The position numbers and the translations under genes are program-made. The notes beneath the pieces are model-generated. The model made no database searches. It was not told the DNA's origin and saw only the letters and a list, made by a program, of their open reading frames with translations. Source: Lachnospiraceae bacterium (lineage in GTDB: Bacteria > Bacillota > Clostridia > Lachnospirales > Lachnospiraceae). Taken from it: a DNA stretch of 57,977 nucleotides. Where the stretch lies: contig JAILGE010000024.1 in assembly GCA_024697065.1 (NCBI GenBank), positions 1 to 57,977 on the forward strand, read 5' to 3'. This document shows positions 1-57,977 of this stretch, in pieces (the first letter of the stretch is position 1; every line of letters starts with the position of its first letter).

Positions 1-243
1 AACTACAAGAGCATTATTTTTTTGATTTCGTAAAGGATTTTTGGAAAGAGTGCCAACTTTTCCCGAGTAAGCTTCCTTTAAACTTTCTTTTAGGGCATCT
101 AAATCACCCCTTTCAATGGCAGAAAGTTCTCGAAGTTCCTGATCATAAGGATTATGGTGAAGGCCATTTTCTAAGTTTTCAAATATCTTTTTTTCTAATT
201 CTTTTCTTATCTCATAGGAGAGATTTTGATTATCTATATTCAT
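1..243 (-). CDS. AraC-family transcriptional regulator, N-terminal part only
   Basis: The reverse strand is open from ATG at 243 to the window edge (81 codons). The residues HHNPYDQELREL, RGDLDAL and KNPLRNQKN resemble the segment that precedes the C-terminal double helix-turn-helix in many Firmicute AraC regulators. The DNA-binding domain itself would lie outside the window, so the family call rests on this linker region. The sequence TGGAGAAG lies 5 to 12 bases upstream of the ATG. The gene is divergent from the phosphodiesterase at 458, and a pair of direct repeats lies between them. Confidence 0.65.
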   Translation of the reverse strand, partial: MNIDNQNLSYEIRKELEKKIFENLENGLHHNPYDQELRELSAIERGDLDALKESLKEAYSGKVGTLSKNPLRNQKNNALVV

Positions 244-315
244 GGTAGCTTCTCCAGTATGTATTCATAAATGATGGGAGTTAATTATAAAAGTTCTTGT
301 GATTAGTATATCACG

Positions 316-353
316 AATATGAGAAATCTGATAAAAATATGAGAAATATGATA
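316..353. promoter_or_regulatory. Pair of 18-bp direct repeats, candidate AraC operator
   Basis: AATATGAGAAATCTGATA (316-333) recurs as AATATGAGAAATATGATA (336-353), 17 of 18 bases identical and exactly 20 bp apart. Two same-face direct half-sites are typical of AraC-family operators. The repeats sit between the AraC-like gene and the gene at 458, so autoregulation or control of the divergent gene is likely. The rest of 244-457 is AT-rich with no gene. Confidence 0.45.
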
Positions 354-457
354 TTTAAACAGAATTGCCGTGAAGTAATCTTAAAATAGCATAGTCAAAC
401 CTATAGAAAAGGTAAAGAAAGACTATGACTTTATATAATAGTAGGAGAAGATTATTA

Positions 458-1072
458 ATGAAAATTGCAGTATTTTCGGATATTCATGGAAACTATAAAG
501 CACTAGATTCTATACTTGAGCAGATGGAGAAGAAAAACCCCGATCAAATTGTGTTTCTGGGAGATATTTTTCAAAGAGGTAATGAAGAGATCGAATGTTT
601 GGAGTTATTAAAAGATAAAGGAATTACCTGTGTAAAAGGGAACTGCGAGCTTTATCTTGTGCACGGTGTGGATATTGATCCGGATGTTGAGTATCTCAGG
701 AATTATTATGATAGTGCAAGGGAAAAACTATCTGCTGAACAATTGGATTTCATTAAAGAGATGCCGCTTTTTTACGAAATAGAGTGTTCGGGACACAGAA
801 TGCTCTTTTCTCATTTTCTTTTTTCGGATGTTAATGCGGCATACCCATATTTACAGCTATCCAGTTTAAAGAACGGCATATTTGACAAGGCTTGTAAAAG
901 TGAAGAAATCAGGAAATACGATCTTGTTGTAATCGGTCATTGTCATCAGAATAATGTAAAAGGAAATGTGGTTTCTGTTTCTGCTTCCGGATTGGAGAAT
1001 CCTTCTTTCTTATTCATTGAAGCGGGAGCAAGCGCATTACATTACGAGCATGTAAACATTTTGCCTGTATGA
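458..1072 (+). CDS. Calcineurin-like phosphodiesterase, YfcE/MJ0936 type
   Basis: This 204-residue protein has the metallophosphoesterase motif order: FSDIHGN at its start, GDIFQRG, GNCE, a His in FSHF and GHCH near the end. These residues bind two metal ions and hydrolyse phosphodiester bonds; the substrate is unknown. An in-frame ATG at 425 exists, but AGGAGAAG at 443-450 stands 7 bases before the ATG at 458, and the family normally begins MKI.vfSDIHGN, so 458 was chosen. It has no obvious operon partner and is divergent from the AraC-like gene. Confidence 0.85.
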   Translation: MKIAVFSDIHGNYKALDSILEQMEKKNPDQIVFLGDIFQRGNEEIECLELLKDKGITCVKGNCELYLVHGVDIDPDVEYLRNYYDSAREKLSAEQLDFIKEMPLFYEIECSGHRMLFSHFLFSDVNAAYPYLQLSSLKNGIFDKACKSEEIRKYDLVVIGHCHQNNVKGNVVSVSASGLENPSFLFIEAGASALHYEHVNILPV

Positions 1073-1098
1073 TGAGATAGTAAGTCAAGGAAGTCAAT

Positions 1099-1140
1099 GG
1101 GACGGTTCTGATTGACTCTGAAGTCGACGAGAACCGTCCC
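1099..1140. repeat. REP-like extragenic palindrome
   Basis: GGGACGGTTCT (1099-1109) and AGAACCGTCCC (1130-1140) are perfect 11-base inverted arms. The 20-base interior can fold further (TTGACT with AGTCGA around CTGA), giving a two-part hairpin with a symmetrical 2x2 internal loop. No T run follows, so it is not a classic terminator. A related half-motif, ACCGTCCCC, recurs at 1367-1375 on the other side of the small gene at 1161. The pattern resembles bacterial REP/BIME elements. Confidence 0.55.
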
Positions 1141-1160
1141 CATTATGAGAGGATATTCAA

Positions 1161-1361
1161 GTGAGAGATAATATACGAGATAAGGAATACTTTGATGTTT
1201 TCATTGAAGAGGAACTTGAAGGTATTCAAATGTTTGAAGAAAGCATTGCTGACGGTGAAATTGAAGAGGATAGGATTGACTATATAAAAGATGAAATAAT
1301 ACCTTTTGATATTCGCCATACTCAATATAGGCTTGCTGGAAATGGCATATCGAAGGGCTGA
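1161..1361 (+). CDS. Hypothetical 66-residue acidic protein
   Basis: A GTG-initiated reading frame preceded by GAGAGGA at 1147-1153 encodes 66 residues rich in Glu, Asp and Ile, with no membrane segment or motif that I recognise. It lies between two copies of the GGGACGG/ACCGTCCC motif and ends in the downstream one. It may be a small real gene or a fragment moved with the repeat; no function is assigned. Confidence 0.3.
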   Translation: MRDNIRDKEYFDVFIEEELEGIQMFEESIADGEIEEDRIDYIKDEIIPFDIRHTQYRLAGNGISKG

Positions 1362-1427
1362 CGAACACCGTCCCCTAGGTCCACTTGGTGGCCGATTAAA
1401 TCGTAGTTTGTAAGGAGCACGTAGATA

Positions 1428-1961
1428 ATGATTGAGATCACATATTTTCAACTTTTTATATTTATAACAATAGCATGGATCATCACCCGTTGTATTGTAG
1501 CGATAAAAACAAAAACATTTTCAGTAAAGCGTGAATGCCTGCTGCTTTTGGTTTATGTTTGCATCGTAGTTATTTGCAGATTTGTATACTTCGGATTCCA
1601 TCTTGAGAATGGAAAGATACCGACATTAAAGATTGGATTTGGAGATGATATCCACGATATGATCAGTATCATTCCGTTTTACTTTCTGGTAGACCGGTAT
1701 GATGGTTGGAAGATGAACATTATTGGGAACATAACAATGTTCATACCGGTTGGGATCGTGTGGCCGATTTGTTTCAGAAGACTTGATACGATCAGAAAAA
1801 ACATATTTGCGGGTGCCGGTTTTACTCTTCTGATCGAAGTGACTCAGCTCTTTTGTCTCGGGAGACATACGGATGTTGATGACCTGATCTTAAATACGAT
1901 CGGTGTAGCAATCGGTGCATGTATTGTATTCCTGATCAGAAGAAAGCGGAAGAAAGAATAG
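1428..1961 (+). CDS. VanZ-like membrane protein
   Basis: This 177-residue protein has about four hydrophobic segments (roughly residues 4-22, 34-52, 97-115 and 150-170). It carries the VanZ family pattern: an IPVGIVWP segment in the middle and, near the end, LLIEVTQLF followed by GRHTDVDDLILNTIG. VanZ proteins give low-level teicoplanin resistance in some enterococci; most homologues have no known role. AAGGAG lies about ten bases before the ATG. It stands alone among unrelated single genes, as is usual in accessory regions. Confidence 0.85.
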   Translation: MIEITYFQLFIFITIAWIITRCIVAIKTKTFSVKRECLLLLVYVCIVVICRFVYFGFHLENGKIPTLKIGFGDDIHDMISIIPFYFLVDRYDGWKMNIIGNITMFIPVGIVWPICFRRLDTIRKNIFAGAGFTLLIEVTQLFCLGRHTDVDDLILNTIGVAIGACIVFLIRRKRKKE

Positions 1962-2013
1962 TTCTTTTGTATATATGATAAAAAGAAACTACCAACATAT
2001 TGACGAGGCTAAA

Positions 2014-2769
2014 ATGAATACAACAAAAAACTTTGACGGCTATGCTAAGGATTATACCGTTGGCAGACCAGATTATGCTGCACAACTAATAGATAGTATA
2101 TTTAATAAGTATGGATTATCGAAAAACTCTGTTATTGCTGATATCGGATCAGGCACAGGAAAATTTTCGAGACAGGTACTGGATATGGGAAGCATAGTAT
2201 TTTCTGTTGAACCTAATGATGATATGCGGAGTGTAGCTGAAACAGAACTTAGTGGATATCCAAACTTTCACTCTATACATGGTGATGCAGAGAATACAAC
2301 TCTGGAAAGTGGTTTGATAGATTTTGTTACAACGGCACAGGCTTTTCACTGGTTTGATGTTCAGAAATTCAGAAATGAGTGCATACGAATACTGAAAGAA
2401 AACGGGAAGGTGGCATTAATATGGAATATCCGGGATCGATCAGATGTATTGAATCAGGAACTGTATCAGATATACACCCGATACTGTCCGAGATTTAAAG
2501 GCTTTAGTGGTGGGATAGTTAAGGACGATCCAAGAATAAAAGATTTCTTTGGCGGTGATTACGATTATTTATCTTTCGATAATCCATTATTTTTTGATAA
2601 AGACAGGTTTGTTGCAAGAAGTCTGTCAGGTTCTTATTCTCTTAAAGAAGGGGATACAGAATATAAGGAATATATGGATGTTATCATTGACACTTTTAAC
2701 AGATACTCGAGTGACGGGATTGTTAAGATGGGAAATTCATCAGTCGCATATATTGGGAGTATCATCTAA
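2014..2769 (+). CDS. Class I SAM-dependent methyltransferase
   Basis: The 251-residue product has the SAM-binding motif I as IADIGSGTGKFS, the acidic motif VEPNDDM after the next strand, and the AQAFHWFD segment typical of Methyltransf_11-type enzymes. The C-terminus (VAYIGSII) fits a full-length family member. An in-frame ATG lies at 1975 but has no ribosome binding site; GACGAGG precedes the ATG at 2014, and family members start near NFDGYAKDY. The substrate cannot be told from sequence. Confidence 0.8.
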   Translation: MNTTKNFDGYAKDYTVGRPDYAAQLIDSIFNKYGLSKNSVIADIGSGTGKFSRQVLDMGSIVFSVEPNDDMRSVAETELSGYPNFHSIHGDAENTTLESGLIDFVTTAQAFHWFDVQKFRNECIRILKENGKVALIWNIRDRSDVLNQELYQIYTRYCPRFKGFSGGIVKDDPRIKDFFGGDYDYLSFDNPLFFDKDRFVARSLSGSYSLKEGDTEYKEYMDVIIDTFNRYSSDGIVKMGNSSVAYIGSII

Positions 2770-2823
2770 GAAGATAAAAAATGTTTGGATGATTTCCAAG
2801 AATAAACGACATAAATACGGGAA

Positions 2824-3012
2824 ATGATCATGGAAACAGCGGATTTAATATTTGGATTGTCTTTAGTATACCTGGGAGATATATTAATGATAATCTTAGG
2901 CATAAAAACAATTAAAAAAACTTATCGTGAATACTATATGCCTGTTTATGATGAGAGCCATATTGAATTGAATGGGCTCCGGGTATGCCGGGTACTGCAT
3001 TATGTCCGTTAG
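2824..3012 (+). CDS. Doubtful 62-residue ORF with one membrane segment
   Basis: The frame encodes a hydrophobic helix (about residues 7-28) followed by a short basic stretch. Its last third overlaps, in another frame, the rfbC-like fragment at 2967-3131. The upstream ACGGGAA is a poor ribosome binding site. It may be a real small membrane protein or the remnant of a gene truncated by recombination. Confidence 0.25.
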   Translation: MIMETADLIFGLSLVYLGDILMIILGIKTIKKTYREYYMPVYDESHIELNGLRVCRVLHYVR

Positions 3013-3131
3013 ATCCCGAACTGGGAATTGAGTGGCCGATAGATATTGATATCAATAATCTGAACCAGATTTCTGAAAAGGATTCAAAGGCTCCGACACT
3101 CAAGTATTTGAAAGATTCTTTTGGCATGTGA
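2967..3131 (+). pseudogene. C-terminal fragment resembling dTDP-4-dehydrorhamnose 3,5-epimerase
   Basis: After an in-frame TGA at 2964-2966, one frame reads through PLDPELGIEWP, NQISEKDSKAPTL and a terminal Met before TGA at 3129-3131. The DPE(I/L)GIEWP and ISEKD..AP(T/S)L signatures match the end of RfbC-type epimerases of rhamnose synthesis. About 55 codons remain of roughly 180, with no start codon or ribosome binding site. It appears to be a relic of a cell-surface sugar gene. Confidence 0.45.
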
Positions 3132-3157
3132 GAAAAGTATTGGAGGATTATTGGAAA

Positions 3158-3628
3158 ATGAGCATCAAATATGGCGAAGCAACAAAGGAAGATATAGATG
3201 AACTGATACGTATGCGGATCGCATATATGATCGATGATTTTGGATCAGTTAGCGATGAGGAGAGAAAAGGCATGGAAACACAGTTGCCGGATTATTTTTC
3301 CCGAAAACTCGGCACTGAACTGATCGCGTTTGTTGCAAAAGAAGAAGACAGGATCGTGTCGGTTGCATATTTACATATCATTGAAATGCCTGCAAATTCC
3401 GTGCTCCTGAGCGGTCTGTATGGTGAGGTCCTGAGCGTATATACTGAACCGGATTATCGAGGACAGGGGATCTGTACCAAGCTGATGAATGATCTTGTTG
3501 AATACGGTAAAAATATCGGTTTGGGACGTATTGACCTTTCGGCTACAGATGAAGGATATCCGATATATGCTAAGGTTGGTTTTAAGGATAAAGAGCACAG
3601 ATACCGGGACATGCGTTATAAGTTCTGA
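3158..3628 (+). CDS. GNAT-family N-acetyltransferase
   Basis: This 156-residue protein has the GNAT acetyl-CoA site as LSVYTEPDYRGQGICTKLM (RGQG being the Q/R-x-x-G-x-G/A loop) and the motif B-like end YPIYAKVGFK. A GTG-started extension from 3128 is possible, but it would overlap the rfbC relic; the ATG at 3158 begins the acetyltransferase fold (SIKYGEATKEDI). GGAGG lies at 3142-3146, a slightly long spacing. The acceptor is unknown. Confidence 0.8.
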   Translation: MSIKYGEATKEDIDELIRMRIAYMIDDFGSVSDEERKGMETQLPDYFSRKLGTELIAFVAKEEDRIVSVAYLHIIEMPANSVLLSGLYGEVLSVYTEPDYRGQGICTKLMNDLVEYGKNIGLGRIDLSATDEGYPIYAKVGFKDKEHRYRDMRYKF

Positions 3629-3797
3629 TCAGAGTATGCACTTTTGGTAAAGGAGTGAAGTGTCAAATATTCATTCCAAAATGTAGTGTGCAGGGCGGAA
3701 GAGTAAAAGCGGGAACATGGTCCATACATGCTTTTGGTGGTCAGAGAATAAAACTGTAATAACTTTACTGTATAACTGACAGCTGAGAAGATTTATT

Positions 3798-4523
3798 ATG
3801 AATAAAAAGAAAACTGCTTTGCTTGTATCGGCAGCTTCGTTAGTGCTGTTAATATGTGTTATATTGGAACTGTTATTTACGGGCGTGTTGCATATTAATA
3901 ATCCCTCAAAGAAAAAGTATCCGATCCGTGGTGTTGATGTTTCCCATTATCAGGGAGAGGTTGATTGGGATCGATTAAAGGAAGAAAACATTCAATTTGC
4001 TTATCTAAAAGCGACTGAGGGATCGAAACATAAGGATGAACAATTTGACAAAAACTGGAGTGATGCACAGTGCGTTGATTTAAGGATGGGAGCATATCAT
4101 TTCTTCAGTCTGGATTCGCCCAGCACAGATCAGGCAGAGAATTATTGCAGTACGGTAACGCCTGTTAAGAAAATGCTTCCGCCTGTTGTGGATGTTGAAC
4201 CTTATGGGAACTACAAAGATCCGACACTTCTTGATCGGGAAAAAATGATCGTGGAACTGGATGCATATTTAAAAAGCGTCGAGCTTTTTTATGGAATGAA
4301 GCCGGTCATCTATACCACCGAAGAATGGTGGCCTGTGTTACAGGAAACGTTCGATGATTATGACCTTTGGATAAGAGATGTTTATCGCAAGCCGGATCCG
4401 ACAGTCAAATGGACTTTCTGGCAATATTCCAACCGTCATGTGCTGTCGGGATATTCCGGAAATGAAAGATACATTGATATGAACGTTTTTTGCGGAAGTG
4501 AAGAAGAGTTTGATAAGTATTGA
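3798..4523 (+). CDS. Glycoside hydrolase family 25 lysozyme, membrane-anchored or secreted
   Basis: A hydrophobic segment at about residues 8-30 exports this 241-residue protein; no clear signal peptidase site is seen, so it may stay anchored. The GH25 domain starts at IRGVDVSHYQG (Asp47) and contains KATEG, GAYHFF and the catalytic VVDVEPYG (Asp132, Glu134). It ends with the WTFWQYS strand typical of the family. GH25 enzymes cleave the MurNAc-GlcNAc bond of peptidoglycan. The 169 bases upstream hold no gene. Confidence 0.9.
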   Translation: MNKKKTALLVSAASLVLLICVILELLFTGVLHINNPSKKKYPIRGVDVSHYQGEVDWDRLKEENIQFAYLKATEGSKHKDEQFDKNWSDAQCVDLRMGAYHFFSLDSPSTDQAENYCSTVTPVKKMLPPVVDVEPYGNYKDPTLLDREKMIVELDAYLKSVELFYGMKPVIYTTEEWWPVLQETFDDYDLWIRDVYRKPDPTVKWTFWQYSNRHVLSGYSGNERYIDMNVFCGSEEEFDKY

Positions 4524-4535
4524 GGTGACAGATCA

Positions 4536-5087
4536 TTATTTGGCACGAAGCCTTTCTATGTACTGTCTTACTGTCTTTTCTACGTGAGCGGGCTTGTCTT
4601 TCATACCACGGTGCACCCAAAGCGAGATAACATTCCATACGGCCCCTGTATTCAGCGCGATCAGATAATCTGAATCAAGTCCCTCAAAGAGCGGTGTAAA
4701 AGGATTAGCCTCGGAAAGTTCACTGTCACGGAAAACAGGTAGTAATTCGTTCATGCATTGAAGCGCAATATACAGCATGTTGTTTTTGTCCAGAAGGATA
4801 AGCAGTCTTCTGTTCCTGTCTGCGAACATGAATATGTTTTTTAGCACATCTACTTTTCCGGAATTGATCACACTGAAATAGTCGCTCAGAGCTTTCTTCA
4901 TGATGTATCTGAGCACTTCGTCTTTAGAACTGAAATTTCTGTAGAATGTCTTTCTTACCAGGTCGGTTTCAAGTATTATCTGCTTTACCGTGATTTCGTT
5001 ATACGGATATTTCTCCATGAGACCCAGAAGAGCTTCGGCAATCTTTGTTCTTGAGCGGACCGCAGACGGGTGGTCGGCACTGTTCAT
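4536..5087 (-). CDS. TetR/AcrR-family transcriptional regulator
   Basis: The 183-residue product has an N-terminal TetR helix-turn-helix (about residues 10-60) containing YNEITVKQII and RKTFYRNFSSKDE, followed by a helical ligand domain. The longer frame from 5204 was rejected because GGAAGGAG stands just upstream of the ATG at 5087. It is divergent from the flavoprotein at 5223 and most likely represses it, as divergent TetR genes commonly do. The ligand is unknown. Confidence 0.85.
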   Translation of the reverse strand: MNSADHPSAVRSRTKIAEALLGLMEKYPYNEITVKQIILETDLVRKTFYRNFSSKDEVLRYIMKKALSDYFSVINSGKVDVLKNIFMFADRNRRLLILLDKNNMLYIALQCMNELLPVFRDSELSEANPFTPLFEGLDSDYLIALNTGAVWNVISLWVHRGMKDKPAHVEKTVRQYIERLRAK

Positions 5088-5125
5088 ATTTGTCTCCTTC
5101 CTTAAAAGTCCACAAAAACGCGAGT

Positions 5126-5195
5126 TTGTGTATCTTTGGCCAAAACTGTTTACTTGGTTGTTCTTCCATAGTAGCATTTTTGTATAAATACACAA
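5126..5195. promoter_or_regulatory. Divergent promoter and operator region
   Basis: TTGTGTAT (5126-5133) and ATACACAA (5188-5195) are inverted copies 62 bp apart, start to start. The right-hand copy also forms a tight palindrome, TGTAT-AA-ATACA (5181-5192), which overlaps a plausible -10 (TATAAA at 5183-5188) for the flavoprotein gene. Such palindromes next to a tetR gene are good operator candidates. Assignment is by inspection only. Confidence 0.4.
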
Positions 5196-5222
5196 GTGTG
5201 ACATTTTTGGAAGGAGATGTTT

Positions 5223-5834
5223 ATGAAGATCATCGTGATCAACGGAAGTCCCAGAACCAATGGAATTACCGAATCAATACTTCGCTCAGTGGAGAGTGAA
5301 CTTATCTCTCGTGGAATCGATGTTGAGTTTTACAACCTGACAGATCTTGATATCGGACATTGCCTTGGGTGCTGTTCCTGTTACATGACAGGGCACTGTA
5401 TCATCAAGGACGATGCTGACCGGTTAAGCGAAAAGATAAAACATGCCGACGGACTTGTACTCGGCTCTCCAACATATGCAAGTAATGTTTCCGGACTCAT
5501 GAAAGATTTTATAGACAGGGGACATTTTGTGATCGAGCAACTGCTGAAGGACAAGTACTGTATTACGGTGGCAACCGGTGAAAACTACGGCTTTAAGAAT
5601 ACACTGAAGATCTTAGATGACCTGGTCATATTTTCCGGAGGAACTCTCAGCGGACATATAGCACTGAAAGCGCCATTTAACAGTAAGGAGGTCTTGCCTG
5701 AAAAGACACGTAACCTGATCAGGAAAGCCTCATGCAGGGTTGAAGCGAAAAAGAAAAATCATTTTCAGACCCTGTACCACAATTTAATCTTCAGCATCGG
5801 GATAAAACCATTTGTTAAGCGTAAAGGAAAGTAA
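5223..5834 (+). CDS. NADPH-dependent FMN reductase / iron-sulfur flavoprotein-type protein
   Basis: The 203-residue protein begins with a flavodoxin-like fold: INGSPRTNG binds the FMN phosphate and LGSPTYASNVSG forms the second FMN loop. Three Cys in GCCSC and another in GHC recall iron-sulfur flavoproteins, but the compact CX2CX2CX4-7C spacing is not clearly met. GGAAGGAG at 5209-5216 favours the ATG at 5223 over 5217, which would leave no spacing. It is probably a redox or stress response enzyme controlled by the divergent TetR regulator. Confidence 0.8.
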   Translation: MKIIVINGSPRTNGITESILRSVESELISRGIDVEFYNLTDLDIGHCLGCCSCYMTGHCIIKDDADRLSEKIKHADGLVLGSPTYASNVSGLMKDFIDRGHFVIEQLLKDKYCITVATGENYGFKNTLKILDDLVIFSGGTLSGHIALKAPFNSKEVLPEKTRNLIRKASCRVEAKKKNHFQTLYHNLIFSIGIKPFVKRKGK

Positions 5835-5890
5835 TACACGGGCGTAATAAAATGCTGGGCTGATATGCAGATGATCAAGGGGGAAAAGAT

Positions 5891-6424
5891 ATGAAGGAAT
5901 ACATACTTCTATTACCACTGATATTTATATTCCACGATATGGAAGAAATTGCCGGATTTGGGTGGTTCTTCAGGAAGAATCCATGGCTTTTCGATAGATT
6001 TCCCAAAGTCATGAATACATACAGGGGATTTACAAATGAAGGATTTACTCTGGCTGTGTATGAGGAGTTTATTCCCTTTTTCGGAGTCAGTCTTCTTGCA
6101 TATTATTTCCCATGCAATTTCCTTTATGGGATGTGGTATGGATTATTCTTAGCGTTGTTCGGACACTTTTTTATCCATATCGGTCATGCCGTCTATATAC
6201 GCAAATATATCCCGTGCGTTGCAACGAGTGTTATCTGCGTACCGGTCAGCTCCTACATCCTGATACGATGTGCGCTGCTGATGAACGTTGACATCGTCTC
6301 AATACTTGCTATTGTTATAGGCGTGATACTTATGAGCGCTAATTTCTACGTTGCACATGCCGTAATGCATTTTGTAAACAAAATGAACCCGGGGGACGGG
6401 GTTCATAAGAAAGGGAAAAAATGA
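5891..6424 (+). CDS. HXXEE-domain membrane protein
   Basis: The N-terminus reads FIFHDMEE, which gives the defining HxxEE motif at His15, Glu18 and Glu19. The later EEF, GHFFIHIGHA and YIPCVATSVICVP segments also match this family. Four or five hydrophobic segments predict an integral membrane protein of 177 residues. The function of the family is unknown. The TGA stop overlaps the ATG of the next gene (ATGA at 6421-6424), so the two were once translationally coupled. Confidence 0.8.
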   Translation: MKEYILLLPLIFIFHDMEEIAGFGWFFRKNPWLFDRFPKVMNTYRGFTNEGFTLAVYEEFIPFFGVSLLAYYFPCNFLYGMWYGLFLALFGHFFIHIGHAVYIRKYIPCVATSVICVPVSSYILIRCALLMNVDIVSILAIVIGVILMSANFYVAHAVMHFVNKMNPGDGVHKKGKK

Positions 6425-6864
6425 ACGTATTAGTTGATACAGATAGATTGTTAATTGTTGAAATGACTATGGATATGGCTATGGATGTCTATAAGAATTC
6501 CCTGGATGAGCATACAAGAAGATTTGTGCCGGATGAAGTCTTTGAAACATTAGAAGATTCAAAGGAAACGGTGGAGTATTTAATGTCTCAGTATGGCTCT
6601 GCGGAGGACCCCCAGGTCTATGCAGTGATCTTGAAAGATGGCAATAAAAACATCGGTTATGTTCGGCTTGTTCCCATCGGTGAAGGTAAATGGGAAATCG
6701 GATATCATATAGCAAAACAATACACTGGTAAAGGCTGCGCTACAGAAGCTGTAACTGCGTTCCTTCCGATCATGGCAGAATAATCCGCCATAAAAGAAGT
6801 CTATGGGATCAGGCTGTTAGAAAATCTTGCTTCGGGACGTGTTTTGGATAAATGTGGTTTTTAA
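6421..6864 (+). pseudogene. GNAT acetyltransferase (RimJ/RimL type) broken by in-frame stops
   Basis: The first 120 codons encode a normal start (VDTDRLLIVEMT), GYVRLVPIGEGKWEIGYHI and the acetyl-CoA site YTGKGCATEAV. The TAA at 6781-6783 interrupts the fold exactly where the family continues. The same frame then encodes IKEVYGIRLLENLASGRVL and DKCGF before a second TAA at 6862, with NFFEGE readable beyond it. The continued homology after two stops shows recent decay. The remaining bases to 7016 contain only short frames, one ending SKIGARVGVAMAA, which I do not recognise. Confidence 0.7.
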
Positions 6865-7016
6865 AACTTCTTTGAAGGAGAACTGACCTTGCAGCAGGAA
6901 GAAACAAGGTCGCTGATTCTGTCAAGATCGATCCTATAAGCGGTTCAAAGATTGGTGCACGTGTCGGTGTTGCTATGGCTGCGTAAATAATTGAAACGTA
7001 ATAACGAGGTATAAAA

Positions 7017-7492
7017 ATGGCTTTTGTAAACGACTATTTGACAGAGGAAGAGATTGAAAAATTTAGAGAGTTGAATATTTCTTACGGTAAGAAAATTTGT
7101 ATAACATCAAATGAGATTGTGGGGACAAAAAAGAGTATTTTTATGGGGGCGTAATATGTACGATCGATCGATCTAATGGAATGTATCTGTTTTATTGTGG
7201 AACTGATTCGTCGTTTGGTAGAGAAGAACTTTGGTCGCCATATTTTTTTATTTTTATTCAAGAGAAACAGCATGAGACAATTGTTACCAGAGTAGGCCTT
7301 GAAAAGACGTATCCTAATGGGTTTAGTCAATGGACGTGGAATCTGTACTGTATTAATACAAAGAGTCATGGAACAAATGATGATTATGACTCTAGGGATG
7401 TGCTTAATGAAATCAAGGAAGCATTAAAAATATATGGCTTAGATGGTGATCCACGAGATAAGGATGATTTTACTTTCTTTTTCAATTTTTAA
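7017..7492 (+). pseudogene. Hypothetical gene split by a one-base frameshift in a G run
   Basis: AACGAGGT precedes ATG 7017, which opens 45 codons (start MAFVNDYLTEEEIEKF) and stops at 7152-7154. Just before that stop is a run of five G (7145-7149). Adding one G joins the frame to the downstream one, which reads VICTIDRSNGMYLFYCG and continues to 7492, giving one protein of about 158 residues ending DDFTFFFNF. I recognise no family; small orphan proteins like this are often immunity-type or contact-system accessory proteins, but nothing here proves it. A base-calling error in the G run is an alternative. Confidence 0.6.
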
Positions 7493-7697
7493 CAAGCGAT
7501 TAAAGGGAGAGTATGCTGATATTGATTCTGAAGAAAGTGATACAGATCTCTTTACTTCCGAAGATATCGATACCGTGATAGAATCAATTATCGAATCTAA
7601 AGAAGAATAAACATCTGAAGATAATGTCTGCGATTCAGATTATAATAATTCTTCCGATTCTGACAGTAATAGTGAACAGCTTTGGGTAGAAGAGTAA
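7491..7697 (+). pseudogene. Acidic Ser/Asp/Glu-rich coding relic
   Basis: One frame reads KGEYADIDSEESDTDLF and SIIESKEE, stops at TAA 7608-7610, then continues in frame with TSEDNVCDSDYNNSSDSDS and EQLWVEE to TAA 7695. The composition stays highly acidic across the stop, which suggests the end of a longer protein that was truncated and then gained a stop. No family is recognised. Confidence 0.35.
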
Positions 7698-7715
7698 AGT
7701 GAAGGGATATATATT

Positions 7716-8792
7716 ATGAAGATCAAAACCGATGCAGTCATCCTTGATGTGGATGGTACGTTATGGGATTCCACAAAGCTTGTGGCCAAGGCATGGACTT
7801 CCACAGCTCATGATAACGGATTTCCTGACAGAACTGTGACAGCTGAAGAATTAAAAGAGCAGTTTGGCCGTCCCATGGATGTGATAGCACGGAATATCTT
7901 TCCGGGGCTTGATGACGCTGCACTTGAAAGCATATTGAAAAGCTGCGTTAAATATGAAAATGAAGTCCTTCACAACGATCCCTGTGATATGTGTTTTACG
8001 GGAGTCGTTTCTACGATAAGATCCCTTGCCAAACGCGTGCCTGTCTGTATTGTGAGTAATTCCCAAAGCGGATATATCGAGCTTTTTATGGATAAGACAG
8101 GTACTGACGACTGCATAACCGATCATATCTGCTTCGGTGATAACGGTCTTCTTAAATCCGAAAACATTGAGCTCGTTATCAGACGAAACGGCTTTAATAA
8201 TGCAGTATATGTGGGCGATATAGAGCCTGATGAGGAGGCTTCAAGACAGGCAGGTGTCGGTTTTATCCATGCTGCATACGGTTTCGGCAAAGCCAAGTCA
8301 CCGGATGCATCTGTAATATCTTTTGCGGAACTTGAAGATATCATAGAATATGATCCCAAGCCGGATCATCGATTGACTGAGTATCAGATCAGATTTCTTA
8401 TTAAGCAGGCGCTCTCGGCCAGAGAAAGATCTTATTCTCCTTATTCCGGTTTCAGTGTCGGAGCTGCGCTTCTTTCCGTATCGGGAAAAATCTTCACGGG
8501 ATGTAATGTTGAAAATGCATCTTACGGTGCCACAAACTGCGCTGAGAGAACGGCTGTATTTAAAGCTGTCAGTGAAGGAGAGCAGAGGTTTAAGGCCATT
8601 GCTGTTGTCGGCGGTACAGCGGAGAAAATGGGTATCGCAGACCCCTGCGGCGTATGCAGACAGGTTTTGCGTGAATTCTCTGTTCCTGAAAATTTCACGG
8701 TAATAGTAGCTAAGTCACCTGATGAATACAGTAAATACACACTGTCCGAATTGCTGCCCCACAGCTTCGGACCGGATTTCAAGGATATCTGA
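7716..8792 (+). CDS. HAD phosphatase-cytidine deaminase fusion protein
   Basis: This is one 358-residue protein with two enzyme domains. Residues 1-215 form a HAD hydrolase: motif I LDVDGTLWDS (Asp11, Asp13), motif II SNSQSG, a Lys in LLKSENIE and motif III YVGDIEPDEEA. Residues about 222-358 form a tetrameric-type cytidine deaminase: CNVENASYG, NCAERTA (Cys275, Glu277) and PCGVCRQ (Cys311, Cys314), which bind zinc and activate water. Cytidine deaminase turns (deoxy)cytidine into (deoxy)uridine; the HAD half may dephosphorylate nucleotides or sugar phosphates. All key residues are present in both halves. The MutS-like gene starts 5 bases downstream. Confidence 0.9.
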   Translation: MKIKTDAVILDVDGTLWDSTKLVAKAWTSTAHDNGFPDRTVTAEELKEQFGRPMDVIARNIFPGLDDAALESILKSCVKYENEVLHNDPCDMCFTGVVSTIRSLAKRVPVCIVSNSQSGYIELFMDKTGTDDCITDHICFGDNGLLKSENIELVIRRNGFNNAVYVGDIEPDEEASRQAGVGFIHAAYGFGKAKSPDASVISFAELEDIIEYDPKPDHRLTEYQIRFLIKQALSARERSYSPYSGFSVGAALLSVSGKIFTGCNVENASYGATNCAERTAVFKAVSEGEQRFKAIAVVGGTAEKMGIADPCGVCRQVLREFSVPENFTVIVAKSPDEYSKYTLSELLPHSFGPDFKDI

Positions 8793-8797
8793 AGTTT

Positions 8798-10531
8798 ATG
8801 GATAGAGAAAGTCTTGTAATATTAAGCATATTTGCCGGCATTGTTCTGCTATTCCTGGTACTCGGTATCAGGGAAAAAAGAAGATGGCAGAGGTCTTTGA
8901 AAAAACGTATCGAAAGAGAATCCGGTAAGTTCGGTAAGGGATCTGTCCCGGCAGAGCATATGTCCCGCATTCTTAAATATCATGAAAAACATAAGCCGGA
9001 TGGAACTATAGCCGGACTTGATGATATCACATGGGCTGATCTTGATATGGACAGGGTTTTTGCCAAATGGAATGTGACTTATTCAGGTGCGGGTGAAGAG
9101 GTCCTGTATCATACCTTACGGACTCCTCTTTTTGATACGGATAGCATCTGTAATAGAGACAGAGAGATAAGTTATTTTTGCGAACATAAGGCTGAACGTT
9201 TGGAACTGCAATTTGCTCTTGCTTTGTGCGGAGGTAAGGATAATATATCTTTATATGAATACCTGGATGATTTTGAGGATGTCCCGGACAGAGGATCTTC
9301 AAACAGGGAAAAGAGACACACATCTGATCTTGCCTCTTTAAGGTCCCACATCATCGCTCCGATCCTTCTTATCATTGCGACAGCCATACTGTTTATTCAT
9401 GTTCAGACAGGTATATTTGCACTTATTCTTGTGCTGATAATCAATATGTCATGGTATTTCTCATCGAGGCCGAAGATACTTCCGTATCTGGAGACTATCA
9501 GACGTGTATGTGCAGAGCTTGCGGGGGGCCATGAAATACTGGTCAGGAAAGATGCGATTTTTAAAGATGATCTTTTTAATGAGAGAATTGCTGCCCTTGA
9601 AAAATTAACATCCGGTCTTTCAGGCTTCAGCAGAGGGGCTGTATGGGTGATAGCAGGAGATGCAGGCTCATCTTCACCGCTTGCTGTTATCAAAGATTAT
9701 ATCAATATGGTCTTGCATATAGATCTGGTTGTCTTTGCGGGACTTGGCATGAAGCTTAGAAAGCATGTTAAAGATGTGGATTCTATCCATACCGGTATCG
9801 GATATCTTGAGATGTTATGTGCCGCAGCTTCATTAAGGGATGCTTTGCCGTCTGTGTGCCGGCCTGTATTTGATGATAAGGAGTCGGCGGAGAATATTTA
9901 TCACCCTCTTATCAATGATCCTGTGAAAAACAGTTATGAATTGGATAAGGGCATGCTCCTTACGGGCTCCAACGCATCCGGCAAATCTACATTTTTAAAG
10001 ACGGTTGCAATTAATATGATCATGGCACAGACTTTCAATATAGCCTGTGCAGACTCGTTTCATACAGGTATCCACAGGATATTTACGTCAATGGCGATTA
10101 AAGATGACCTGGCTGCAAAAGAAAGTTATTTTATGGCGGAGATCAGGGCTATGAAGCGTATAATAAGTAACAGCGATAATGATATTAAGATCGCATGTTT
10201 TGTGGATGAAGTACTGCGAGGGACCAATACCATTGAGAGGATCGCCGCCTCTTCCGTTATCCTTGAATATATGGCTTCAAACGGGATCTTCTGTATTGCG
10301 GCGACCCATGATATTGAGCTGGCGTCACTCTTAAAGGATTCCTATGAGAATTATCATTTTGAAGAGAGCGTAGAAGGCGATGAAGTAAAGTTCAATTACA
10401 TACTGAACAAAGGTAAAGCAGTATCCCGCAATGCTATAAGGCTGCTTAAGGTCATGGGATACGAAGATGATATCGTTGATAAGGCCACCAAACGGGCAGA
10501 GGGCTTTGATAAAAACGGCACATGGACTTAA
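8798..10531 (+). CDS. Membrane-anchored MutS-like ATPase
   Basis: The 577-residue protein has a hydrophobic N-terminus (about residues 4-23), a hydrophobic pair at about 185-225, and a C-terminal MutS ATPase domain. That domain has Walker A GSNASGKST (Lys396), MAEIRAMKRI, Walker B CFVDEVLRGT (Asp470, Glu471) and the H-loop AATHDIELA. The mismatch-recognition domains of true MutS are absent. Such MutS-like ATPases are widespread in Clostridia and Bacteroidetes but have no proven role. It lies between the deaminase fusion and rnhA. Confidence 0.85.
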   Translation: MDRESLVILSIFAGIVLLFLVLGIREKRRWQRSLKKRIERESGKFGKGSVPAEHMSRILKYHEKHKPDGTIAGLDDITWADLDMDRVFAKWNVTYSGAGEEVLYHTLRTPLFDTDSICNRDREISYFCEHKAERLELQFALALCGGKDNISLYEYLDDFEDVPDRGSSNREKRHTSDLASLRSHIIAPILLIIATAILFIHVQTGIFALILVLIINMSWYFSSRPKILPYLETIRRVCAELAGGHEILVRKDAIFKDDLFNERIAALEKLTSGLSGFSRGAVWVIAGDAGSSSPLAVIKDYINMVLHIDLVVFAGLGMKLRKHVKDVDSIHTGIGYLEMLCAAASLRDALPSVCRPVFDDKESAENIYHPLINDPVKNSYELDKGMLLTGSNASGKSTFLKTVAINMIMAQTFNIACADSFHTGIHRIFTSMAIKDDLAAKESYFMAEIRAMKRIISNSDNDIKIACFVDEVLRGTNTIERIAASSVILEYMASNGIFCIAATHDIELASLLKDSYENYHFEESVEGDEVKFNYILNKGKAVSRNAIRLLKVMGYEDDIVDKATKRAEGFDKNGTWT

Positions 10532-10561
10532 AGACGACAAGAAAACCGGAGTGAGAGAAAA

Positions 10562-11041
10562 ATGAGTAAAGTGATAATCTATACTGACGGCGCAGCCAGA
10601 GGAAATCCTGACGGACCGGGAGGATACGGTGCGGTACTTCAATATACCGATTCAAAAGGTGAGTTGCATGAGATGGAACTCAGTGCCGGATATAAGAAGA
10701 CAACCAATAACAGAATGGAACTCATGGCAGCGATCGCTGCTCTCGAGAAGCTGAATAAACCCTGTCAGGTTGAGCTTCATTCGGATTCCAAATATGTGAT
10801 AGATGCTTTTAATCAGCATTGGATTGCAGGATGGGTCAGGAAGGGCTGGAAAAAAAGTGACGGAAAAGCCGTTAAGAATATTGATCTGTGGAAGCGGCTG
10901 ATCGATGCTGCAAAACCGCATGAGATCACATGGGTGTGGGTAAAGGGACACGCAGGTCACGATCTGAATGAACGCTGCGACACTCTTGCCACTACTGCGG
11001 CTGACCATAACGCTGTTCTTGACGATATTCAGGCTGAATGA
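10562..11041 (+). CDS. rnhA: Ribonuclease HI
   Basis: This 159-residue protein cleaves the RNA strand of RNA-DNA hybrids. The catalytic carboxylates are visible: Asp9 in [12 protein letters not shown]-type context, Glu53 in [10 protein letters not shown], Asp75 in HSDSKYV and Asp140 in NERCDTLA. The basic handle region [11 protein letters not shown], found in the E. coli type, is present. A GGAGTGAGAG sequence serves as ribosome binding site, and spacing to the MutS-like gene is 30 bases, so they probably share a transcript. Confidence 0.95.
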
Positions 11042-11079
11042 TAAACTTATTTCTGTAATTCTCTTGGTGGAGGGATGAT

Positions 11080-11265
11080 ATGGATAATTTAACAACATTT
11101 TTTATGTCAGAGAATGGATTTTTATCTTATCTTGTTACATACATTGTTTTCATAGCTGCAATCCTTATAGCTTTCAGTATAGGATTTGCCCTCAGAAAGA
11201 ATAAGAATAAAAAGCTTGAAGTCGCAGGTGCTTCGGCTGCAGAGGATACAGAAGATAAAGACTGA
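11080..11265 (+). CDS. Small single-pass membrane protein
   Basis: This 61-residue protein has one long hydrophobic segment (about residues 15-38) followed by a Lys/Asn-rich stretch and an acidic tail ending AEDTEDKD. GGAGGGATGAT precedes the start. No family is recognised. A similar-sized protein with the same design lies at 24780; the two share layout but not obvious sequence. Confidence 0.6.
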   Translation: MDNLTTFFMSENGFLSYLVTYIVFIAAILIAFSIGFALRKNKNKKLEVAGASAAEDTEDKD

Positions 11266-11357
11266 CAGTCTATGATCGGATATTCAAAGACATCGGAAGG
11301 GTATTGGAAGGATATCATCGCCGGTGTCTTTTTTATTAATCAATATGGAGGAGTATC

Positions 11358-11789
11358 ATGAAAATTAAGATAAAGTATTTTACCGACAAGATAGAAAAGC
11401 TTAGATATATAGACGGAAAGTCCGATTGGATAGATCTTCGCGCGGCGGAAGATGTCTCACTCAAAAAAGGCGAATGGAAACTTATTCCTCTCGGGGTTGC
11501 TATGCAGCTCCCTGAAGGATATGAAGCCCATATAGTTCCCAGGAGTTCTACATATAAGAATTTCGGTATCATTCAGACCAATCACTGCGGCGTGGTGGAT
11601 GCATCGTACTGCGGTGATAACGATCAGTGGTTTATGCCTGTTCTTGCTGTAAGAGATACCGAGATACATATCAATGACCGTATCTGTCAGTTCAGGATCA
11701 TGGAGAACCAGCCTAAGATTGAATTCGAGGAATCCGACCATCTTGAGGGCAAAGATCGGGGCGGTTTCGGGTCCACCGGCAAGAACTAA
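11358..11789 (+). CDS. dut: dUTP diphosphatase (trimeric dUTPase family)
   Basis: The 143-residue protein hydrolyses dUTP to dUMP and pyrophosphate, keeping uracil out of DNA and feeding thymidylate synthesis. The five dUTPase motifs can be followed: [34 protein letters not shown] (Asp81), [11 protein letters not shown] and the C-terminal GRGGFGSTG-type loop ([10 protein letters not shown]). TATGGAGGAG precedes the start. It fits the nucleotide theme of the cytidine deaminase upstream, whose product is deoxyuridine. Confidence 0.93.
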
Positions 11790-11795
11790 CGCTTC

Positions 11796-11824
11796 TTGTA
11801 AAATCAGCTGTAAAAACTTATAAT
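11796..11824 (+). promoter_or_regulatory. Promoter for the Gly-Ser-Tyr repeat operon
   Basis: TTGTAA (11796-11801) and TATAAT (11819-11824) are separated by 17 bases. Transcription would start near 11831 and read into the gene at 11892 with a leader of about 60 bases. Confidence 0.55.
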
Positions 11825-11844
11825 AAGTCTGACTATGGCTAAAT

Positions 11845-11876
11845 GGGCTTAGTTTACGCTAACCCCTAATTTTTGT
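11845..11876 (+). terminator. Terminator-like hairpin inside the leader
   Basis: GGG-C-TTAG (11845-11852) pairs with CTAA-C-CCC (11859-11866) around TTTACG, followed by TAATTTTTG. It lies downstream of the promoter at 11796 and just before the gene at 11892, so it may act as an attenuator or weak terminator rather than ending dut transcription. Confidence 0.4.
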
Positions 11877-11891
11877 GCCGGAAAGAACTTT

Positions 11892-13004
11892 ATGGCAAAA
11901 AAATACGGCTGGCTGGACCGGGGGAAGAATGAGTCTGCAGACAGCTATGACAGCAGAATAAATCATCTTGCCGCATTTCATGCCGGATATGCGTTTTTTT
12001 CGCGTGATAATTATGATCCGGAATATGCGGCTTTTTCCGTGTATCTGTTATGGAACGGAGAGTTTAATTCCAAGGTTGAACCGGCTCTTCCTGACGGCGG
12101 TTTTATGATCCATTGCAGCCCGGATGTGGCAGAAAGATTTACATCCTACGAGATGGGGCTTCCTGTTTATGTAAAGATTTCTTCTTCGGAAGGAAAGATT
12201 TATGCGGAGAACATGACGGTTGCCGATCATAAGGATTTTTATGATCTTTATTTCAACGGATGTGAAGTGAAAAAGCCGGAGCTGTTGTATTATGCAAGAC
12301 GTCGTGATGCTGAAGACTGCTTTGAAGATGAGGATGACATATGTAGGGAGATTTGCCCCGGTGCTTTCATTATCCACGGCAGCTATCAGGCTGCAATTGG
12401 CAGCTATCAATCCGTAAAAGGCGGCTATAAGCCAGCAAACGGCAGCTATGGATCCGCAAACGGTAGCTATCAGTCCGTATATGGCAGTTATAATCTGATA
12501 AGTTTTGCGGGATCAGGAGTATCCGGCGGGAATAATCTGTTTCAGTTGGGAAGTTACCTCAGAGGCAGTTATTTATGGAATTTTAATAACAATAATAATA
12601 ACAATAATGCCGGCTCGGCAGGTTTCCTGAGTTCCTTTAATCTAAGATCGTTATGGTCAGGTTTTCTTTCGGGCAGCGGAAGTTTTATCCGGACACTTTT
12701 GGGTGGCAGTTATCAGGGGATTTCCGGCATTTATGGATCGGGATATAAGAACAGGGCTTTCGGTTACGGTTCCTATGGTTACGGTTCCTTCGGAGGCAGT
12801 TTTACGGATCCGCATGTTTACAGACCGGACTTATCGTTGCTGTCTGCGGGAAGAGATAATGACGGGGATGATAATCCTAACAAAGCAATGATAAATGGCA
12901 TCAGACCGGCAGAGAGCAATCTTGATTTCATTCCTAGATCAGGAAGGTTTATGCCGTCTTACAGGATGATAGCCGAGATGGGATACGGGCTGGATCTTAT
13001 ATGA
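11892..13004 (+). CDS. Gly-Ser-Tyr repeat protein of unknown function
   Basis: The 370-residue protein has three parts. Residues 1-160 form a folded-looking domain with many aromatic residues (YDPEYAAFSVYLLW) and Cys at 75, 124, 143, 151 and 155; I do not recognise it. Residues 163-204 are six imperfect 7-residue repeats beginning G(S/G)Y. Residues about 205-315 continue as Gly/Ser/Tyr/Asn-rich low-complexity sequence with a run of eight Asn and GYGSYGYGSFGGSF. The tail is Asp/Asn/Arg-rich and ends GYGLDLI. No signal peptide or membrane segment is seen. The stop overlaps the ATG of the glycosyltransferase-like gene, so the products are made together; the repeats may be its acceptor. Confidence 0.75.
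   Translation: MAKKYGWLDRGKNESADSYDSRINHLAAFHAGYAFFSRDNYDPEYAAFSVYLLWNGEFNSKVEPALPDGGFMIHCSPDVAERFTSYEMGLPVYVKISSSEGKIYAENMTVADHKDFYDLYFNGCEVKKPELLYYARRRDAEDCFEDEDDICREICPGAFIIHGSYQAAIGSYQSVKGGYKPANGSYGSANGSYQSVYGSYNLISFAGSGVSGGNNLFQLGSYLRGSYLWNFNNNNNNNNAGSAGFLSSFNLRSLWSGFLSGSGSFIRTLLGGSYQGISGIYGSGYKNRAFGYGSYGYGSFGGSFTDPHVYRPDLSLLSAGRDNDGDDNPNKAMINGIRPAESNLDFIPRSGRFMPSYRMIAEMGYGLDLI
12378..12503 (+). repeat. Six 21-bp in-frame tandem repeats (GSYxxxx)
   Basis: Six degenerate 21-base units starting GGCAGCTAT or a close variant encode GSYQAAI, GSYQSVK, GGYKPAN, GSYGSAN, GSYQSVY and GSYNLIS. A trinucleotide AAT/AAC run (about 12583-12608) further downstream encodes poly-Asn. Both are length-variable types of sequence. 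Confidence 0.85.
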
Positions 13005-13855
13005 ACGGCTTTTATTCTCTCTGGACAGCACCATATTTTAAAGGTAATCCTGATGGTGAATATTCTCTCCGCGATCATGAACTGTTAATGCTTTTGCTTT
13101 CTGTAGCGGCTTATCAGAAGTATAACGGTTCCACAGCCATGTATGCCGATGGTCCGGCAGCGAAATATATACTTGATACGGGCATAGAAGGGATTTTTAA
13201 GAACGGATTAAAGGATCTTAATGTTTCACCCGATATCGATCCGAAGGTTTACTGGGCCGCAGGAAAGCTTGAAGCTTTGAAAGCGGAAAAAGCTCCTTCT
13301 GTTATGATCGACACTGACCTTATCATTTGGAAGAATCTGGATACTGTTTTCGAGGATCCTGCGACGGATATTGCCGTGATACACAGGGAAGAGATCAATC
13401 CGAAGATCTATCCGGGTCCCTGTTCATTTGAGATGAAGAAAGGTTACAGCTTTCCGTCATCATGGGATTTTAGTATAGAACCGGCCAATACTGCGCTTTT
13501 ATATATAAAGGATGAGGGATTCAAGGTGCGTTACGTCGATGCGGCGCTTGAATTCATGAAGATGAGTAAGAAGACGGATGATACGCTCTGCCATATGGTT
13601 TTTGCCGAGCAACGTATACTTCCCATGTGTGCCGCGTCTGAAGGAAAAAACATTTTTGCTTTTTGCAACCGGATAGAGGAACTCAGGGAACAGAGGCTTT
13701 TTACGCATATGTGGGGCCACAAGAATGTACTCAAATTCAACGGCGAAGAGAGGCACGCTTATTGTCTGAAGATGATGATGCGGTTGAAGAATGAATTTCC
13801 GGAAATGTACGAAGTTGCGGAAAAGATCAGTATTCTTAAGCTTTACAGAAAGTAA
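13001..13855 (+). CDS. Glycosyltransferase-like protein, DUF6734 type
   Basis: The 284-residue protein begins FYSLWTAPYFKG and carries LLMLLLSVAAYQKY, TAMYADGPAA, YWAAGKLEAL and MIDTDLIIWKNL. The last contains a DxD metal site (Asp104-Thr-Asp106) as in GT-A glycosyltransferases. It then has EPANTALLYI and a C-terminal THMWGHK. This layout matches DUF6734-type proteins as I remember them. It starts inside the stop codon of the repeat protein (4-base overlap), so it very likely acts with that protein, for example by adding sugar to its Ser or Tyr residues. That role is inference. There is no signal peptide, so it acts in the cytoplasm. Confidence 0.65.
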   Translation: MNGFYSLWTAPYFKGNPDGEYSLRDHELLMLLLSVAAYQKYNGSTAMYADGPAAKYILDTGIEGIFKNGLKDLNVSPDIDPKVYWAAGKLEALKAEKAPSVMIDTDLIIWKNLDTVFEDPATDIAVIHREEINPKIYPGPCSFEMKKGYSFPSSWDFSIEPANTALLYIKDEGFKVRYVDAALEFMKMSKKTDDTLCHMVFAEQRILPMCAASEGKNIFAFCNRIEELREQRLFTHMWGHKNVLKFNGEERHAYCLKMMMRLKNEFPEMYEVAEKISILKLYRK

Positions 13856-13922
13856 TGTTATCTAAGATGATGATCCGGAAATAAATGATTTTTAGGAAAT
13901 AAGAATTAAGGAGATATAAATT

Positions 13923-15377
13923 ATGAAGATCAGAACAAGATTTGCACCCAGTCCTACAGGAAGAATGCATGTGGGAAATCTGCGCACGGCATTGTATTCC
14001 TATCTCATTGCCAAGCATGAAGGCGGAGACTTCATCCTTCGTATCGAGGATACGGACCAGGTAAGAGAGATGGAAGGTGCTGTTGATATCATCAACAGAA
14101 CTCTCGAAAAGACAGGGCTTAAGCATGATGAAGGGCCGGATAAGGACGGCGGTGTAGGCCCTTATGTCCAGAGTGAGAGACAGGCTTCCGGTCTTTATAT
14201 GGAATATGCGAAGAAGCTTATTGAAAAGGGGGAGGCTTATTACTGCTTCTGTGATAAAGAAAGACTTGAGACTTTGAAGACTTCCATGGGTGAGGACGGA
14301 AAAGAGATCACCATTTATGATAAGCATTGTCTTTCTCTTACCAAAGAAGAGGTTCAGGCTAATCTCGATGCAGGAAAGCCTTTTGTTATCAGACAGAATA
14401 ATCCCAGAGAGGGTCAGACAACCTTCCATGATGAGATCTATGGAGATATCTCCGTTGATAATTCCGAGCTGGATGACATGATACTTATCAAATCGGATGG
14501 ATTCCCCACATATAATTTTGCAAATGTAGTTGATGACCATCTTATGGGGATCACTCATGTTGTAAGAGGAAATGAGTACTTAAGCTCTTCACCCAAATAC
14601 AACAGACTCTATGCTGCATTCGGTTGGGAACCGCCGATTTACGTTCATTGTCCTCTCATCACTGATGAGGATCACAAGAAGCTTTCCAAGAGAAGCGGAC
14701 ATTCATCTTTCGAGGATCTCTTGGAGCAGGGATTCCTTGCCGAGACTATCGTTAATTTCGTTGCCCTTCTCGGATGGTCTCCGGAAGGCGACAGGGAGAT
14801 CTTTTCACTTGATGAGCTGATAAAGGAATTTGATTTTAGACGTATCACCAAGTCACCCTCCGTATTCGACTATACCAAGCTTAAGTGGATGAACGGCGAA
14901 TATATCAAAGCCATGGATGACGAGACATTTATGAAGATGGCATCACCTTACTTTGATGAATATTTAAACCCGGGGCTCGACAGGGATAGGATCGGCGCAA
15001 TGGTTAAGACCAGGATCGAGATATTCCCTGATATAAAGGAACTGGTGGATTTCTTTAATGAGCTTCCTGAATATGATCCCGAGATGTACTGCCATAAAAA
15101 GATGAAGACTTCCAAAGAGAGTTCACTTGAAGTATTAAAGGAATTGCTTCCCATACTTGAAGCGCAGGATGATTACAGCAATGATGCACTTTATCAGACA
15201 CTTCAGGACTATGCTAAGGAACACGAGTACAAGAACGGATATGTCCTCTGGCCCGTTCGTACCGCTGTTTCCGGCAAGCAGATGACTCCTGCCGGAGCAA
15301 CCGAGATCATGGAGGTACTCGGAAAGGAAGAGAGCCTCTCCAGGATAAGGAGAGGAATTGAGCTTCTTGCCAACTAA
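13923..15377 (+). CDS. gltX: Glutamyl-tRNA synthetase
   Basis: This 484-residue class I synthetase charges tRNA-Glu, and often tRNA-Gln in Firmicutes before amidation. The HIGH-type motif is [11 protein letters not shown] at the N-terminus, and the KMSKS-type motif is KLSKR (residues 253-257). [20 protein letters not shown] and [12 protein letters not shown] are typical of bacterial GluRS. AAGGAGATATAAATT gives a good ribosome binding site. Length fits the family. It appears as a single gene behind a 67-base gap. Confidence 0.97.
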
Positions 15378-15479
15378 GGTTTACATATATGCTCATATTA
15401 TTCGCATGAATTTACGGTGTTTTATTGTATAATTTATAAAGTGCAACAACAAAGCAAATAAATAAGGAGAATAACCATC

Positions 15480-16559
15480 ATGAAGAAAACAGGAAGAATC
15501 ATAGCTGTTCTTGCAACTGCGACTCTTATCACAGGATCATTGAGCGGATGCGGGCTCTCAATGTTTGCAAAGAAAGACGTGGTTGAAGCTGCGACGAATT
15601 TTGCCGAAGCTGTTACAAAGGCTGACTCCTCAAAGATCATGAAGACTGCAGTGGAGGATGATGATGCGGAAGAAAAGCTTGCGGAGGTTTTGTCGGATGA
15701 CAATTACAGCAGTGATGATGCGGTTGATTTCGCAGATGCTGTATTGGGAACTCTTGAATACGAGATAGATGAAGATTCTTTTGAAGCTGACGGTAAAGAG
15801 GCAAGTATCGACATCACATTCAAAATTGCCGATTATGAGTCACTTGAAGATGAAGAATTTGAAGATATCGATGAGCTTATCGACGCTGTAGAGGATTGTG
15901 ACAAGACGGAAGTCAAGTTTACTGCAAATCTTACTAAAGACGGTAAGGAATGGCTTGTATCCAACCCTGATGATAAGAAGATCATCAAGATGTATGATAT
16001 CAGCGGATTTACACTTCCCATTTCTACGGTTGGTGGATTATATGTAGCTCAGATCGATCTCACAGATTCTATTGTCGGCGATCTTGCCGGAAGCTATACC
16101 ACTATTGATTTCGAAGGATCTATTATGCTGGAGATGGATCTTTGGCTTGAGGATGACGGTACATTTTCGATCTTAGTTGATGGAGAAGGTTTCAAGACGG
16201 AGATGAGAACATTCATAGATGACAACATTGATAATCTTATCCTTGCAAGTCTTGGTGTTTCAAGCATAGATGAAGCAGAGGAAATGGCATCTCTCTATGG
16301 TATGACTTATTCCGATCTTACCGATTTCCTTTTGGACGGAATCGATGAAGAGATCGATAGGGAGATCGAATCTGAAGGATTTGACAGCCTCAGCTACGAT
16401 GGAACTTATACAGTAGACGGCAATACGATCTGTTTTGAAGATTCTGATGAAGCGATCGCAACGATTGACGGTGATACCATCACATTGGATGTAAGTGATG
16501 TTTATGGCCTGAATGATTATACTGATGAACTTGTATTTGTTAAGGACGCTTCTTACTAA
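15480..16559 (+). CDS. Acidic lipoprotein of unknown function
   Basis: A signal peptide with lipobox LSGC (Cys at about residue 22) marks this 359-residue protein as a membrane-anchored lipoprotein on the outer face. The next part (KKDVVEAATNFAEAVTKAD) resembles the helical start of NTF2-like/DUF5105-type domains, followed by an all-acidic domain and a repeated DGTYTVDGNTICFEDSDEA-like beta segment near the end. A TATAAT at 15428-15433 lies upstream, but no good -35 is seen. The Nudix gene follows after 11 bases. The role is unknown. Confidence 0.7.
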   Translation: MKKTGRIIAVLATATLITGSLSGCGLSMFAKKDVVEAATNFAEAVTKADSSKIMKTAVEDDDAEEKLAEVLSDDNYSSDDAVDFADAVLGTLEYEIDEDSFEADGKEASIDITFKIADYESLEDEEFEDIDELIDAVEDCDKTEVKFTANLTKDGKEWLVSNPDDKKIIKMYDISGFTLPISTVGGLYVAQIDLTDSIVGDLAGSYTTIDFEGSIMLEMDLWLEDDGTFSILVDGEGFKTEMRTFIDDNIDNLILASLGVSSIDEAEEMASLYGMTYSDLTDFLLDGIDEEIDREIESEGFDSLSYDGTYTVDGNTICFEDSDEAIATIDGDTITLDVSDVYGLNDYTDELVFVKDASY

Positions 16560-16570
16560 GAAGGTATAAG

Positions 16571-17128
16571 ATGATAACCTGCACAACACTGTGTTATCTT
16601 GAAAAGAATGATTCGTATCTGATGTTACACCGCATAAAAAAGAAGTCGGATGTAAATAAAGATAAGTGGATCGGAGTCGGCGGACATTGTGAAGATGGGG
16701 AAAGCCCGGAAGACTGTGTCAGACGTGAGACCTTTGAGGAAACAGGTATTACACTTAAGTCGGAGCGCTTCCGCGGTATCGTGACATTTGTCTGCGGAAG
16801 CGACATAACCGACTATATGATGCTCTTCACTTCGGATTATTTTATCCCTTATGATCCCCAATATCCCGATAAGCTTAAGGATTGCGATGAAGGCGTATTG
16901 GAATGGGTATCGAAATCAGATATTTCAAAGTTAAATCTCTGGCCGGGAGATAAGATCTTTTTTAAGCTCCTGGATGAAGATGCCGTTTTCTTTTCTTTGA
17001 AGCTTGTCTACGATAAGGAGGACAGATTTATTTCGGCTGCTTTAAACGGTAGAGACCTGAATCTTGATAAGATATTCGACAGCGAGGGCAATATTACGGA
17101 CAGACCTTTGGAAGGAGCTTATAAGTGA
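16571..17128 (+). CDS. Nudix hydrolase (8-oxo-dGTP diphosphatase-like)
   Basis: The 185-residue protein has a complete Nudix box, G-x5-E-x7-REUxEExGU, reading from GHCEDGE through [10 protein letters not shown]. The start [19 protein letters not shown] and the GVGGH segment resemble MutT/YtkD-type enzymes that hydrolyse oxidised or damaged nucleotides. The TGA stop overlaps the GTG start of the next gene (GTGA at 17125-17128), so the two are translationally coupled, although a nucleotide-cleaning enzyme and a xylanase have no obvious link. Confidence 0.88.
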
Positions 17129-18066
17129 AAAGTAAAATACTTAAAAGGATCGGACTGATAATGGCATGTTCTGTATCACTTATGGCGTTTACTGCCTGCG
17201 GAGAGACAGCTGTGGCAGGCGGGGATGCTTTGTCGGAGTCTGCTACGGGAGAAGCTGCATCTGAATCGGTTGAGACAGCTTCATCATCCGATGAAGAAAC
17301 GGTGACCGCGGCGGATGAAAATGCAGAAACCACCACTTCAGCTTCGGCGGAAGATAATACGCAGGCAACGGGACCGGCTGCCGGTGAAGAATCTGAGGGC
17401 GAAGTTTTTACTGAGAATATCATTGGCTCTTCGGATGATTATGATTACGAACTCTGGAAGGATAACGGTACCACCAAGTTTACTGTTATGGAAGGCGGGA
17501 CTTTTAAGTGCGAGTGGAGCGATATCAATAATGCTTTATTTCGCAGAGGTAAAAAGTTTGACTGCACTCAGACATATAAGGAGCTGGGGAGCGTATCTAT
17601 TGATTATGGCGTAAAATATCAGCCTTTCGGAAATTCCTATATGTGCGTGTACGGCTGGACCAGAGAACCGCTTGTGGAGTATTATGTCGTTCAATCCTGG
17701 GGATCATGGCGTCCGCCCGGAGCTACTGTTTCGCTTGGCACTGTTACGGTAGATGGCGGTACATATGATATTTATAAGACAGAGAGAGTTGATCAGCCGT
17801 CGATAGACGGCACTCAGACCTTTGACCAGTATTGGAGCGTCAGAAGAGATAAACCCGATGGAGGAGCAGTTGATCTGTCGGGGACCATTTCGCTCACAAA
17901 ACATTTCGATGCCTGGGAGCAATGCGGACTGGAACTCGGAAAGATGTATGAAGTTGCTCTTACCATAGAGGGATATCAGTCATCAGGTTTTGCCGAGGTC
18001 TACAGGAACGATCTTAAGATCGAACCGTATACGGAAGCTTCGGATATCGAAGTTACGGTAAATTAA
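17125..18066 (+). CDS. Lipoprotein endo-1,4-beta-xylanase, glycoside hydrolase family 11
   Basis: The signal peptide ends in lipobox FTAC (Cys25), so this 313-residue enzyme should be lipid-anchored at the cell surface. Residues about 30-95 are a Ser/Ala/Glu/Thr-rich linker. The GH11 jelly roll follows: [18 protein letters not shown] holds the nucleophile Glu185, [13 protein letters not shown] is the substrate loop, HFDAWEQCG precedes the last helix, and IEGYQSSG holds the acid/base Glu282. Both catalytic residues are intact. GH11 enzymes cut internal bonds in xylan. Most known ones are freely secreted, so the lipid anchor is unusual. A terminator follows. Confidence 0.92.
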
Positions 18067-18077
18067 AGATTATAAGA

Positions 18078-18100
18078 AACACCCTTCGGGGTGTTTTTTA
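18078..18100 (+). terminator. Rho-independent terminator after the xylanase gene
   Basis: AACACCC (18078-18084) pairs with GGGTGTT (18089-18095) around a TTCG tetraloop and is followed by a T run. Downstream, up to 18298, are two further small inverted repeats (AACGG/CCGTT at 18176-18191; GAGACAG/CTGTCTC at 18216-18266) in the leader of the helicase gene. Confidence 0.9.
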
Positions 18101-18298
18101 TTTGCATTTTATGAAGGATTAATATATTATTATTTGTAAATTTCAGATTGACCGGCAATTTCTTATGCCGACCTTAACGGTTTCCGCCGTTATTAATTCC
18201 CGTATTTATTAAGTTGAGACAGACTCTGTTTTTTGCATGCATTTTTTGCTGTTTAAAAGCTGTCTCTCGCTTTGAAATTATTTGCCTGGAGGAATTAT

Positions 18299-20125
18299 AT
18301 GGATAAACGTACTTTAAGTGCTGAACAGCTGGAAGCTGTGGAACATTGTTACGGCCCTAAAATGGTGATAGCGGGACCCGGTTCGGGAAAGACATTTGTC
18401 ATCACAAAGAGACTGGAGCATATGATAAAAGCAGAGCGGATCAGACCGGAAGATATATTGGTCATTACTTTTACCAAGGCCGCTGCTGTCGAAATGCAGA
18501 CACGTTTCATGGCACTTATGAAAGATGAGGCATCGCTTATCACTTTCGGAACTTTTCACAGTGTTTTTTTCGGAATATTAAAGCGCACATACAATTATAC
18601 AGCTGCCGATATTCTGACGGAGAAAGCAAAATACATTTATTTGAAAAGTGTGATCTCCGTTTATCCTGATATTAATGACGACATGATAGACAGTCTCATA
18701 TCAAAGATATCTAAGATCAAAAATGACGGTATCAGGCCGGAAAAATTTGATGATGGGGAGCGGCTTTTTGATAAGGATACTTTTTGCAGGATCTTCTATG
18801 ACTACGGCAATATATTGAAAGCTGAAGGCAAGCTTGATTTTGACGATATGGTATTACTGTGCCGAAAGCTGTTCTTAAATGAGCCTGATATCCTGGATCA
18901 TTGGAGAAACAGGTATAAGTATATTCTTATAGATGAGTTTCAGGATATCAATCCGATGCAGTATGAAGTGGTGAGAATGCTCTCGGCTCCCGCTAACAAC
19001 CTCTTTGTTGTCGGGGATGACGATCAGTCAATATACGGCTTCAGAGGATCGAGACCGGAGATCATGCTGGGTTTTAAAAAAGAATATCCAGATGCGACCA
19101 TAACGATACTTTCCGACAATTTCAGAAGCCGGGATGGGATCGTAAGACTGGCGGGAACGATCATTTCAAATAATAAAGAACGCTTTGATAAGAAATTAAA
19201 GGCGGTAAAAAAGGGGGGAGAAAGTGTGGCGATCCTTCCCTTTGATGAAAGGCAGGATGAATCAAATGTAATCATCGAATTGATTAACAGTGCGAAAAAA
19301 CATATATCTTTTGATGATATGGCTGTTATCTGCAGAACAAATACAGGGGCTGCGAGATATTCGGGAGTGCTCTCTGCGGCGGGAATACCGTTTGTTTTGA
19401 AGGAAAAGGTCACTAACATTTTTACAACTCCCGAAGCGCAGGATATTCTTTCAATGTTTTCTTATGCTCATGGTGAGAGGACAAGAAGTAATCTTCTCAG
19501 ATTTATGAATAAACCCGCAAGATATATCAGACGATGCGATCTTGAGGAAGAAGACTACAGCCTGGAGGACCTCTTAACCAATCCGGAACTTAAAGATTAT
19601 GTCAAAAAGAATATAAGAGGGCTTATATACGATCTGGAGAAACTGAAAGACATGCATCCTTATGCCGGGATCAATTATATACGTAAAGGTATCGGATATG
19701 AAAATTATCTTTTAAGTGAGGGAAAGAAAAGGGGGAAGAGCAGGGACGACATCCTCGAGCTGTTAGACAGGATATCTGATACTACAAGAAATGTTGATGA
19801 TTATTTTCAATGGCGTGAATGGATAAATGAATATGATGATATGATCTGCGAGAGCACTCAAAAGAAAAAAGCCCACGGAGTATGTCTGACCACAATGCAT
19901 GGCTCCAAGGGGCTTGAATATTCTCTTGTGATACTTCCGGATATCAATGAAGGCAATGTCCCGTGGAAGAAATGTGAGACTGCCGAAGAGATAGAGGAAG
20001 AACGAAGGGTGTTCTATGTTGCTGTCACCAGGGCGAAGGAAAAACTTGTCCTGTGTTATCTTAAGAAAAATACCGAAAACAAGGTCATGCCCAGCCGTTT
20101 TTTAAGAGAAAGCGGACTGATATGA
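18299..20125 (+). CDS. UvrD/PcrA-type ATP-dependent DNA helicase (SF1A)
   Basis: This 608-residue protein carries the SF1 helicase motifs in order: Q-motif LSAEQLEAV, Walker A GPGSGKT (26-32), TFTKAAAVEM, Walker B IDEFQD (Asp212, Glu213), GDDDQSIYGFRGS, SDNFRS, TTMHGSKGLEY and EERRVFYVAVTRAKE. It is shorter than PcrA (about 730), lacking most of the C-terminal tail and some of 2B, so it may be a paralogue rather than the housekeeping enzyme. TGGAGG before the ATG at 18299 rules out the upstream start at 18272. Confidence 0.92.
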   Translation: MDKRTLSAEQLEAVEHCYGPKMVIAGPGSGKTFVITKRLEHMIKAERIRPEDILVITFTKAAAVEMQTRFMALMKDEASLITFGTFHSVFFGILKRTYNYTAADILTEKAKYIYLKSVISVYPDINDDMIDSLISKISKIKNDGIRPEKFDDGERLFDKDTFCRIFYDYGNILKAEGKLDFDDMVLLCRKLFLNEPDILDHWRNRYKYILIDEFQDINPMQYEVVRMLSAPANNLFVVGDDDQSIYGFRGSRPEIMLGFKKEYPDATITILSDNFRSRDGIVRLAGTIISNNKERFDKKLKAVKKGGESVAILPFDERQDESNVIIELINSAKKHISFDDMAVICRTNTGAARYSGVLSAAGIPFVLKEKVTNIFTTPEAQDILSMFSYAHGERTRSNLLRFMNKPARYIRRCDLEEEDYSLEDLLTNPELKDYVKKNIRGLIYDLEKLKDMHPYAGINYIRKGIGYENYLLSEGKKRGKSRDDILELLDRISDTTRNVDDYFQWREWINEYDDMICESTQKKKAHGVCLTTMHGSKGLEYSLVILPDINEGNVPWKKCETAEEIEEERRVFYVAVTRAKEKLVLCYLKKNTENKVMPSRFLRESGLI

Positions 20126-20129
20126 ACTG

Positions 20130-20441
20130 TCAGGGCATGGCATCAAACTGCTCATTGTCGAGATATTCGTCAAAAGCATCGGATGCACGTTCGTATTCAT
20201 CATCGTCTTCTATATAATGAAGATGAGGAGTGCCGTCGGGATCCTCTGTATGTCCGTATATCCAAACTTCGCCATCTTTGTTTTCTCCGTTCTTATCAAG
20301 AGGGAGAACGGCGATATAATCCTTGCCACCGGTCTCGAATATCGTGATTATCCTGCAGGTGACGGTTCCTTCATCAAGATCGACATCCACAAACATTTCG
20401 TCATCTTTGTCCTGAGAGCCCTTAGATCTGTTTTTTGCCAT
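20130..20441 (-). CDS. DUF1292 family protein
   Basis: The 103-residue acidic protein has the DUF1292 core: VTCRIITIFETGGKDYIAVLPL followed by EVWIYGH and a C-terminal EYERASDAFDEYLD. DUF1292 proteins (YrzB type) are common in Firmicutes and often lie near the yrrK/yrrL genes; no function is established. It converges on the helicase gene with only 4 bases between stops. The AGGTATAAAT-type sequence upstream of the start is a modest ribosome binding site. Confidence 0.85.
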   Translation of the reverse strand: MAKNRSKGSQDKDDEMFVDVDLDEGTVTCRIITIFETGGKDYIAVLPLDKNGENKDGEVWIYGHTEDPDGTPHLHYIEDDDEYERASDAFDEYLDNEQFDAMP

Positions 20442-20572
20442 ATTTATACCTCCGCGAAGAGTCCATGTTTACTGCTTCATTTAAGGATGAGTATAGTAAA
20501 TATGCACTTTATTGACAAGGCTTTTTGTGCTAAAATAACTACTGTTTAGCCTAAATTCAAGAGGTTTGCTTT

Positions 20573-21208
20573 ATGAACGTGCTCGGACATTTTAAAACCA
20601 TTACATTACACAGACTTATCGTCTGCAAGGGGTGTTTTAAAATAGGTCTTTACAGACAGGGACTGACTCACGATCTGTCAAAATACATGCCGACGGAATT
20701 TTTAAACGGCATCAGGTATTATCAGGGTTACAGAAGCCCGAATAATGCCGAGAGAGAAGACAAGGGTTATTCCGCTGCATGGCTTCATCATAAAGGGCGG
20801 AACCGACATCATTTTGAATACTGGATAGATTATGTGGGCGAAGGACATAACCATAAAGCGGTTATGATGCCTATGCGCATGCCGGATAATTACATTGCAG
20901 AGATGTTTGTTGACAGAGTCAGCGCCTGCAAGGTATATCTCGGAGATGCCTATAAGGATAACAGTGCTTATCTTTATTACAGGAACGTAGACATCACTGA
21001 TCTGCTCCATCCATATACCAGGATATTACTTGAGACATGGCTTATAATGCTTGCCAGACGGGGCGAGGATTATACATTTGCATGGATCAGGAGGTTTTTA
21101 AAAGAGCCGGCAAAACGAAGGGAAGAGATCGTATCCCATATGATCCACGGCAATATAACCAAAGAAGAAATGTTTGCAAAACCCGTATTTCCGGGAATGC
21201 GCAAATAA
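20573..21208 (+). CDS. DUF5662 family protein
   Basis: The 211-residue protein has GLYRQGLTHDLSKYMPTEF and AAWLHHKGRNRHHFEYW, with conserved His-Asp pairs suggestive of a metal site (HD-like), matching DUF5662. No activity is known for this family. TTGACA occurs at 20512-20517 upstream, but no correctly spaced -10 is clear. It is divergent from the DUF1292 gene and precedes trpS by 27 bases. Confidence 0.75.
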   Translation: MNVLGHFKTITLHRLIVCKGCFKIGLYRQGLTHDLSKYMPTEFLNGIRYYQGYRSPNNAEREDKGYSAAWLHHKGRNRHHFEYWIDYVGEGHNHKAVMMPMRMPDNYIAEMFVDRVSACKVYLGDAYKDNSAYLYYRNVDITDLLHPYTRILLETWLIMLARRGEDYTFAWIRRFLKEPAKRREEIVSHMIHGNITKEEMFAKPVFPGMRK

Positions 21209-21235
21209 AATGATTATAAACAGAAAGGCAGCATC

Positions 21236-22240
21236 ATGATCGGAGACAAGAAAGTATTATTCAGCGGAATGCAGGCAACAGGCAATCTTACACTCGGTAA
21301 CTACCTTGGAGCACTTAAGAACTGGGTCACTCTTTCGGACGAATATCAGTGTTTCTATTCGGTAGTTGATCTTCATTCCATTACAGTAAGACAGGATCCC
21401 GCTGTATTAAGACAGAGAGCGAGAAGACTCTTTGAACTCTATATCGCAGCCGGTCTCGATCCTGAGAAGAACTGTATATATTACCAGTCACACGTCAGCT
21501 GTCATGCGGAACTCTCCTGGATACTCAATTGCTTTACATATATGGGTGAGCTCCAGAGAATGACACAGTTTAAGGACAAGTCTGCCAAGCATGCGGACAA
21601 TATCAATGCGGGACTCTTCACTTATCCCGTGCTTATGGCTGCGGATATCCTGCTTTATCAGGCAGATGTGGTCCCTGTAGGTAAGGATCAGCTCCAGCAT
21701 CTTGAGATCACGAGAGATATTGCCGGTCGATTCAATGCTATCTACGGAGATGTGTTCACGATCCCCGAGCCTTACCTCGGTAAAGCCGGAGCCAAGATCA
21801 TGAGTCTTCAGGATCCTGCAAAGAAGATGTCAAAATCGGATGAGAACGAGAATGCATCTATTTATCTTATGGATGATCCGGATACTATCATGAGAAAGTT
21901 CAAGCGTGCGGTGACCGACTCTGAAGCCTGCGTGAGATACAGCGATGAACAGCCCGGAATAAAGAATCTTATCGATATCTATTGTGCATGTACGGGAAAG
22001 ACTCCTGCAGAAGTTGAAAAGGAATTCGACGGAAAGGGATATGGCGATTTCAAGAGTGCGGTAGGTGAATCGGTTGTTACCGTATTAAAGCCCCTTCAGG
22101 AGAAATGTGCGGATCTTGCAAAGAATAAGGATTATATCGATAAAGCAATAAAAGAAAATGCCGAAAAGGCTGAGTACTTCGCACAAAAGACCTTAAGAAA
22201 GGTTCAGAAGAAGGTTGGCTTCCCTGAGAAGATAAGATAA
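21236..22240 (+). CDS. trpS: Tryptophanyl-tRNA synthetase
   Basis: The 334-residue class I synthetase charges tRNA-Trp. The HIGH region appears as SGMQATGNLTLGNYLGAL and the KMSKS motif as KKMSKS (196-201). The YPVLMAADILLYQ and VPVGKDQLQHLE segments are strongly conserved in TrpRS. Length fits. No T-box (no GGGTGG/ACCGCGG-type element) is seen upstream, so it is probably transcribed with the DUF5662 gene. Confidence 0.96.
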   Translation: MIGDKKVLFSGMQATGNLTLGNYLGALKNWVTLSDEYQCFYSVVDLHSITVRQDPAVLRQRARRLFELYIAAGLDPEKNCIYYQSHVSCHAELSWILNCFTYMGELQRMTQFKDKSAKHADNINAGLFTYPVLMAADILLYQADVVPVGKDQLQHLEITRDIAGRFNAIYGDVFTIPEPYLGKAGAKIMSLQDPAKKMSKSDENENASIYLMDDPDTIMRKFKRAVTDSEACVRYSDEQPGIKNLIDIYCACTGKTPAEVEKEFDGKGYGDFKSAVGESVVTVLKPLQEKCADLAKNKDYIDKAIKENAEKAEYFAQKTLRKVQKKVGFPEKIR

Positions 22241-22277
22241 AAGAAGTTTTTCGATCGATTTTGTAAGGAGATTTATT

Positions 22278-23657
22278 ATGGCTAAAAGTTCTATGATGGA
22301 GCTCGCTGAAAAGCGTAATGATATGTTCAATGAGCTCGTTAAATATTGTATGGTATCCGGTGTCATCGACCAGAGCCTTTATACCGAATATGATGTTAAG
22401 CGTGGACTCAGGGAGTCAAACGGCAAGGGCGTTCTTACAGGACTTACGGAGATCTCTGATGTTAATGGAACAAAGGTGGTTGACGGCGTTAGGGTTCCTG
22501 CGGACGGAGCGCTTTATTATCAGGGATATAATGTTAATGATCTTGTTGTAGGACTTTCCGGAAAGAGATATGGATTTGAAGAGATCACATATCTGCTTTT
22601 ATTCGGCGAGCTTCCAAATAAGAAGCAGTTCGAATCTTTTAAGGCTATACTTACTGATCTTCAGGAGCTTTCGGCTGATTTTGTCCGTGATGTCATACTT
22701 CACAATCCCAGCAGAAATATCATGAATTCATTGCAGAAGGCTATACTCAGTCTTTATTCATATGATGACAATCCGGAAGATATCTCGGTTCAGAATGTTT
22801 TAAGACAGTGTCTGCAGCTTATCGGTAAGATGCCTCTTATGAGCGTTTACGGATATCACGGATACAGACACTTTATTCTTAATAAGAATCTGGTTATCCG
22901 TACTCCGAAGAAGGATCTTTCCACCGCCGAGAATATCCTTAATATGTTAAGGCCGGACGGTGAGTTTACCGAACTTGAAGCAAGTGTTCTTGATACAGCC
23001 CTTATCCTTCATGCAGAGCATGGCGGCGGTAACAACTCCACATTTACGACACACGTTGTTACATCTACCGGAACAGATACTTATTCCGCAATGGCTTCGG
23101 CTATAGCCTCACTTAAGGGCCCCAGACACGGTGGAGCAAACCTTAAGGTACAGAGAATGATCGATGACCTTAAGAGCAATATCCCCAACTGGAACGATGA
23201 GGATGCCATCAGGACATATCTGACAAAGATCCTGGATAAGGAAGCTTTCGATAAGGCCGGTCTTATCTATGGTATGGGACATGCCGTATATACACTTTCC
23301 GATCCCAGAAAGGTTATACTTAAAGAGTCTGCAAAAGCTCTGGCTGAGAGCAAGGACCGTATGGAGGAGTTTGAACTCTTCAATAAGATCGAAAGGATTT
23401 CTGCCGAACTTATCACTGACCGCAGACGGGTATTTAAACCGGTTTGCGCCAATGTTGACTTTTACAGCGGATTTGTTTATTCAATGCTTAAGATACCTGA
23501 GGAGCTCTTTACACCTATTTTTGCCATTGCACGTATATCCGGATGGAGCGCTCACAGGCTTGAAGAGCTGGTTAACAAGGGCAAGATCATCAGACCTGCT
23601 TATAAATATGTCGGAACCCACAAAGAGTATTATCCGATGGAAGACAGATATTGGTAA
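22278..23657 (+). CDS. gltA: Citrate synthase
   Basis: This 459-residue enzyme condenses acetyl-CoA with oxaloacetate. Catalytic residues are seen: His248 in HAEHGGGNNSTF, His335 in GMGHAVY and Asp394 in CANVDFYSGF. The N-terminal extension of about 80 residues is seen in clostridial members. No aconitase or isocitrate dehydrogenase gene is nearby; in fermenting Clostridia this step feeds 2-oxoglutarate and glutamate synthesis. TAAGGAGATTT precedes the start. A 2-methylcitrate synthase activity cannot be excluded. Confidence 0.92.
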   Translation: MAKSSMMELAEKRNDMFNELVKYCMVSGVIDQSLYTEYDVKRGLRESNGKGVLTGLTEISDVNGTKVVDGVRVPADGALYYQGYNVNDLVVGLSGKRYGFEEITYLLLFGELPNKKQFESFKAILTDLQELSADFVRDVILHNPSRNIMNSLQKAILSLYSYDDNPEDISVQNVLRQCLQLIGKMPLMSVYGYHGYRHFILNKNLVIRTPKKDLSTAENILNMLRPDGEFTELEASVLDTALILHAEHGGGNNSTFTTHVVTSTGTDTYSAMASAIASLKGPRHGGANLKVQRMIDDLKSNIPNWNDEDAIRTYLTKILDKEAFDKAGLIYGMGHAVYTLSDPRKVILKESAKALAESKDRMEEFELFNKIERISAELITDRRRVFKPVCANVDFYSGFVYSMLKIPEELFTPIFAIARISGWSAHRLEELVNKGKIIRPAYKYVGTHKEYYPMEDRYW

Positions 23658-23686
23658 GATATTGTTAATGGAAGGAGCTCATTCTT

Positions 23687-24760
23687 ATGGCCTCTAAAGA
23701 CAAGTATGTTGCATATGTTTCATGCTATACCCAGGGAAGTAAAGTGGGCATCAGAGTATATGATGTCGATGTAAAAAAAGGTGTTTTCACCGAGAAGGAC
23801 AGGGTAGAGATCAGTAATTCCTCCTACATGTGCATCTCACATAACGGAAAATACCTGTACTCGATCACGGATTACGGTGTTGAATCCTACAATATCAAAG
23901 AAGACGGATCACTTGAACTGGCATCTGCAGCTTCCATCAACGGTATGAGAGGCTGCTACCTTTCAACTGATTATTCCGACAGCTTTCTTTTTGTGGCAGG
24001 CTATCATGACGGAAAGATCACAGCGCTTTCATTGAATGAGAACGGGACAGTCGGAAAGATAACCGATGAGATCTTCCATAAAGGAATGGGAAGTATCGTA
24101 GACCGTAACTTCCGTCCTCATGTTAATTGCGTGAAGATGACGAGAGATAATAAATATCTGCTTGCTGCAGATCTCGGTATCGATCAGACTAAGGTTTATC
24201 AGTTTGACAGCAAGACCGGAAAGCTTCGACTGGTTGATATCATACATGCGGAGCAGTACTCGGGACCGAGACATATCAAGACTTCAAAGGACGGAAAATA
24301 TATATATATAATCCATGAAGAAAAGAGCTACATCGGCGTATATAAATATACCGAGAAGGCTGAAGGCAATCCTGATTTTGAACTTATAGAAACAGTGCCC
24401 ACCATCAATGATTATCATACGGATGATACGGCTGCCAGTGCACTTAATCTATCGTCGGATTATAAATATCTGGTCACGACAAATGTTGGTGATAACAGTG
24501 CTGCTATCTTTGAGATCGATCAGAAGGAAGGGACCTTAAGCCGGATACTCTGTCTACCGGTAAGCGGTATGTATCCCAAGGATGCTGCACTTTTCCCTGA
24601 TAATAAGCATCTTGTATCTCTCAATCATGAAAATAATACAATGACATTCTTTGCGGTGGATCTTGAAAAAGGCACACTTGCAATGAACACAAAGGAAATA
24701 AAGATCGATCAGCCCAACTGTGTGGTTTTCCATAAGCTTGGCTGTGGATCTGATGATTAA
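23687..24760 (+). CDS. Lactonase-family beta-propeller protein
   Basis: The 357-residue protein is a seven-bladed propeller of the YbhE/6-phosphogluconolactonase type: YVSCYTQGSKVGIRVYDVD at the start, HVNCVKMTRDNKYLLAADLG in the middle and PKDAALFPDNKHLVSLNH near the end. The HVN(C/S) and DLG segments mark the active-site face in this family. It may hydrolyse 6-phosphogluconolactone or another lactone; without other pentose phosphate genes nearby this is only likely. GGAAGGAG serves as ribosome binding site. Confidence 0.85.
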   Translation: MASKDKYVAYVSCYTQGSKVGIRVYDVDVKKGVFTEKDRVEISNSSYMCISHNGKYLYSITDYGVESYNIKEDGSLELASAASINGMRGCYLSTDYSDSFLFVAGYHDGKITALSLNENGTVGKITDEIFHKGMGSIVDRNFRPHVNCVKMTRDNKYLLAADLGIDQTKVYQFDSKTGKLRLVDIIHAEQYSGPRHIKTSKDGKYIYIIHEEKSYIGVYKYTEKAEGNPDFELIETVPTINDYHTDDTAASALNLSSDYKYLVTTNVGDNSAAIFEIDQKEGTLSRILCLPVSGMYPKDAALFPDNKHLVSLNHENNTMTFFAVDLEKGTLAMNTKEIKIDQPNCVVFHKLGCGSDD

Positions 24761-24779
24761 AGAAAGGAGCAGGACACAG

Positions 24780-24965
24780 ATGTATGAGTTTTTAATTGAG
24801 AATCCTTGGATATTTCCTGTATTAAACATACTTAAGATCGTTGTTGTTGTAGCGATCCTGGTCATAATCGGAGTTGTATTAGCCAAGGCCAGAAAAAAGA
24901 GAAGGGAAAAAACAAAAGAAGCTATTCATCAAATGTTAAATCCCGAAGATGACAGAAATAAATAA
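24780..24965 (+). CDS. Small single-pass membrane protein
   Basis: This 61-residue protein has a long hydrophobic segment (about residues 15-36, LKIVVVVAILVIIGVVL) followed by a very basic patch (KARKKRREKTK). AAAGGAG at about 24763-24769 stands 10 bases before the ATG at 24780, so the longer frame from 24720 was not used. No family is recognised. A strong hairpin terminator follows. Confidence 0.6.
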   Translation: MYEFLIENPWIFPVLNILKIVVVVAILVIIGVVLAKARKKRREKTKEAIHQMLNPEDDRNK

Positions 24966-24968
24966 TAT

Positions 24969-24995
24969 AAAAACTCGCCAATGGCGAGTTTTTAT
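24969..24995. terminator. Bidirectional rho-independent terminator
   Basis: AAAAACTCGCC (24969-24979) and GGCGAGTTTTT (24983-24993) pair perfectly around AAT. It carries A and T runs on both sides, so it serves both the small membrane protein gene and the convergent aroC. Confidence 0.95.
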
Positions 24996-24997
24996 TA

Positions 24998-26134
24998 TTA
25001 CATGTATATCTTCTTTAAATGATCTATCCGGGAACCCATATTATCGAGCAGGGCATCCAGGATCGTAAGGGCTGTCATGCATTCCACCACTACAACTGCT
25101 CTGGGGACGATGACAGGGTCGTGTCGTCCTTCGATCTCGAGTTCTGTATTTTCGTACGAACCGTCTTCGTTTTTCATTATGGTATCCTGCGGTCTGTAGA
25201 TTGAAGGTGTGGGTTTAAAGTAAGCGCGTATCTTTATCAGATCACCGTTTGATATTCCGCCCAGTATTCCGCCGGAATTATTCGTAGAGAAGGAGACGTT
25301 ACCGCTTGCGTCGCTCCTTATAGGATCGTTGTTTTCGCTTCCGCGCTTTAAGGATGCTTTGATCCCGCTTCCGATCTCCACTGCTTTAACTGCGCCTATT
25401 GAGAAGATAGCATGTGACAGAGTGGCATCGAGTTTGTCGAATACAGGATCACCGGCACCGACAGGCATTCCTTTTACAAAGCAATATACGCTTCCGCCGA
25501 CAGAGTCTTTTTCCTCTCGACATTTTTTTATCAATGCTTCCGCAACTGATGCGATATTTGCATCAGGCATTACAACGGAATTTGCTAGTGATGTTCTGAT
25601 GCCGTCTTCATTTTCTGAAAGCGCATCAAGAATGGGAGTGGGGACCGCAATATCTCCGATGGATGCCGTTACGGCATGAACTGTTATGCCAAGCTCTGCT
25701 AAGATCTTTACAGCCACCGCACCGGCGGCAACTCTTGCTGCTGTCTCGCGTCCCGAGGATCTTCCGCCTCCTCTGTAATCTCTGATACCGTATTTTGCAT
25801 CAAAGCAGTAATCGGCATGCCCGGGGCGGAATGTATTAACAAGATTTCCATAGTCGCCGGAATGCTGCGATGTATTTCTGATCATCATGGAAATGGGAGT
25901 GCCGGTGGTCTTTCCTTCAAAGATACCGGACAGAAGCTCTACGGAATCATCTTCTTTTCTTGCTGTTGTTACAGCACTTGTTCCGGGCTTTCTTCTGTCC
26001 AGGAATTTCTGTATATCAGATGCATCAAGCGAAAGACCTGCAGGGCATCCGTCTAATACAGCGCCCAGGGCCGGACCGTGGGATTCGCCCCAAGTTGTGA
26101 CCGTGATATTTTTTCCGAATGATGAACCTGCCAT
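24998..26134 (-). CDS. aroC: Chorismate synthase
   Basis: The 378-residue FMN-dependent enzyme makes chorismate from 5-enolpyruvylshikimate 3-phosphate, the last step of the shikimate pathway. Signatures are WGESHGPALGAVLDGCPAG at the N-terminus, GGGRSSGRETAARVAAGA in the middle and GRHDPVIVPRA near the end. The longer reverse frame to 26563 was rejected: AAGGAGATTACC directly precedes the ATG at 26134, and the family starts SSFG(K/N). No other aro genes are nearby. Confidence 0.96.
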   Translation of the reverse strand: MAGSSFGKNITVTTWGESHGPALGAVLDGCPAGLSLDASDIQKFLDRRKPGTSAVTTARKEDDSVELLSGIFEGKTTGTPISMMIRNTSQHSGDYGNLVNTFRPGHADYCFDAKYGIRDYRGGGRSSGRETAARVAAGAVAVKILAELGITVHAVTASIGDIAVPTPILDALSENEDGIRTSLANSVVMPDANIASVAEALIKKCREEKDSVGGSVYCFVKGMPVGAGDPVFDKLDATLSHAIFSIGAVKAVEIGSGIKASLKRGSENNDPIRSDASGNVSFSTNNSGGILGGISNGDLIKIRAYFKPTPSIYRPQDTIMKNEDGSYENTELEIEGRHDPVIVPRAVVVVECMTALTILDALLDNMGSRIDHLKKIYM

Positions 26135-26154
26135 GGTAATCTCCTTATGCGTTG

Positions 26155-26182
26155 TTGAATTGTAGTACTGATGTATTATAAT
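26155..26182 (+). promoter_or_regulatory. Promoter of the thioesterase-tgt-yajC unit
   Basis: TTGAAT (26155-26160) and TATAAT (26177-26182) are 16 bases apart, oriented toward the gene at 26240. A second TATAAT lies at 26211-26216. The 105-base gap also separates this unit from the divergent aroC. Confidence 0.6.
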
Positions 26183-26239
26183 AGAAAAATCACTCGCCAT
26201 ACAATCAAAATATAATAACAGGAGCCAAAGCAAGTTTAT

Positions 26240-26674
26240 ATGAAACCATACGAACATAAAGTTGCATATTACGAAACCGACAGAATGGGGATAACGCATC
26301 ATTCCAACTATATCAGGTGGATGGAGGAAGGAAGGGTATCTTTTCTGGAACAGGCCGGTTTCGGCTATGAGAAGATGGAAGAAGAGGGCATTATCTCGCC
26401 GGTCCTGTCCGCTAATTGCAATTACAAGCGTTCGACTACTTTCGGTGATACGATACGTATAGAGGTTTATGTTAAAGAGATGACGCCTGCCAAGATACGT
26501 ATGGGTTACAAGATGTTCAATGCGAAGACGGGAGAACTCTGTACCACCGGAGAGACCTCCCATTGCTTTATCGGAGCAGGCGGCAGACCCATCAGGATAA
26601 AACGCGATATGCCGGAGTTCTTTGAGAAGATGACTGAGCTGGCCGGGGAATATGAAGAGGAGAACAGGAAGTAA
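26240..26674 (+). CDS. Acyl-CoA thioesterase, YbgC/FadM hotdog family
   Basis: The 144-residue hotdog-fold protein carries the family signature YYETDRMGITHHSNYIRWME near the start, with Asp14 and the following His residues at the thioester site. The remaining beta strands (SPVLSANCNYKRSTTFGD) also match. Such enzymes hydrolyse short or aromatic acyl-CoA thioesters. Only 2 bases separate it from tgt, so they share a transcript. The exact substrate cannot be inferred. Confidence 0.88.
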   Translation: MKPYEHKVAYYETDRMGITHHSNYIRWMEEGRVSFLEQAGFGYEKMEEEGIISPVLSANCNYKRSTTFGDTIRIEVYVKEMTPAKIRMGYKMFNAKTGELCTTGETSHCFIGAGGRPIRIKRDMPEFFEKMTELAGEYEEENRK

Positions 26675-26676
26675 AT

Positions 26677-27813
26677 ATGAAATATAAAGTACTTGCCACA
26701 GAAGGCAGAGCCAAAAGAGCTGAAGTGGAGACGGTTCACGGTACTATACAGACGCCTGTATTTATGAATGTCGGAACTGTGGCTGCCATAAAAGGCGCGG
26801 TTTCAACGGAAGATCTGGAACGTATAGGTACCCAGGTGGAACTGTCCAATACTTATCATCTCCATGTAAGGACCGGTGATAAGGTGATAAAGAAGCTTGG
26901 AGGTCTTCATAAATTCATGAGCTGGAACCGGCCGATACTTACTGATTCCGGCGGATTTCAGGTTTTCTCCCTGGCAGGACTCAGGAAGATCCGTGAAGAG
27001 GGTGTTACTTTTCATTCCCATATCGACGGAAGAAAGATATTCATGGGCCCCGAAGAAAGCATTCAGATCCAGTCAAATCTTGGATCCACCATAGCAATGG
27101 CTTTTGATGAGTGCCCGCCTGCTCTTGCGGAAAGAGAATATGTAATACCTTCTGTTGAGCGTACCACCAGATGGCTTGTAAGATGCAAAGCCGAGCTTGA
27201 CAGACTTAATGCGCTTGATGATACGGTTAACAGAGAACAGGTTTTATTCGGTATAAATCAGGGCGCGATCTTCGCTGATATCCGTATAGAACATGCAAAG
27301 CGTATAGTTGATATGGATCTTGACGGCTATGCCATCGGAGGTCTTGCAGTGGGAGAGTCCCATGAACAGATGTATTACATATTGGATGAGACTGTACCGT
27401 ATCTTCCGCAGGATAAGCCTGTATACCTTATGGGAGTAGGCACACCGGCCAACATTCTTGAAGGCGTTGAGAGAGGTGTGGATTTCTTTGACTGTGTATA
27501 TCCCACAAGAAACGGAAGACATGCTCATCTTTATACCAATCACGGCAAGATCAATCTGATGAACGCGAAGTATGAGACTGACGACAGTCCTATCGAAGAG
27601 GGCTGCGGATGTCCGGCATGCCAAAGGTATTCCAGAGCATATATCAGACATCTTCTCAAGGCAAAGGAAATGCTTGGAATGAGACTCTGTGTACTTCACA
27701 ATCTGTATTTTTACAATCAGATGATGAAGGAGATAAGGGATGCCATAGACTGCGGATGCTTCGCCATGTATAAGAAACATAAGCTTGCTTCCATGGAAGA
27801 AAATCTTGAATAA
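26677..27813 (+). CDS. tgt: tRNA-guanine (queuine) transglycosylase
   Basis: This 378-residue enzyme exchanges guanine at the wobble position of GUN-anticodon tRNAs for preQ1. LTDSGGFQVFSL holds the general acid/base Asp90, GVDFFDCVYPTRNGR holds the nucleophile region, and Cys310, Cys312 and Cys315 with a downstream His form the zinc site (GCGCPACQR). The tgt-yajC order, as here, is conserved in many bacteria. Confidence 0.97.
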   Translation: MKYKVLATEGRAKRAEVETVHGTIQTPVFMNVGTVAAIKGAVSTEDLERIGTQVELSNTYHLHVRTGDKVIKKLGGLHKFMSWNRPILTDSGGFQVFSLAGLRKIREEGVTFHSHIDGRKIFMGPEESIQIQSNLGSTIAMAFDECPPALAEREYVIPSVERTTRWLVRCKAELDRLNALDDTVNREQVLFGINQGAIFADIRIEHAKRIVDMDLDGYAIGGLAVGESHEQMYYILDETVPYLPQDKPVYLMGVGTPANILEGVERGVDFFDCVYPTRNGRHAHLYTNHGKINLMNAKYETDDSPIEEGCGCPACQRYSRAYIRHLLKAKEMLGMRLCVLHNLYFYNQMMKEIRDAIDCGCFAMYKKHKLASMEENLE

Positions 27814-27835
27814 ACGGTCTGTGTTGGTGTATCAT
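27806..27835 (+). promoter_or_regulatory. Putative promoter before yajC
   Basis: TTGAAT (27806-27811, overlapping the tgt stop) and TATCAT (27830-27835) are 18 bases apart. Transcription from here would include the hairpin at 27844-27886. Confidence 0.35.
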
Positions 27836-27843
27836 AGTAAAAT

Positions 27844-27886
27844 GCTGTCTTATAGGAAATGCTGATAACGGATTTCCTGTGACAGC
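27844..27886 (+). other. Two-part stem-loop in the yajC leader
   Basis: GCTGTC (27844-27849) pairs with GACAGC (27881-27886), and inside it AGGAAAT (27854-27860) pairs with ATTTCCT (27872-27878) around an 11-base loop. No T run follows, so it is not a simple terminator. It may be an RNA processing or stability element, or a leader control signal. Confidence 0.5.
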
Positions 27887-27918
27887 CGATCATATTTTAC
27901 ATTTAAGGAGATTTAAAA

Positions 27919-28329
27919 ATGGGTCTTGATTTATTACTCACAGCTACTGGCAACGGTGTTCCCGCAGGTGGAACAGGTTCTATTTTCGGTTCATACGGAA
28001 TATCCCTTGTCTTAATGATCGTTATTTTCTATTTCTTTCTGATACGTCCGCAGAAGAAGGAACAGAAGAAGATTCAGGATATGCTCAAAGAGGTTGAAGT
28101 AGGCGATGTGGTCGTTACTACAAGCGGTTTCTACGGTGTTGTTATAGATGTAACGGATGATGATGTCATAGTTGAGTTCGGAAGCAACAGAAACTGCCGT
28201 ATACCCATGAAGAAGTCTGCTATCGCCCAGGTTGAGAAGGCTGATGACGGTTCATCTTCAAGCAGTACTGTTGAAGAAAAGAAGGAAGACGAAGGTAAGA
28301 AGTCATTATTCGGTAAGAAGAAAGACTGA
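27919..28329 (+). CDS. yajC: Preprotein translocase subunit YajC
   Basis: The 136-residue protein has one membrane segment (about residues 25-45) followed by the YajC signature [13 protein letters not shown] and [14 protein letters not shown]. It is an accessory subunit of the SecDF-YajC complex that helps protein export. The C-terminal third is a Lys/Glu/Ser-rich tail longer than usual (family about 90-110 residues). secD and secF are not next to it. Confidence 0.93.
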
Positions 28330-28357
28330 TCGATCCCGGATTGGACGGAGGCAAAAG

Positions 28358-29443
28358 ATGGATCTTAATATTGTATGTATTCCCGGAGACGGTATCGGCC
28401 CCGAGATAGTTACGGAAGCAAAGAAGGTACTTGAAAAAGTAGGAAGTGTTTACGGACACAATATGAAATTTACGGATGTCCTTATGGGCGGAGCATCCAT
28501 AGATGTTCATGGCATACCTCTTACGGATGAGACGATAGCAACCGCAAAGGCCGCTGATGCTGTACTTATGGGTTCTATCGGAGGTGATACCAATACATCC
28601 CCCTGGTATAAGCTTCCTCCCGAAAAGAGACCGGAAGCAGGTCTGTTAAAGATAAGAAAGAGTTTAAATCTCTTTGCCAATCTCAGACCCGCGATACTTT
28701 ATCCCGAGCTAAGAGGCGCGTGCCCCCTTAAGGAAGAGATTTCCGCAAAAGGTTTTGATATGCTCATTATGAGAGAGCTTACAGGCGGACTTTATTTCGG
28801 TGAAAGAAAAACCATTGAAGAAAACGGTCAGAAGAAAGCTATCGATACACTTACTTATTCCGAATCCGAGATAAGAAGGATAGCGATCAAGGGATTTGAG
28901 ATCGCAATGAAGAGAAGGAAGAAAGTGACCAGCGTGGACAAAGCCAATGTCCTTGACTCCTCCAGACTCTGGAGAGCTATAGTCAATGAAGTGGCTAAGG
29001 ACTATCCGGAAGTTACTGTTGAGCATATGCTGGTGGATAACTGTGCTATGCAGCTTGTCCGTGATCCGTCTCAGTTTGATGTTGTACTTACCGAGAATAT
29101 GTTCGGCGATATCCTTTCGGATGAGGCATCCATGGTCACGGGATCTATCGGAATGCTTGCCAGCGCATCTCTTAATGATACAAAGTTTGGTCTTTATGAG
29201 CCCAGCCACGGTTCGGCTCCGGATATCGCAGGCAAGGATCTTGCAAATCCTATAGCAACCGTACTTTCTGCATCAATGATGTTAAGATACAGCTTTGATC
29301 TCGATAAGGAAGCTGATGCTATAGACAGGGCAGTTGATAAGGTGCTTAAGGATGGTTACCGTACAGGTGATATCATGTCTGACGGATGCACCAGAGTCGG
29401 CTGCAGACAGATGGGAGATCTTCTGGCTGAGAGAATAGGATGA
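28358..29443 (+). CDS. leuB: 3-isopropylmalate dehydrogenase
   Basis: The 361-residue enzyme oxidises 3-isopropylmalate with NAD+ in leucine synthesis. It begins [14 protein letters not shown] and carries the [16 protein letters not shown] segment, the catalytic YFGERK-type loop, [13 protein letters not shown] and LVDNCAMQL, with [11 protein letters not shown] near the end. GACGGAGG precedes the ATG at 28358, so the longer frame from 28232 that overlaps yajC was rejected. leuA and leuCD are absent here. Confidence 0.95.
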
Positions 29444-29500
29444 AGCGATGGATTTATAAATGATCTAAAGCAGTACCGGAAAGCTAAAGATCATCATGAG

Positions 29501-29526
29501 ATCGGGAACACGTGGGAGCTCCCGAT
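29501..29526 (+). other. Hairpin in the ilvD leader
   Basis: ATCGGGA (29501-29507) can pair with TCCCGAT (29520-29526), while the palindrome GGGAGCTCCC (29514-29523) offers an alternative fold. No long T run follows and there is no T-box core. The leuB-ilvD gap (29444-29565) holds no gene. Confidence 0.35.
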
Positions 29527-29565
29527 TGTATAAAAACTAAAACAAATATTTCAGGAGGCAGCAAC

Positions 29566-31236
29566 ATGAAAAGTGATTCAGTACTCAGAGGTTTGCAGCA
29601 GGCTCCTCACAGGAGTCTTTTCAATGCTCTCGGATTTACTCCCGAAGAGCGTAAAAAACCGTTGATCGGTATTATTTCGTCCCAGAGTGAGATCATTCCG
29701 GGACACGTGAATATTGATAAGATCGCTGATGCTGTTAAGCTTGGTGTTGCCGAAGCAGGCGGAATGCCTGTTGTTATGCCTGCCATAGCTGTATGTGACG
29801 GTATCGCCATGGGGCATGTCGGAATGAAGTATTCTCTTGTTACCAGGGATCTTATCGCAGATTCCACAGAGTGTCTTCTCAGAGCTCACGGTTTCGATGC
29901 TGTTGTAATGATCCCCAACTGTGACAAGAATGTACCGGGACTTCTGATGGCTGCGGCCAGAGTTAATATCCCGACTGTATTTGTTTCAGGCGGCCCTATG
30001 ATGGCAGGACATGTTGATGGCAGAAAGCGTTCGCTTTCTTCCATGTTCGAAGCTGTAGGCTCCGTTGCTGCCGGCACTATGACAGAAGAGAAGCTTGCGG
30101 AATACGAAGAAAAGGTTTGCCCTACCTGCGGTTCCTGCTCCGGAATGTATACAGCCAATTCAATGAATTGTCTCACCGAAGCTATCGGTATGGGACTTGG
30201 CGGAAACGGCACGATCCCTGCTGTTTATTCCGCTCGTATCCGTCTTGCGAAGACAGCCGGTTATAAGGTTATGGAGCTCCTTGAGAAGAATATCTGTCCC
30301 AGGGATATCCTGACTAAGGATGCGTTCATGAACGCACTTGCTGTTGATATGGCGCTTGGATGCTCCACAAATACAATGCTTCATATCCCTGCGATTGCAC
30401 ATGAAGCAGGTATTGAGATCAATATGGAGATCGCAAATGAGGTTTCTGCGAAAACTCCGAATCTCTGTCATCTTGCTCCTGCTGGTCCTACATATATGGA
30501 AGACCTTAACGAGGCCGGCGGAGTATATGCAGTAATGCATGAGCTTGACAAGAAGGGACTTCTTAAGACAGATCTCATCACTGTTACGGGCAAGACTGTA
30601 GCGGAGAATATCAAAAATGCAGAGAACAGGGATCCTGAAGTTATCCGTCCTATTGATAATCCTTACATGCCAAACGGCGGTATTGCAGTGCTTAAGGGTA
30701 ATCTTGCTCCCGATACGGGTATCGTTAAGAGAAGCGCAGTTGTTCCCGAGATGATGGTTCACGAAGGACCTGCAAGAGTATTTGACTGTGAAGAAGATGC
30801 CATCGCTGCAATCCTTGGCGGCAAGATCGTTTCAGGTGATGTTGTGGTAATAAGATACGAGGGACCTAAGGGCGGCCCGGGAATGAGAGAGATGCTCAAT
30901 CCTACATCTGCGATTGCGGGTATGGGACTCGGTTCTTCGGTTGCTCTTATCACTGATGGCCGATTCTCCGGTGCATCCAGAGGAGCTTCCATCGGACATG
31001 TTTCACCGGAAGCTGCAGTTGGCGGTCCCATTGCATTCGTAAAGGAAGGGGATACGATCCTTATTGATATTCCTGCCAACAAACTCGAGGTCAAGATCTC
31101 CGATGAGGAAATGGCTAAGCGTAAAGCTGAGTGGAAGCCTGTTGTCAAGGAAGTGACCGGATATCTTGCAAGATACCGCGAGCTTGTTACATCAGGTAAT
31201 ACCGGAGCTGTACTTCGCATACCGGGCAAAGATTGA
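29566..31236 (+). CDS. ilvD: Dihydroxy-acid dehydratase
   Basis: The 556-residue Fe-S enzyme dehydrates dihydroxy acids in valine, isoleucine and leucine synthesis. Cluster ligands are seen as Cys119 (PNCDKN) and Cys185/Cys191 within [16 protein letters not shown]. The C-terminal [19 protein letters not shown] motif is intact. CAGGAGGC precedes the ATG at 29566, favoured over an upstream ATG at 29512 that lies inside the leader. ilvB follows after 27 bases. Confidence 0.96.
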
Positions 31237-31263
31237 TCATATAAATGTCAGAGGTGAATGGAT

Positions 31264-32967
31264 ATGCCCAGAGCAAAGAAAACTGAGACCAGGATTCTTA
31301 CAGGTTCTCAGATCGTAATAGAATGTCTTAAGGAGCAGGGTGTGGATACCGTATTCGGTTATCCCGGAGGCTCTATCCTGAATATTTATGATGAACTCTA
31401 TAAGCATTCGGACGAGATAAATCATATTCTTACAAGTCATGAACAGGGAGCTGCGCATGCAGCTGATGGCTATGCGAGAGCCACCGGAAAAGTCGGAGTA
31501 TGTATGGCTACCAGCGGACCCGGTGCCACAAACCTTGTTACCGGCATCGCTACAGCATATATGGACAGCGTCCCCCTGGTTGCTATCACGGCAAATGTAA
31601 CTCTTCCCTGGCTTGGAAAAGACACATTCCAGGAGGTTGATATTGCGGGTATCACAATGCCCATCACAAAGCACGGCTTTATCGTTAAGGATGTAACAAC
31701 ACTTGCCGATATCCTGCGCAGAGCTTTTGCCATCGCAAAAAGCGGCAGACCCGGCCCTGTACTTGTAGATATCACCAAGGATGTAACTGCTGCAAGCTGT
31801 GAATATACACCGGCAAAGCCGTATCTCCTTGAGCAGGCAAAAACTTATGATGATTCCGATATAAAGAGTGCACTTGAACTTATAAAGAATGCAACCAAAC
31901 CTCTCATTTATGTCGGTGGCGGTGCCGTTATCAGCGGAGCTGATAAAGAACTTGCTGCTTTTGCGACAATTATAGATGCGCCCGTATGCGGATCTCTTAT
32001 GAGCAAGGGCTCTTTTGATGAGACGGATGCAAGATATACCGGCATGATAGGTATGCATGGTTCAAAGACAACTAATATTGCAGTTTGTGAATGTGATCTG
32101 CTGATATCACTGGGTGCTCGCTTCTCGGATCGTGTTGTTTCCGATCCCAAGATCTTCGCTTCTCAGGCAAAGGTCCTTCATATCGATATCGACCCTGCCG
32201 AGATCAATAAAAACATCAAAGTAACTTCTTCTGTTGTGGGTGATCTTAAGGAAGTATTGTCTATACTCAATAAGAAACTCACCACCGGAAAGAAGATAAC
32301 TCATACCGGGTGGATGAAGCATATCGCTCAGATGAAGAAGGATATGCCTCTTTCCTACGACAAGAGCCAGCTTACATGTCCCTATGTGATAGAAGAGCTT
32401 TACAAGGCTACCAAGGGCGAAGCTATCATTACCACAGACGTGGGACAGCACCAGATGTGGGCTGCTGAATATTATAAATATACCAAGCCCCGTACATTCC
32501 TTACATCCGGAGGACTCGGGACCATGGGTTACGGCCTTGGAGCATGTATCGGTGCCAAGGTTGGATGCCCGGATAAAAAGGTCATCAATATCGCAGGCGA
32601 CGGGTGCTTCAGAATGAACATGAACGAGCTGGCAACAGCTTCGAGATACAAGCTTCCCATTATCGAGGTTATCATCAACAATCAGGTTCTGGGAATGGTG
32701 CGTCAGTGGCAGACTCTTTTTTACGGAAAGAGATATTCACAGACAATACTTGAAGATGCAGTTGATTATGTTAAAGTTGCCGAAGCTCTCGGCTGCGAAG
32801 CTGTAAGGGTCACAAAGAAGGAAGAAGTCGGACCCGCCATCAGGCGTGCGTTAAAAGCAAAGGGGCCTTTCGTTCTGGATGTGGTGATCGAGAAGGATGA
32901 CAAGGTATTCCCCATGGTACCCGGGGGCAAACCGCTTGATACAGCTTTTGACGCAGGAGATATGTAA
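31264..32967 (+). CDS. ilvB: Acetolactate synthase large subunit
   Basis: This 567-residue thiamine diphosphate enzyme makes acetolactate from pyruvate. Glu60 in SHEQGAAHAADGYAR activates the cofactor; AGDGCFRMNMNEL (Asp446) and the later Asn residues bind its diphosphate through magnesium. The FAD region and the C-terminal VPGGKPL are typical of the biosynthetic large subunit. AGAGGTGA gives better spacing to ATG 31264 than to 31258. No small subunit (ilvN/ilvH) gene follows; it must lie elsewhere. Confidence 0.95.
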   Translation: MPRAKKTETRILTGSQIVIECLKEQGVDTVFGYPGGSILNIYDELYKHSDEINHILTSHEQGAAHAADGYARATGKVGVCMATSGPGATNLVTGIATAYMDSVPLVAITANVTLPWLGKDTFQEVDIAGITMPITKHGFIVKDVTTLADILRRAFAIAKSGRPGPVLVDITKDVTAASCEYTPAKPYLLEQAKTYDDSDIKSALELIKNATKPLIYVGGGAVISGADKELAAFATIIDAPVCGSLMSKGSFDETDARYTGMIGMHGSKTTNIAVCECDLLISLGARFSDRVVSDPKIFASQAKVLHIDIDPAEINKNIKVTSSVVGDLKEVLSILNKKLTTGKKITHTGWMKHIAQMKKDMPLSYDKSQLTCPYVIEELYKATKGEAIITTDVGQHQMWAAEYYKYTKPRTFLTSGGLGTMGYGLGACIGAKVGCPDKKVINIAGDGCFRMNMNELATASRYKLPIIEVIINNQVLGMVRQWQTLFYGKRYSQTILEDAVDYVKVAEALGCEAVRVTKKEEVGPAIRRALKAKGPFVLDVVIEKDDKVFPMVPGGKPLDTAFDAGDM

Positions 32968-33008
32968 AAACAACACTTGACTACAAACGGTTTTTAGTAG
33001 TAAACTTG

Positions 33009-33072
33009 TTTAAATCTTTAAACAATTTTTGTACAATTTTCAGTAATGTAATGCTGTTTTAAAGTAAAACAG
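33009..33072 (+). promoter_or_regulatory. serC promoter region and leader hairpin
   Basis: TTTAAA (33009-33014) and TATA-like TACAAT (33032-33037) are 17 bases apart; the second is preceded by TTG. Downstream, CTGTTTTA (33054-33061) pairs with TAAAACAG (33065-33072) around a 3-base loop. The assignment is by inspection; the -35 is weak. Confidence 0.35.
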
Positions 33073-33114
33073 ACATTTCATATATCACAAGCTATCCATA
33101 AGGAGGAAAATGAA

Positions 33115-34197
33115 GTGAGCAGAGTGTACAATTTCTCAGCAGGACCCGCTGTACTGCCGGAGGAAGTATTAAGAGAAGCAGCTGACGAGATGATGGATTA
33201 CCGCGGATGCGGTATGTCGGTCATGGAGATGAGTCATAGATCCAAGGTTTATGATGAGATCATTAAGACCGCGGAAGCTGATTTCCGTTCACTCCTGGGA
33301 GTACCTGACAACTATAAGGTGCTTTTCTTACAGGGTGGTGCACATCTTCAGTTTGCTGCCATCCCCATGAACCTTATGAAAAATAAGGTGGCTGATTACA
33401 TCGTAACCGGTCAGTGGGCAAAGAAGGCATGGAAAGAGGCTAGTCTTTACGGAACAGCCAACAAGATCGCTTCTTCCGAAGATAAGATGTTCTCATATAT
33501 CCCTGACTGCTCAGATCTTCCGATCTCTCCTGATGCTGATTATGTATATATCTGCGAGAACAATACTATTTACGGAACAAAGTTCAAGACTCTTCCCAAT
33601 ACAAAGGGCAAGACACTTGTATCTGATGTATCTTCATGCTTCCTGTCAGAGCCCATGGATGTAACAAAGTATGGCCTCGTATACGGCGGCGTACAGAAGA
33701 ATATCGGACCTGCCGGTGTTGTTATAGTAGTTGTAAGAGAAGACCTCATCACAGATGACTGCCTTCCCGGAACACCTACCATTATGAAGTATAAGACTCA
33801 GGCTGATGCCGATTCACTTTACAATACACCTCCCTGCTACGGTATCTACATCTGCGGTAAGGTATTCAAGTGGATCCAGAAGATGGGCGGACTTGATGCA
33901 ATGAAGCAGATCAATGAGGAGAAGGCTAAAGTCCTTTATGACTTCCTTGATGAGTCTTCAATGTTCAAGGGTACAGTAAGAAGAGAAGACAGATCTCTCA
34001 TGAACGTTCCTTTCATAACAGACAGCGAAGAGCTTAATGCAAAGTTCATTGCAGAGTCTAAGGCTGCAGGTTTCGAGAACCTTAAAGGTCACAGATCTGT
34101 TGGCGGTATGCGTGCTTCTATCTACAACGCTATGCCTATCGAAGGTGTTAAGGCTCTTGTAGATTTCATGAAGAAGTTCGAGCTTGAAAATAAATAA
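33115..34197 (+). CDS. serC: Phosphoserine aminotransferase
   Basis: The 360-residue PLP enzyme converts 3-phosphohydroxypyruvate and glutamate to phosphoserine. It starts at GTG with VYNFSAGPAVLPEEVL; the PLP lysine is Lys195 in GGVQKNIGPAGV, and the C-terminal GHRSVGGMRASIYNAMP is diagnostic. AAGGAGGA precedes the start. An ATG-AAG-TGA triplet set (33110-33118) overlaps the GTG. It forms an operon with serA 23 bases downstream. Confidence 0.97.
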   Translation: MSRVYNFSAGPAVLPEEVLREAADEMMDYRGCGMSVMEMSHRSKVYDEIIKTAEADFRSLLGVPDNYKVLFLQGGAHLQFAAIPMNLMKNKVADYIVTGQWAKKAWKEASLYGTANKIASSEDKMFSYIPDCSDLPISPDADYVYICENNTIYGTKFKTLPNTKGKTLVSDVSSCFLSEPMDVTKYGLVYGGVQKNIGPAGVVIVVVREDLITDDCLPGTPTIMKYKTQADADSLYNTPPCYGIYICGKVFKWIQKMGGLDAMKQINEEKAKVLYDFLDESSMFKGTVRREDRSLMNVPFITDSEELNAKFIAESKAAGFENLKGHRSVGGMRASIYNAMPIEGVKALVDFMKKFELENK

Positions 34198-34220
34198 CAG
34201 AAAGGCTAGGTGTCAATCAA

Positions 34221-35387
34221 ATGGCTTATAAATATCATTGCTTAAATCCCATCGCGCAAATCGGTCTTGACGGCTTCAGCGCCGATTACAGCAAGACTGA
34301 GGATGTGAACGAAGCAGAGGCGATCCTTGTAAGAAGTGCGGCAATGCACGATATGGATCTTCCTTCAGATCTTCTCGCTGTTGCACGTGCAGGTGCAGGT
34401 GTAAACAACATTCCTCTTGATAAGTGTGCTGAAAAGGGTATCGTAGTTTTCAATACACCCGGTGCAAATGCAAATGCCGTTAAGGAGCTTGTTCTTGCAG
34501 GTATGCTCATTGCTTCCCGTGATATCGTTGGCGGTATCGAATGGGTAAGATCCGATGCGGATGACGAGAATCTTGCAAAGGCTGCCGAGAAGGAGAAGAA
34601 GAAGTTCGCGGGAACAGAGATCCTTGGAAAGAAGCTCGGTATCATCGGTCTCGGTGCTATAGGTGTTAAGGTTGCAAATGCTGCCATTGCTCTTGGCATG
34701 GAAGTTTACGGATATGATCCTTATCTTTCCGTTAAGGCTGCATGGGGACTTAATTCCAATGTTCATCATGTATCTGATGTTAACGACATCTACAAGCTCT
34801 GCGATTATATCACCATCCATGTTCCTCTTCTTGATTCCACAAAGGAAATGATCAACAAGGATGCCATCGCACAGATGAAGGACGGCGTTATCATCCTCAA
34901 TTTCGCACGTGACCTTCTTGCTGATGAGAATGCTGTTCTTGACGGTATCGCAGCAGGAAAGATCCGCAAATATGTATCTGACTTTGCTAATCCTACAACA
35001 GCAGGTAAGGATGGAGTTATCCTTCTTCCTCACCTTGGAGCATCTACTGCTGAGGCAGAAGACAACTGTGCTGTTATGGCTGTTGAAGAAGTTCGTAACT
35101 TCATTGAGAACGGTAATATCATCAATTCCGTTAACTATCCCAATGTTGATTCCGGAGTTTGCCAGACAGCTGCACGTATCACTATCTGCCACAAGAATGT
35201 AGCAAATATGATCACAAAGTTCACAGGTATCTTCGGTGAGCTCGGCATTAATATCTCCAACATGGTAAACAAGTCCAAGGGAGATTTTGCTTACACTCTC
35301 ATCGATGCTGATTCTGCTGCAACAGATGATATCGTTAAAAAGCTCAATGCCATAGACGATGTTATCCGTGTTCGCGTGATCAAGTGA
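34221..35387 (+). CDS. serA: D-3-phosphoglycerate dehydrogenase
   Basis: The 388-residue enzyme performs the first step of serine synthesis from 3-phosphoglycerate. Features are VARAGAGVNNIPLD, the NAD-binding GLGAIG (143-148 region), VNFARDLLADENAV and a C-terminal ACT domain (about 320-388) that could bind serine. It lacks the intervening domain of longer SerA proteins. serC-serA order gives the first two steps in one transcript; serB is not here. A terminator follows. Confidence 0.95.
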   Translation: MAYKYHCLNPIAQIGLDGFSADYSKTEDVNEAEAILVRSAAMHDMDLPSDLLAVARAGAGVNNIPLDKCAEKGIVVFNTPGANANAVKELVLAGMLIASRDIVGGIEWVRSDADDENLAKAAEKEKKKFAGTEILGKKLGIIGLGAIGVKVANAAIALGMEVYGYDPYLSVKAAWGLNSNVHHVSDVNDIYKLCDYITIHVPLLDSTKEMINKDAIAQMKDGVIILNFARDLLADENAVLDGIAAGKIRKYVSDFANPTTAGKDGVILLPHLGASTAEAEDNCAVMAVEEVRNFIENGNIINSVNYPNVDSGVCQTAARITICHKNVANMITKFTGIFGELGINISNMVNKSKGDFAYTLIDADSAATDDIVKKLNAIDDVIRVRVIK

Positions 35388-35406
35388 TTCTGACAAGATA
35401 TTATTT

Positions 35407-35436
35407 AAAAGGCTGCCCATTCGGGCAGCCTTTTTT
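35407..35436 (+). terminator. Rho-independent terminator of serC-serA
   Basis: AAAAGGCTGCCC (35407-35418) pairs with GGGCAGCCTTTT (35423-35434) around ATTC, followed by further T residues. Confidence 0.95.
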
Positions 35437-35458
35437 GCACGAGTCGCCGGCTAAAGTA

Positions 35459-36168
35459 TCGCCGGCCAAAGTCCTGTATATGTTACCTTTCTTAATCACG
35501 CGCAAGCGGGCGCTCACACCGCTGGAAGTGAGCTTGCAAGTCGCCGGCCACAGTCCTGCATATGTTACCTTTCTTAATCACTCGCAAGCGGGCGCTCACA
35601 CCGCTGGAAGTGAGCTTGCAAGTCGCCGGTCAAAGTCCTGCATATGTTACCTTTCTTAATCACTCGCAAGTGGGCGCTCACACCGCTGGAAGCAGAGCTT
35701 CCATGCGCTGCTCGCAGGGAATGACTTATTAAAGTGATTAGCCGCAGCTCGTGATACGAAATGTAAGCATATGCATGCCTTTGCCGGGGCAAAGTGTATC
35801 GCCCGATAAGGCGTCGCACATGCATAATATATCGATCGTTTGCTGATAAGAGGCAGACTGCAAGCATGCGTTGTTGCAAGTCGTCGGCCAAAGTCCTGCA
35901 TATGTTACCTTTCTTAATCACTCGCAAGTGGGCGCTCACACCGCTGGAAGTGAGCTTGCAAGTCGCCGGTCAAAGTCCTGCATATGTTACCTTTCTTAAT
36001 CACTCGCAAGCGGGCGCTCACACCGCTGGAAGCAGAGCTTCCATGCGCTGCTCGCAGGGGATGGCTTATTAAAGTGATTAGCCGCAGCTCGTGATACGAA
36101 ATGTAAGCATATGCATGCCTTTGCCGGGGCGGAGTGTATCGCCCGATAAGGCGTTGCACATGCATAAT
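35459..36168. repeat. 82-bp tandem repeats within a 340-bp duplicated block
   Basis: Five copies of an 82-bp unit (first base of TCGYCGG at 35459, 35541, 35623, 35881, 35963) share CATATGTTACCTTTCTTAAT and a hairpin in which GCTCAC pairs with GTGAGC around ACCGCTGGAA, with GCAA/TTGC outside. Copies 3 and 5 continue into a further shared segment, so 35623-35828 recurs at 35963-36168 with a few mismatches. The repeat is more G+C-rich than its surroundings. The 82-bp period is not a multiple of three, and the frames it contains on the reverse strand (with VIKKGNICRTL) are by-products. I see no gene. Confidence 0.9.
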
Positions 36169-36169
36169 T

Positions 36170-36525
36170 TATTGATCTTTTTCCTGTAATAGCATATTGG
36201 AAAATATGTGATCCTAGGCGGGTATTTGTCGGAACGCAAAACATCGTAAAATAGGGTGTTTCTTTGTTGGGGGTAATGATCTATTTGTCGTGATAGATTG
36301 TCATGTGTAGAAGGCATGCTTGTAAAATATACAGCCACCTTCACATCGATGATCAAGTGAAAACAGAGATCTTAAACGTCAGTCAAACCGTGATAAAATG
36401 AGTGAATTATACAGTGTTTTAGGATATAATAAAGTGGTATGTGGTGTGGATTTCGCACCATAAAAAAATCATGATCGAATGGGGAGGATTCGCGCTTAGC
36501 GGTCCTAATTTACGGAGGTAAAACA
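36170..36525 (+). other. Intergenic region before the DUF1015 gene
   Basis: No gene is supported in these 356 bases. TATAAT at 36425-36430 (without a good -35) may start transcription toward 36526. A small hairpin, AGGA-TT-CGC paired with GCG-G-TCCT (about 36486-36507), lies in the leader before the ribosome binding site ACGGAGG. Confidence 0.5.
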
Positions 36526-37785
36526 ATGGCAGTTATCAGACCTTTTAAAGCTGTAAGACCCGCTAAGGGAATGGAAGAGCGTATTGCTGCACTTCCTTAT
36601 GATGTTTATTCGAGAGCAGAAGCCAAAGTGGTCGTTGAGAAGAATCCTGATTCTTTTCTCGCTATAGACAGAGCGGAGACACAGTTCCCGGATTCGGTTG
36701 ATACATATGCAGACGAGGTTTATGCAAAAGCTGCATCCATGCTTAAGGAAAAGATTGAGAAGGGTGCTTTTGTTCAGGAAGATAAGGCTGTTTATTATGT
36801 ATATGAACTCACAATGGACGGAAGGACTCAGACCGGTATAACTGCCTGTGCATCCATCGATGATTATCAGAATGCAGTTATCAAGAAGCACGAGAATACA
36901 AGAGCGGATAAAGAAGTTGACCGTATCAGACACGTGGATACATGCTCTGCCCAGACAGGACCTATATTCCTTGCTTATCGTGAAAATGCTGTTATAAGCA
37001 GTATTGTTGAAAAGGCAAAGTCGAAAGATGCCTTATATGACTTTACTTCCGATGACGGAATAAGACACAGGGTATTCGTTATAAATGATGATGCGGATAT
37101 CGCTGCCATAGAGAAAGCCTTCGGGACTATAGATTCCATATATATTGCTGACGGTCATCACAGATGTGCTTCTGCCGTAAAGGTGGGATTAAAGAGACGC
37201 GAGGAGAATCCGGGCTTTACGGGTGATGAGGAATTTAATTTCTTCCTTTCTGTTCTTTTCCCGGACAATGAACTCATGATCATGGATTATAACAGAGTGG
37301 TCCATGATCTGAACGGAAATACCGTTGAAGGTTTTATCGAAAAGATAAAAGCAGGATTTGAGGTAGAGGAAAAAGGATCCGGAGAGCCTTATAAGCCGGG
37401 AAATAAGGGAACCTTTGGAATGTATATCGACGGAAAATGGTATGAGTTGTCTGTTAAAGATGCTTATAAGAGCGATGATCCCGTTGATGGTCTGGATGTT
37501 TCGATATTACAGAAATATGTACTGGATGAGATCCTGGATATCAAGGATCCCAAGACCGATAACCGCATTGAATTCGTAGGCGGAATAAGAGGCCTTAAGG
37601 AACTTGAGGTCAGAACAGATAATTATACAGATGCGGGAAAGAAGGAGTATGGTGTTGCATTTTCAATGTATCCCACATCCATCGGTGAGCTTTTTGCCGT
37701 GGCTGATGCAGGAAGACTCATGCCTCCCAAGTCTACATGGTTTGAGCCTAAACTCAGGAGCGGTATCTTTATCCATCTTATCTGA
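36526..37785 (+). CDS. DUF1015 family protein
   Basis: The 419-residue protein matches DUF1015: AVIRPFKAVRPAKGMEERIAA at the start, KKHENTRADKEVDRIRH, QTGPIFLAYR, IADGHHRCASA and a C-terminal MPPKSTWFEPKLRSG. The ADGHHR motif with the KHE segment looks like an active site, but no reaction is established. It lies downstream of serC-serA, an association I recall from other Clostridia, which hints at a serine or phosphoserine link. That is inference. Confidence 0.88.
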   Translation: MAVIRPFKAVRPAKGMEERIAALPYDVYSRAEAKVVVEKNPDSFLAIDRAETQFPDSVDTYADEVYAKAASMLKEKIEKGAFVQEDKAVYYVYELTMDGRTQTGITACASIDDYQNAVIKKHENTRADKEVDRIRHVDTCSAQTGPIFLAYRENAVISSIVEKAKSKDALYDFTSDDGIRHRVFVINDDADIAAIEKAFGTIDSIYIADGHHRCASAVKVGLKRREENPGFTGDEEFNFFLSVLFPDNELMIMDYNRVVHDLNGNTVEGFIEKIKAGFEVEEKGSGEPYKPGNKGTFGMYIDGKWYELSVKDAYKSDDPVDGLDVSILQKYVLDEILDIKDPKTDNRIEFVGGIRGLKELEVRTDNYTDAGKKEYGVAFSMYPTSIGELFAVADAGRLMPPKSTWFEPKLRSGIFIHLI

Positions 37786-37866
37786 CAGATGCAGATATAT
37801 CAGGCCACCCGAGGTCTGGCAATACACCCGCAGCCTGCGGGAATAAATATAAAAGGGGGCGCCTTC

Positions 37867-40284
37867 ATGAATAAGAAATTATATAATCTCATGGATTGGG
37901 CGAAGATCGAAGAAGTTGTTTACGGAGAATGTGATAAGCCGTCGGATTTTCTCGGCAGTCACAATTATGGAAGACAGTCGCTGGTTCAGTGTTTTTTTCC
38001 GGGAGCTGAATCGGTAACGGTTTATATAGAAGATCAGAAAGCTTTAAAAGGCCGTACTGTAAAGGATGAAGTGAAGATGGAACAGGCAGATGAAGCCGGT
38101 TTCTTCGCTGTACTTCTCCCCGGTACAGACAGGACCGATTACAGATATCATGTTACTTATCCTGCTGATGAGGAAAATAATAAAACAGTAGAAGATGTAA
38201 GGGATATCTACAATTTCGGCAGGATACTTTCCGAAGAAGATGAAGACAGATTCATCTCCGGCGGAGAGAGAAAAGCATATGAATATATGGGAGCTCATAA
38301 AAAGACCGTAAAAGGTGTGCGCGGAACGGTATTCCGTGTATGGGCGCCGGATGCTGTGAGGGTTAGTGTCTGCGGTGATTTTAATTCCTGGAAGGGATTG
38401 GGCATGCCCATGAACAGACTTGAGCGCAGCGGTATCTTTGAATTATTTATCCCCGGGATAGAAACCGGAGAAAAATATAAATATGAGATAGTAATGAGAG
38501 GCGGCTCGAAAACTTTCAAGGCGGATCCCTACAGCTTCAGACAGGAGCTCAGACCGGACTCTGCATCTGTTGTATGCAATATCGCAACTCACAAGTGGGA
38601 CGACAGCGGATGGATGGAGATGCGGAAAAAAGACAAACGTCCTATAAATATATATGAAGTGCCGCTTTCATCATGCGCTTCCACAGAAACGGGTTTTATC
38701 CGCATAAGTGAGCTCGCACCGTCTCTTGCAAAATATGTAAAGAATATGGGATATACCCACGTATCCCTTATGCCTTTTACAGAATATCCGGATGATGATT
38801 CCAACGGATTTCATCCGTCACTTTTATTTGCTCCGACTTCCAGATTCGGATCGTCGGAAGATTACATGACCTTTGTTGATACCATGCACGCGGAAGGTAT
38901 CGGAGTCATCATGCAGTGGGCTGCATCAGATTTCTCAAACGCGGAATATGGTCTTGGCGGCTTTGACGGCACAAGTCTCTATGAGAATCCAGATCCCAGA
39001 CGTGGAATGGATCCGAGGACAGGTATGTTCCTCTTTGATGCCGGAAGATATGAAGTAAAAGAATATCTGTTATCGGCTCTCAATTTCTTCGCGGATTTTT
39101 ATCATATCGACGGCTTTACTTTTACTGAAGTAACAGGGACGCTTTACCTTGATTACTACAGAAAACCCGGTGAATGGGAAGCGAATATATATGGAGGCGT
39201 GGAGAATCTTGAGTATGTAAGCTTCTATAAGGAAGCTAATAAGATGCTTCATTCGGCATATCCGGGAATGATAACCATAGCCGAAGAATCAAGCGGATAC
39301 AGCACAGTGACCGGTGAAGGCGACGATTCCCTGGGCTTTGATTACAAGTCAGACAGCAATTTCATTAATGAGATCGCTCACTATCTGTCAAAAGATCCGA
39401 TAGAAAGAAAGCATTATCATAAGGAACTTACAGACAGTACTCTTTATCAGTACTGCGAGAATTATATCCTTCCCGTATCCCGCATGCATCTTGATTTCAG
39501 ACAGGGCGGACTTTTCTCCAGGATGAACGGAGATGATGATATGAAATGGGAGAATCTGAAGCTCCTTTTTGCATATCAGGCTTTTCATGTCGGTAAGATG
39601 TCTGTTTTTATGGGACAGGAAGCGGGTTCACCCGTATCTTTTGAAGGGGTAGGGCGGATAGATATCACGGCCCATACCGAGAAGCAGCAGTATTTTAAAA
39701 ATTTTATAAAAGAACTCAATCATTTTTATGCCGCGCACCCCGCACTTTCGGAAGACAGCACCGAGGAAGGTTTCTCCTGGATCAGTGAGAATTCGGCAGA
39801 AGATAATGTATTGTCATTTGTAAGAAAAAGCGGGAAAGATGTGCTCCTGATAGCATTTAACTTTGCGAATGCAGAGTATAAGTGTTATGAACTCGGAGTT
39901 CCCGCCGATGGAAAATACAAAGAAATATTCTGCTCTTCGGGTGTGGATTTCGGCGGTGTAGATGATGCCAATGAGAATCTTCTTTTGGCAAAGGATGAAA
40001 AGGCATGCGGCCGTGACGAATCCGTCACTGTACGCTTAAAGCCTCTTTCGGTTTCGGTATTTGCCTACATTCCATATACAAAAGAAGAACAGGCAATAAT
40101 TGAAAAGAGAAAAGCCGAGAGGATCCGCATTCGAAAAGAACTGCAGGATAAGAAGAGAAAAATGACCGATGCCAGGGTGAAGATCAGAGCTGATCTGAAG
40201 GCTGAGCTTCAGATCAAGATCGCTGAAGCAGAAGACAAGATCGCATCCGGCAGTGAGATAAAAAGAAGGAAGGTTAGTAAATAA
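37867..40284 (+). CDS. Catalytically degenerate glycogen branching enzyme (GlgB-like) homologue
   Basis: The 805-residue protein aligns along the full GlgB length: CBM48-like domain (RVWAPDAVRVSVCGDFNSW), GH13 barrel (FDGTSLYENPDPRRG, GEWEANIYGGVENLE) and C-terminal beta domain. Active-site positions have changed. Region I DWVPGHF reads QWAASDF (Gln350, Asp355); region II LRVDAV reads FTFTEV (Thr418, Thr420 at the Arg and nucleophile Asp); region IV SHDEV reads SRMHL (Arg539, Met540). Only the region III Glu (IAEES, Glu473) remains. A charged helical tail of about 70 residues follows. It should not branch glucan, yet it is intact and long, so a glucan-binding or regulatory role is likely. AAAAGGGGG supports ATG 37867. 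Confidence 0.85.
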   Translation: MNKKLYNLMDWAKIEEVVYGECDKPSDFLGSHNYGRQSLVQCFFPGAESVTVYIEDQKALKGRTVKDEVKMEQADEAGFFAVLLPGTDRTDYRYHVTYPADEENNKTVEDVRDIYNFGRILSEEDEDRFISGGERKAYEYMGAHKKTVKGVRGTVFRVWAPDAVRVSVCGDFNSWKGLGMPMNRLERSGIFELFIPGIETGEKYKYEIVMRGGSKTFKADPYSFRQELRPDSASVVCNIATHKWDDSGWMEMRKKDKRPINIYEVPLSSCASTETGFIRISELAPSLAKYVKNMGYTHVSLMPFTEYPDDDSNGFHPSLLFAPTSRFGSSEDYMTFVDTMHAEGIGVIMQWAASDFSNAEYGLGGFDGTSLYENPDPRRGMDPRTGMFLFDAGRYEVKEYLLSALNFFADFYHIDGFTFTEVTGTLYLDYYRKPGEWEANIYGGVENLEYVSFYKEANKMLHSAYPGMITIAEESSGYSTVTGEGDDSLGFDYKSDSNFINEIAHYLSKDPIERKHYHKELTDSTLYQYCENYILPVSRMHLDFRQGGLFSRMNGDDDMKWENLKLLFAYQAFHVGKMSVFMGQEAGSPVSFEGVGRIDITAHTEKQQYFKNFIKELNHFYAAHPALSEDSTEEGFSWISENSAEDNVLSFVRKSGKDVLLIAFNFANAEYKCYELGVPADGKYKEIFCSSGVDFGGVDDANENLLLAKDEKACGRDESVTVRLKPLSVSVFAYIPYTKEEQAIIEKRKAERIRIRKELQDKKRKMTDARVKIRADLKAELQIKIAEAEDKIASGSEIKRRKVSK

Positions 40285-41283
40285 ATGTTTGCAGGCTTGA
40301 TGGAAAAACTTATATTTGACTCGGCTTCTGTTAACAGTGCTGTTGCAGTATATGCCGAAGAGAGTGTTTCGGACGGAAGTGTTTCTTCAGCATCCGCAAA
40401 TGCTTTGAGTTCCGTGTCCGTTGCTGCGGCAGAGAGTGTCGCGGAGATCACGGAAAATGTAGGCGCTTTCAGGACATTTTTTGAAGAGCTTCCTTCGAAA
40501 GCAACAAGCTTTGCGATCAAATTTGTATTTGCTTTAGTCATATTCCTGCTGGGGTCATGGCTTATAAAGATCATCCGCAAGATATTAAAGAAGTCCATGG
40601 AGAAGGCCAAGGCGGATCTGAGCATCAGACATTTTATTGATTCTCTTACCAAGGTTGTTCTTTATGCGCTGCTGATCATATGGCTTGCATCATATTTCGG
40701 CGTTGAGACAACCAGCCTTATAGCCCTTCTGGGTTCGGCGGGTGTTACTGTTGCTCTTGCTATTCAGGGCAGTCTGTCAAACCTTACCGGTGGTGTACTC
40801 ATTCTTTTGCTTAAGCCTTTTAAGCTTGGCGATTACATACATGAAGACAATAAGGGCAACGAAGGTACCGTCAAAGAGATAGGTCTTTTCTATACCAAGC
40901 TTCATACCATAGACGGTCGAACTGTGGTTTTGCCTAACGGAACGCTGGCAAATACATCTCTTATAAATGTTAATATGGCCCCCATGAGACAGCTGATCCT
41001 TTCCTTCGGTATTTCCTACAGCTCCGATATCGACAGAGCGAGAGAAGTGCTCTTTTCGGTAATGGAATCCGAAGAAAAGATATTGAAGGATCTGCAGAAG
41101 AAGGTATATGTTGAGTCTCTGGATTCGTCTGCCGTGACACTTGGTATAAGATGTTTTGTTAAAAACGAAGACTACTTTGAATTGAAATGGAGCATCACCG
41201 AGCATGTCAAAAAAGCATTTGACGAAAACAAGATATCCATACCTTTTGATCAGCTGGATGTACATATGATAGAAGATAAATAA
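40285..41283 (+). CDS. mscS: Mechanosensitive ion channel, MscS family
   Basis: The 332-residue protein has three membrane helices (about residues 75-98, 121-140, 148-175). The pore-lining TM3 reads LLGSAGVTVALAIQGSLSNL, followed by GGVLILLLKPFKLGD and the cytosolic vestibule. It releases osmolytes on hypo-osmotic shock. The first 60 residues are a Ser/Ala-rich extension. The ATG follows the stop of the GlgB-like gene with no gap, so translation is likely coupled. Confidence 0.93.
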   Translation: MFAGLMEKLIFDSASVNSAVAVYAEESVSDGSVSSASANALSSVSVAAAESVAEITENVGAFRTFFEELPSKATSFAIKFVFALVIFLLGSWLIKIIRKILKKSMEKAKADLSIRHFIDSLTKVVLYALLIIWLASYFGVETTSLIALLGSAGVTVALAIQGSLSNLTGGVLILLLKPFKLGDYIHEDNKGNEGTVKEIGLFYTKLHTIDGRTVVLPNGTLANTSLINVNMAPMRQLILSFGISYSSDIDRAREVLFSVMESEEKILKDLQKKVYVESLDSSAVTLGIRCFVKNEDYFELKWSITEHVKKAFDENKISIPFDQLDVHMIEDK

Positions 41284-41354
41284 AGCTTTAAAAGCCTTTT
41301 GCGCAGAAGTTTTACTTGAAAAATAATCCTGCTCCGTTTATAATCGTTTTTGTT

Positions 41355-41427
41355 GCTGAAATAGCTCAGTCGGTAGAGCACTTCACTCGTAATGAAGGGG
41401 TCGTGAGTTCGAGTCTCATTTTCAGCT
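41355..41427 (+). tRNA. tRNA-Thr(CGU)
   Basis: The 73-base sequence folds into a full cloverleaf: acceptor GCTGAAA/TTTCAGC (7 perfect pairs), D stem GCTC/GAGC, anticodon stem CTTCA/TGAAG with loop CTCGTAA (anticodon CGT at 41388-41390, reading ACG), variable loop GGGTC, and T arm GTGAG-TTCGAGT-CTCAT. The CCA end is not encoded. A terminator follows. Confidence 0.95.
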
Positions 41428-41437
41428 TAAACGATAT

Positions 41438-41479
41438 TATCCGTTCGGGACTGATCAGGTTTCGGACGGATATTTTTTT
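41438..41479 (+). terminator. Terminator after tRNA-Thr
   Basis: TATCCGT (41438-41444) pairs with ACGGATA (41466-41472), with the palindrome CTGATCAG in the loop, and a run of T follows. Confidence 0.85.
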
Positions 41480-41553
41480 CGGGCAGATACAGATGTGATC
41501 AAACATACTGATGATCAGAATAAACAGAAATAAGGAGCAGAGAGGAGAAAGAT

Positions 41554-42738
41554 ATGAATAATTTTGAACAGTACACACCCACAAAAGTTATCTTTGGAAA
41601 AGCGGCAGAGGAGAAGGCGGGAGAAGCTGTAAAGAAGGCGGGCGGAAGCAACGTGCTTTTGGTTTATGGCGGCGGAAGCGCAAAGAAAAGCGGTCTCCTT
41701 GACCGTGTCGGCAAATCTCTCGAAGCTGCAGGTATAAAATATACTGAATTTGGCGGGGCGAAGCCCAATCCCACGCTTGCTCATGCAGAGGAAGGCGTGG
41801 CTCTGGCAAAGGAAAAGTGCGTAGATCTTATTCTGGCTGTCGGCGGCGGAAGCGCTATAGATACTGCCAAAGCCATTGCCCATGGAACGGCAAATCCCGA
41901 TAACGACCTGTGGGATCTGTGGACAAAGAAGGTTCCTCTTACAAAGAGTCTTCCGGTGGGAGCGGTTCTGACTATAGCAGCTGCCGGAAGTGAGATGAGC
42001 GATTCTGCGGTCCTCACAAATGAATCAACAGGCGCTAAGGCAGGTATCAATACGGAATTCAACAGATGCAGATTCGCTATCATGAATCCCGAGCTTACCT
42101 TTACGCTTCCGCTTTACCAGCAGGCGGCAGGTATCACGGATATCATGATGCATACAATGGAGAGATATTTCATTCCCGATATCAAGTGTGACCTTACGGA
42201 TGAGATCGCTGAGGGACTCCTCAGAACAGTTATCAAAAACGGGCGGATCGTTATGAAAGATCAGAATGACTATGATGCCCAGGCCGAGATCATGTGGTGT
42301 TCTTCCATATCACACAATAATCTTACGGAGTGCGGACGCGGAAAGGATTTTTCTGTTCATAAATTCGGACATGCATTAAGTGCGGTATTTGATTATACAC
42401 ACGGCGCTTCTCTGGCCGCAGTATGGGGCGCATGGGCGGAGTACTTATACAAGGACGCTCCGGAGAGATTTGCAAAATTTGCCAGAAATGTCTGGAATAT
42501 CAAGGATGATGATGATCTTGGTGCAGCTAAGAAGGGAATAGATGCAACAGTTGAGTATTTCAAGAGTCTGGGCATGCCTGTAAGTCTTAAGGAGATCGGA
42601 CCGGATGTTGACTGGACAGATGAAGTGATCCGTACCCTTGCAATGAAAGCGACCATGCAGGATACCGTCAAGCTTTCACGCATCCGCCCGATAGGTGCTG
42701 CGGAGGCTGCTCAGATATATAAGCTCGCACTTCGTTGA
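41554..42738 (+). CDS. Iron-containing alcohol dehydrogenase (butanol dehydrogenase-like)
   Basis: The 394-residue group III dehydrogenase begins NFEQYTPTKVIFGK, has the NAD(P) loop VGGGSAIDTAKAIA, TIAAAGSEMSDSAV and metal-binding His residues in QQAAGITDIMMHTME, SVHKFGHALSA and DYTHGASLAAVWGAW. It matches BdhA/YugJ-type enzymes that reduce aldehydes to alcohols in fermentation or detoxification. It is a single gene between the tRNA and alaS; its stop codon overlaps the alaS promoter. Confidence 0.92.
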   Translation: MNNFEQYTPTKVIFGKAAEEKAGEAVKKAGGSNVLLVYGGGSAKKSGLLDRVGKSLEAAGIKYTEFGGAKPNPTLAHAEEGVALAKEKCVDLILAVGGGSAIDTAKAIAHGTANPDNDLWDLWTKKVPLTKSLPVGAVLTIAAAGSEMSDSAVLTNESTGAKAGINTEFNRCRFAIMNPELTFTLPLYQQAAGITDIMMHTMERYFIPDIKCDLTDEIAEGLLRTVIKNGRIVMKDQNDYDAQAEIMWCSSISHNNLTECGRGKDFSVHKFGHALSAVFDYTHGASLAAVWGAWAEYLYKDAPERFAKFARNVWNIKDDDDLGAAKKGIDATVEYFKSLGMPVSLKEIGPDVDWTDEVIRTLAMKATMQDTVKLSRIRPIGAAEAAQIYKLALR

Positions 42739-42763
42739 CAGTAGATTTATCTGATAATATAAT
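42735..42763 (+). promoter_or_regulatory. Perfect consensus sigma-A promoter of alaS
   Basis: TTGACA (42735-42740) and TATAAT (42758-42763) are separated by exactly 17 bases. The -35 box overlaps the stop codon of the dehydrogenase gene. The transcript should start near 42770, giving a leader of about 115 bases. Confidence 0.85.
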
Positions 42764-42772
42764 GACGTATGT

Positions 42773-42850
42773 TGTCCCGGGTTCGATCATCCGAATCGGG
42801 GACAGATATGTTTTTAGCGATTCTGATACGCGGGTTCAAACTCGCGTTTT
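42773..42850 (+). other. Two hairpins in the alaS leader, the second terminator-like
   Basis: TGTCCC (42773-42778) pairs with GGGACA (42799-42804), with further pairing inside (GTTCG/CGAAT). Then ACGCGGGT (42828-42835) pairs with ACTCGCGT (42840-42847) around TCAA, followed by TTTTA. Both lie between the promoter and alaS. There is no T-box core. An attenuator or autoregulatory site is possible. Confidence 0.5.
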
Positions 42851-42883
42851 AATGAATAGTTATTTTTGCTAATGGAGGCAGTT

Positions 42884-45535
42884 ATGGAAAAGTACGGCGT
42901 AAATCAGCTCAGAAGAATGTTCCTGGAATATTTTGAAGGTAAGGAACATCTCAAGATGAAGAGTTTTTCACTTGTTCCTCACAATGATAATTCTCTTCTC
43001 ATCATCAATTCAGGTATGGCACCTCTCAAGCCGTACTTTACCGGTCAGGAGATACCGCCCAGAAAGCGCGTGACCACATGCCAGAAATGTGTTCGAACGG
43101 GTGATATTGATAATGTAGGAAAGACGGCACGTCACGGTACTTTTTTCGAAATGCTGGGTAACTTTTCTTTCGGAGATTATTTCAAGAAAGAAGCTATTCC
43201 CTGGGCCTGGGAATTCCTTACGAAGACTGTAGGCCTTGATCCGGAAAGACTTTATCCTTCAGTTTACGTGGATGATGATGAAGCATTTAAGATCTGGAAC
43301 GAGGATATGCATATTCCTGCCGAGAGGATCTTTAAGTTCGGTAAGGAAGATAATTTCTGGGAGCACGGCTCCGGTCCCTGCGGTCCCTGTACCGAGATCT
43401 ATTATGACCGTGGCGAAAAGTACGGATGCGGAAAGCCCGGATGTACCGTAGGCTGTGATTGCGACAGATATATGGAAGTATGGAATGTCGTATTCTCCCA
43501 GTTTGATAATGATGGAAAGGGACATTATTCTGATCTCATCCAGAAAAATATCGATACCGGAATGGGCCTGGAAAGACTGGCTGTTGCAGTTCAGGACGTT
43601 GATTCCATTTTTGATGTGGATACATTAAGAAGTCTTCGCGAAGAAGTCTGCGATATGGCCGGCAAGAAATATCATGATTCCGACAAGGATGATGTTTCCA
43701 TCCGTGTTGTTACGGATCATATCCGTTCGGCAACATTTATGGTATCCGACGGTATCATGCCTTCCAATACCGGACGAGGCTATGTACTCAGAAGGATCAT
43801 CAGACGTGCATGCCGTCACGGAAGACTTCTCGGAATAGAAGGCGCATTCCTTACAAAGCTTGCCGAGAATGTTATAGAAGGTTCAAAAGACGGATATCCC
43901 GAGCTTGATGAGAAGCGTTCTTTCATTATCAATGTAATCAGCGAGGAAGAAGAGAAATTTGACAAGACCATTAATCAGGGTCTTGAGATCCTTGATGATA
44001 TGATCGCTTCCCTTGGTGCTGATAAGACTTTATCCGGAGAGGATGCATTTAAGCTTTTTGATACTTTCGGATTCCCTATCGATCTTACCAAAGAGATCCT
44101 TGAGGAAAAGGGATACACTCTTGATGAAGAGGGATATGAAAAGGCTGCAAAGGAGCATAAGGAAAAAGCAAAAGGCTCCTGGAAAAAGACAAATTACATG
44201 GGTGCTGCTTCAACAATATATGAAGATCTTGATGCTGCGCTCAATACCGAATTTATCGGCTATGACACGCTCACCGCTGATGAAGAGATCGCTGCACTCT
44301 GCCTGCTTCATCCGGAAGGTGACGAGGAAGATTCCGTTGCAACTGCGATTTCCGAAGGACAGCACGGTGCCATCATCACAAAGAAGACACCTTTCTACGG
44401 AACAATGGGTGGTCAGGTCGGAGATACCGGTGTTATAGAGACTAAGGACGGAAGCTTTACCGTAACAGAGTCCATACATGTAGCCGGATCCAAGATCGCC
44501 CATGTCGGTGTTGTTACAAAGGGAATGATCAAAGTAGGTGATGTTGCAACTCTTAAGGTAGATGCTGCGGGAAGAAATGCCACATGCCGCAATCATTCCG
44601 CTACACATCTTATGCAAAAGGCTCTTCGCGAAGTTCTCGGAACTCATGTTGAGCAGAAGGGTTCTTATCAGGATCCTGATAAGACCAGATTTGACTTCTC
44701 TCATTTCAAGGCTATGACAGCTGAGGAGATCAGAAAGGTTGAAGATATCGTTAATTCCAAGATATCCGAGGGCCTTGATGTTGTTACAAAAGTAATGGAT
44801 ATCGAGGAAGCAAAGAAGACCGGCGCTATGGCTCTCTTTGGTGAGAAGTACGGTGATAAGGTCAGAGTGGTGGATATGGATGAGTGGTCCGTTGAATTCT
44901 GCGGCGGTACTCATGTAAAGAATACAAATCAGATCGGACAGTTCAAGATCCTTGCCGAGAACGGTGTATCTGCAGGTGTTCGAAGGATAGAAGCCATTAC
45001 AGGTGATAATGTAAGAAAGTATTATGCGGACCTTGAAGCAAAAGCTGAGGAAGCTGCTGCACTTCTTAAGACCACACCGGCTGAACTGGCTGATCATATC
45101 AAGAAGCTCCAGGAAGAACTGCGCGAAGTCAAACGTGAGAATGAATCCTTAAAGAGCAAAGCAGCATCCGGACAGATGGGCAATATCATGGATAAGGTTA
45201 CAGAGGTAAAGGGTGTTAAGCTTTTAGCCGCAAGTGTTGACAACGTTGATATGAACGGCCTCAGAGACCTGGGGGATCAGCTTAAGGAAAAGCTTGGAAG
45301 CGGAATCCTTCTTCTTGCTTCTGCCAAGGACGGCAAGGTTAATCTTGTTTCCATGGCTACGGATGATGTTATAGCAAAGGGAGCTCATGCAGGTAATCTG
45401 ATCAAAGGCGTAGCTGCGCTTGTCGGCGGTGGCGGCGGCGGAAGACCTAATATGGCTCAGGCCGGAGGTAAGAATCCGGATGGAATCCCTGCTGCTGTGG
45501 CAGAAGCTGCCAAGGTGCTTGAGGGACAGCTTTGA
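42884..45535 (+). CDS. alaS: Alanyl-tRNA synthetase
   Basis: This 883-residue class II synthetase has the catalytic core at the N-terminus (LRRMFLEYFEGKEHLK; FTGQEIPPRKRVTTCQKC), an editing domain with zinc ligands His571 and His575 (NHSATH) and Cys673/His677 (CGGTH), and a C-terminal coiled coil plus Gly-rich C-Ala domain. TGGAGG supports ATG 42884 over upstream starts at 42866. It is transcribed from its own promoter. Confidence 0.97.
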   Translation: MEKYGVNQLRRMFLEYFEGKEHLKMKSFSLVPHNDNSLLIINSGMAPLKPYFTGQEIPPRKRVTTCQKCVRTGDIDNVGKTARHGTFFEMLGNFSFGDYFKKEAIPWAWEFLTKTVGLDPERLYPSVYVDDDEAFKIWNEDMHIPAERIFKFGKEDNFWEHGSGPCGPCTEIYYDRGEKYGCGKPGCTVGCDCDRYMEVWNVVFSQFDNDGKGHYSDLIQKNIDTGMGLERLAVAVQDVDSIFDVDTLRSLREEVCDMAGKKYHDSDKDDVSIRVVTDHIRSATFMVSDGIMPSNTGRGYVLRRIIRRACRHGRLLGIEGAFLTKLAENVIEGSKDGYPELDEKRSFIINVISEEEEKFDKTINQGLEILDDMIASLGADKTLSGEDAFKLFDTFGFPIDLTKEILEEKGYTLDEEGYEKAAKEHKEKAKGSWKKTNYMGAASTIYEDLDAALNTEFIGYDTLTADEEIAALCLLHPEGDEEDSVATAISEGQHGAIITKKTPFYGTMGGQVGDTGVIETKDGSFTVTESIHVAGSKIAHVGVVTKGMIKVGDVATLKVDAAGRNATCRNHSATHLMQKALREVLGTHVEQKGSYQDPDKTRFDFSHFKAMTAEEIRKVEDIVNSKISEGLDVVTKVMDIEEAKKTGAMALFGEKYGDKVRVVDMDEWSVEFCGGTHVKNTNQIGQFKILAENGVSAGVRRIEAITGDNVRKYYADLEAKAEEAAALLKTTPAELADHIKKLQEELREVKRENESLKSKAASGQMGNIMDKVTEVKGVKLLAASVDNVDMNGLRDLGDQLKEKLGSGILLLASAKDGKVNLVSMATDDVIAKGAHAGNLIKGVAALVGGGGGGRPNMAQAGGKNPDGIPAAVAEAAKVLEGQL

Positions 45536-45598
45536 TAATATTATGACAGCTGAATGATCGGTTGAAACATCGTTTTTACAGATACTTTTGAGGTGGGT

Positions 45599-46399
45599 AT
45601 GGATAATAACAGATCAGACGATTTTAACTTTGGCAACCCGTATGGTGATGCGTATGGAGATAATCCCGGCATGGGTACGGCGGATTCAAATTCGCAGAAA
45701 GGGCTTTACGGACAGCCGGCGCCGGCGCAGAGCAATCCGGGACAGAATCAGTACGGACAAAACGATCAGGATTTTTATCGCGCACAGAATTCCCGGGGCT
45801 CTTTTTACGGACAGCCGGCGGAGAAACCGCCCGCTCCGGCGAAGGGGCTTGCCATAACATCACTTGTATGCGGCATTATCGGCTTGTTAACTGTCTGTTT
45901 ATTCGGTATCGGAGGATTGTTTGGCCTGATAGCTGTTATCCTTGCTATCATTGCCGGCGTGAAAGGCAATAAGAGTGGCCTGAAGATTGCCGGTCTTATC
46001 AGCGGTATACTGGCCGTCATATTTTCCGTGGTTACCATCATCTTTTTCTGTGCAGCATTGTCCGAAATGGATGAGGCATTAAAAGGTGCAGATATTGGCG
46101 GGATCAACGGACTTATGGAATATTTCGGAGATACTACCGATATCATGAATGCTTTCAGAAGGGCTGCAAAAGATCCTGATGTCAAGGATGATCCCGGATA
46201 TGAGGACGCTCTTGATGAATTAAGAGATGGTATCATATTAAATGGTTATGATCCGGAAGATAACTGCATTGTTGAAAAGGCTTACGAGATAATGGGAGAG
46301 GATGAGGTCGAAGATTTCCTGGAGATGACGGAAAAAGCGGACGGATGTATTTACATTCAGATGGACAGTGCCAATTCTGTAGAGATCAGTTTGAAATAA
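45599..46399 (+). CDS. DUF4190-domain membrane protein with Gln/Gly/Asn-rich N-terminus
   Basis: This protein of about 266 residues opens with a disordered Asp/Gly/Gln/Asn/Pro-rich stretch containing two copies of (L/F)YGQPA. The DUF4190 double membrane segment follows (about residues 85-155: KGLAITSLVCGIIGLLTVC and KIAGLISGILAVIFSVVTI) and then an acidic C-terminal domain. A GTG at 45593 is possible; the ATG at 45599 has better spacing from TTGAGGTGG. No function is known. Confidence 0.75.
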   Translation: MDNNRSDDFNFGNPYGDAYGDNPGMGTADSNSQKGLYGQPAPAQSNPGQNQYGQNDQDFYRAQNSRGSFYGQPAEKPPAPAKGLAITSLVCGIIGLLTVCLFGIGGLFGLIAVILAIIAGVKGNKSGLKIAGLISGILAVIFSVVTIIFFCAALSEMDEALKGADIGGINGLMEYFGDTTDIMNAFRRAAKDPDVKDDPGYEDALDELRDGIILNGYDPEDNCIVEKAYEIMGEDEVEDFLEMTEKADGCIYIQMDSANSVEISLK

Positions 46400-46402
46400 T
46401 CC

Positions 46403-46432
46403 TTGACTAATACTTGAGGTCTGCATTATAAT
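46403..46432 (+). promoter_or_regulatory. rpsU promoter
   Basis: TTGACT (46403-46408) and TATAAT (46427-46432) are 18 bases apart and lead into the rpsU leader. Confidence 0.7.
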
Positions 46433-46438
46433 TGTCAT

Positions 46439-46472
46439 CGTGCATGAAAAACCCTATCCAGTCAGATGCACG
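46439..46472 (+). other. Hairpin at the start of the rpsU leader
   Basis: CGTGCAT (46439-46445) pairs perfectly with ATGCACG (46466-46472) around a 20-base loop, right at the expected transcription start. It lacks a T tail. It may protect the RNA 5' end or serve leader regulation of S21. Confidence 0.5.
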
Positions 46473-46505
46473 AAATTAAGGCTGAGAGGGAGGTTGAATC
46501 AGAAA

Positions 46506-46682
46506 ATGGCTAAAGTTGAAGTTAAGCAGGGCGAGGATCTTGAGAGCGCTCTTCGTCGTTTCAAGAGAAGCTGCGCTAAGGCAGGTATCCAGCAGGAGAT
46601 CCGCAAGCGTGAGCATTATGAGAAACCCAGCGTAAAGCGCAAGAAGAAGTCTGAAGCTGCCAGAAAGAGAAAGTACAACTAA
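46506..46682 (+). CDS. rpsU: Small ribosomal subunit protein bS21
   Basis: The 58-residue basic protein reads [20 protein letters not shown] and ends [14 protein letters not shown], a full-length bS21. The frame is open upstream to 46440, but homology begins at ATG 46506, with AGGGAGG at a somewhat long distance of 12 bases. It sits in the 30S platform near the anti-Shine-Dalgarno region. It has its own promoter and terminator. Confidence 0.95.
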
Positions 46683-46692
46683 GACTTTAAGG

Positions 46693-46720
46693 ATCCCGCG
46701 GTTTTCCGCGGGATTTTTTT
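46693..46720 (+). terminator. Rho-independent terminator of rpsU
   Basis: ATCCCGCGG (46693-46701) pairs with CCGCGGGAT (46706-46714) around TTTT, followed by a T run. Confidence 0.95.
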
Positions 46721-46837
46721 GTACTCATTCAGATGAAAAACAGTTCTTCAAGTAGTTATGTAATCTATCCATCCCGCCATATCTTGTGATATAATCACGA
46801 CGTTGTGACTAAATATTGTTCATACGAGGACTTAAGT

Positions 46838-47716
46838 TTGTTATTATCATTCTTTATCCCGGCGGCCTTGACTTTTGCGGCCGGAGTGATACTTAGCGAT
46901 ACTCATAATTTTACGGTCAAAAGATACGAGATCGAATCGGATAAGGTCAGAAAAAACGTACGTTTCCTTCAGATATCGGATCTTCATGGCATGAATTACG
47001 GGCCTGCGAACCAAAAGCTTGTAGCTGCCGTTAAGAGGCTGAAACCTGATTTTGTATTGATGACGGGCGATATAATGTCAGCCAAGGAATTGGGGAAAAG
47101 CATTCCCGATACCGTAGACACAGCCGAGAGGCTCATACGTGACATTTCGGCTGATTTTCCTGTCTACTTTGCTCTGGGCAATCATGAACAGAGGGTAAAG
47201 TGGCGCCCTGAGATCTTTGATTTTTCCTATGAAGACATGATGAAGAGGTTCATGGATGCAGGTGCGGTCATTCTGGACAATTCCTCGGTGATCAGATATG
47301 AAGGCATCGGGATTTACGGCTTTTCGCTGGAAAAAGAGCATTATCTTAAGACTAAAAAAATAAAACCCGCTGACGGATTCCTGAACAGAGCTTTGGGAAA
47401 CAGGAGCAGGTCATGTTATAACATCCTGCTTGCACATGACCCGGAATTTGCGGAGATATATGCCGCATGGAATCCGGATCTCATTCTTTCCGGACATTAT
47501 CACGGCGGCGTTGCGAGACTTCCGCTATTAGGTGGGATGATATCTCCAAAGTTCAGACCTTTCCCGAAATACTCGGGAGGAAGGTATAAAGTAAAGGATT
47601 CGGATATGATAGTAAGCTGCGGCCTTGGAATGCATACGATACATTTGAGATTCAATAATCCGGGCGAGCTTGTCTGCATTGATCTTCGTAAAAAGACAGA
47701 AATCGGAAAGGAATAG
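46838..47716 (+). CDS. Membrane-anchored metallophosphoesterase (YkuE-like)
   Basis: A hydrophobic N-terminus (about 20 residues) anchors this protein. The phosphoesterase motifs are ISDLHGMNYG, MTGDIM, GNHEQR, LAHDPEF and SGHYHGG (two-metal site). GTG at 46805 is possible, but an extended -10 (TGATATAAT, 46787-46795) would start transcription near 46802 and leave no leader, so the TTG at 46838 behind ACGAGGAC is preferred (292 residues). scpA starts 3 bases after its stop, an operon link. Confidence 0.75.
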   Translation: MLLSFFIPAALTFAAGVILSDTHNFTVKRYEIESDKVRKNVRFLQISDLHGMNYGPANQKLVAAVKRLKPDFVLMTGDIMSAKELGKSIPDTVDTAERLIRDISADFPVYFALGNHEQRVKWRPEIFDFSYEDMMKRFMDAGAVILDNSSVIRYEGIGIYGFSLEKEHYLKTKKIKPADGFLNRALGNRSRSCYNILLAHDPEFAEIYAAWNPDLILSGHYHGGVARLPLLGGMISPKFRPFPKYSGGRYKVKDSDMIVSCGLGMHTIHLRFNNPGELVCIDLRKKTEIGKE

Positions 47717-47719
47717 TCT

Positions 47720-48505
47720 ATGGCACTTGAAGTAAAGCTTGAAGTATTTGAAGGCCCCTTAGATCTCTTACTTCATCTGATAGAAAAGAATAAGGTTGAT
47801 ATCTACGATATCCCCATTGCTGAGATAGCTGAACAGTATATGGAATATCTGCATGAGATGGAGAAAGCCGATATGAATGTCATGAGCGAATTTGTGGTCA
47901 TGGCAGCTACTCTTATCGATATCAAATGCAAGATGCTTCTCCCCAAGGAAGAGAATAAAGACGGAGAGGAAGAGGATCCGAGAGCCGAACTTGTTCAGAA
48001 GCTCCTTGAATATAAGATGTATAAATATATGGCTTTTGAACTTAAGGATCGTTATGTTGATGCCGGAAAGAGCATGTACAAGCAGGCGACGCTTCCGAAG
48101 GAAGTTACCGAATACAGAGAACCTCTTGATTATGACGAACTCTTAAAGGATCTTAATCTGAGAAAGCTGACGGAGATTTACAACAGCTGTCTGAAGCGTA
48201 TTGATGACCGTGTGGACCCTGTCCGCAGTAAGTTTGGAAATATCACTAAGGATGAAGTGTCCCTTGAGGATAAGCAGCTTCACATCATAGAATATCTGAA
48301 CGAGCACGCGCTGTGTTCGTTCAGGGATCTGCTTCTTGAACAGCATACAAGACTTGATGTTATCGTCAGCTTCCTTGTAGTGCTCGAGCTTATGAAGATA
48401 GGCCAGATAATCATCAGACAGGAAAGTATTTTTGATGATATCCTGATAGAACGTGCAAGTGACGCGGGACAGATCACACTTGAAGACAGCTTTGCAATAC
48501 TTTGA
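47720..48505 (+). CDS. scpA: Segregation and condensation protein A
   Basis: The 261-residue kleisin bridges the SMC heads and binds ScpB in the chromosome condensation complex. The N-terminal signature is LEVFEGPLDLLLHLIEKNKVD with DIPIAEIAEQY; the C-terminal winged helix (ALCSFRDLLLEQHTRLDVI) binds the SMC cap. It is followed by scpB after 27 bases, the usual order. smc itself is not in the window. Confidence 0.96.
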   Translation: MALEVKLEVFEGPLDLLLHLIEKNKVDIYDIPIAEIAEQYMEYLHEMEKADMNVMSEFVVMAATLIDIKCKMLLPKEENKDGEEEDPRAELVQKLLEYKMYKYMAFELKDRYVDAGKSMYKQATLPKEVTEYREPLDYDELLKDLNLRKLTEIYNSCLKRIDDRVDPVRSKFGNITKDEVSLEDKQLHIIEYLNEHALCSFRDLLLEQHTRLDVIVSFLVVLELMKIGQIIIRQESIFDDILIERASDAGQITLEDSFAIL

Positions 48506-48532
48506 TGAGAATATTTGAAAGGGTAATTATCA

Positions 48533-49642
48533 ATGACTGATAACGATATCAATTTGGAAGAGGATAATACGGAAGAAAGCAGGATTGAAGATAATAACAG
48601 TGCTGACGGAGGTGACACCGGTGCCATCTCAGATCAGGAGATGAATGAAACCGAAGCAGAGAACAGCGATGCGGAAGCAGTTGAAACTGAGGCAGAGAAC
48701 AGTGATGCTGAATCTGCTGGAGCTGAAGCGAAGAACAGCGATGCCGGAGGTGACATCGGTGCCATCTCAGATCAGGAGATGAATGAAACTGAAGCAGAGA
48801 ACAACGATGCTGAAGCAGTTGAAACTGAGGCAGAGGCTGAAAGCAATACTGCTGATACTGTTGAGGATGATAATGCCAACAGTACTGCTGAGGCAGAGAA
48901 CAATGATGCTGATACTGCATCTGAAAATTCTGCAGAAGATTTGACAGATGATTCGTCAGAAGATACATCAGATGATTCGGCAGAAGATACGGTGGAAGAT
49001 TCTATAGCAACGACGGTTGATGATGAGCCGGAAGGAAATGAAAAGGCAGGAAAGCCCGAGCATCCCGAGGCTGCCATCGAGGCTATCCTTTTTGCGTACG
49101 GTAATTCAGTATCCGCCGAGAGACTCTGTGAAACACTTTCTTTAACCGAGGAGGAACTGGAAGCAGCTGTTGATAACCTGAAAAGATCTTATGAAGAATC
49201 CGGCCGCGGTATTACCATAACCAGGCTTGAGGATTCCTATCAGTTAGGCACCAAGGCCGAATATTATGATTATCTGGTAAGGCTTGCGAAGCACCCCAAG
49301 AGATATTCTCTTACGGATACTGTAATCGAGACTCTTTCCATCATCGCCTATAAGCAGCCCGTCACCAGAGGCGAGATCGAGCGTATCAGAGGCGTAAGCT
49401 CCGATCATGCGATAAACAGACTTATCGAATACGAACTGATCGAAGAAGTGGGACGTCTTGATGCTCCCGGCAAGCCTCTTTTATTCGGCACTACAGAACA
49501 ATTTCTCAGAGCTTTCGGAGTTGACAGCTTAAAAGATCTTCCGGAGATGAGCGCCGAGCTCAAAGAAGAATTCAAAGAGCAGGCGGAGGCCGAGGCGGGA
49601 GTTGAATCTTCCGACGAAGAAGGCGTCATCGTAGATGTTTGA
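48533..49642 (+). CDS. scpB: Segregation and condensation protein B with long acidic extension
   Basis: Residues from His177 to about 345 are a normal ScpB (PEAAIEAILFAYGNSVSAER, YKQPVTRGEIERIRGV, LDAPGKPLLFGTT), two winged helices that dimerise and bind ScpA. The preceding 176 residues are an unusual Glu/Asp/Ala/Ser-rich region. A 138-bp (46-codon) period repeats GAISDQEMNETEAEN. ScpB proteins are usually about 180-200 residues, so this one is almost twice the normal length. AAAGGG precedes the ATG. The core could also be translated from an internal start, but I see no internal ribosome binding site. Confidence 0.93.
   Translation: MTDNDINLEEDNTEESRIEDNNSADGGDTGAISDQEMNETEAENSDAEAVETEAENSDAESAGAEAKNSDAGGDIGAISDQEMNETEAENNDAEAVETEAEAESNTADTVEDDNANSTAEAENNDADTASENSAEDLTDDSSEDTSDDSAEDTVEDSIATTVDDEPEGNEKAGKPEHPEAAIEAILFAYGNSVSAERLCETLSLTEEELEAAVDNLKRSYEESGRGITITRLEDSYQLGTKAEYYDYLVRLAKHPKRYSLTDTVIETLSIIAYKQPVTRGEIERIRGVSSDHAINRLIEYELIEEVGRLDAPGKPLLFGTTEQFLRAFGVDSLKDLPEMSAELKEEFKEQAEAEAGVESSDEEGVIVDV
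48608..48837 (+). repeat. 138-bp duplicated segment within scpB
   Basis: The sequence starting GGAGGTGACAYCGGTGCCAT at 48608 recurs at 48746 with few changes, and the match extends about 90 bases through codons for AENxDAEAVETEAE. It is an in-frame duplication. Confidence 0.85.
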
Positions 49643-49692
49643 GAACAGGCCTGATGTTTGACAAAATAGTCATCCTTTGATCATTTATCTCG

Positions 49693-49721
49693 TTTACTAT
49701 CAATTATTCTTATGTTATAAT
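49693..49721 (+). promoter_or_regulatory. Promoter of the carboxyltransferase/decarboxylase operon
   Basis: TTTACT (49693-49698) and TATAAT (49716-49721) are 17 bases apart, and TGT before the -10 makes it an extended -10. The leader to 49827 is about 95 bases; no riboswitch was recognised. Confidence 0.7.
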
Positions 49722-49826
49722 AAACAGCGTGCGCGAAAGTGTGATTTGCCTTGATTTCCGACATTTTCAGGAGGTCGCGGCAGAGGCATTTTCCAAATAT
49801 TTTTAAGTATCAGTGGAGGTAAAAGA

Positions 49827-51215
49827 ATGGGTAGTTCAACAGGCTCGGCGAGCGATCGCATTAATGCATTGCTCGATGAAAACAGTTTCGTTGAGATCGG
49901 TGCAAAAGTAACGGCACGGTCAACCGATTTCAATCTGAAACAGACTTCAGCTCCGTCCGACGGCGTTGTTACAGGCTACGGAAGCATAGACGGTAAGCCC
50001 GTATATGTATACAGCCAGGACGCTTCTGTACTGGGGGGTAGTTTGGGAGAAATGCATGCAAACAAGATCAAGAAGATCTATGATCTTGCTTTAAAGTGCG
50101 GTGCTCCCGTAATCGGCATCATTGATTCAACAGGTCTCAGACTTCAGGAATCTACAGATGCTCTCAATGCTCTTGCAGAGGTTTATGCAAGCCAGGTATA
50201 TTCCAAGGGAGTGATCCTTCAGATCACTGCAGTATTCGGAAACTGCGGCGGCGGACTTGCACTTGTTCCTGCTATCAGCGATTTCACATTCGTAGAGGAC
50301 AACGGCAAACTGTTCGTTAATTCACCCAATGCAGTTGATGGTAACTATACTGAGAAGTGCGATACTTCCTCAGCCAAGTTCCAGTACGAGGAAAGCGGTA
50401 ATGCAGATTTCATCGGTGATGCTGATTCTATCTATGCAAATATCCGCAAGCTCGTTTCCATTCTTCCTTCCAATGACGAAGATGCAGCTGTGACCGATTC
50501 GGATGATGATCTCAACAGATCTGTTCCCGATATCACAGGCTGTGCAGGGGATACAGCCATCCTTCTGTCTCAGGTTGCAGATGATAATGACTTTGTTGAG
50601 GTTAAGGCCGGTTATGCAAAGTCAATGGTAACAGGCTTTATTCGTCTTGATGGCATGACCATCGGATGTGTTGCAAACAGAAATGAAGTTATCGGAGAAG
50701 ATGGCAAGGTTGCTGAGAAGTTCGATGGCGTTCTTACTGTTAAGGGACTTGAGAAAGCTGCTGATTTCGTATATTTCTGCGACAGCTTCGGAATTCCCGT
50801 TCTTACAGTTACCAATGTTAAGGGATTCTGCTCATGTATGTGTGCTGAGAAGAAGATCGCAAGAGCAGCTGCTGAGCTTACTGCAGCATTTGCAAATTGT
50901 GATGTTCCCCGCGTTAACCTTATAGTAGGTAAGGCTCTCGGTTCTGCTTATTCCATCATGAATTCCAAGGGTCTCGGATGTGATCTTACATATGCATGGC
51001 CCGATGCACAGATCGGACCTATGGATGCAAAGCTTGCTGCCAAGGTTATGTATGACGGTGAGCCAGCTTCCGTGATCGATGAGAAGGCAGGAGAATATGC
51101 AGCTCTTCAGAATAATGCAGAGTCTGCTGCAAAGAGAGGTTATGTAGATACTATCATTGCTCCGGAAGATACAAGAAAGCACCTTGTATACGCATTCGAA
51201 ATGCTTTTTGCATAA
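49827..51215 (+). CDS. Acyl-CoA carboxyltransferase subunit (MmdA/PccB-like)
   Basis: The 462-residue protein has the two crotonase-type halves of a biotin-dependent carboxyltransferase. The N-half carries ARSTDFNLKQ, DGVVTGYGSIDGKPVYVYSQD and FGNCGGGLALVPAISDF (oxyanion Gly run). The C-half carries IRLDGMTIGCVANRNEV, CDSFGIPVLTV and KALGSAYSIMNSK. It is about 50 residues shorter than MmdA at the N-terminus. It should move a carboxyl group between biotin and an acyl-CoA such as methylmalonyl-CoA. It opens the operon with OadG, carrier, OadB and OadA-type genes. Confidence 0.9.
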   Translation: MGSSTGSASDRINALLDENSFVEIGAKVTARSTDFNLKQTSAPSDGVVTGYGSIDGKPVYVYSQDASVLGGSLGEMHANKIKKIYDLALKCGAPVIGIIDSTGLRLQESTDALNALAEVYASQVYSKGVILQITAVFGNCGGGLALVPAISDFTFVEDNGKLFVNSPNAVDGNYTEKCDTSSAKFQYEESGNADFIGDADSIYANIRKLVSILPSNDEDAAVTDSDDDLNRSVPDITGCAGDTAILLSQVADDNDFVEVKAGYAKSMVTGFIRLDGMTIGCVANRNEVIGEDGKVAEKFDGVLTVKGLEKAADFVYFCDSFGIPVLTVTNVKGFCSCMCAEKKIARAAAELTAAFANCDVPRVNLIVGKALGSAYSIMNSKGLGCDLTYAWPDAQIGPMDAKLAAKVMYDGEPASVIDEKAGEYAALQNNAESAAKRGYVDTIIAPEDTRKHLVYAFEMLFA

Positions 51216-51239
51216 TAACGTAAGGAGAGGTTTTCGGTT

Positions 51240-52082
51240 ATGAGAAAAAAATTCAAATTACTCGCGCTCATACTGATCTGCATTACCGCTCTTACGGCTT
51301 GCGGACAGGAAAAGGCGCCTACAAGGATTCAGACCGCGGAAACCGGAGAGGATATGAAGGTAGCATCCGCTACATGGTTCATGCTTATCACAGAAGTAAT
51401 GGCTCAGGAAGATGTGGATGCATTCAGCAACTATACGGAAAATGAAGCGGACAGATGGGCTGATTCCGCTGCTCAGCGTTATGAAATGACCAACGGAGCT
51501 TATATCCGTGTTGAGCCCAAGATTGTTGCTGCCGGTTATGAATCATATCAGAATGCTCTTGAACAGCTCGGAGAAAATGTTACTCCTGCGGAGTTTGACA
51601 GCGAGGGTATGCCCATCGTAGTTCTTGAACAGAAGAACCCCAAGGAAGCCATCGCCAACATCCCGCTCAAGGGTTCACTTCGTACCGGAAGTATGGAGAT
51701 CATCTTCGACAGAAATCTCAATATCACAAGTATCAATACCAATGTTGATCTTACCTTGGGAGAGTCGATGAAGAAGGCAGGAACGAATACAATGATCGGT
51801 ATGGGTACTGTATTCGTAATGCTTGTTGTTATCTCCTTTATCATCAGAGCATTAGCTATCATCCCCAAGCTTCAGGCTATGGGTAGCAAGAAAGAAACGT
51901 CCGTTGATAATGCGATCTCAGGTATCATCGAGAGAGAAGAATCCGGTGCATCCGAGACTGTTGATGACGGCGAACTTATTGCTGTTATCGCTGCTGCTAT
52001 TGCTGCGGCTGAAGGATCAAATCCGGCATCTGCTTCGGGTGAAGGCGGTTTTACCGTCAGAAGCATCAGAAGGATCAGATGA
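51240..52082 (+). CDS. Lipoprotein-OadG fusion (sodium pump decarboxylase gamma-like subunit)
   Basis: The 280-residue protein starts with a signal peptide and lipobox LTAC (Cys21), then an exported domain of about 150 residues with no recognised family. A membrane helix follows (about 185-205, MGTVFVMLVVISFIIRAL) with an OadG-like tail, DDGELIAVIAAAIAAAEG and the terminal FTVRSIRRIR. OadG normally is about 80-120 residues and holds the membrane pump together with the carboxyltransferase. The added lipoprotein domain would sit outside the cell. A hypothetical tail of OadG-like length supports the call. Confidence 0.8.
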   Translation: MRKKFKLLALILICITALTACGQEKAPTRIQTAETGEDMKVASATWFMLITEVMAQEDVDAFSNYTENEADRWADSAAQRYEMTNGAYIRVEPKIVAAGYESYQNALEQLGENVTPAEFDSEGMPIVVLEQKNPKEAIANIPLKGSLRTGSMEIIFDRNLNITSINTNVDLTLGESMKKAGTNTMIGMGTVFVMLVVISFIIRALAIIPKLQAMGSKKETSVDNAISGIIEREESGASETVDDGELIAVIAAAIAAAEGSNPASASGEGGFTVRSIRRIR

Positions 52083-52131
52083 ACGGTTCCGTTTAATCAA
52101 TAACTCAATTTCATTTTAGGAGGATTTACAA

Positions 52132-52491
52132 ATGAAGAATTATACAATTACCGTAAATGGCAGCGTATATGATGTAACAGTAGAAGAAGGCGCAGGCAAC
52201 GGCGCAGCAGCAGCACCCAAGGCAGCTGCAGCTCCCAAAGCTGCTCCCAAGGCAGCACCCAAGGCTGCTGGCGCAGGCTCTGTAAAGATTGAAGCAGGTG
52301 CTGCAGGTAAGGTATTCAAGATCGAGAAGAAGGTCGGAGATGCCGTTAAGAAGGGTGATGCGGTTCTTATCGTAGAAGCAATGAAGATGGAGATCCCTCA
52401 GGTTGCTCCTCAGGATGGTACTGTAGCAAGCATCGACTGCGCTGTAGGCGATGCAGTTGAGGCAGGCCAGGTTCTTGCAACTTTAAATTAA
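52132..52491 (+). CDS. Biotin carboxyl carrier protein
   Basis: The 119-residue protein has a short N-terminal strand (YTITVNGSVYDVTVEE), an Ala/Pro/Lys-rich flexible linker (about residues 22-48) and a biotinyl domain with VEAMKMEIP, where Lys85 carries biotin. It shuttles the carboxyl group between the carboxyltransferases and the membrane pump. AGGAGG precedes the start. It is the gcdC/mmdC/oadA-carrier equivalent. Confidence 0.95.
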   Translation: MKNYTITVNGSVYDVTVEEGAGNGAAAAPKAAAAPKAAPKAAPKAAGAGSVKIEAGAAGKVFKIEKKVGDAVKKGDAVLIVEAMKMEIPQVAPQDGTVASIDCAVGDAVEAGQVLATLN

Positions 52492-52542
52492 TTTCGAATT
52501 ATCCAAGTAGTTTAACTATAATTTCAGGAGGTTAGTTATCCA

Positions 52543-53709
52543 ATGGGCGAGATCCTTAACAATCTGCTTAACCAGATGGCGTTCATGAATCCGGATTTTT
52601 CCGTAAAGAACCTGATCATGATCGCTGTGGCTCTCTTTCTCATGTATCTTGCTATCCGTCATGAATTTGAACCCCTGCTTCTTGTACCGATCTCTTTCGG
52701 TATGCTGCTGGTCAATATTTATCCGGATATCATGCTGAGTATAGAAGACTCACCTAACGGCGTCGGCGGATTACTTTATTATTTCTATATGCTTGATGAG
52801 TGGGCGATCCTTCCTTCACTTATCTTCATGGGTGTAGGCGCTATGACAGACTTCGGTCCTCTTATCGCCAACCCTAACAGCTTCCTTCTCGGAGCTGCCG
52901 CACAGTTCGGTATTTTCGCGGCTTACTTCGGAGCACTTTTCACAGGTGCTATGGGATGGGCTGATTTCAATGACAAGGCTGCCGCAGCTATTTCCATCAT
53001 CGGTGGTGCGGACGGACCTACATCTATCTTCCTGGCAGGTAAGCTGGGACAGACAAAGTACCTTGGACCTATTGCGGTTGCCGCATATTCTTATATGTCC
53101 TTAGTACCTATCATCCAGCCGCCTATCATGAAGGCATTTACAACAAAGAAACAGCGTCAGATCAAGATGGGACAGCTTCGTCCTGTTACAAAGCTTGAGA
53201 AGATCCTTTTCCCGATCATCATCACAGTGGTCGTATGTATGGTTCTTCCCACAACTGCACCTCTTGTAGGTATGCTTATGCTTGGTAACCTTTTCCGTGA
53301 ATCAGGCGTTGTAAGACAGCTCACAGAGACAGCATCCAATGCTCTTATGTACATCGTTGTTATCATCCTCGGTACATCCGTAGGTGCTACAACATCAGCT
53401 GAGGCGTTCCTCAATTGGGACACACTTTTCATCGTTGCACTTGGTCTTATAGCTTTTGCATTCGGTACGCTGGCCGGTGTATTGTTCGGAGATCTGATGT
53501 GTGTACTTTCGAAGGGCAAGGTCAATCCTCTTATCGGTTCGGCGGGAGTTTCCGCAGTTCCTATGGCGGCGCGTGTTTCACAGAGAGTTGGTGCGGAGGC
53601 CGATCCGACCAATTTCCTGCTTATGCATGCGATGGGACCTAATGTAGCCGGAGTTATCGGTACCGCAGTTGCTGCCGGAACCTTCATGGCTATATTCGGA
53701 GTATTCTGA
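52543..53709 (+). CDS. oadB: Sodium-translocating decarboxylase beta subunit
   Basis: The 388-residue integral membrane protein has at least nine hydrophobic segments and the conserved DFGPLIANP and GGADGPTSIFLAGKLG motifs of OadB/MmdB/GcdB; the Asp in each helps form the Na+ path. It decarboxylates carboxybiotin and pumps Na+ outward. It is 50 bases downstream of the carrier and 77 before the OadA-like gene. Confidence 0.95.
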   Translation: MGEILNNLLNQMAFMNPDFSVKNLIMIAVALFLMYLAIRHEFEPLLLVPISFGMLLVNIYPDIMLSIEDSPNGVGGLLYYFYMLDEWAILPSLIFMGVGAMTDFGPLIANPNSFLLGAAAQFGIFAAYFGALFTGAMGWADFNDKAAAAISIIGGADGPTSIFLAGKLGQTKYLGPIAVAAYSYMSLVPIIQPPIMKAFTTKKQRQIKMGQLRPVTKLEKILFPIIITVVVCMVLPTTAPLVGMLMLGNLFRESGVVRQLTETASNALMYIVVIILGTSVGATTSAEAFLNWDTLFIVALGLIAFAFGTLAGVLFGDLMCVLSKGKVNPLIGSAGVSAVPMAARVSQRVGAEADPTNFLLMHAMGPNVAGVIGTAVAAGTFMAIFGVF

Positions 53710-53786
53710 TCATCTTATGATCGGGATCACGAAAAAATTACAGAGAATATCATTCATTTATTTAAATTAACCAGGAGGAAAATCAA

Positions 53787-55226
53787 ATGGCTGAAAATAC
53801 AGTAAAGAAGCCGGTTCAGATCACTGAGACCGTGCTCCGTGACGCTCATCAGTCCCTGATCGCTACAAGAATGCCGACGGAGATCATGCTTCCAATCCTC
53901 GACAAGATCGATAAAGTCGGATACCACTCTGTAGAGTGCTGGGGCGGTGCTACATTCGATGCATCACTCAGATTCCTTAAGGAAGATCCGTGGGAGAGAC
54001 TTCGTAAGATCCGTGACGGCCTTAAGAATACAAAGACTCAGATGCTTTTCAGAGGCCAGAATATCTTAGGATATCGTCCTTACGCTGATGACGTTGTATA
54101 TAAGTTCGTTGAGAAGTCAATTGCCAACGGTATCGATATCATCCGTATCTTCGATTGCTTAAATGATATCCGTAACCTTCAGGCAGCTGTAGATGCTACA
54201 AACAAGTTTAAGAAGATCGAGGGCAGAGGAGAGGCACAGGTTGCTCTTTCTTACACACTTGGTGATGCTTATACACTTGAGTATTGGGCAGATATGGCCA
54301 AGAAGATCGAAGAGATGGGTGCTGACTCCATCTGTATCAAGGATATGGCAGGTCTCCTTGTTCCTTATAAGGCTGCAGAGCTTATCAAGACCATGAAGGA
54401 GAATACAAAGCTTCCTATCCAGCTTCATACACATTACACATCAGGTGTTGCTTCAATGACATACCTTAAGGCTGTTGAAGCGGGCGTTGATGTCATTGAT
54501 TGCGCTATCAGCCCCTTCGCTATGGGTACCAGCCAGCCTGCAACAGAGGTTATGGTTGAGACATTTAAGGGCACACCGTATGATACCGGATATGATCAGT
54601 CTATCCTTGCAGATATCGCCAACCACTTCGCGCCTTACCGTGAGGAGTGCCTGAAGAGCGGCCTTATGAGCACCAAGGTTCTTGGTGTTAACATCAAGAC
54701 ACTTCTTTATCAGGTACCCGGCGGAATGCTTTCCAACATGGTTAGCCAGCTCAAGGAACAGCATGCTGAAGACAAATTCCAGGAAGTGCTTGAAGAGATA
54801 CCCAGAGTTCGTAAGGACTGCGGTGAGCCGCCTCTTGTTACTCCTTCTTCACAGATCGTCGGAACACAGGCTATCTTCAATGTTCTTATGGGTGAGCGTT
54901 ACAAGATGGCTACCGGTGAGTTCAAGGATCTCCTCCGCGGTAACTACGGTCAGACCGTTAAGCCTATGAACCAGGAAGTTATCGATAAGGTCATTCCCGG
55001 TGAGAAGCGTTCCACCGCAAGAAGCGCAGAGGCTACCGGTCACACCGAGCCCGAACTTGCTACTCTTGAGGCCGAGATGAAGGAGTGGAAGAAGCAGGAT
55101 GAGGACGTACTTTCCTATGCATTGTTCCCTCAGGTTGCAACTGACTTCTTCAAATATCGTCAGGCTCAGGAAACAGGCGTAGATGTAAATCTTGCCGACA
55201 AGGATAACAAAGCATATCCTGTTTGA
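53787..55226 (+). CDS. oadA: Oxaloacetate decarboxylase alpha / pyruvate carboxylase B-type carboxyltransferase
   Basis: The 479-residue TIM-barrel protein has TETVLRDAHQSLIATRM (metal-binding Asp), ECWGGATFDASLRFL, MLFRGQNILGYRPYADDVV, ICIKDMAGLL (Lys) and the metal-binding HTHYTSG. It transfers carboxyl between biotin and oxaloacetate/pyruvate. The C-terminal biotin domain is missing and is supplied by the carrier at 52132. It is the last gene of the operon; a strong terminator follows. Confidence 0.93.
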   Translation: MAENTVKKPVQITETVLRDAHQSLIATRMPTEIMLPILDKIDKVGYHSVECWGGATFDASLRFLKEDPWERLRKIRDGLKNTKTQMLFRGQNILGYRPYADDVVYKFVEKSIANGIDIIRIFDCLNDIRNLQAAVDATNKFKKIEGRGEAQVALSYTLGDAYTLEYWADMAKKIEEMGADSICIKDMAGLLVPYKAAELIKTMKENTKLPIQLHTHYTSGVASMTYLKAVEAGVDVIDCAISPFAMGTSQPATEVMVETFKGTPYDTGYDQSILADIANHFAPYREECLKSGLMSTKVLGVNIKTLLYQVPGGMLSNMVSQLKEQHAEDKFQEVLEEIPRVRKDCGEPPLVTPSSQIVGTQAIFNVLMGERYKMATGEFKDLLRGNYGQTVKPMNQEVIDKVIPGEKRSTARSAEATGHTEPELATLEAEMKEWKKQDEDVLSYALFPQVATDFFKYRQAQETGVDVNLADKDNKAYPV

Positions 55227-55239
55227 TGATCAGATATCA

Positions 55240-55275
55240 ATCCTCGGGCCGTAAAGGCCCGGGGATTATTTTTTC
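55240..55275 (+). terminator. Rho-independent terminator of the decarboxylase operon
   Basis: AATCCTCGGGCC (55240-55251) pairs with GGCCCGGGGATT (55257-55268) around GTAAA with one G-T pair, followed by ATTTTTT. Confidence 0.95.
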
Positions 55276-55282
55276 TGTTTAA

Positions 55283-57763
55283 ATGAATATGAAAAGTAAA
55301 GAGAAGATAAGCCGTCCAACCATATATATATTTTCATTCCTGATCCCCGTTATAATTGCGGGTCTGGCATATTTTACCGTATATATCTATCCGGGAAGCG
55401 TTAATACCCTGATCATCTATGACATGAAAGGGGAACTTCTTCCCACATACGGATACTTATCTGATCCGGGACCCGGATTTGATTCTCTTTTTCATATTAT
55501 GTCGGGTGCGCTCGGCGGAGGTTTTCTTGGCAGGATAGCACACGACCTTTCCATATTTGATATTGTCTATAACTTCGTACCGCGTACATCGCTTCCTGAT
55601 GCGATCTATTATGTCACTCTGCTGAAATTAGGTTTATGCGGTCTTTGTATGTCTGTTTTTCTTGCCTCAAGACACGGCAAGGAAACGAACGGCATATTCA
55701 TAATCTTTTTATCTGCCTGCTATTCACTCATGTCATATAATTTCATATACGCTTTATGGCCTCTGTGGATGGATCTGGTAATGCTTCTTCCCCTGCTTGC
55801 TCTTTCGGTTGAAAGTATTATCGCAGGCAAAAAGAATGCATGGTTTATCGTCTTTTTATCTCTTGGCATGATAAGTGATTATCACATCACATACATGACG
55901 ATCATTGCACTTACCATTTATTTCTTTTTCAGAATGGTTGAAGAAGGGTTGAGCTTTTCGGAATGTAAAAGCCGGACCTTTACATATACAGTTCATGGCA
56001 TCATCAGTGCGGGAATATCATCATTTATTCTCTTTCCCATCGTCAGTGATCTGATGCTCGGAAAAATGAGCGTTTCTGCCGATGATTCGACGCTCCTTTT
56101 CATCAAGAATACCCCTCTCGATATCTTAAAGAGCTTTATACCCGGAAGTTATTCCACACTCCACAGCAATGCGTCTCCCAATATATTCTGCGGATCGGTT
56201 GTTCTCATACTTGCGATTCTTTGGTTTGTTGCGGGGAAAAAGGAGATCAGGGCAAGAATAGCCGGTGCGGCTGTTCTTCTTATATATTTTGTTTCATTCA
56301 TTTTCGGACCTCTTGACAGGGTATGGCACGGATTCAGGGATCCTGCAGGATTCTCTGTAAGGTACTCTTTTACCTTTGTTTTCTTTATGATCTGTTTTGC
56401 GGTAAGAGGATACAAAAAGCTTCAGGGTTTTGATCTTAAGCTTTCAAACAGCCTTCGAAAATTCGTGTCGGTACTTCTTGTTCTTTTTACCGCTGCCGAG
56501 CTGTTTTTCAACGGTTCATATACACTCGCAAGACTTGCTGTTGATATCGGCTACACAAACAGAAATGAATATTACAGATTTAACGAATTTATGACCGACC
56601 TGATCGGCAAGGCCGATCTTGATTCGGACGGAGAGTATTACAGACTGTATAAGAATTTTAATTTCACGTTTTTTGACGGTGCGTTATACGGGTATGACGG
56701 ACTTCTTATACTTGATTCCAGTCTGAATCCCGCAGTTGTGTCTTTCCTGACGGATATCGGAATAGGTGCATCCGAACGCATTACGGATGAATGCGGTATC
56801 ACGCCTCCCACTGCTTCACTTTTTGATTTCAGGTATTTTATTTCTAAAACAGCGGATTCGAATTATTATGAAAAGATAGGTGAGTTCAATTATCATCATC
56901 TGTACAGAAATGAATATGCATTGCCGCTGATCTTCGGAACAGACCTTGATCAGGGTGAAAGTCTCCGGGATTTTTCGGATGATCCTTTTGAGAACGTTAA
57001 TACCGTCTATTCCGACTTTCTCGGAGAGAGTGCGGAAGTGTTTGTAAAACAGGATTGTAAGTTTTCTGATCCTTTGCCCGAAAATTATCATTCGGAATAT
57101 ACAGCCGGTGCGACGTACATTACCTTTACTCCCGATAAGGACGGTCTGTTCTGGATGCATTCCGGATTCGTCAAAACGGATGACGGACTGTGGGGCGGTG
57201 TTGACGAATACGGATTTACCCTCGTTCCCATCTATGCGGATCTTTGTCTTAACGGTGAGAAGATCGGTACATTCAGAAATGCCAATTACAGTTATTGCAA
57301 CGAGATAGGAATGCTGAGTGAAGGAGAAGAAGTAAAGGTTTCCCTGGATACTTCATATTCCGAACTCGGAAATACATATATATACAGATATGACGAAGAG
57401 GCGCTCGGCAGCGCGTCCGAAGCATTGAACGCTAAGGGATTTGACATCACTTATATAGGCGATAAAGGAATTACCGCAGAAGGTAATATGGATGAAGCCG
57501 GTTATGTTTTTCTGAGTCTTCCTTACAATCCCGGTTATAAGATCTATGTTGACGGCAAAAAAACGGATTACACTTCATACAGGGATACATTTTTGCTTAT
57601 CGGCATGGATTCCGGAATGCACACGATAGAGGTGAAATTCATCCCCCGAGGTCTGATTTCGGGCATTTTTACCTCGGCTGTTTTCCTGATCATATTGCTC
57701 CTGTATATGGGCATTTTCCGTAAAAAGAAAAATTTCAAAAAAAAACTTGTTAAACATCCGTGA
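55283..57763 (+). CDS. YfhO-family membrane protein
   Basis: The 826-residue protein has a dozen or so membrane segments in residues 10-410 and a large extracellular part, ending with one more helix (about 795-815) and a Lys-rich tail. The N-terminal IIYDMKGELLPTYGYL, DIVYNFVPRTSLPDAIYYV and LWPLWMDLVMLLPL regions match YfhO, a GT-C-like family; B. subtilis YfhO is linked to lipoteichoic acid glycosylation. The start has a poor ribosome binding site and lies just after the terminator; ATG 55289 is an alternative. Confidence 0.88.
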   Translation: MNMKSKEKISRPTIYIFSFLIPVIIAGLAYFTVYIYPGSVNTLIIYDMKGELLPTYGYLSDPGPGFDSLFHIMSGALGGGFLGRIAHDLSIFDIVYNFVPRTSLPDAIYYVTLLKLGLCGLCMSVFLASRHGKETNGIFIIFLSACYSLMSYNFIYALWPLWMDLVMLLPLLALSVESIIAGKKNAWFIVFLSLGMISDYHITYMTIIALTIYFFFRMVEEGLSFSECKSRTFTYTVHGIISAGISSFILFPIVSDLMLGKMSVSADDSTLLFIKNTPLDILKSFIPGSYSTLHSNASPNIFCGSVVLILAILWFVAGKKEIRARIAGAAVLLIYFVSFIFGPLDRVWHGFRDPAGFSVRYSFTFVFFMICFAVRGYKKLQGFDLKLSNSLRKFVSVLLVLFTAAELFFNGSYTLARLAVDIGYTNRNEYYRFNEFMTDLIGKADLDSDGEYYRLYKNFNFTFFDGALYGYDGLLILDSSLNPAVVSFLTDIGIGASERITDECGITPPTASLFDFRYFISKTADSNYYEKIGEFNYHHLYRNEYALPLIFGTDLDQGESLRDFSDDPFENVNTVYSDFLGESAEVFVKQDCKFSDPLPENYHSEYTAGATYITFTPDKDGLFWMHSGFVKTDDGLWGGVDEYGFTLVPIYADLCLNGEKIGTFRNANYSYCNEIGMLSEGEEVKVSLDTSYSELGNTYIYRYDEEALGSASEALNAKGFDITYIGDKGITAEGNMDEAGYVFLSLPYNPGYKIYVDGKKTDYTSYRDTFLLIGMDSGMHTIEVKFIPRGLISGIFTSAVFLIILLLYMGIFRKKKNFKKKLVKHP

Positions 57764-57767
57764 AACC

Positions 57768-57796
57768 TTGACTTGATGGGATTTAATAGTTAAAAT
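57768..57796 (+). promoter_or_regulatory. Promoter of the terminal TetR-type gene
   Basis: TTGACT (57768-57773) and TAAAAT (57791-57796) are separated by 17 bases and lie about 75 bases before the ATG at 57872. Confidence 0.6.
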
Positions 57797-57871
57797 AACA
57801 AACGTCTCTTTTCTGAGATAAAATGTCTTTTCAAATAAAATCTATCAATCAAAAGTTAGGAAAGAATCTGC

Positions 57872-57977
57872 ATGGCACGTAAAGAAAGCATTACCATCGA
57901 CCACATACTCAGTACCGCATTCGAAATGACCAGAACAGAGGGCGCTGATTCCATTACTGCGCGTCACGTTGCAGAGA
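57872..57977 (+). CDS. TetR-family regulator, N-terminal fragment at window edge
   Basis: Thirty-five codons are visible: ITIDHILSTAFEMTRTEGAD then SITARHVAE, the first helices of a TetR DNA-binding domain (residues about 8-35). TTAGGAAAG lies upstream of the ATG. The frame stays open to the window end, so the rest lies outside. Confidence 0.75.
   Translation, partial: MARKESITIDHILSTAFEMTRTEGADSITARHVAE

Follow-up and report, generated by a model that had tools for sequence, protein, structure and literature searches.

What does a Gly/Ser/Tyr-rich repeat protein do when the end of its gene overlaps the start of a gene for an enzyme of a family to which Pfam gives no function? The window, i.e. 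the whole stretch of 57,977 nucleotides analysed here, comes from a Lachnospiraceae genome of 2.69 Mb in 44 contigs. It contains a gene for a 370-aa tagged Gly/Ser-rich protein, hereafter the partner (11892..13004, + strand), and a gene for a 284-aa GT-A glycosyltransferase-like enzyme of DUF6734 (PF20508; 13001..13855, + strand). The two ORFs are joined by a 4-nt overlap (ATGA), exactly as an earlier sequence-only reading of this DNA had placed them. Of 98 genomes searched, 32 contain relatives of the partner (the window genome is one of them, all belong to its genus, and the closest by the repeat protein is G027) and 34 contain DUF6734, above the Pfam cut-off in 31, so these are not chance ORFs. 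We propose, with a probability of roughly 55%, that the pair is a two-component, tag-guided glycosylation module made of DUF6734 and a tagged Ser/Gly-rich acceptor.

The flanking genes can be read as a dUTPase gene upstream and a gltX gene downstream, judging from their sequences, and the gltX cluster lies close to 16 of 24 related loci. A private promoter and a leader hairpin had been claimed for the pair, and neither is convincing. The promoter-like site TTGTAA-17-TATAAT (11796..11824, + strand) has 10 of 12 consensus matches, but such sites are not enriched in 11200-14000 (5 observed vs. 6.6 expected from shuffles), and the fold at 11826-11900 is not significant (z = -0.75). The pair has no match in PADLOC and PHROGs, so anti-phage defence is not indicated. 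PHROGs gave no match for three viral proteins. The window enzyme matched nothing among phage or plasmid proteins, nor did a viral DUF6734 enzyme among phage proteins. No dedicated protease or exporter was recognised adjoining the window pair.

The enzyme matches PF20508 at 2e-10 and 41 bits (cut-off 27) over model positions 6-281 of 286 and contains D104-x-D106, which agrees with its earlier description as a DxD-containing DUF6734 protein. Its AlphaFold2 model (pLDDT 94.2, pTM 0.91; 26 alignment rows) has 167 Foldseek matches in PDB at E<=0.001, and the best 50 of these are all GT-A enzymes or sugar nucleotidyltransferases, including UGGT catalytic domains (best E 5.6e-06), glycogenin-1 and -2, LgtC, YeGT, Skp1 galactosyltransferase and RmlA-type nucleotidyltransferases. 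The GT-A fold expected for this protein is thus a high-confidence prediction. In the same best 50 of 167 matches, the TM-score is 0.31-0.46 of the query, the identity 9-14% and the rmsd 7.5-18.5 A; these modest TM-scores and large rmsd values count against the tag-guided glycosylation reading. On the predicted structure, the GT-A class of the enzyme is clear from Foldseek, while its nearest family is not.

Residues of catalytic type are conserved. In an alignment of 48 DUF6734 sequences, of which 43 belong to the branch under study and the rest to viruses (two), an eCIS locus (one) and Bacteroidota plasmids (two), W85, K89, D104, D106, Y137, E203, Q204 and H236 are invariant. They include both Asp of the DxD motif D104-T-D106 (13310..13318, + strand) and the first two residues of E203-Q204-R205 (13607..13615, + strand), where R205 is kept in 43 of 48. 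H236 belongs to T235-H236-M-W-G-H-K241 (13703..13723, + strand; K241 in 45 of 48), a candidate metal/diphosphate motif whose role we assume from GT8 enzymes. The order of DxD, Asn, Gln and a late His-x-x-Gly-x-Lys-like motif presumably resembles that of GT8 enzymes, among which we count glycogenin and LgtC, with DxD and the late His motif in an order similar to DUF6734. By sequence, the window enzyme does not belong to the GT8/glycogenin family: at E<=1, Pfam returned no match but DUF6734, and the PDB sequence searches returned no GT8 chain and nothing meaningful. Sequence searches of Pfam and PDB tie DUF6734 to no characterised enzyme, which counts against the glycosylation reading as well, and a full-text search of open-licence PMC papers found no paper on DUF6734 or GYGLDLI.

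The partner starts with an alpha/beta domain in the AF2 model, called type A here (residues 5-122; 11904..12257, + strand), which is predicted with moderate confidence (block-mean pLDDT 62-84 at residues 11-120), while pLDDT is below 50 at residues 123-354 and 364-370. Composition and a block-mean pLDDT of 21-32 define a Gly/Ser-rich low-complexity linker (residues 159-315; 12366..12836, + strand) with 18% Ser, 20% Gly and 10% Tyr. Tandem Repeats Finder places six 7-residue G[SG]Yxxxx units at about 12376..12495 (+ strand; period 21, 5.8 copies, 70% matches). The six GSYxxxx repeats reported before are therefore correct in number and unit length, but five read GSY and one reads GGY; the further Gly/Ser/Tyr/Asn-rich stretch 3' of them is present as described. 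No signal peptide is evident by eye. For the partner, Pfam gave no match above the cut-off, and NCBIfam, PADLOC and PHROGs gave none within the limits applied; the single NCBIfam match is one to low complexity and lies far below the cut-off. Pfam LbR_Ice_bind (0.019), Nucleoporin_FG (0.028) and Pentapeptide_2 (0.01) also fell below the cut-off and look compositional. The fold search of the partner against PDB gave no match at E<=0.001, and SdgB in its top row, at E 0.19, is not evidence.

The partner layout is the same across the genus, with different repeat units such as GSY, GSF, GSYR and pentads like GSFNL (L053); GSQ units are found in the partners of L024 and L025. In four loci (L046 and L067 of G012, L064 of G011 and L069 of G015) the assemblies break within the repeat region, so in these three genomes the partner is cut or lies on another contig than the enzyme.

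The main feature of the partner, a nearly invariant C-terminal GYGLDLI, was missed by the sequence-only reading, which had recognised the pair itself correctly. This tag forms the last seven residues (12981..13001, + strand), and the pattern match at 12981-13004 is the only one in the window genome. In alignment A3, the mean identity of the 17 other rows to the window is 52% for residues 1-135, 25% for residues 136-330, 26% for residues 331-363 and 97% for the last seven. Because identity reaches 97% in the tag against 25% in the linker, GYGLDLI is the fixed feature of the partner. The partner model places the tag (residues 364-370) with a pLDDT below 50, and this counts against the tag-guided reading.

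GYG[LI]x[LI]I, at the C-terminus or at most 3 residues from it, is found in 58 of 59 DUF6734-positive genomes, a count that omits G890 with its 40-residue, below-cut-off match; the exception is G408, with DUF6734 in an eCIS locus and no tag. This constant co-occurrence supports the view that the two genes form a dedicated system, and DUF6734 homologues are thus usually found with a partner. In the window's genus, 33 of 35 genomes contain DUF6734 at E<=0.001 (window's counted; the two negative genomes are 72% and 81% complete), and all 33 contain a tagged partner, with one Trp after the tag in five (G007, G011, G015, G018 and G022). The contig search gave 27 loci, several of them the same records as these and other genomes of the study. 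The partner is upstream of the enzyme in 26, and in the 27th (L020) just 234 bases precede the enzyme, which encode the tagged end of a partner. The class search of 391 genomes gave 20 DUF6734 matches, window's counted. For the 19 others, a tagged gene lies directly upstream in 14, and in the remaining five the two genes are on different contigs, where the genome-wide scan found the tag at the end of a Ser/Gly-rich ORF in every case (cut by the contig start in G836). DUF6734 is present in 5 of 24 genomes of the family of G084, all in genus g51 and all paired, and in the phylum search the partner of G476 ends in GYGLELIDAR. The terminal Ile is not forced by the ATGA overlap, because it is also seen in tags whose genes do not overlap the enzyme gene or are not adjacent to it.

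As a control, the DNA pattern G[YF]G-hydrophobic-x-hydrophobic-I-stop was scanned in 30 DUF6734-positive genomes and 60 negative genomes. The positives were eight from the 33 in the window's genus, the complete class set of 19, and G084, G408 and G476. The negatives were hand-chosen from genomes with no DUF6734 match in the 98-genome, phylum and class searches; they include 50 of the 62 negatives of G035-G097, of which 12, mostly less complete, were left out. The loose pattern was found in 28 of 30 positives vs. 10 of 60 negatives, and the reversed pattern in 3 of 30 and 14 of 60, so the 10 loose matches in negatives look like chance. Seven of these 10 were re-found in frames of 7 to 68 codons, and the other three have the stop position read as W or an inner stop. 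After translation, the strict tag GYG[LI][DNEH][LI]I-stop is present in 28 of 30 positives vs. none of 60 negatives. By genus, the numbers are 11 of 13 vs. 0 of 57 (Fisher p about 4e-11, the genera being not fully independent). We fixed the strict form once the positives had been inspected, a point against the tag-guided reading, and adjacent tags were known beforehand in many of the 30; it is the negatives and the five genomes with non-adjacent genes that make the scan informative. One negative, G071, matches the broader GYG[LI]x[LIR]I-stop with GYGLQII, in a frame open for 7 codons.

The tag follows Ser/Gly-rich sequence on five types of N-domain (A, B, C, D and F), with no profile similarity among them (hhalign probability <2%), while types A and A2 are related (99.7%). 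The hhalign alignments are small (4 to 14 rows, type F being a single sequence), so distant kinship of the N-domains could be missed. Partner types largely track enzyme clades in the enzyme tree (FastTree, without support test). Partners were tabulated in 43 cases: 34 were recognised because their gene adjoins that of the enzyme, 5 small peptides because the enzyme locus contains the tag, and 4 came from scanning whole genomes for the tag. Across these 43, the tag is G, Y, G, L/I, D/N/E/H/G, L/R/I, I. As a separate observation, several type D partners (L096, L098, L104, L153 and L155) and one type A partner (L051) contain a short YEYEYEYE-like run within the Ser-rich linker or close to it.

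Which residue might carry a sugar can be judged from the sequence before the tag. In the last 60 residues or fewer before it, all 43 partners have Ser and 37 have a non-tag Tyr, and the linkers hold 10-28% Ser and 0-15% Tyr (34 of 35 rows; L051 left out). The Tyr of the repeats is Phe or Gln in other partners, or the linker is plain Gly-Ser, and with these counts the earlier suggestion that repeat Tyr accepts the sugar is weakened. Between the window and L002, the closest pair, the linker keeps 20 of 28 Ser and 9 of 16 Tyr, numbers too few to decide. Two observations count against the tag-guided module with Ser as the acceptor: long partners have no Ser at a fixed distance from the tag, the nearest being 2 to 42 residues away, and no Ser is better conserved than the Tyr of the tag.

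Some partners have 23 or 60 aa, compared with 370 aa in the window. In all five positive g51 genomes, a 23-codon ORF, taken from the first in-frame ATG, ends 12-14 bases before DUF6734, and a Shine-Dalgarno-like AAGGAG is visible in G084. All five 23-aa peptides have the tag and a Ser at position -11, and four have PTSN or SG just before the tag.

In the module proposed here, DUF6734 would be a metal-dependent GT-A glycosyltransferase and the product of the partner gene, protein or short peptide, its dedicated acceptor, which would contain a flexible Ser/Gly-rich sequence followed at the C-terminus by GYG[LI]x[LIR]I. This tag would be the signal on which the enzyme docks, and the sugar would go to Ser upstream of it, often at Gly-Ser sites, Tyr being less likely. 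The long repeats of the window partner would supply many sites, and the N-terminal domain would be a variable passenger. The genomes show the pairing, the conserved tag and the catalytic-type residues, and the GT-A fold is predicted, whereas docking, sugar transfer, the identity of the sugar, Ser as acceptor and the purpose of a glycoprotein are what we infer here. The system looks like an undescribed tag-guided protein glycosylation in many gut and rumen clostridia. A bolder version, which we put forward tentatively and at somewhat less than even odds, is that in Clostridia and relatives the portable seven-residue tag GYG[LI]x[LIR]I alone recruits DUF6734 to glycosylate the flexible Ser-rich sequence preceding it. 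Five or more unrelated proteins would then have acquired the tag, and a free 23-residue peptide would be its minimal carrier, making it a general "glycosylate me" signal in bacteria. An uncharacterised enzyme family hereby gains a testable substrate and recognition signal, and one enzyme becomes linked to the low-complexity Ser/Gly-rich proteins that gut and rumen clostridia encode and that could easily pass for mere repeats. If the proposal is true, a short portable C-terminal glycosylation tag with natural substrates of 23 residues would allow an easy in vitro test and be of use in glycoprotein engineering.

The Tyr of GYG could itself be the acceptor, with the Ser/Gly stretch as a mere spacer and a glycan primer as the product. 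Tyr is the acceptor in glycogenin, which is among the Foldseek matches listed; moreover, Tyr is present in all 43 tabulated tags, and four of the five 23-aa peptides hold no other Tyr. We regard this as unlikely, since viral relatives have GIG in place of GYG and the Ser/Gly enrichment on unrelated proteins would be left without a reason. The Ser/Gly-rich stretch would be equally without a reason if the partner were an adaptor or activator of DUF6734 and not its substrate, docking by the tag while its variable N-domains guide DUF6734 towards different targets. One tag on several unrelated N-domains and non-adjacent genes in five genomes would suit such an adaptor, but the 23-aa partners have no domain for steering, and we consider it improbable. 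Partners of 23 and 60 aa also argue against a low-complexity protein that forms condensates or a scaffold, with the enzyme incidental. Its Gly/Ser/Tyr-rich sequence and low AF2 confidence would fit that picture, but the partner co-occurs with the enzyme and the tag is kept while the linker is not, so we find it very hard to credit; the condensate-like role suggested earlier is unsupported because some partners are just 23 aa long.

Another possibility is a four-gene export system, in which enzyme, tagged protein and a following ABC transporter secrete a glycoprotein. An ABC ATPase directly follows DUF6734 in 17 of 27 loci (L004, L006, L007 and L010-L023), and in 16 of these a permease with ABC_transp_aux comes next. 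However, no ATPase or permease match was found in 10 of 27 loci, which include L027 with almost no DNA after the enzyme and five loci (L002, L003, L005, L008 and L009) whose partners are close to the window's. In the window, no ABC ATPase follows DUF6734, and the window genome gave no match to the relatives' permease in a search run without a positive control, so ABC export does not appear to be general, and we rate this system as quite unlikely.

The tag-guided module can be compared with known systems. The window enzyme is a member of PF20508, and what is new here is that one branch of the family is tied to a C-terminal tag. Its relation to glycogenin, LgtC and the UGGT catalytic domain is one of likeness in Foldseek (best 50 of 167 matches), at 9-14% identity and TM 0.31-0.46 with no sequence-profile match. 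The acceptor proposed for DUF6734, the tagged partner, is encoded by a separate gene; in glycogenin the acceptor Tyr is in the same polypeptide. Dedicated glycosyltransferases for repeated Ser sites are reported for serine-rich repeat (SRR) glycoproteins with their Gtf enzymes and SD-repeat proteins with SdgA/SdgB. These are surface adhesins, whereas the window partner has no evident signal peptide by eye, and the window system differs by its C-terminal tag and by partners down to 23 aa. By eye, no Gtf or accessory Sec genes were seen among the 14 most widespread neighbour clusters listed (24 loci). Glycocins and other glycosylated RiPPs are alike in having a small gene-encoded peptide beside its own glycosyltransferase. 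The 23-aa ORF before the enzyme in all five g51 positives, and the RiPP-like context on one Bacteroidota plasmid, would suit a short RiPP precursor, but the window partner has 370 aa. Unlike for glycocins, no protease or exporter was recognised, the partners read have few or no Cys, and it is their C-terminus that is conserved. The enzymes of glycocins are of the SunS type (GT2).

Distant relatives of the enzyme occur in other settings. The G408 protein, the highest-scoring DUF6734 of 398 genomes (204 bits), is encoded in an eCIS locus (L083:3014-12351) with Baseplate_J, Tail_P2_I and eCIS_core. It lies between a 723-aa protein, which looks tail-fibre-like by eye with no Pfam match, and the eCIS_core protein, and its lack of a tag counts against the tag-guided reading. 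Emticicia and Hymenobacter plasmids encode proteins of 543 and 517 aa in which DUF6734 forms the N-terminal part and is followed by a C-terminal extension; a PqqD/RRE-like end suspected on them by eye has no Pfam support. The stretches examined on both Bacteroidota plasmids (L109:1402-12141 and L110:23-14846) contain VKOR-family and TlpA-family genes and no GYG tag. The Emticicia plasmid also encodes a lantibiotic dehydratase and a 63-aa Cys/Ser-rich peptide, and the Hymenobacter plasmid an HlyD-family gene, gene contents which suggest RiPP-like settings; the dehydratase, VKOR-type protein and small peptide near the Emticicia enzyme speak in favour of the tag-guided module. In two viral contigs (L107 and L108), the gene before the enzyme ends in AGIGLNLL or GGGIGIIFLG, and the N-terminal part of the enzyme itself holds AGIGVNLI or AGIGIKLI, a tag-like AGIG[VI]xLI that perhaps serves self-modification.
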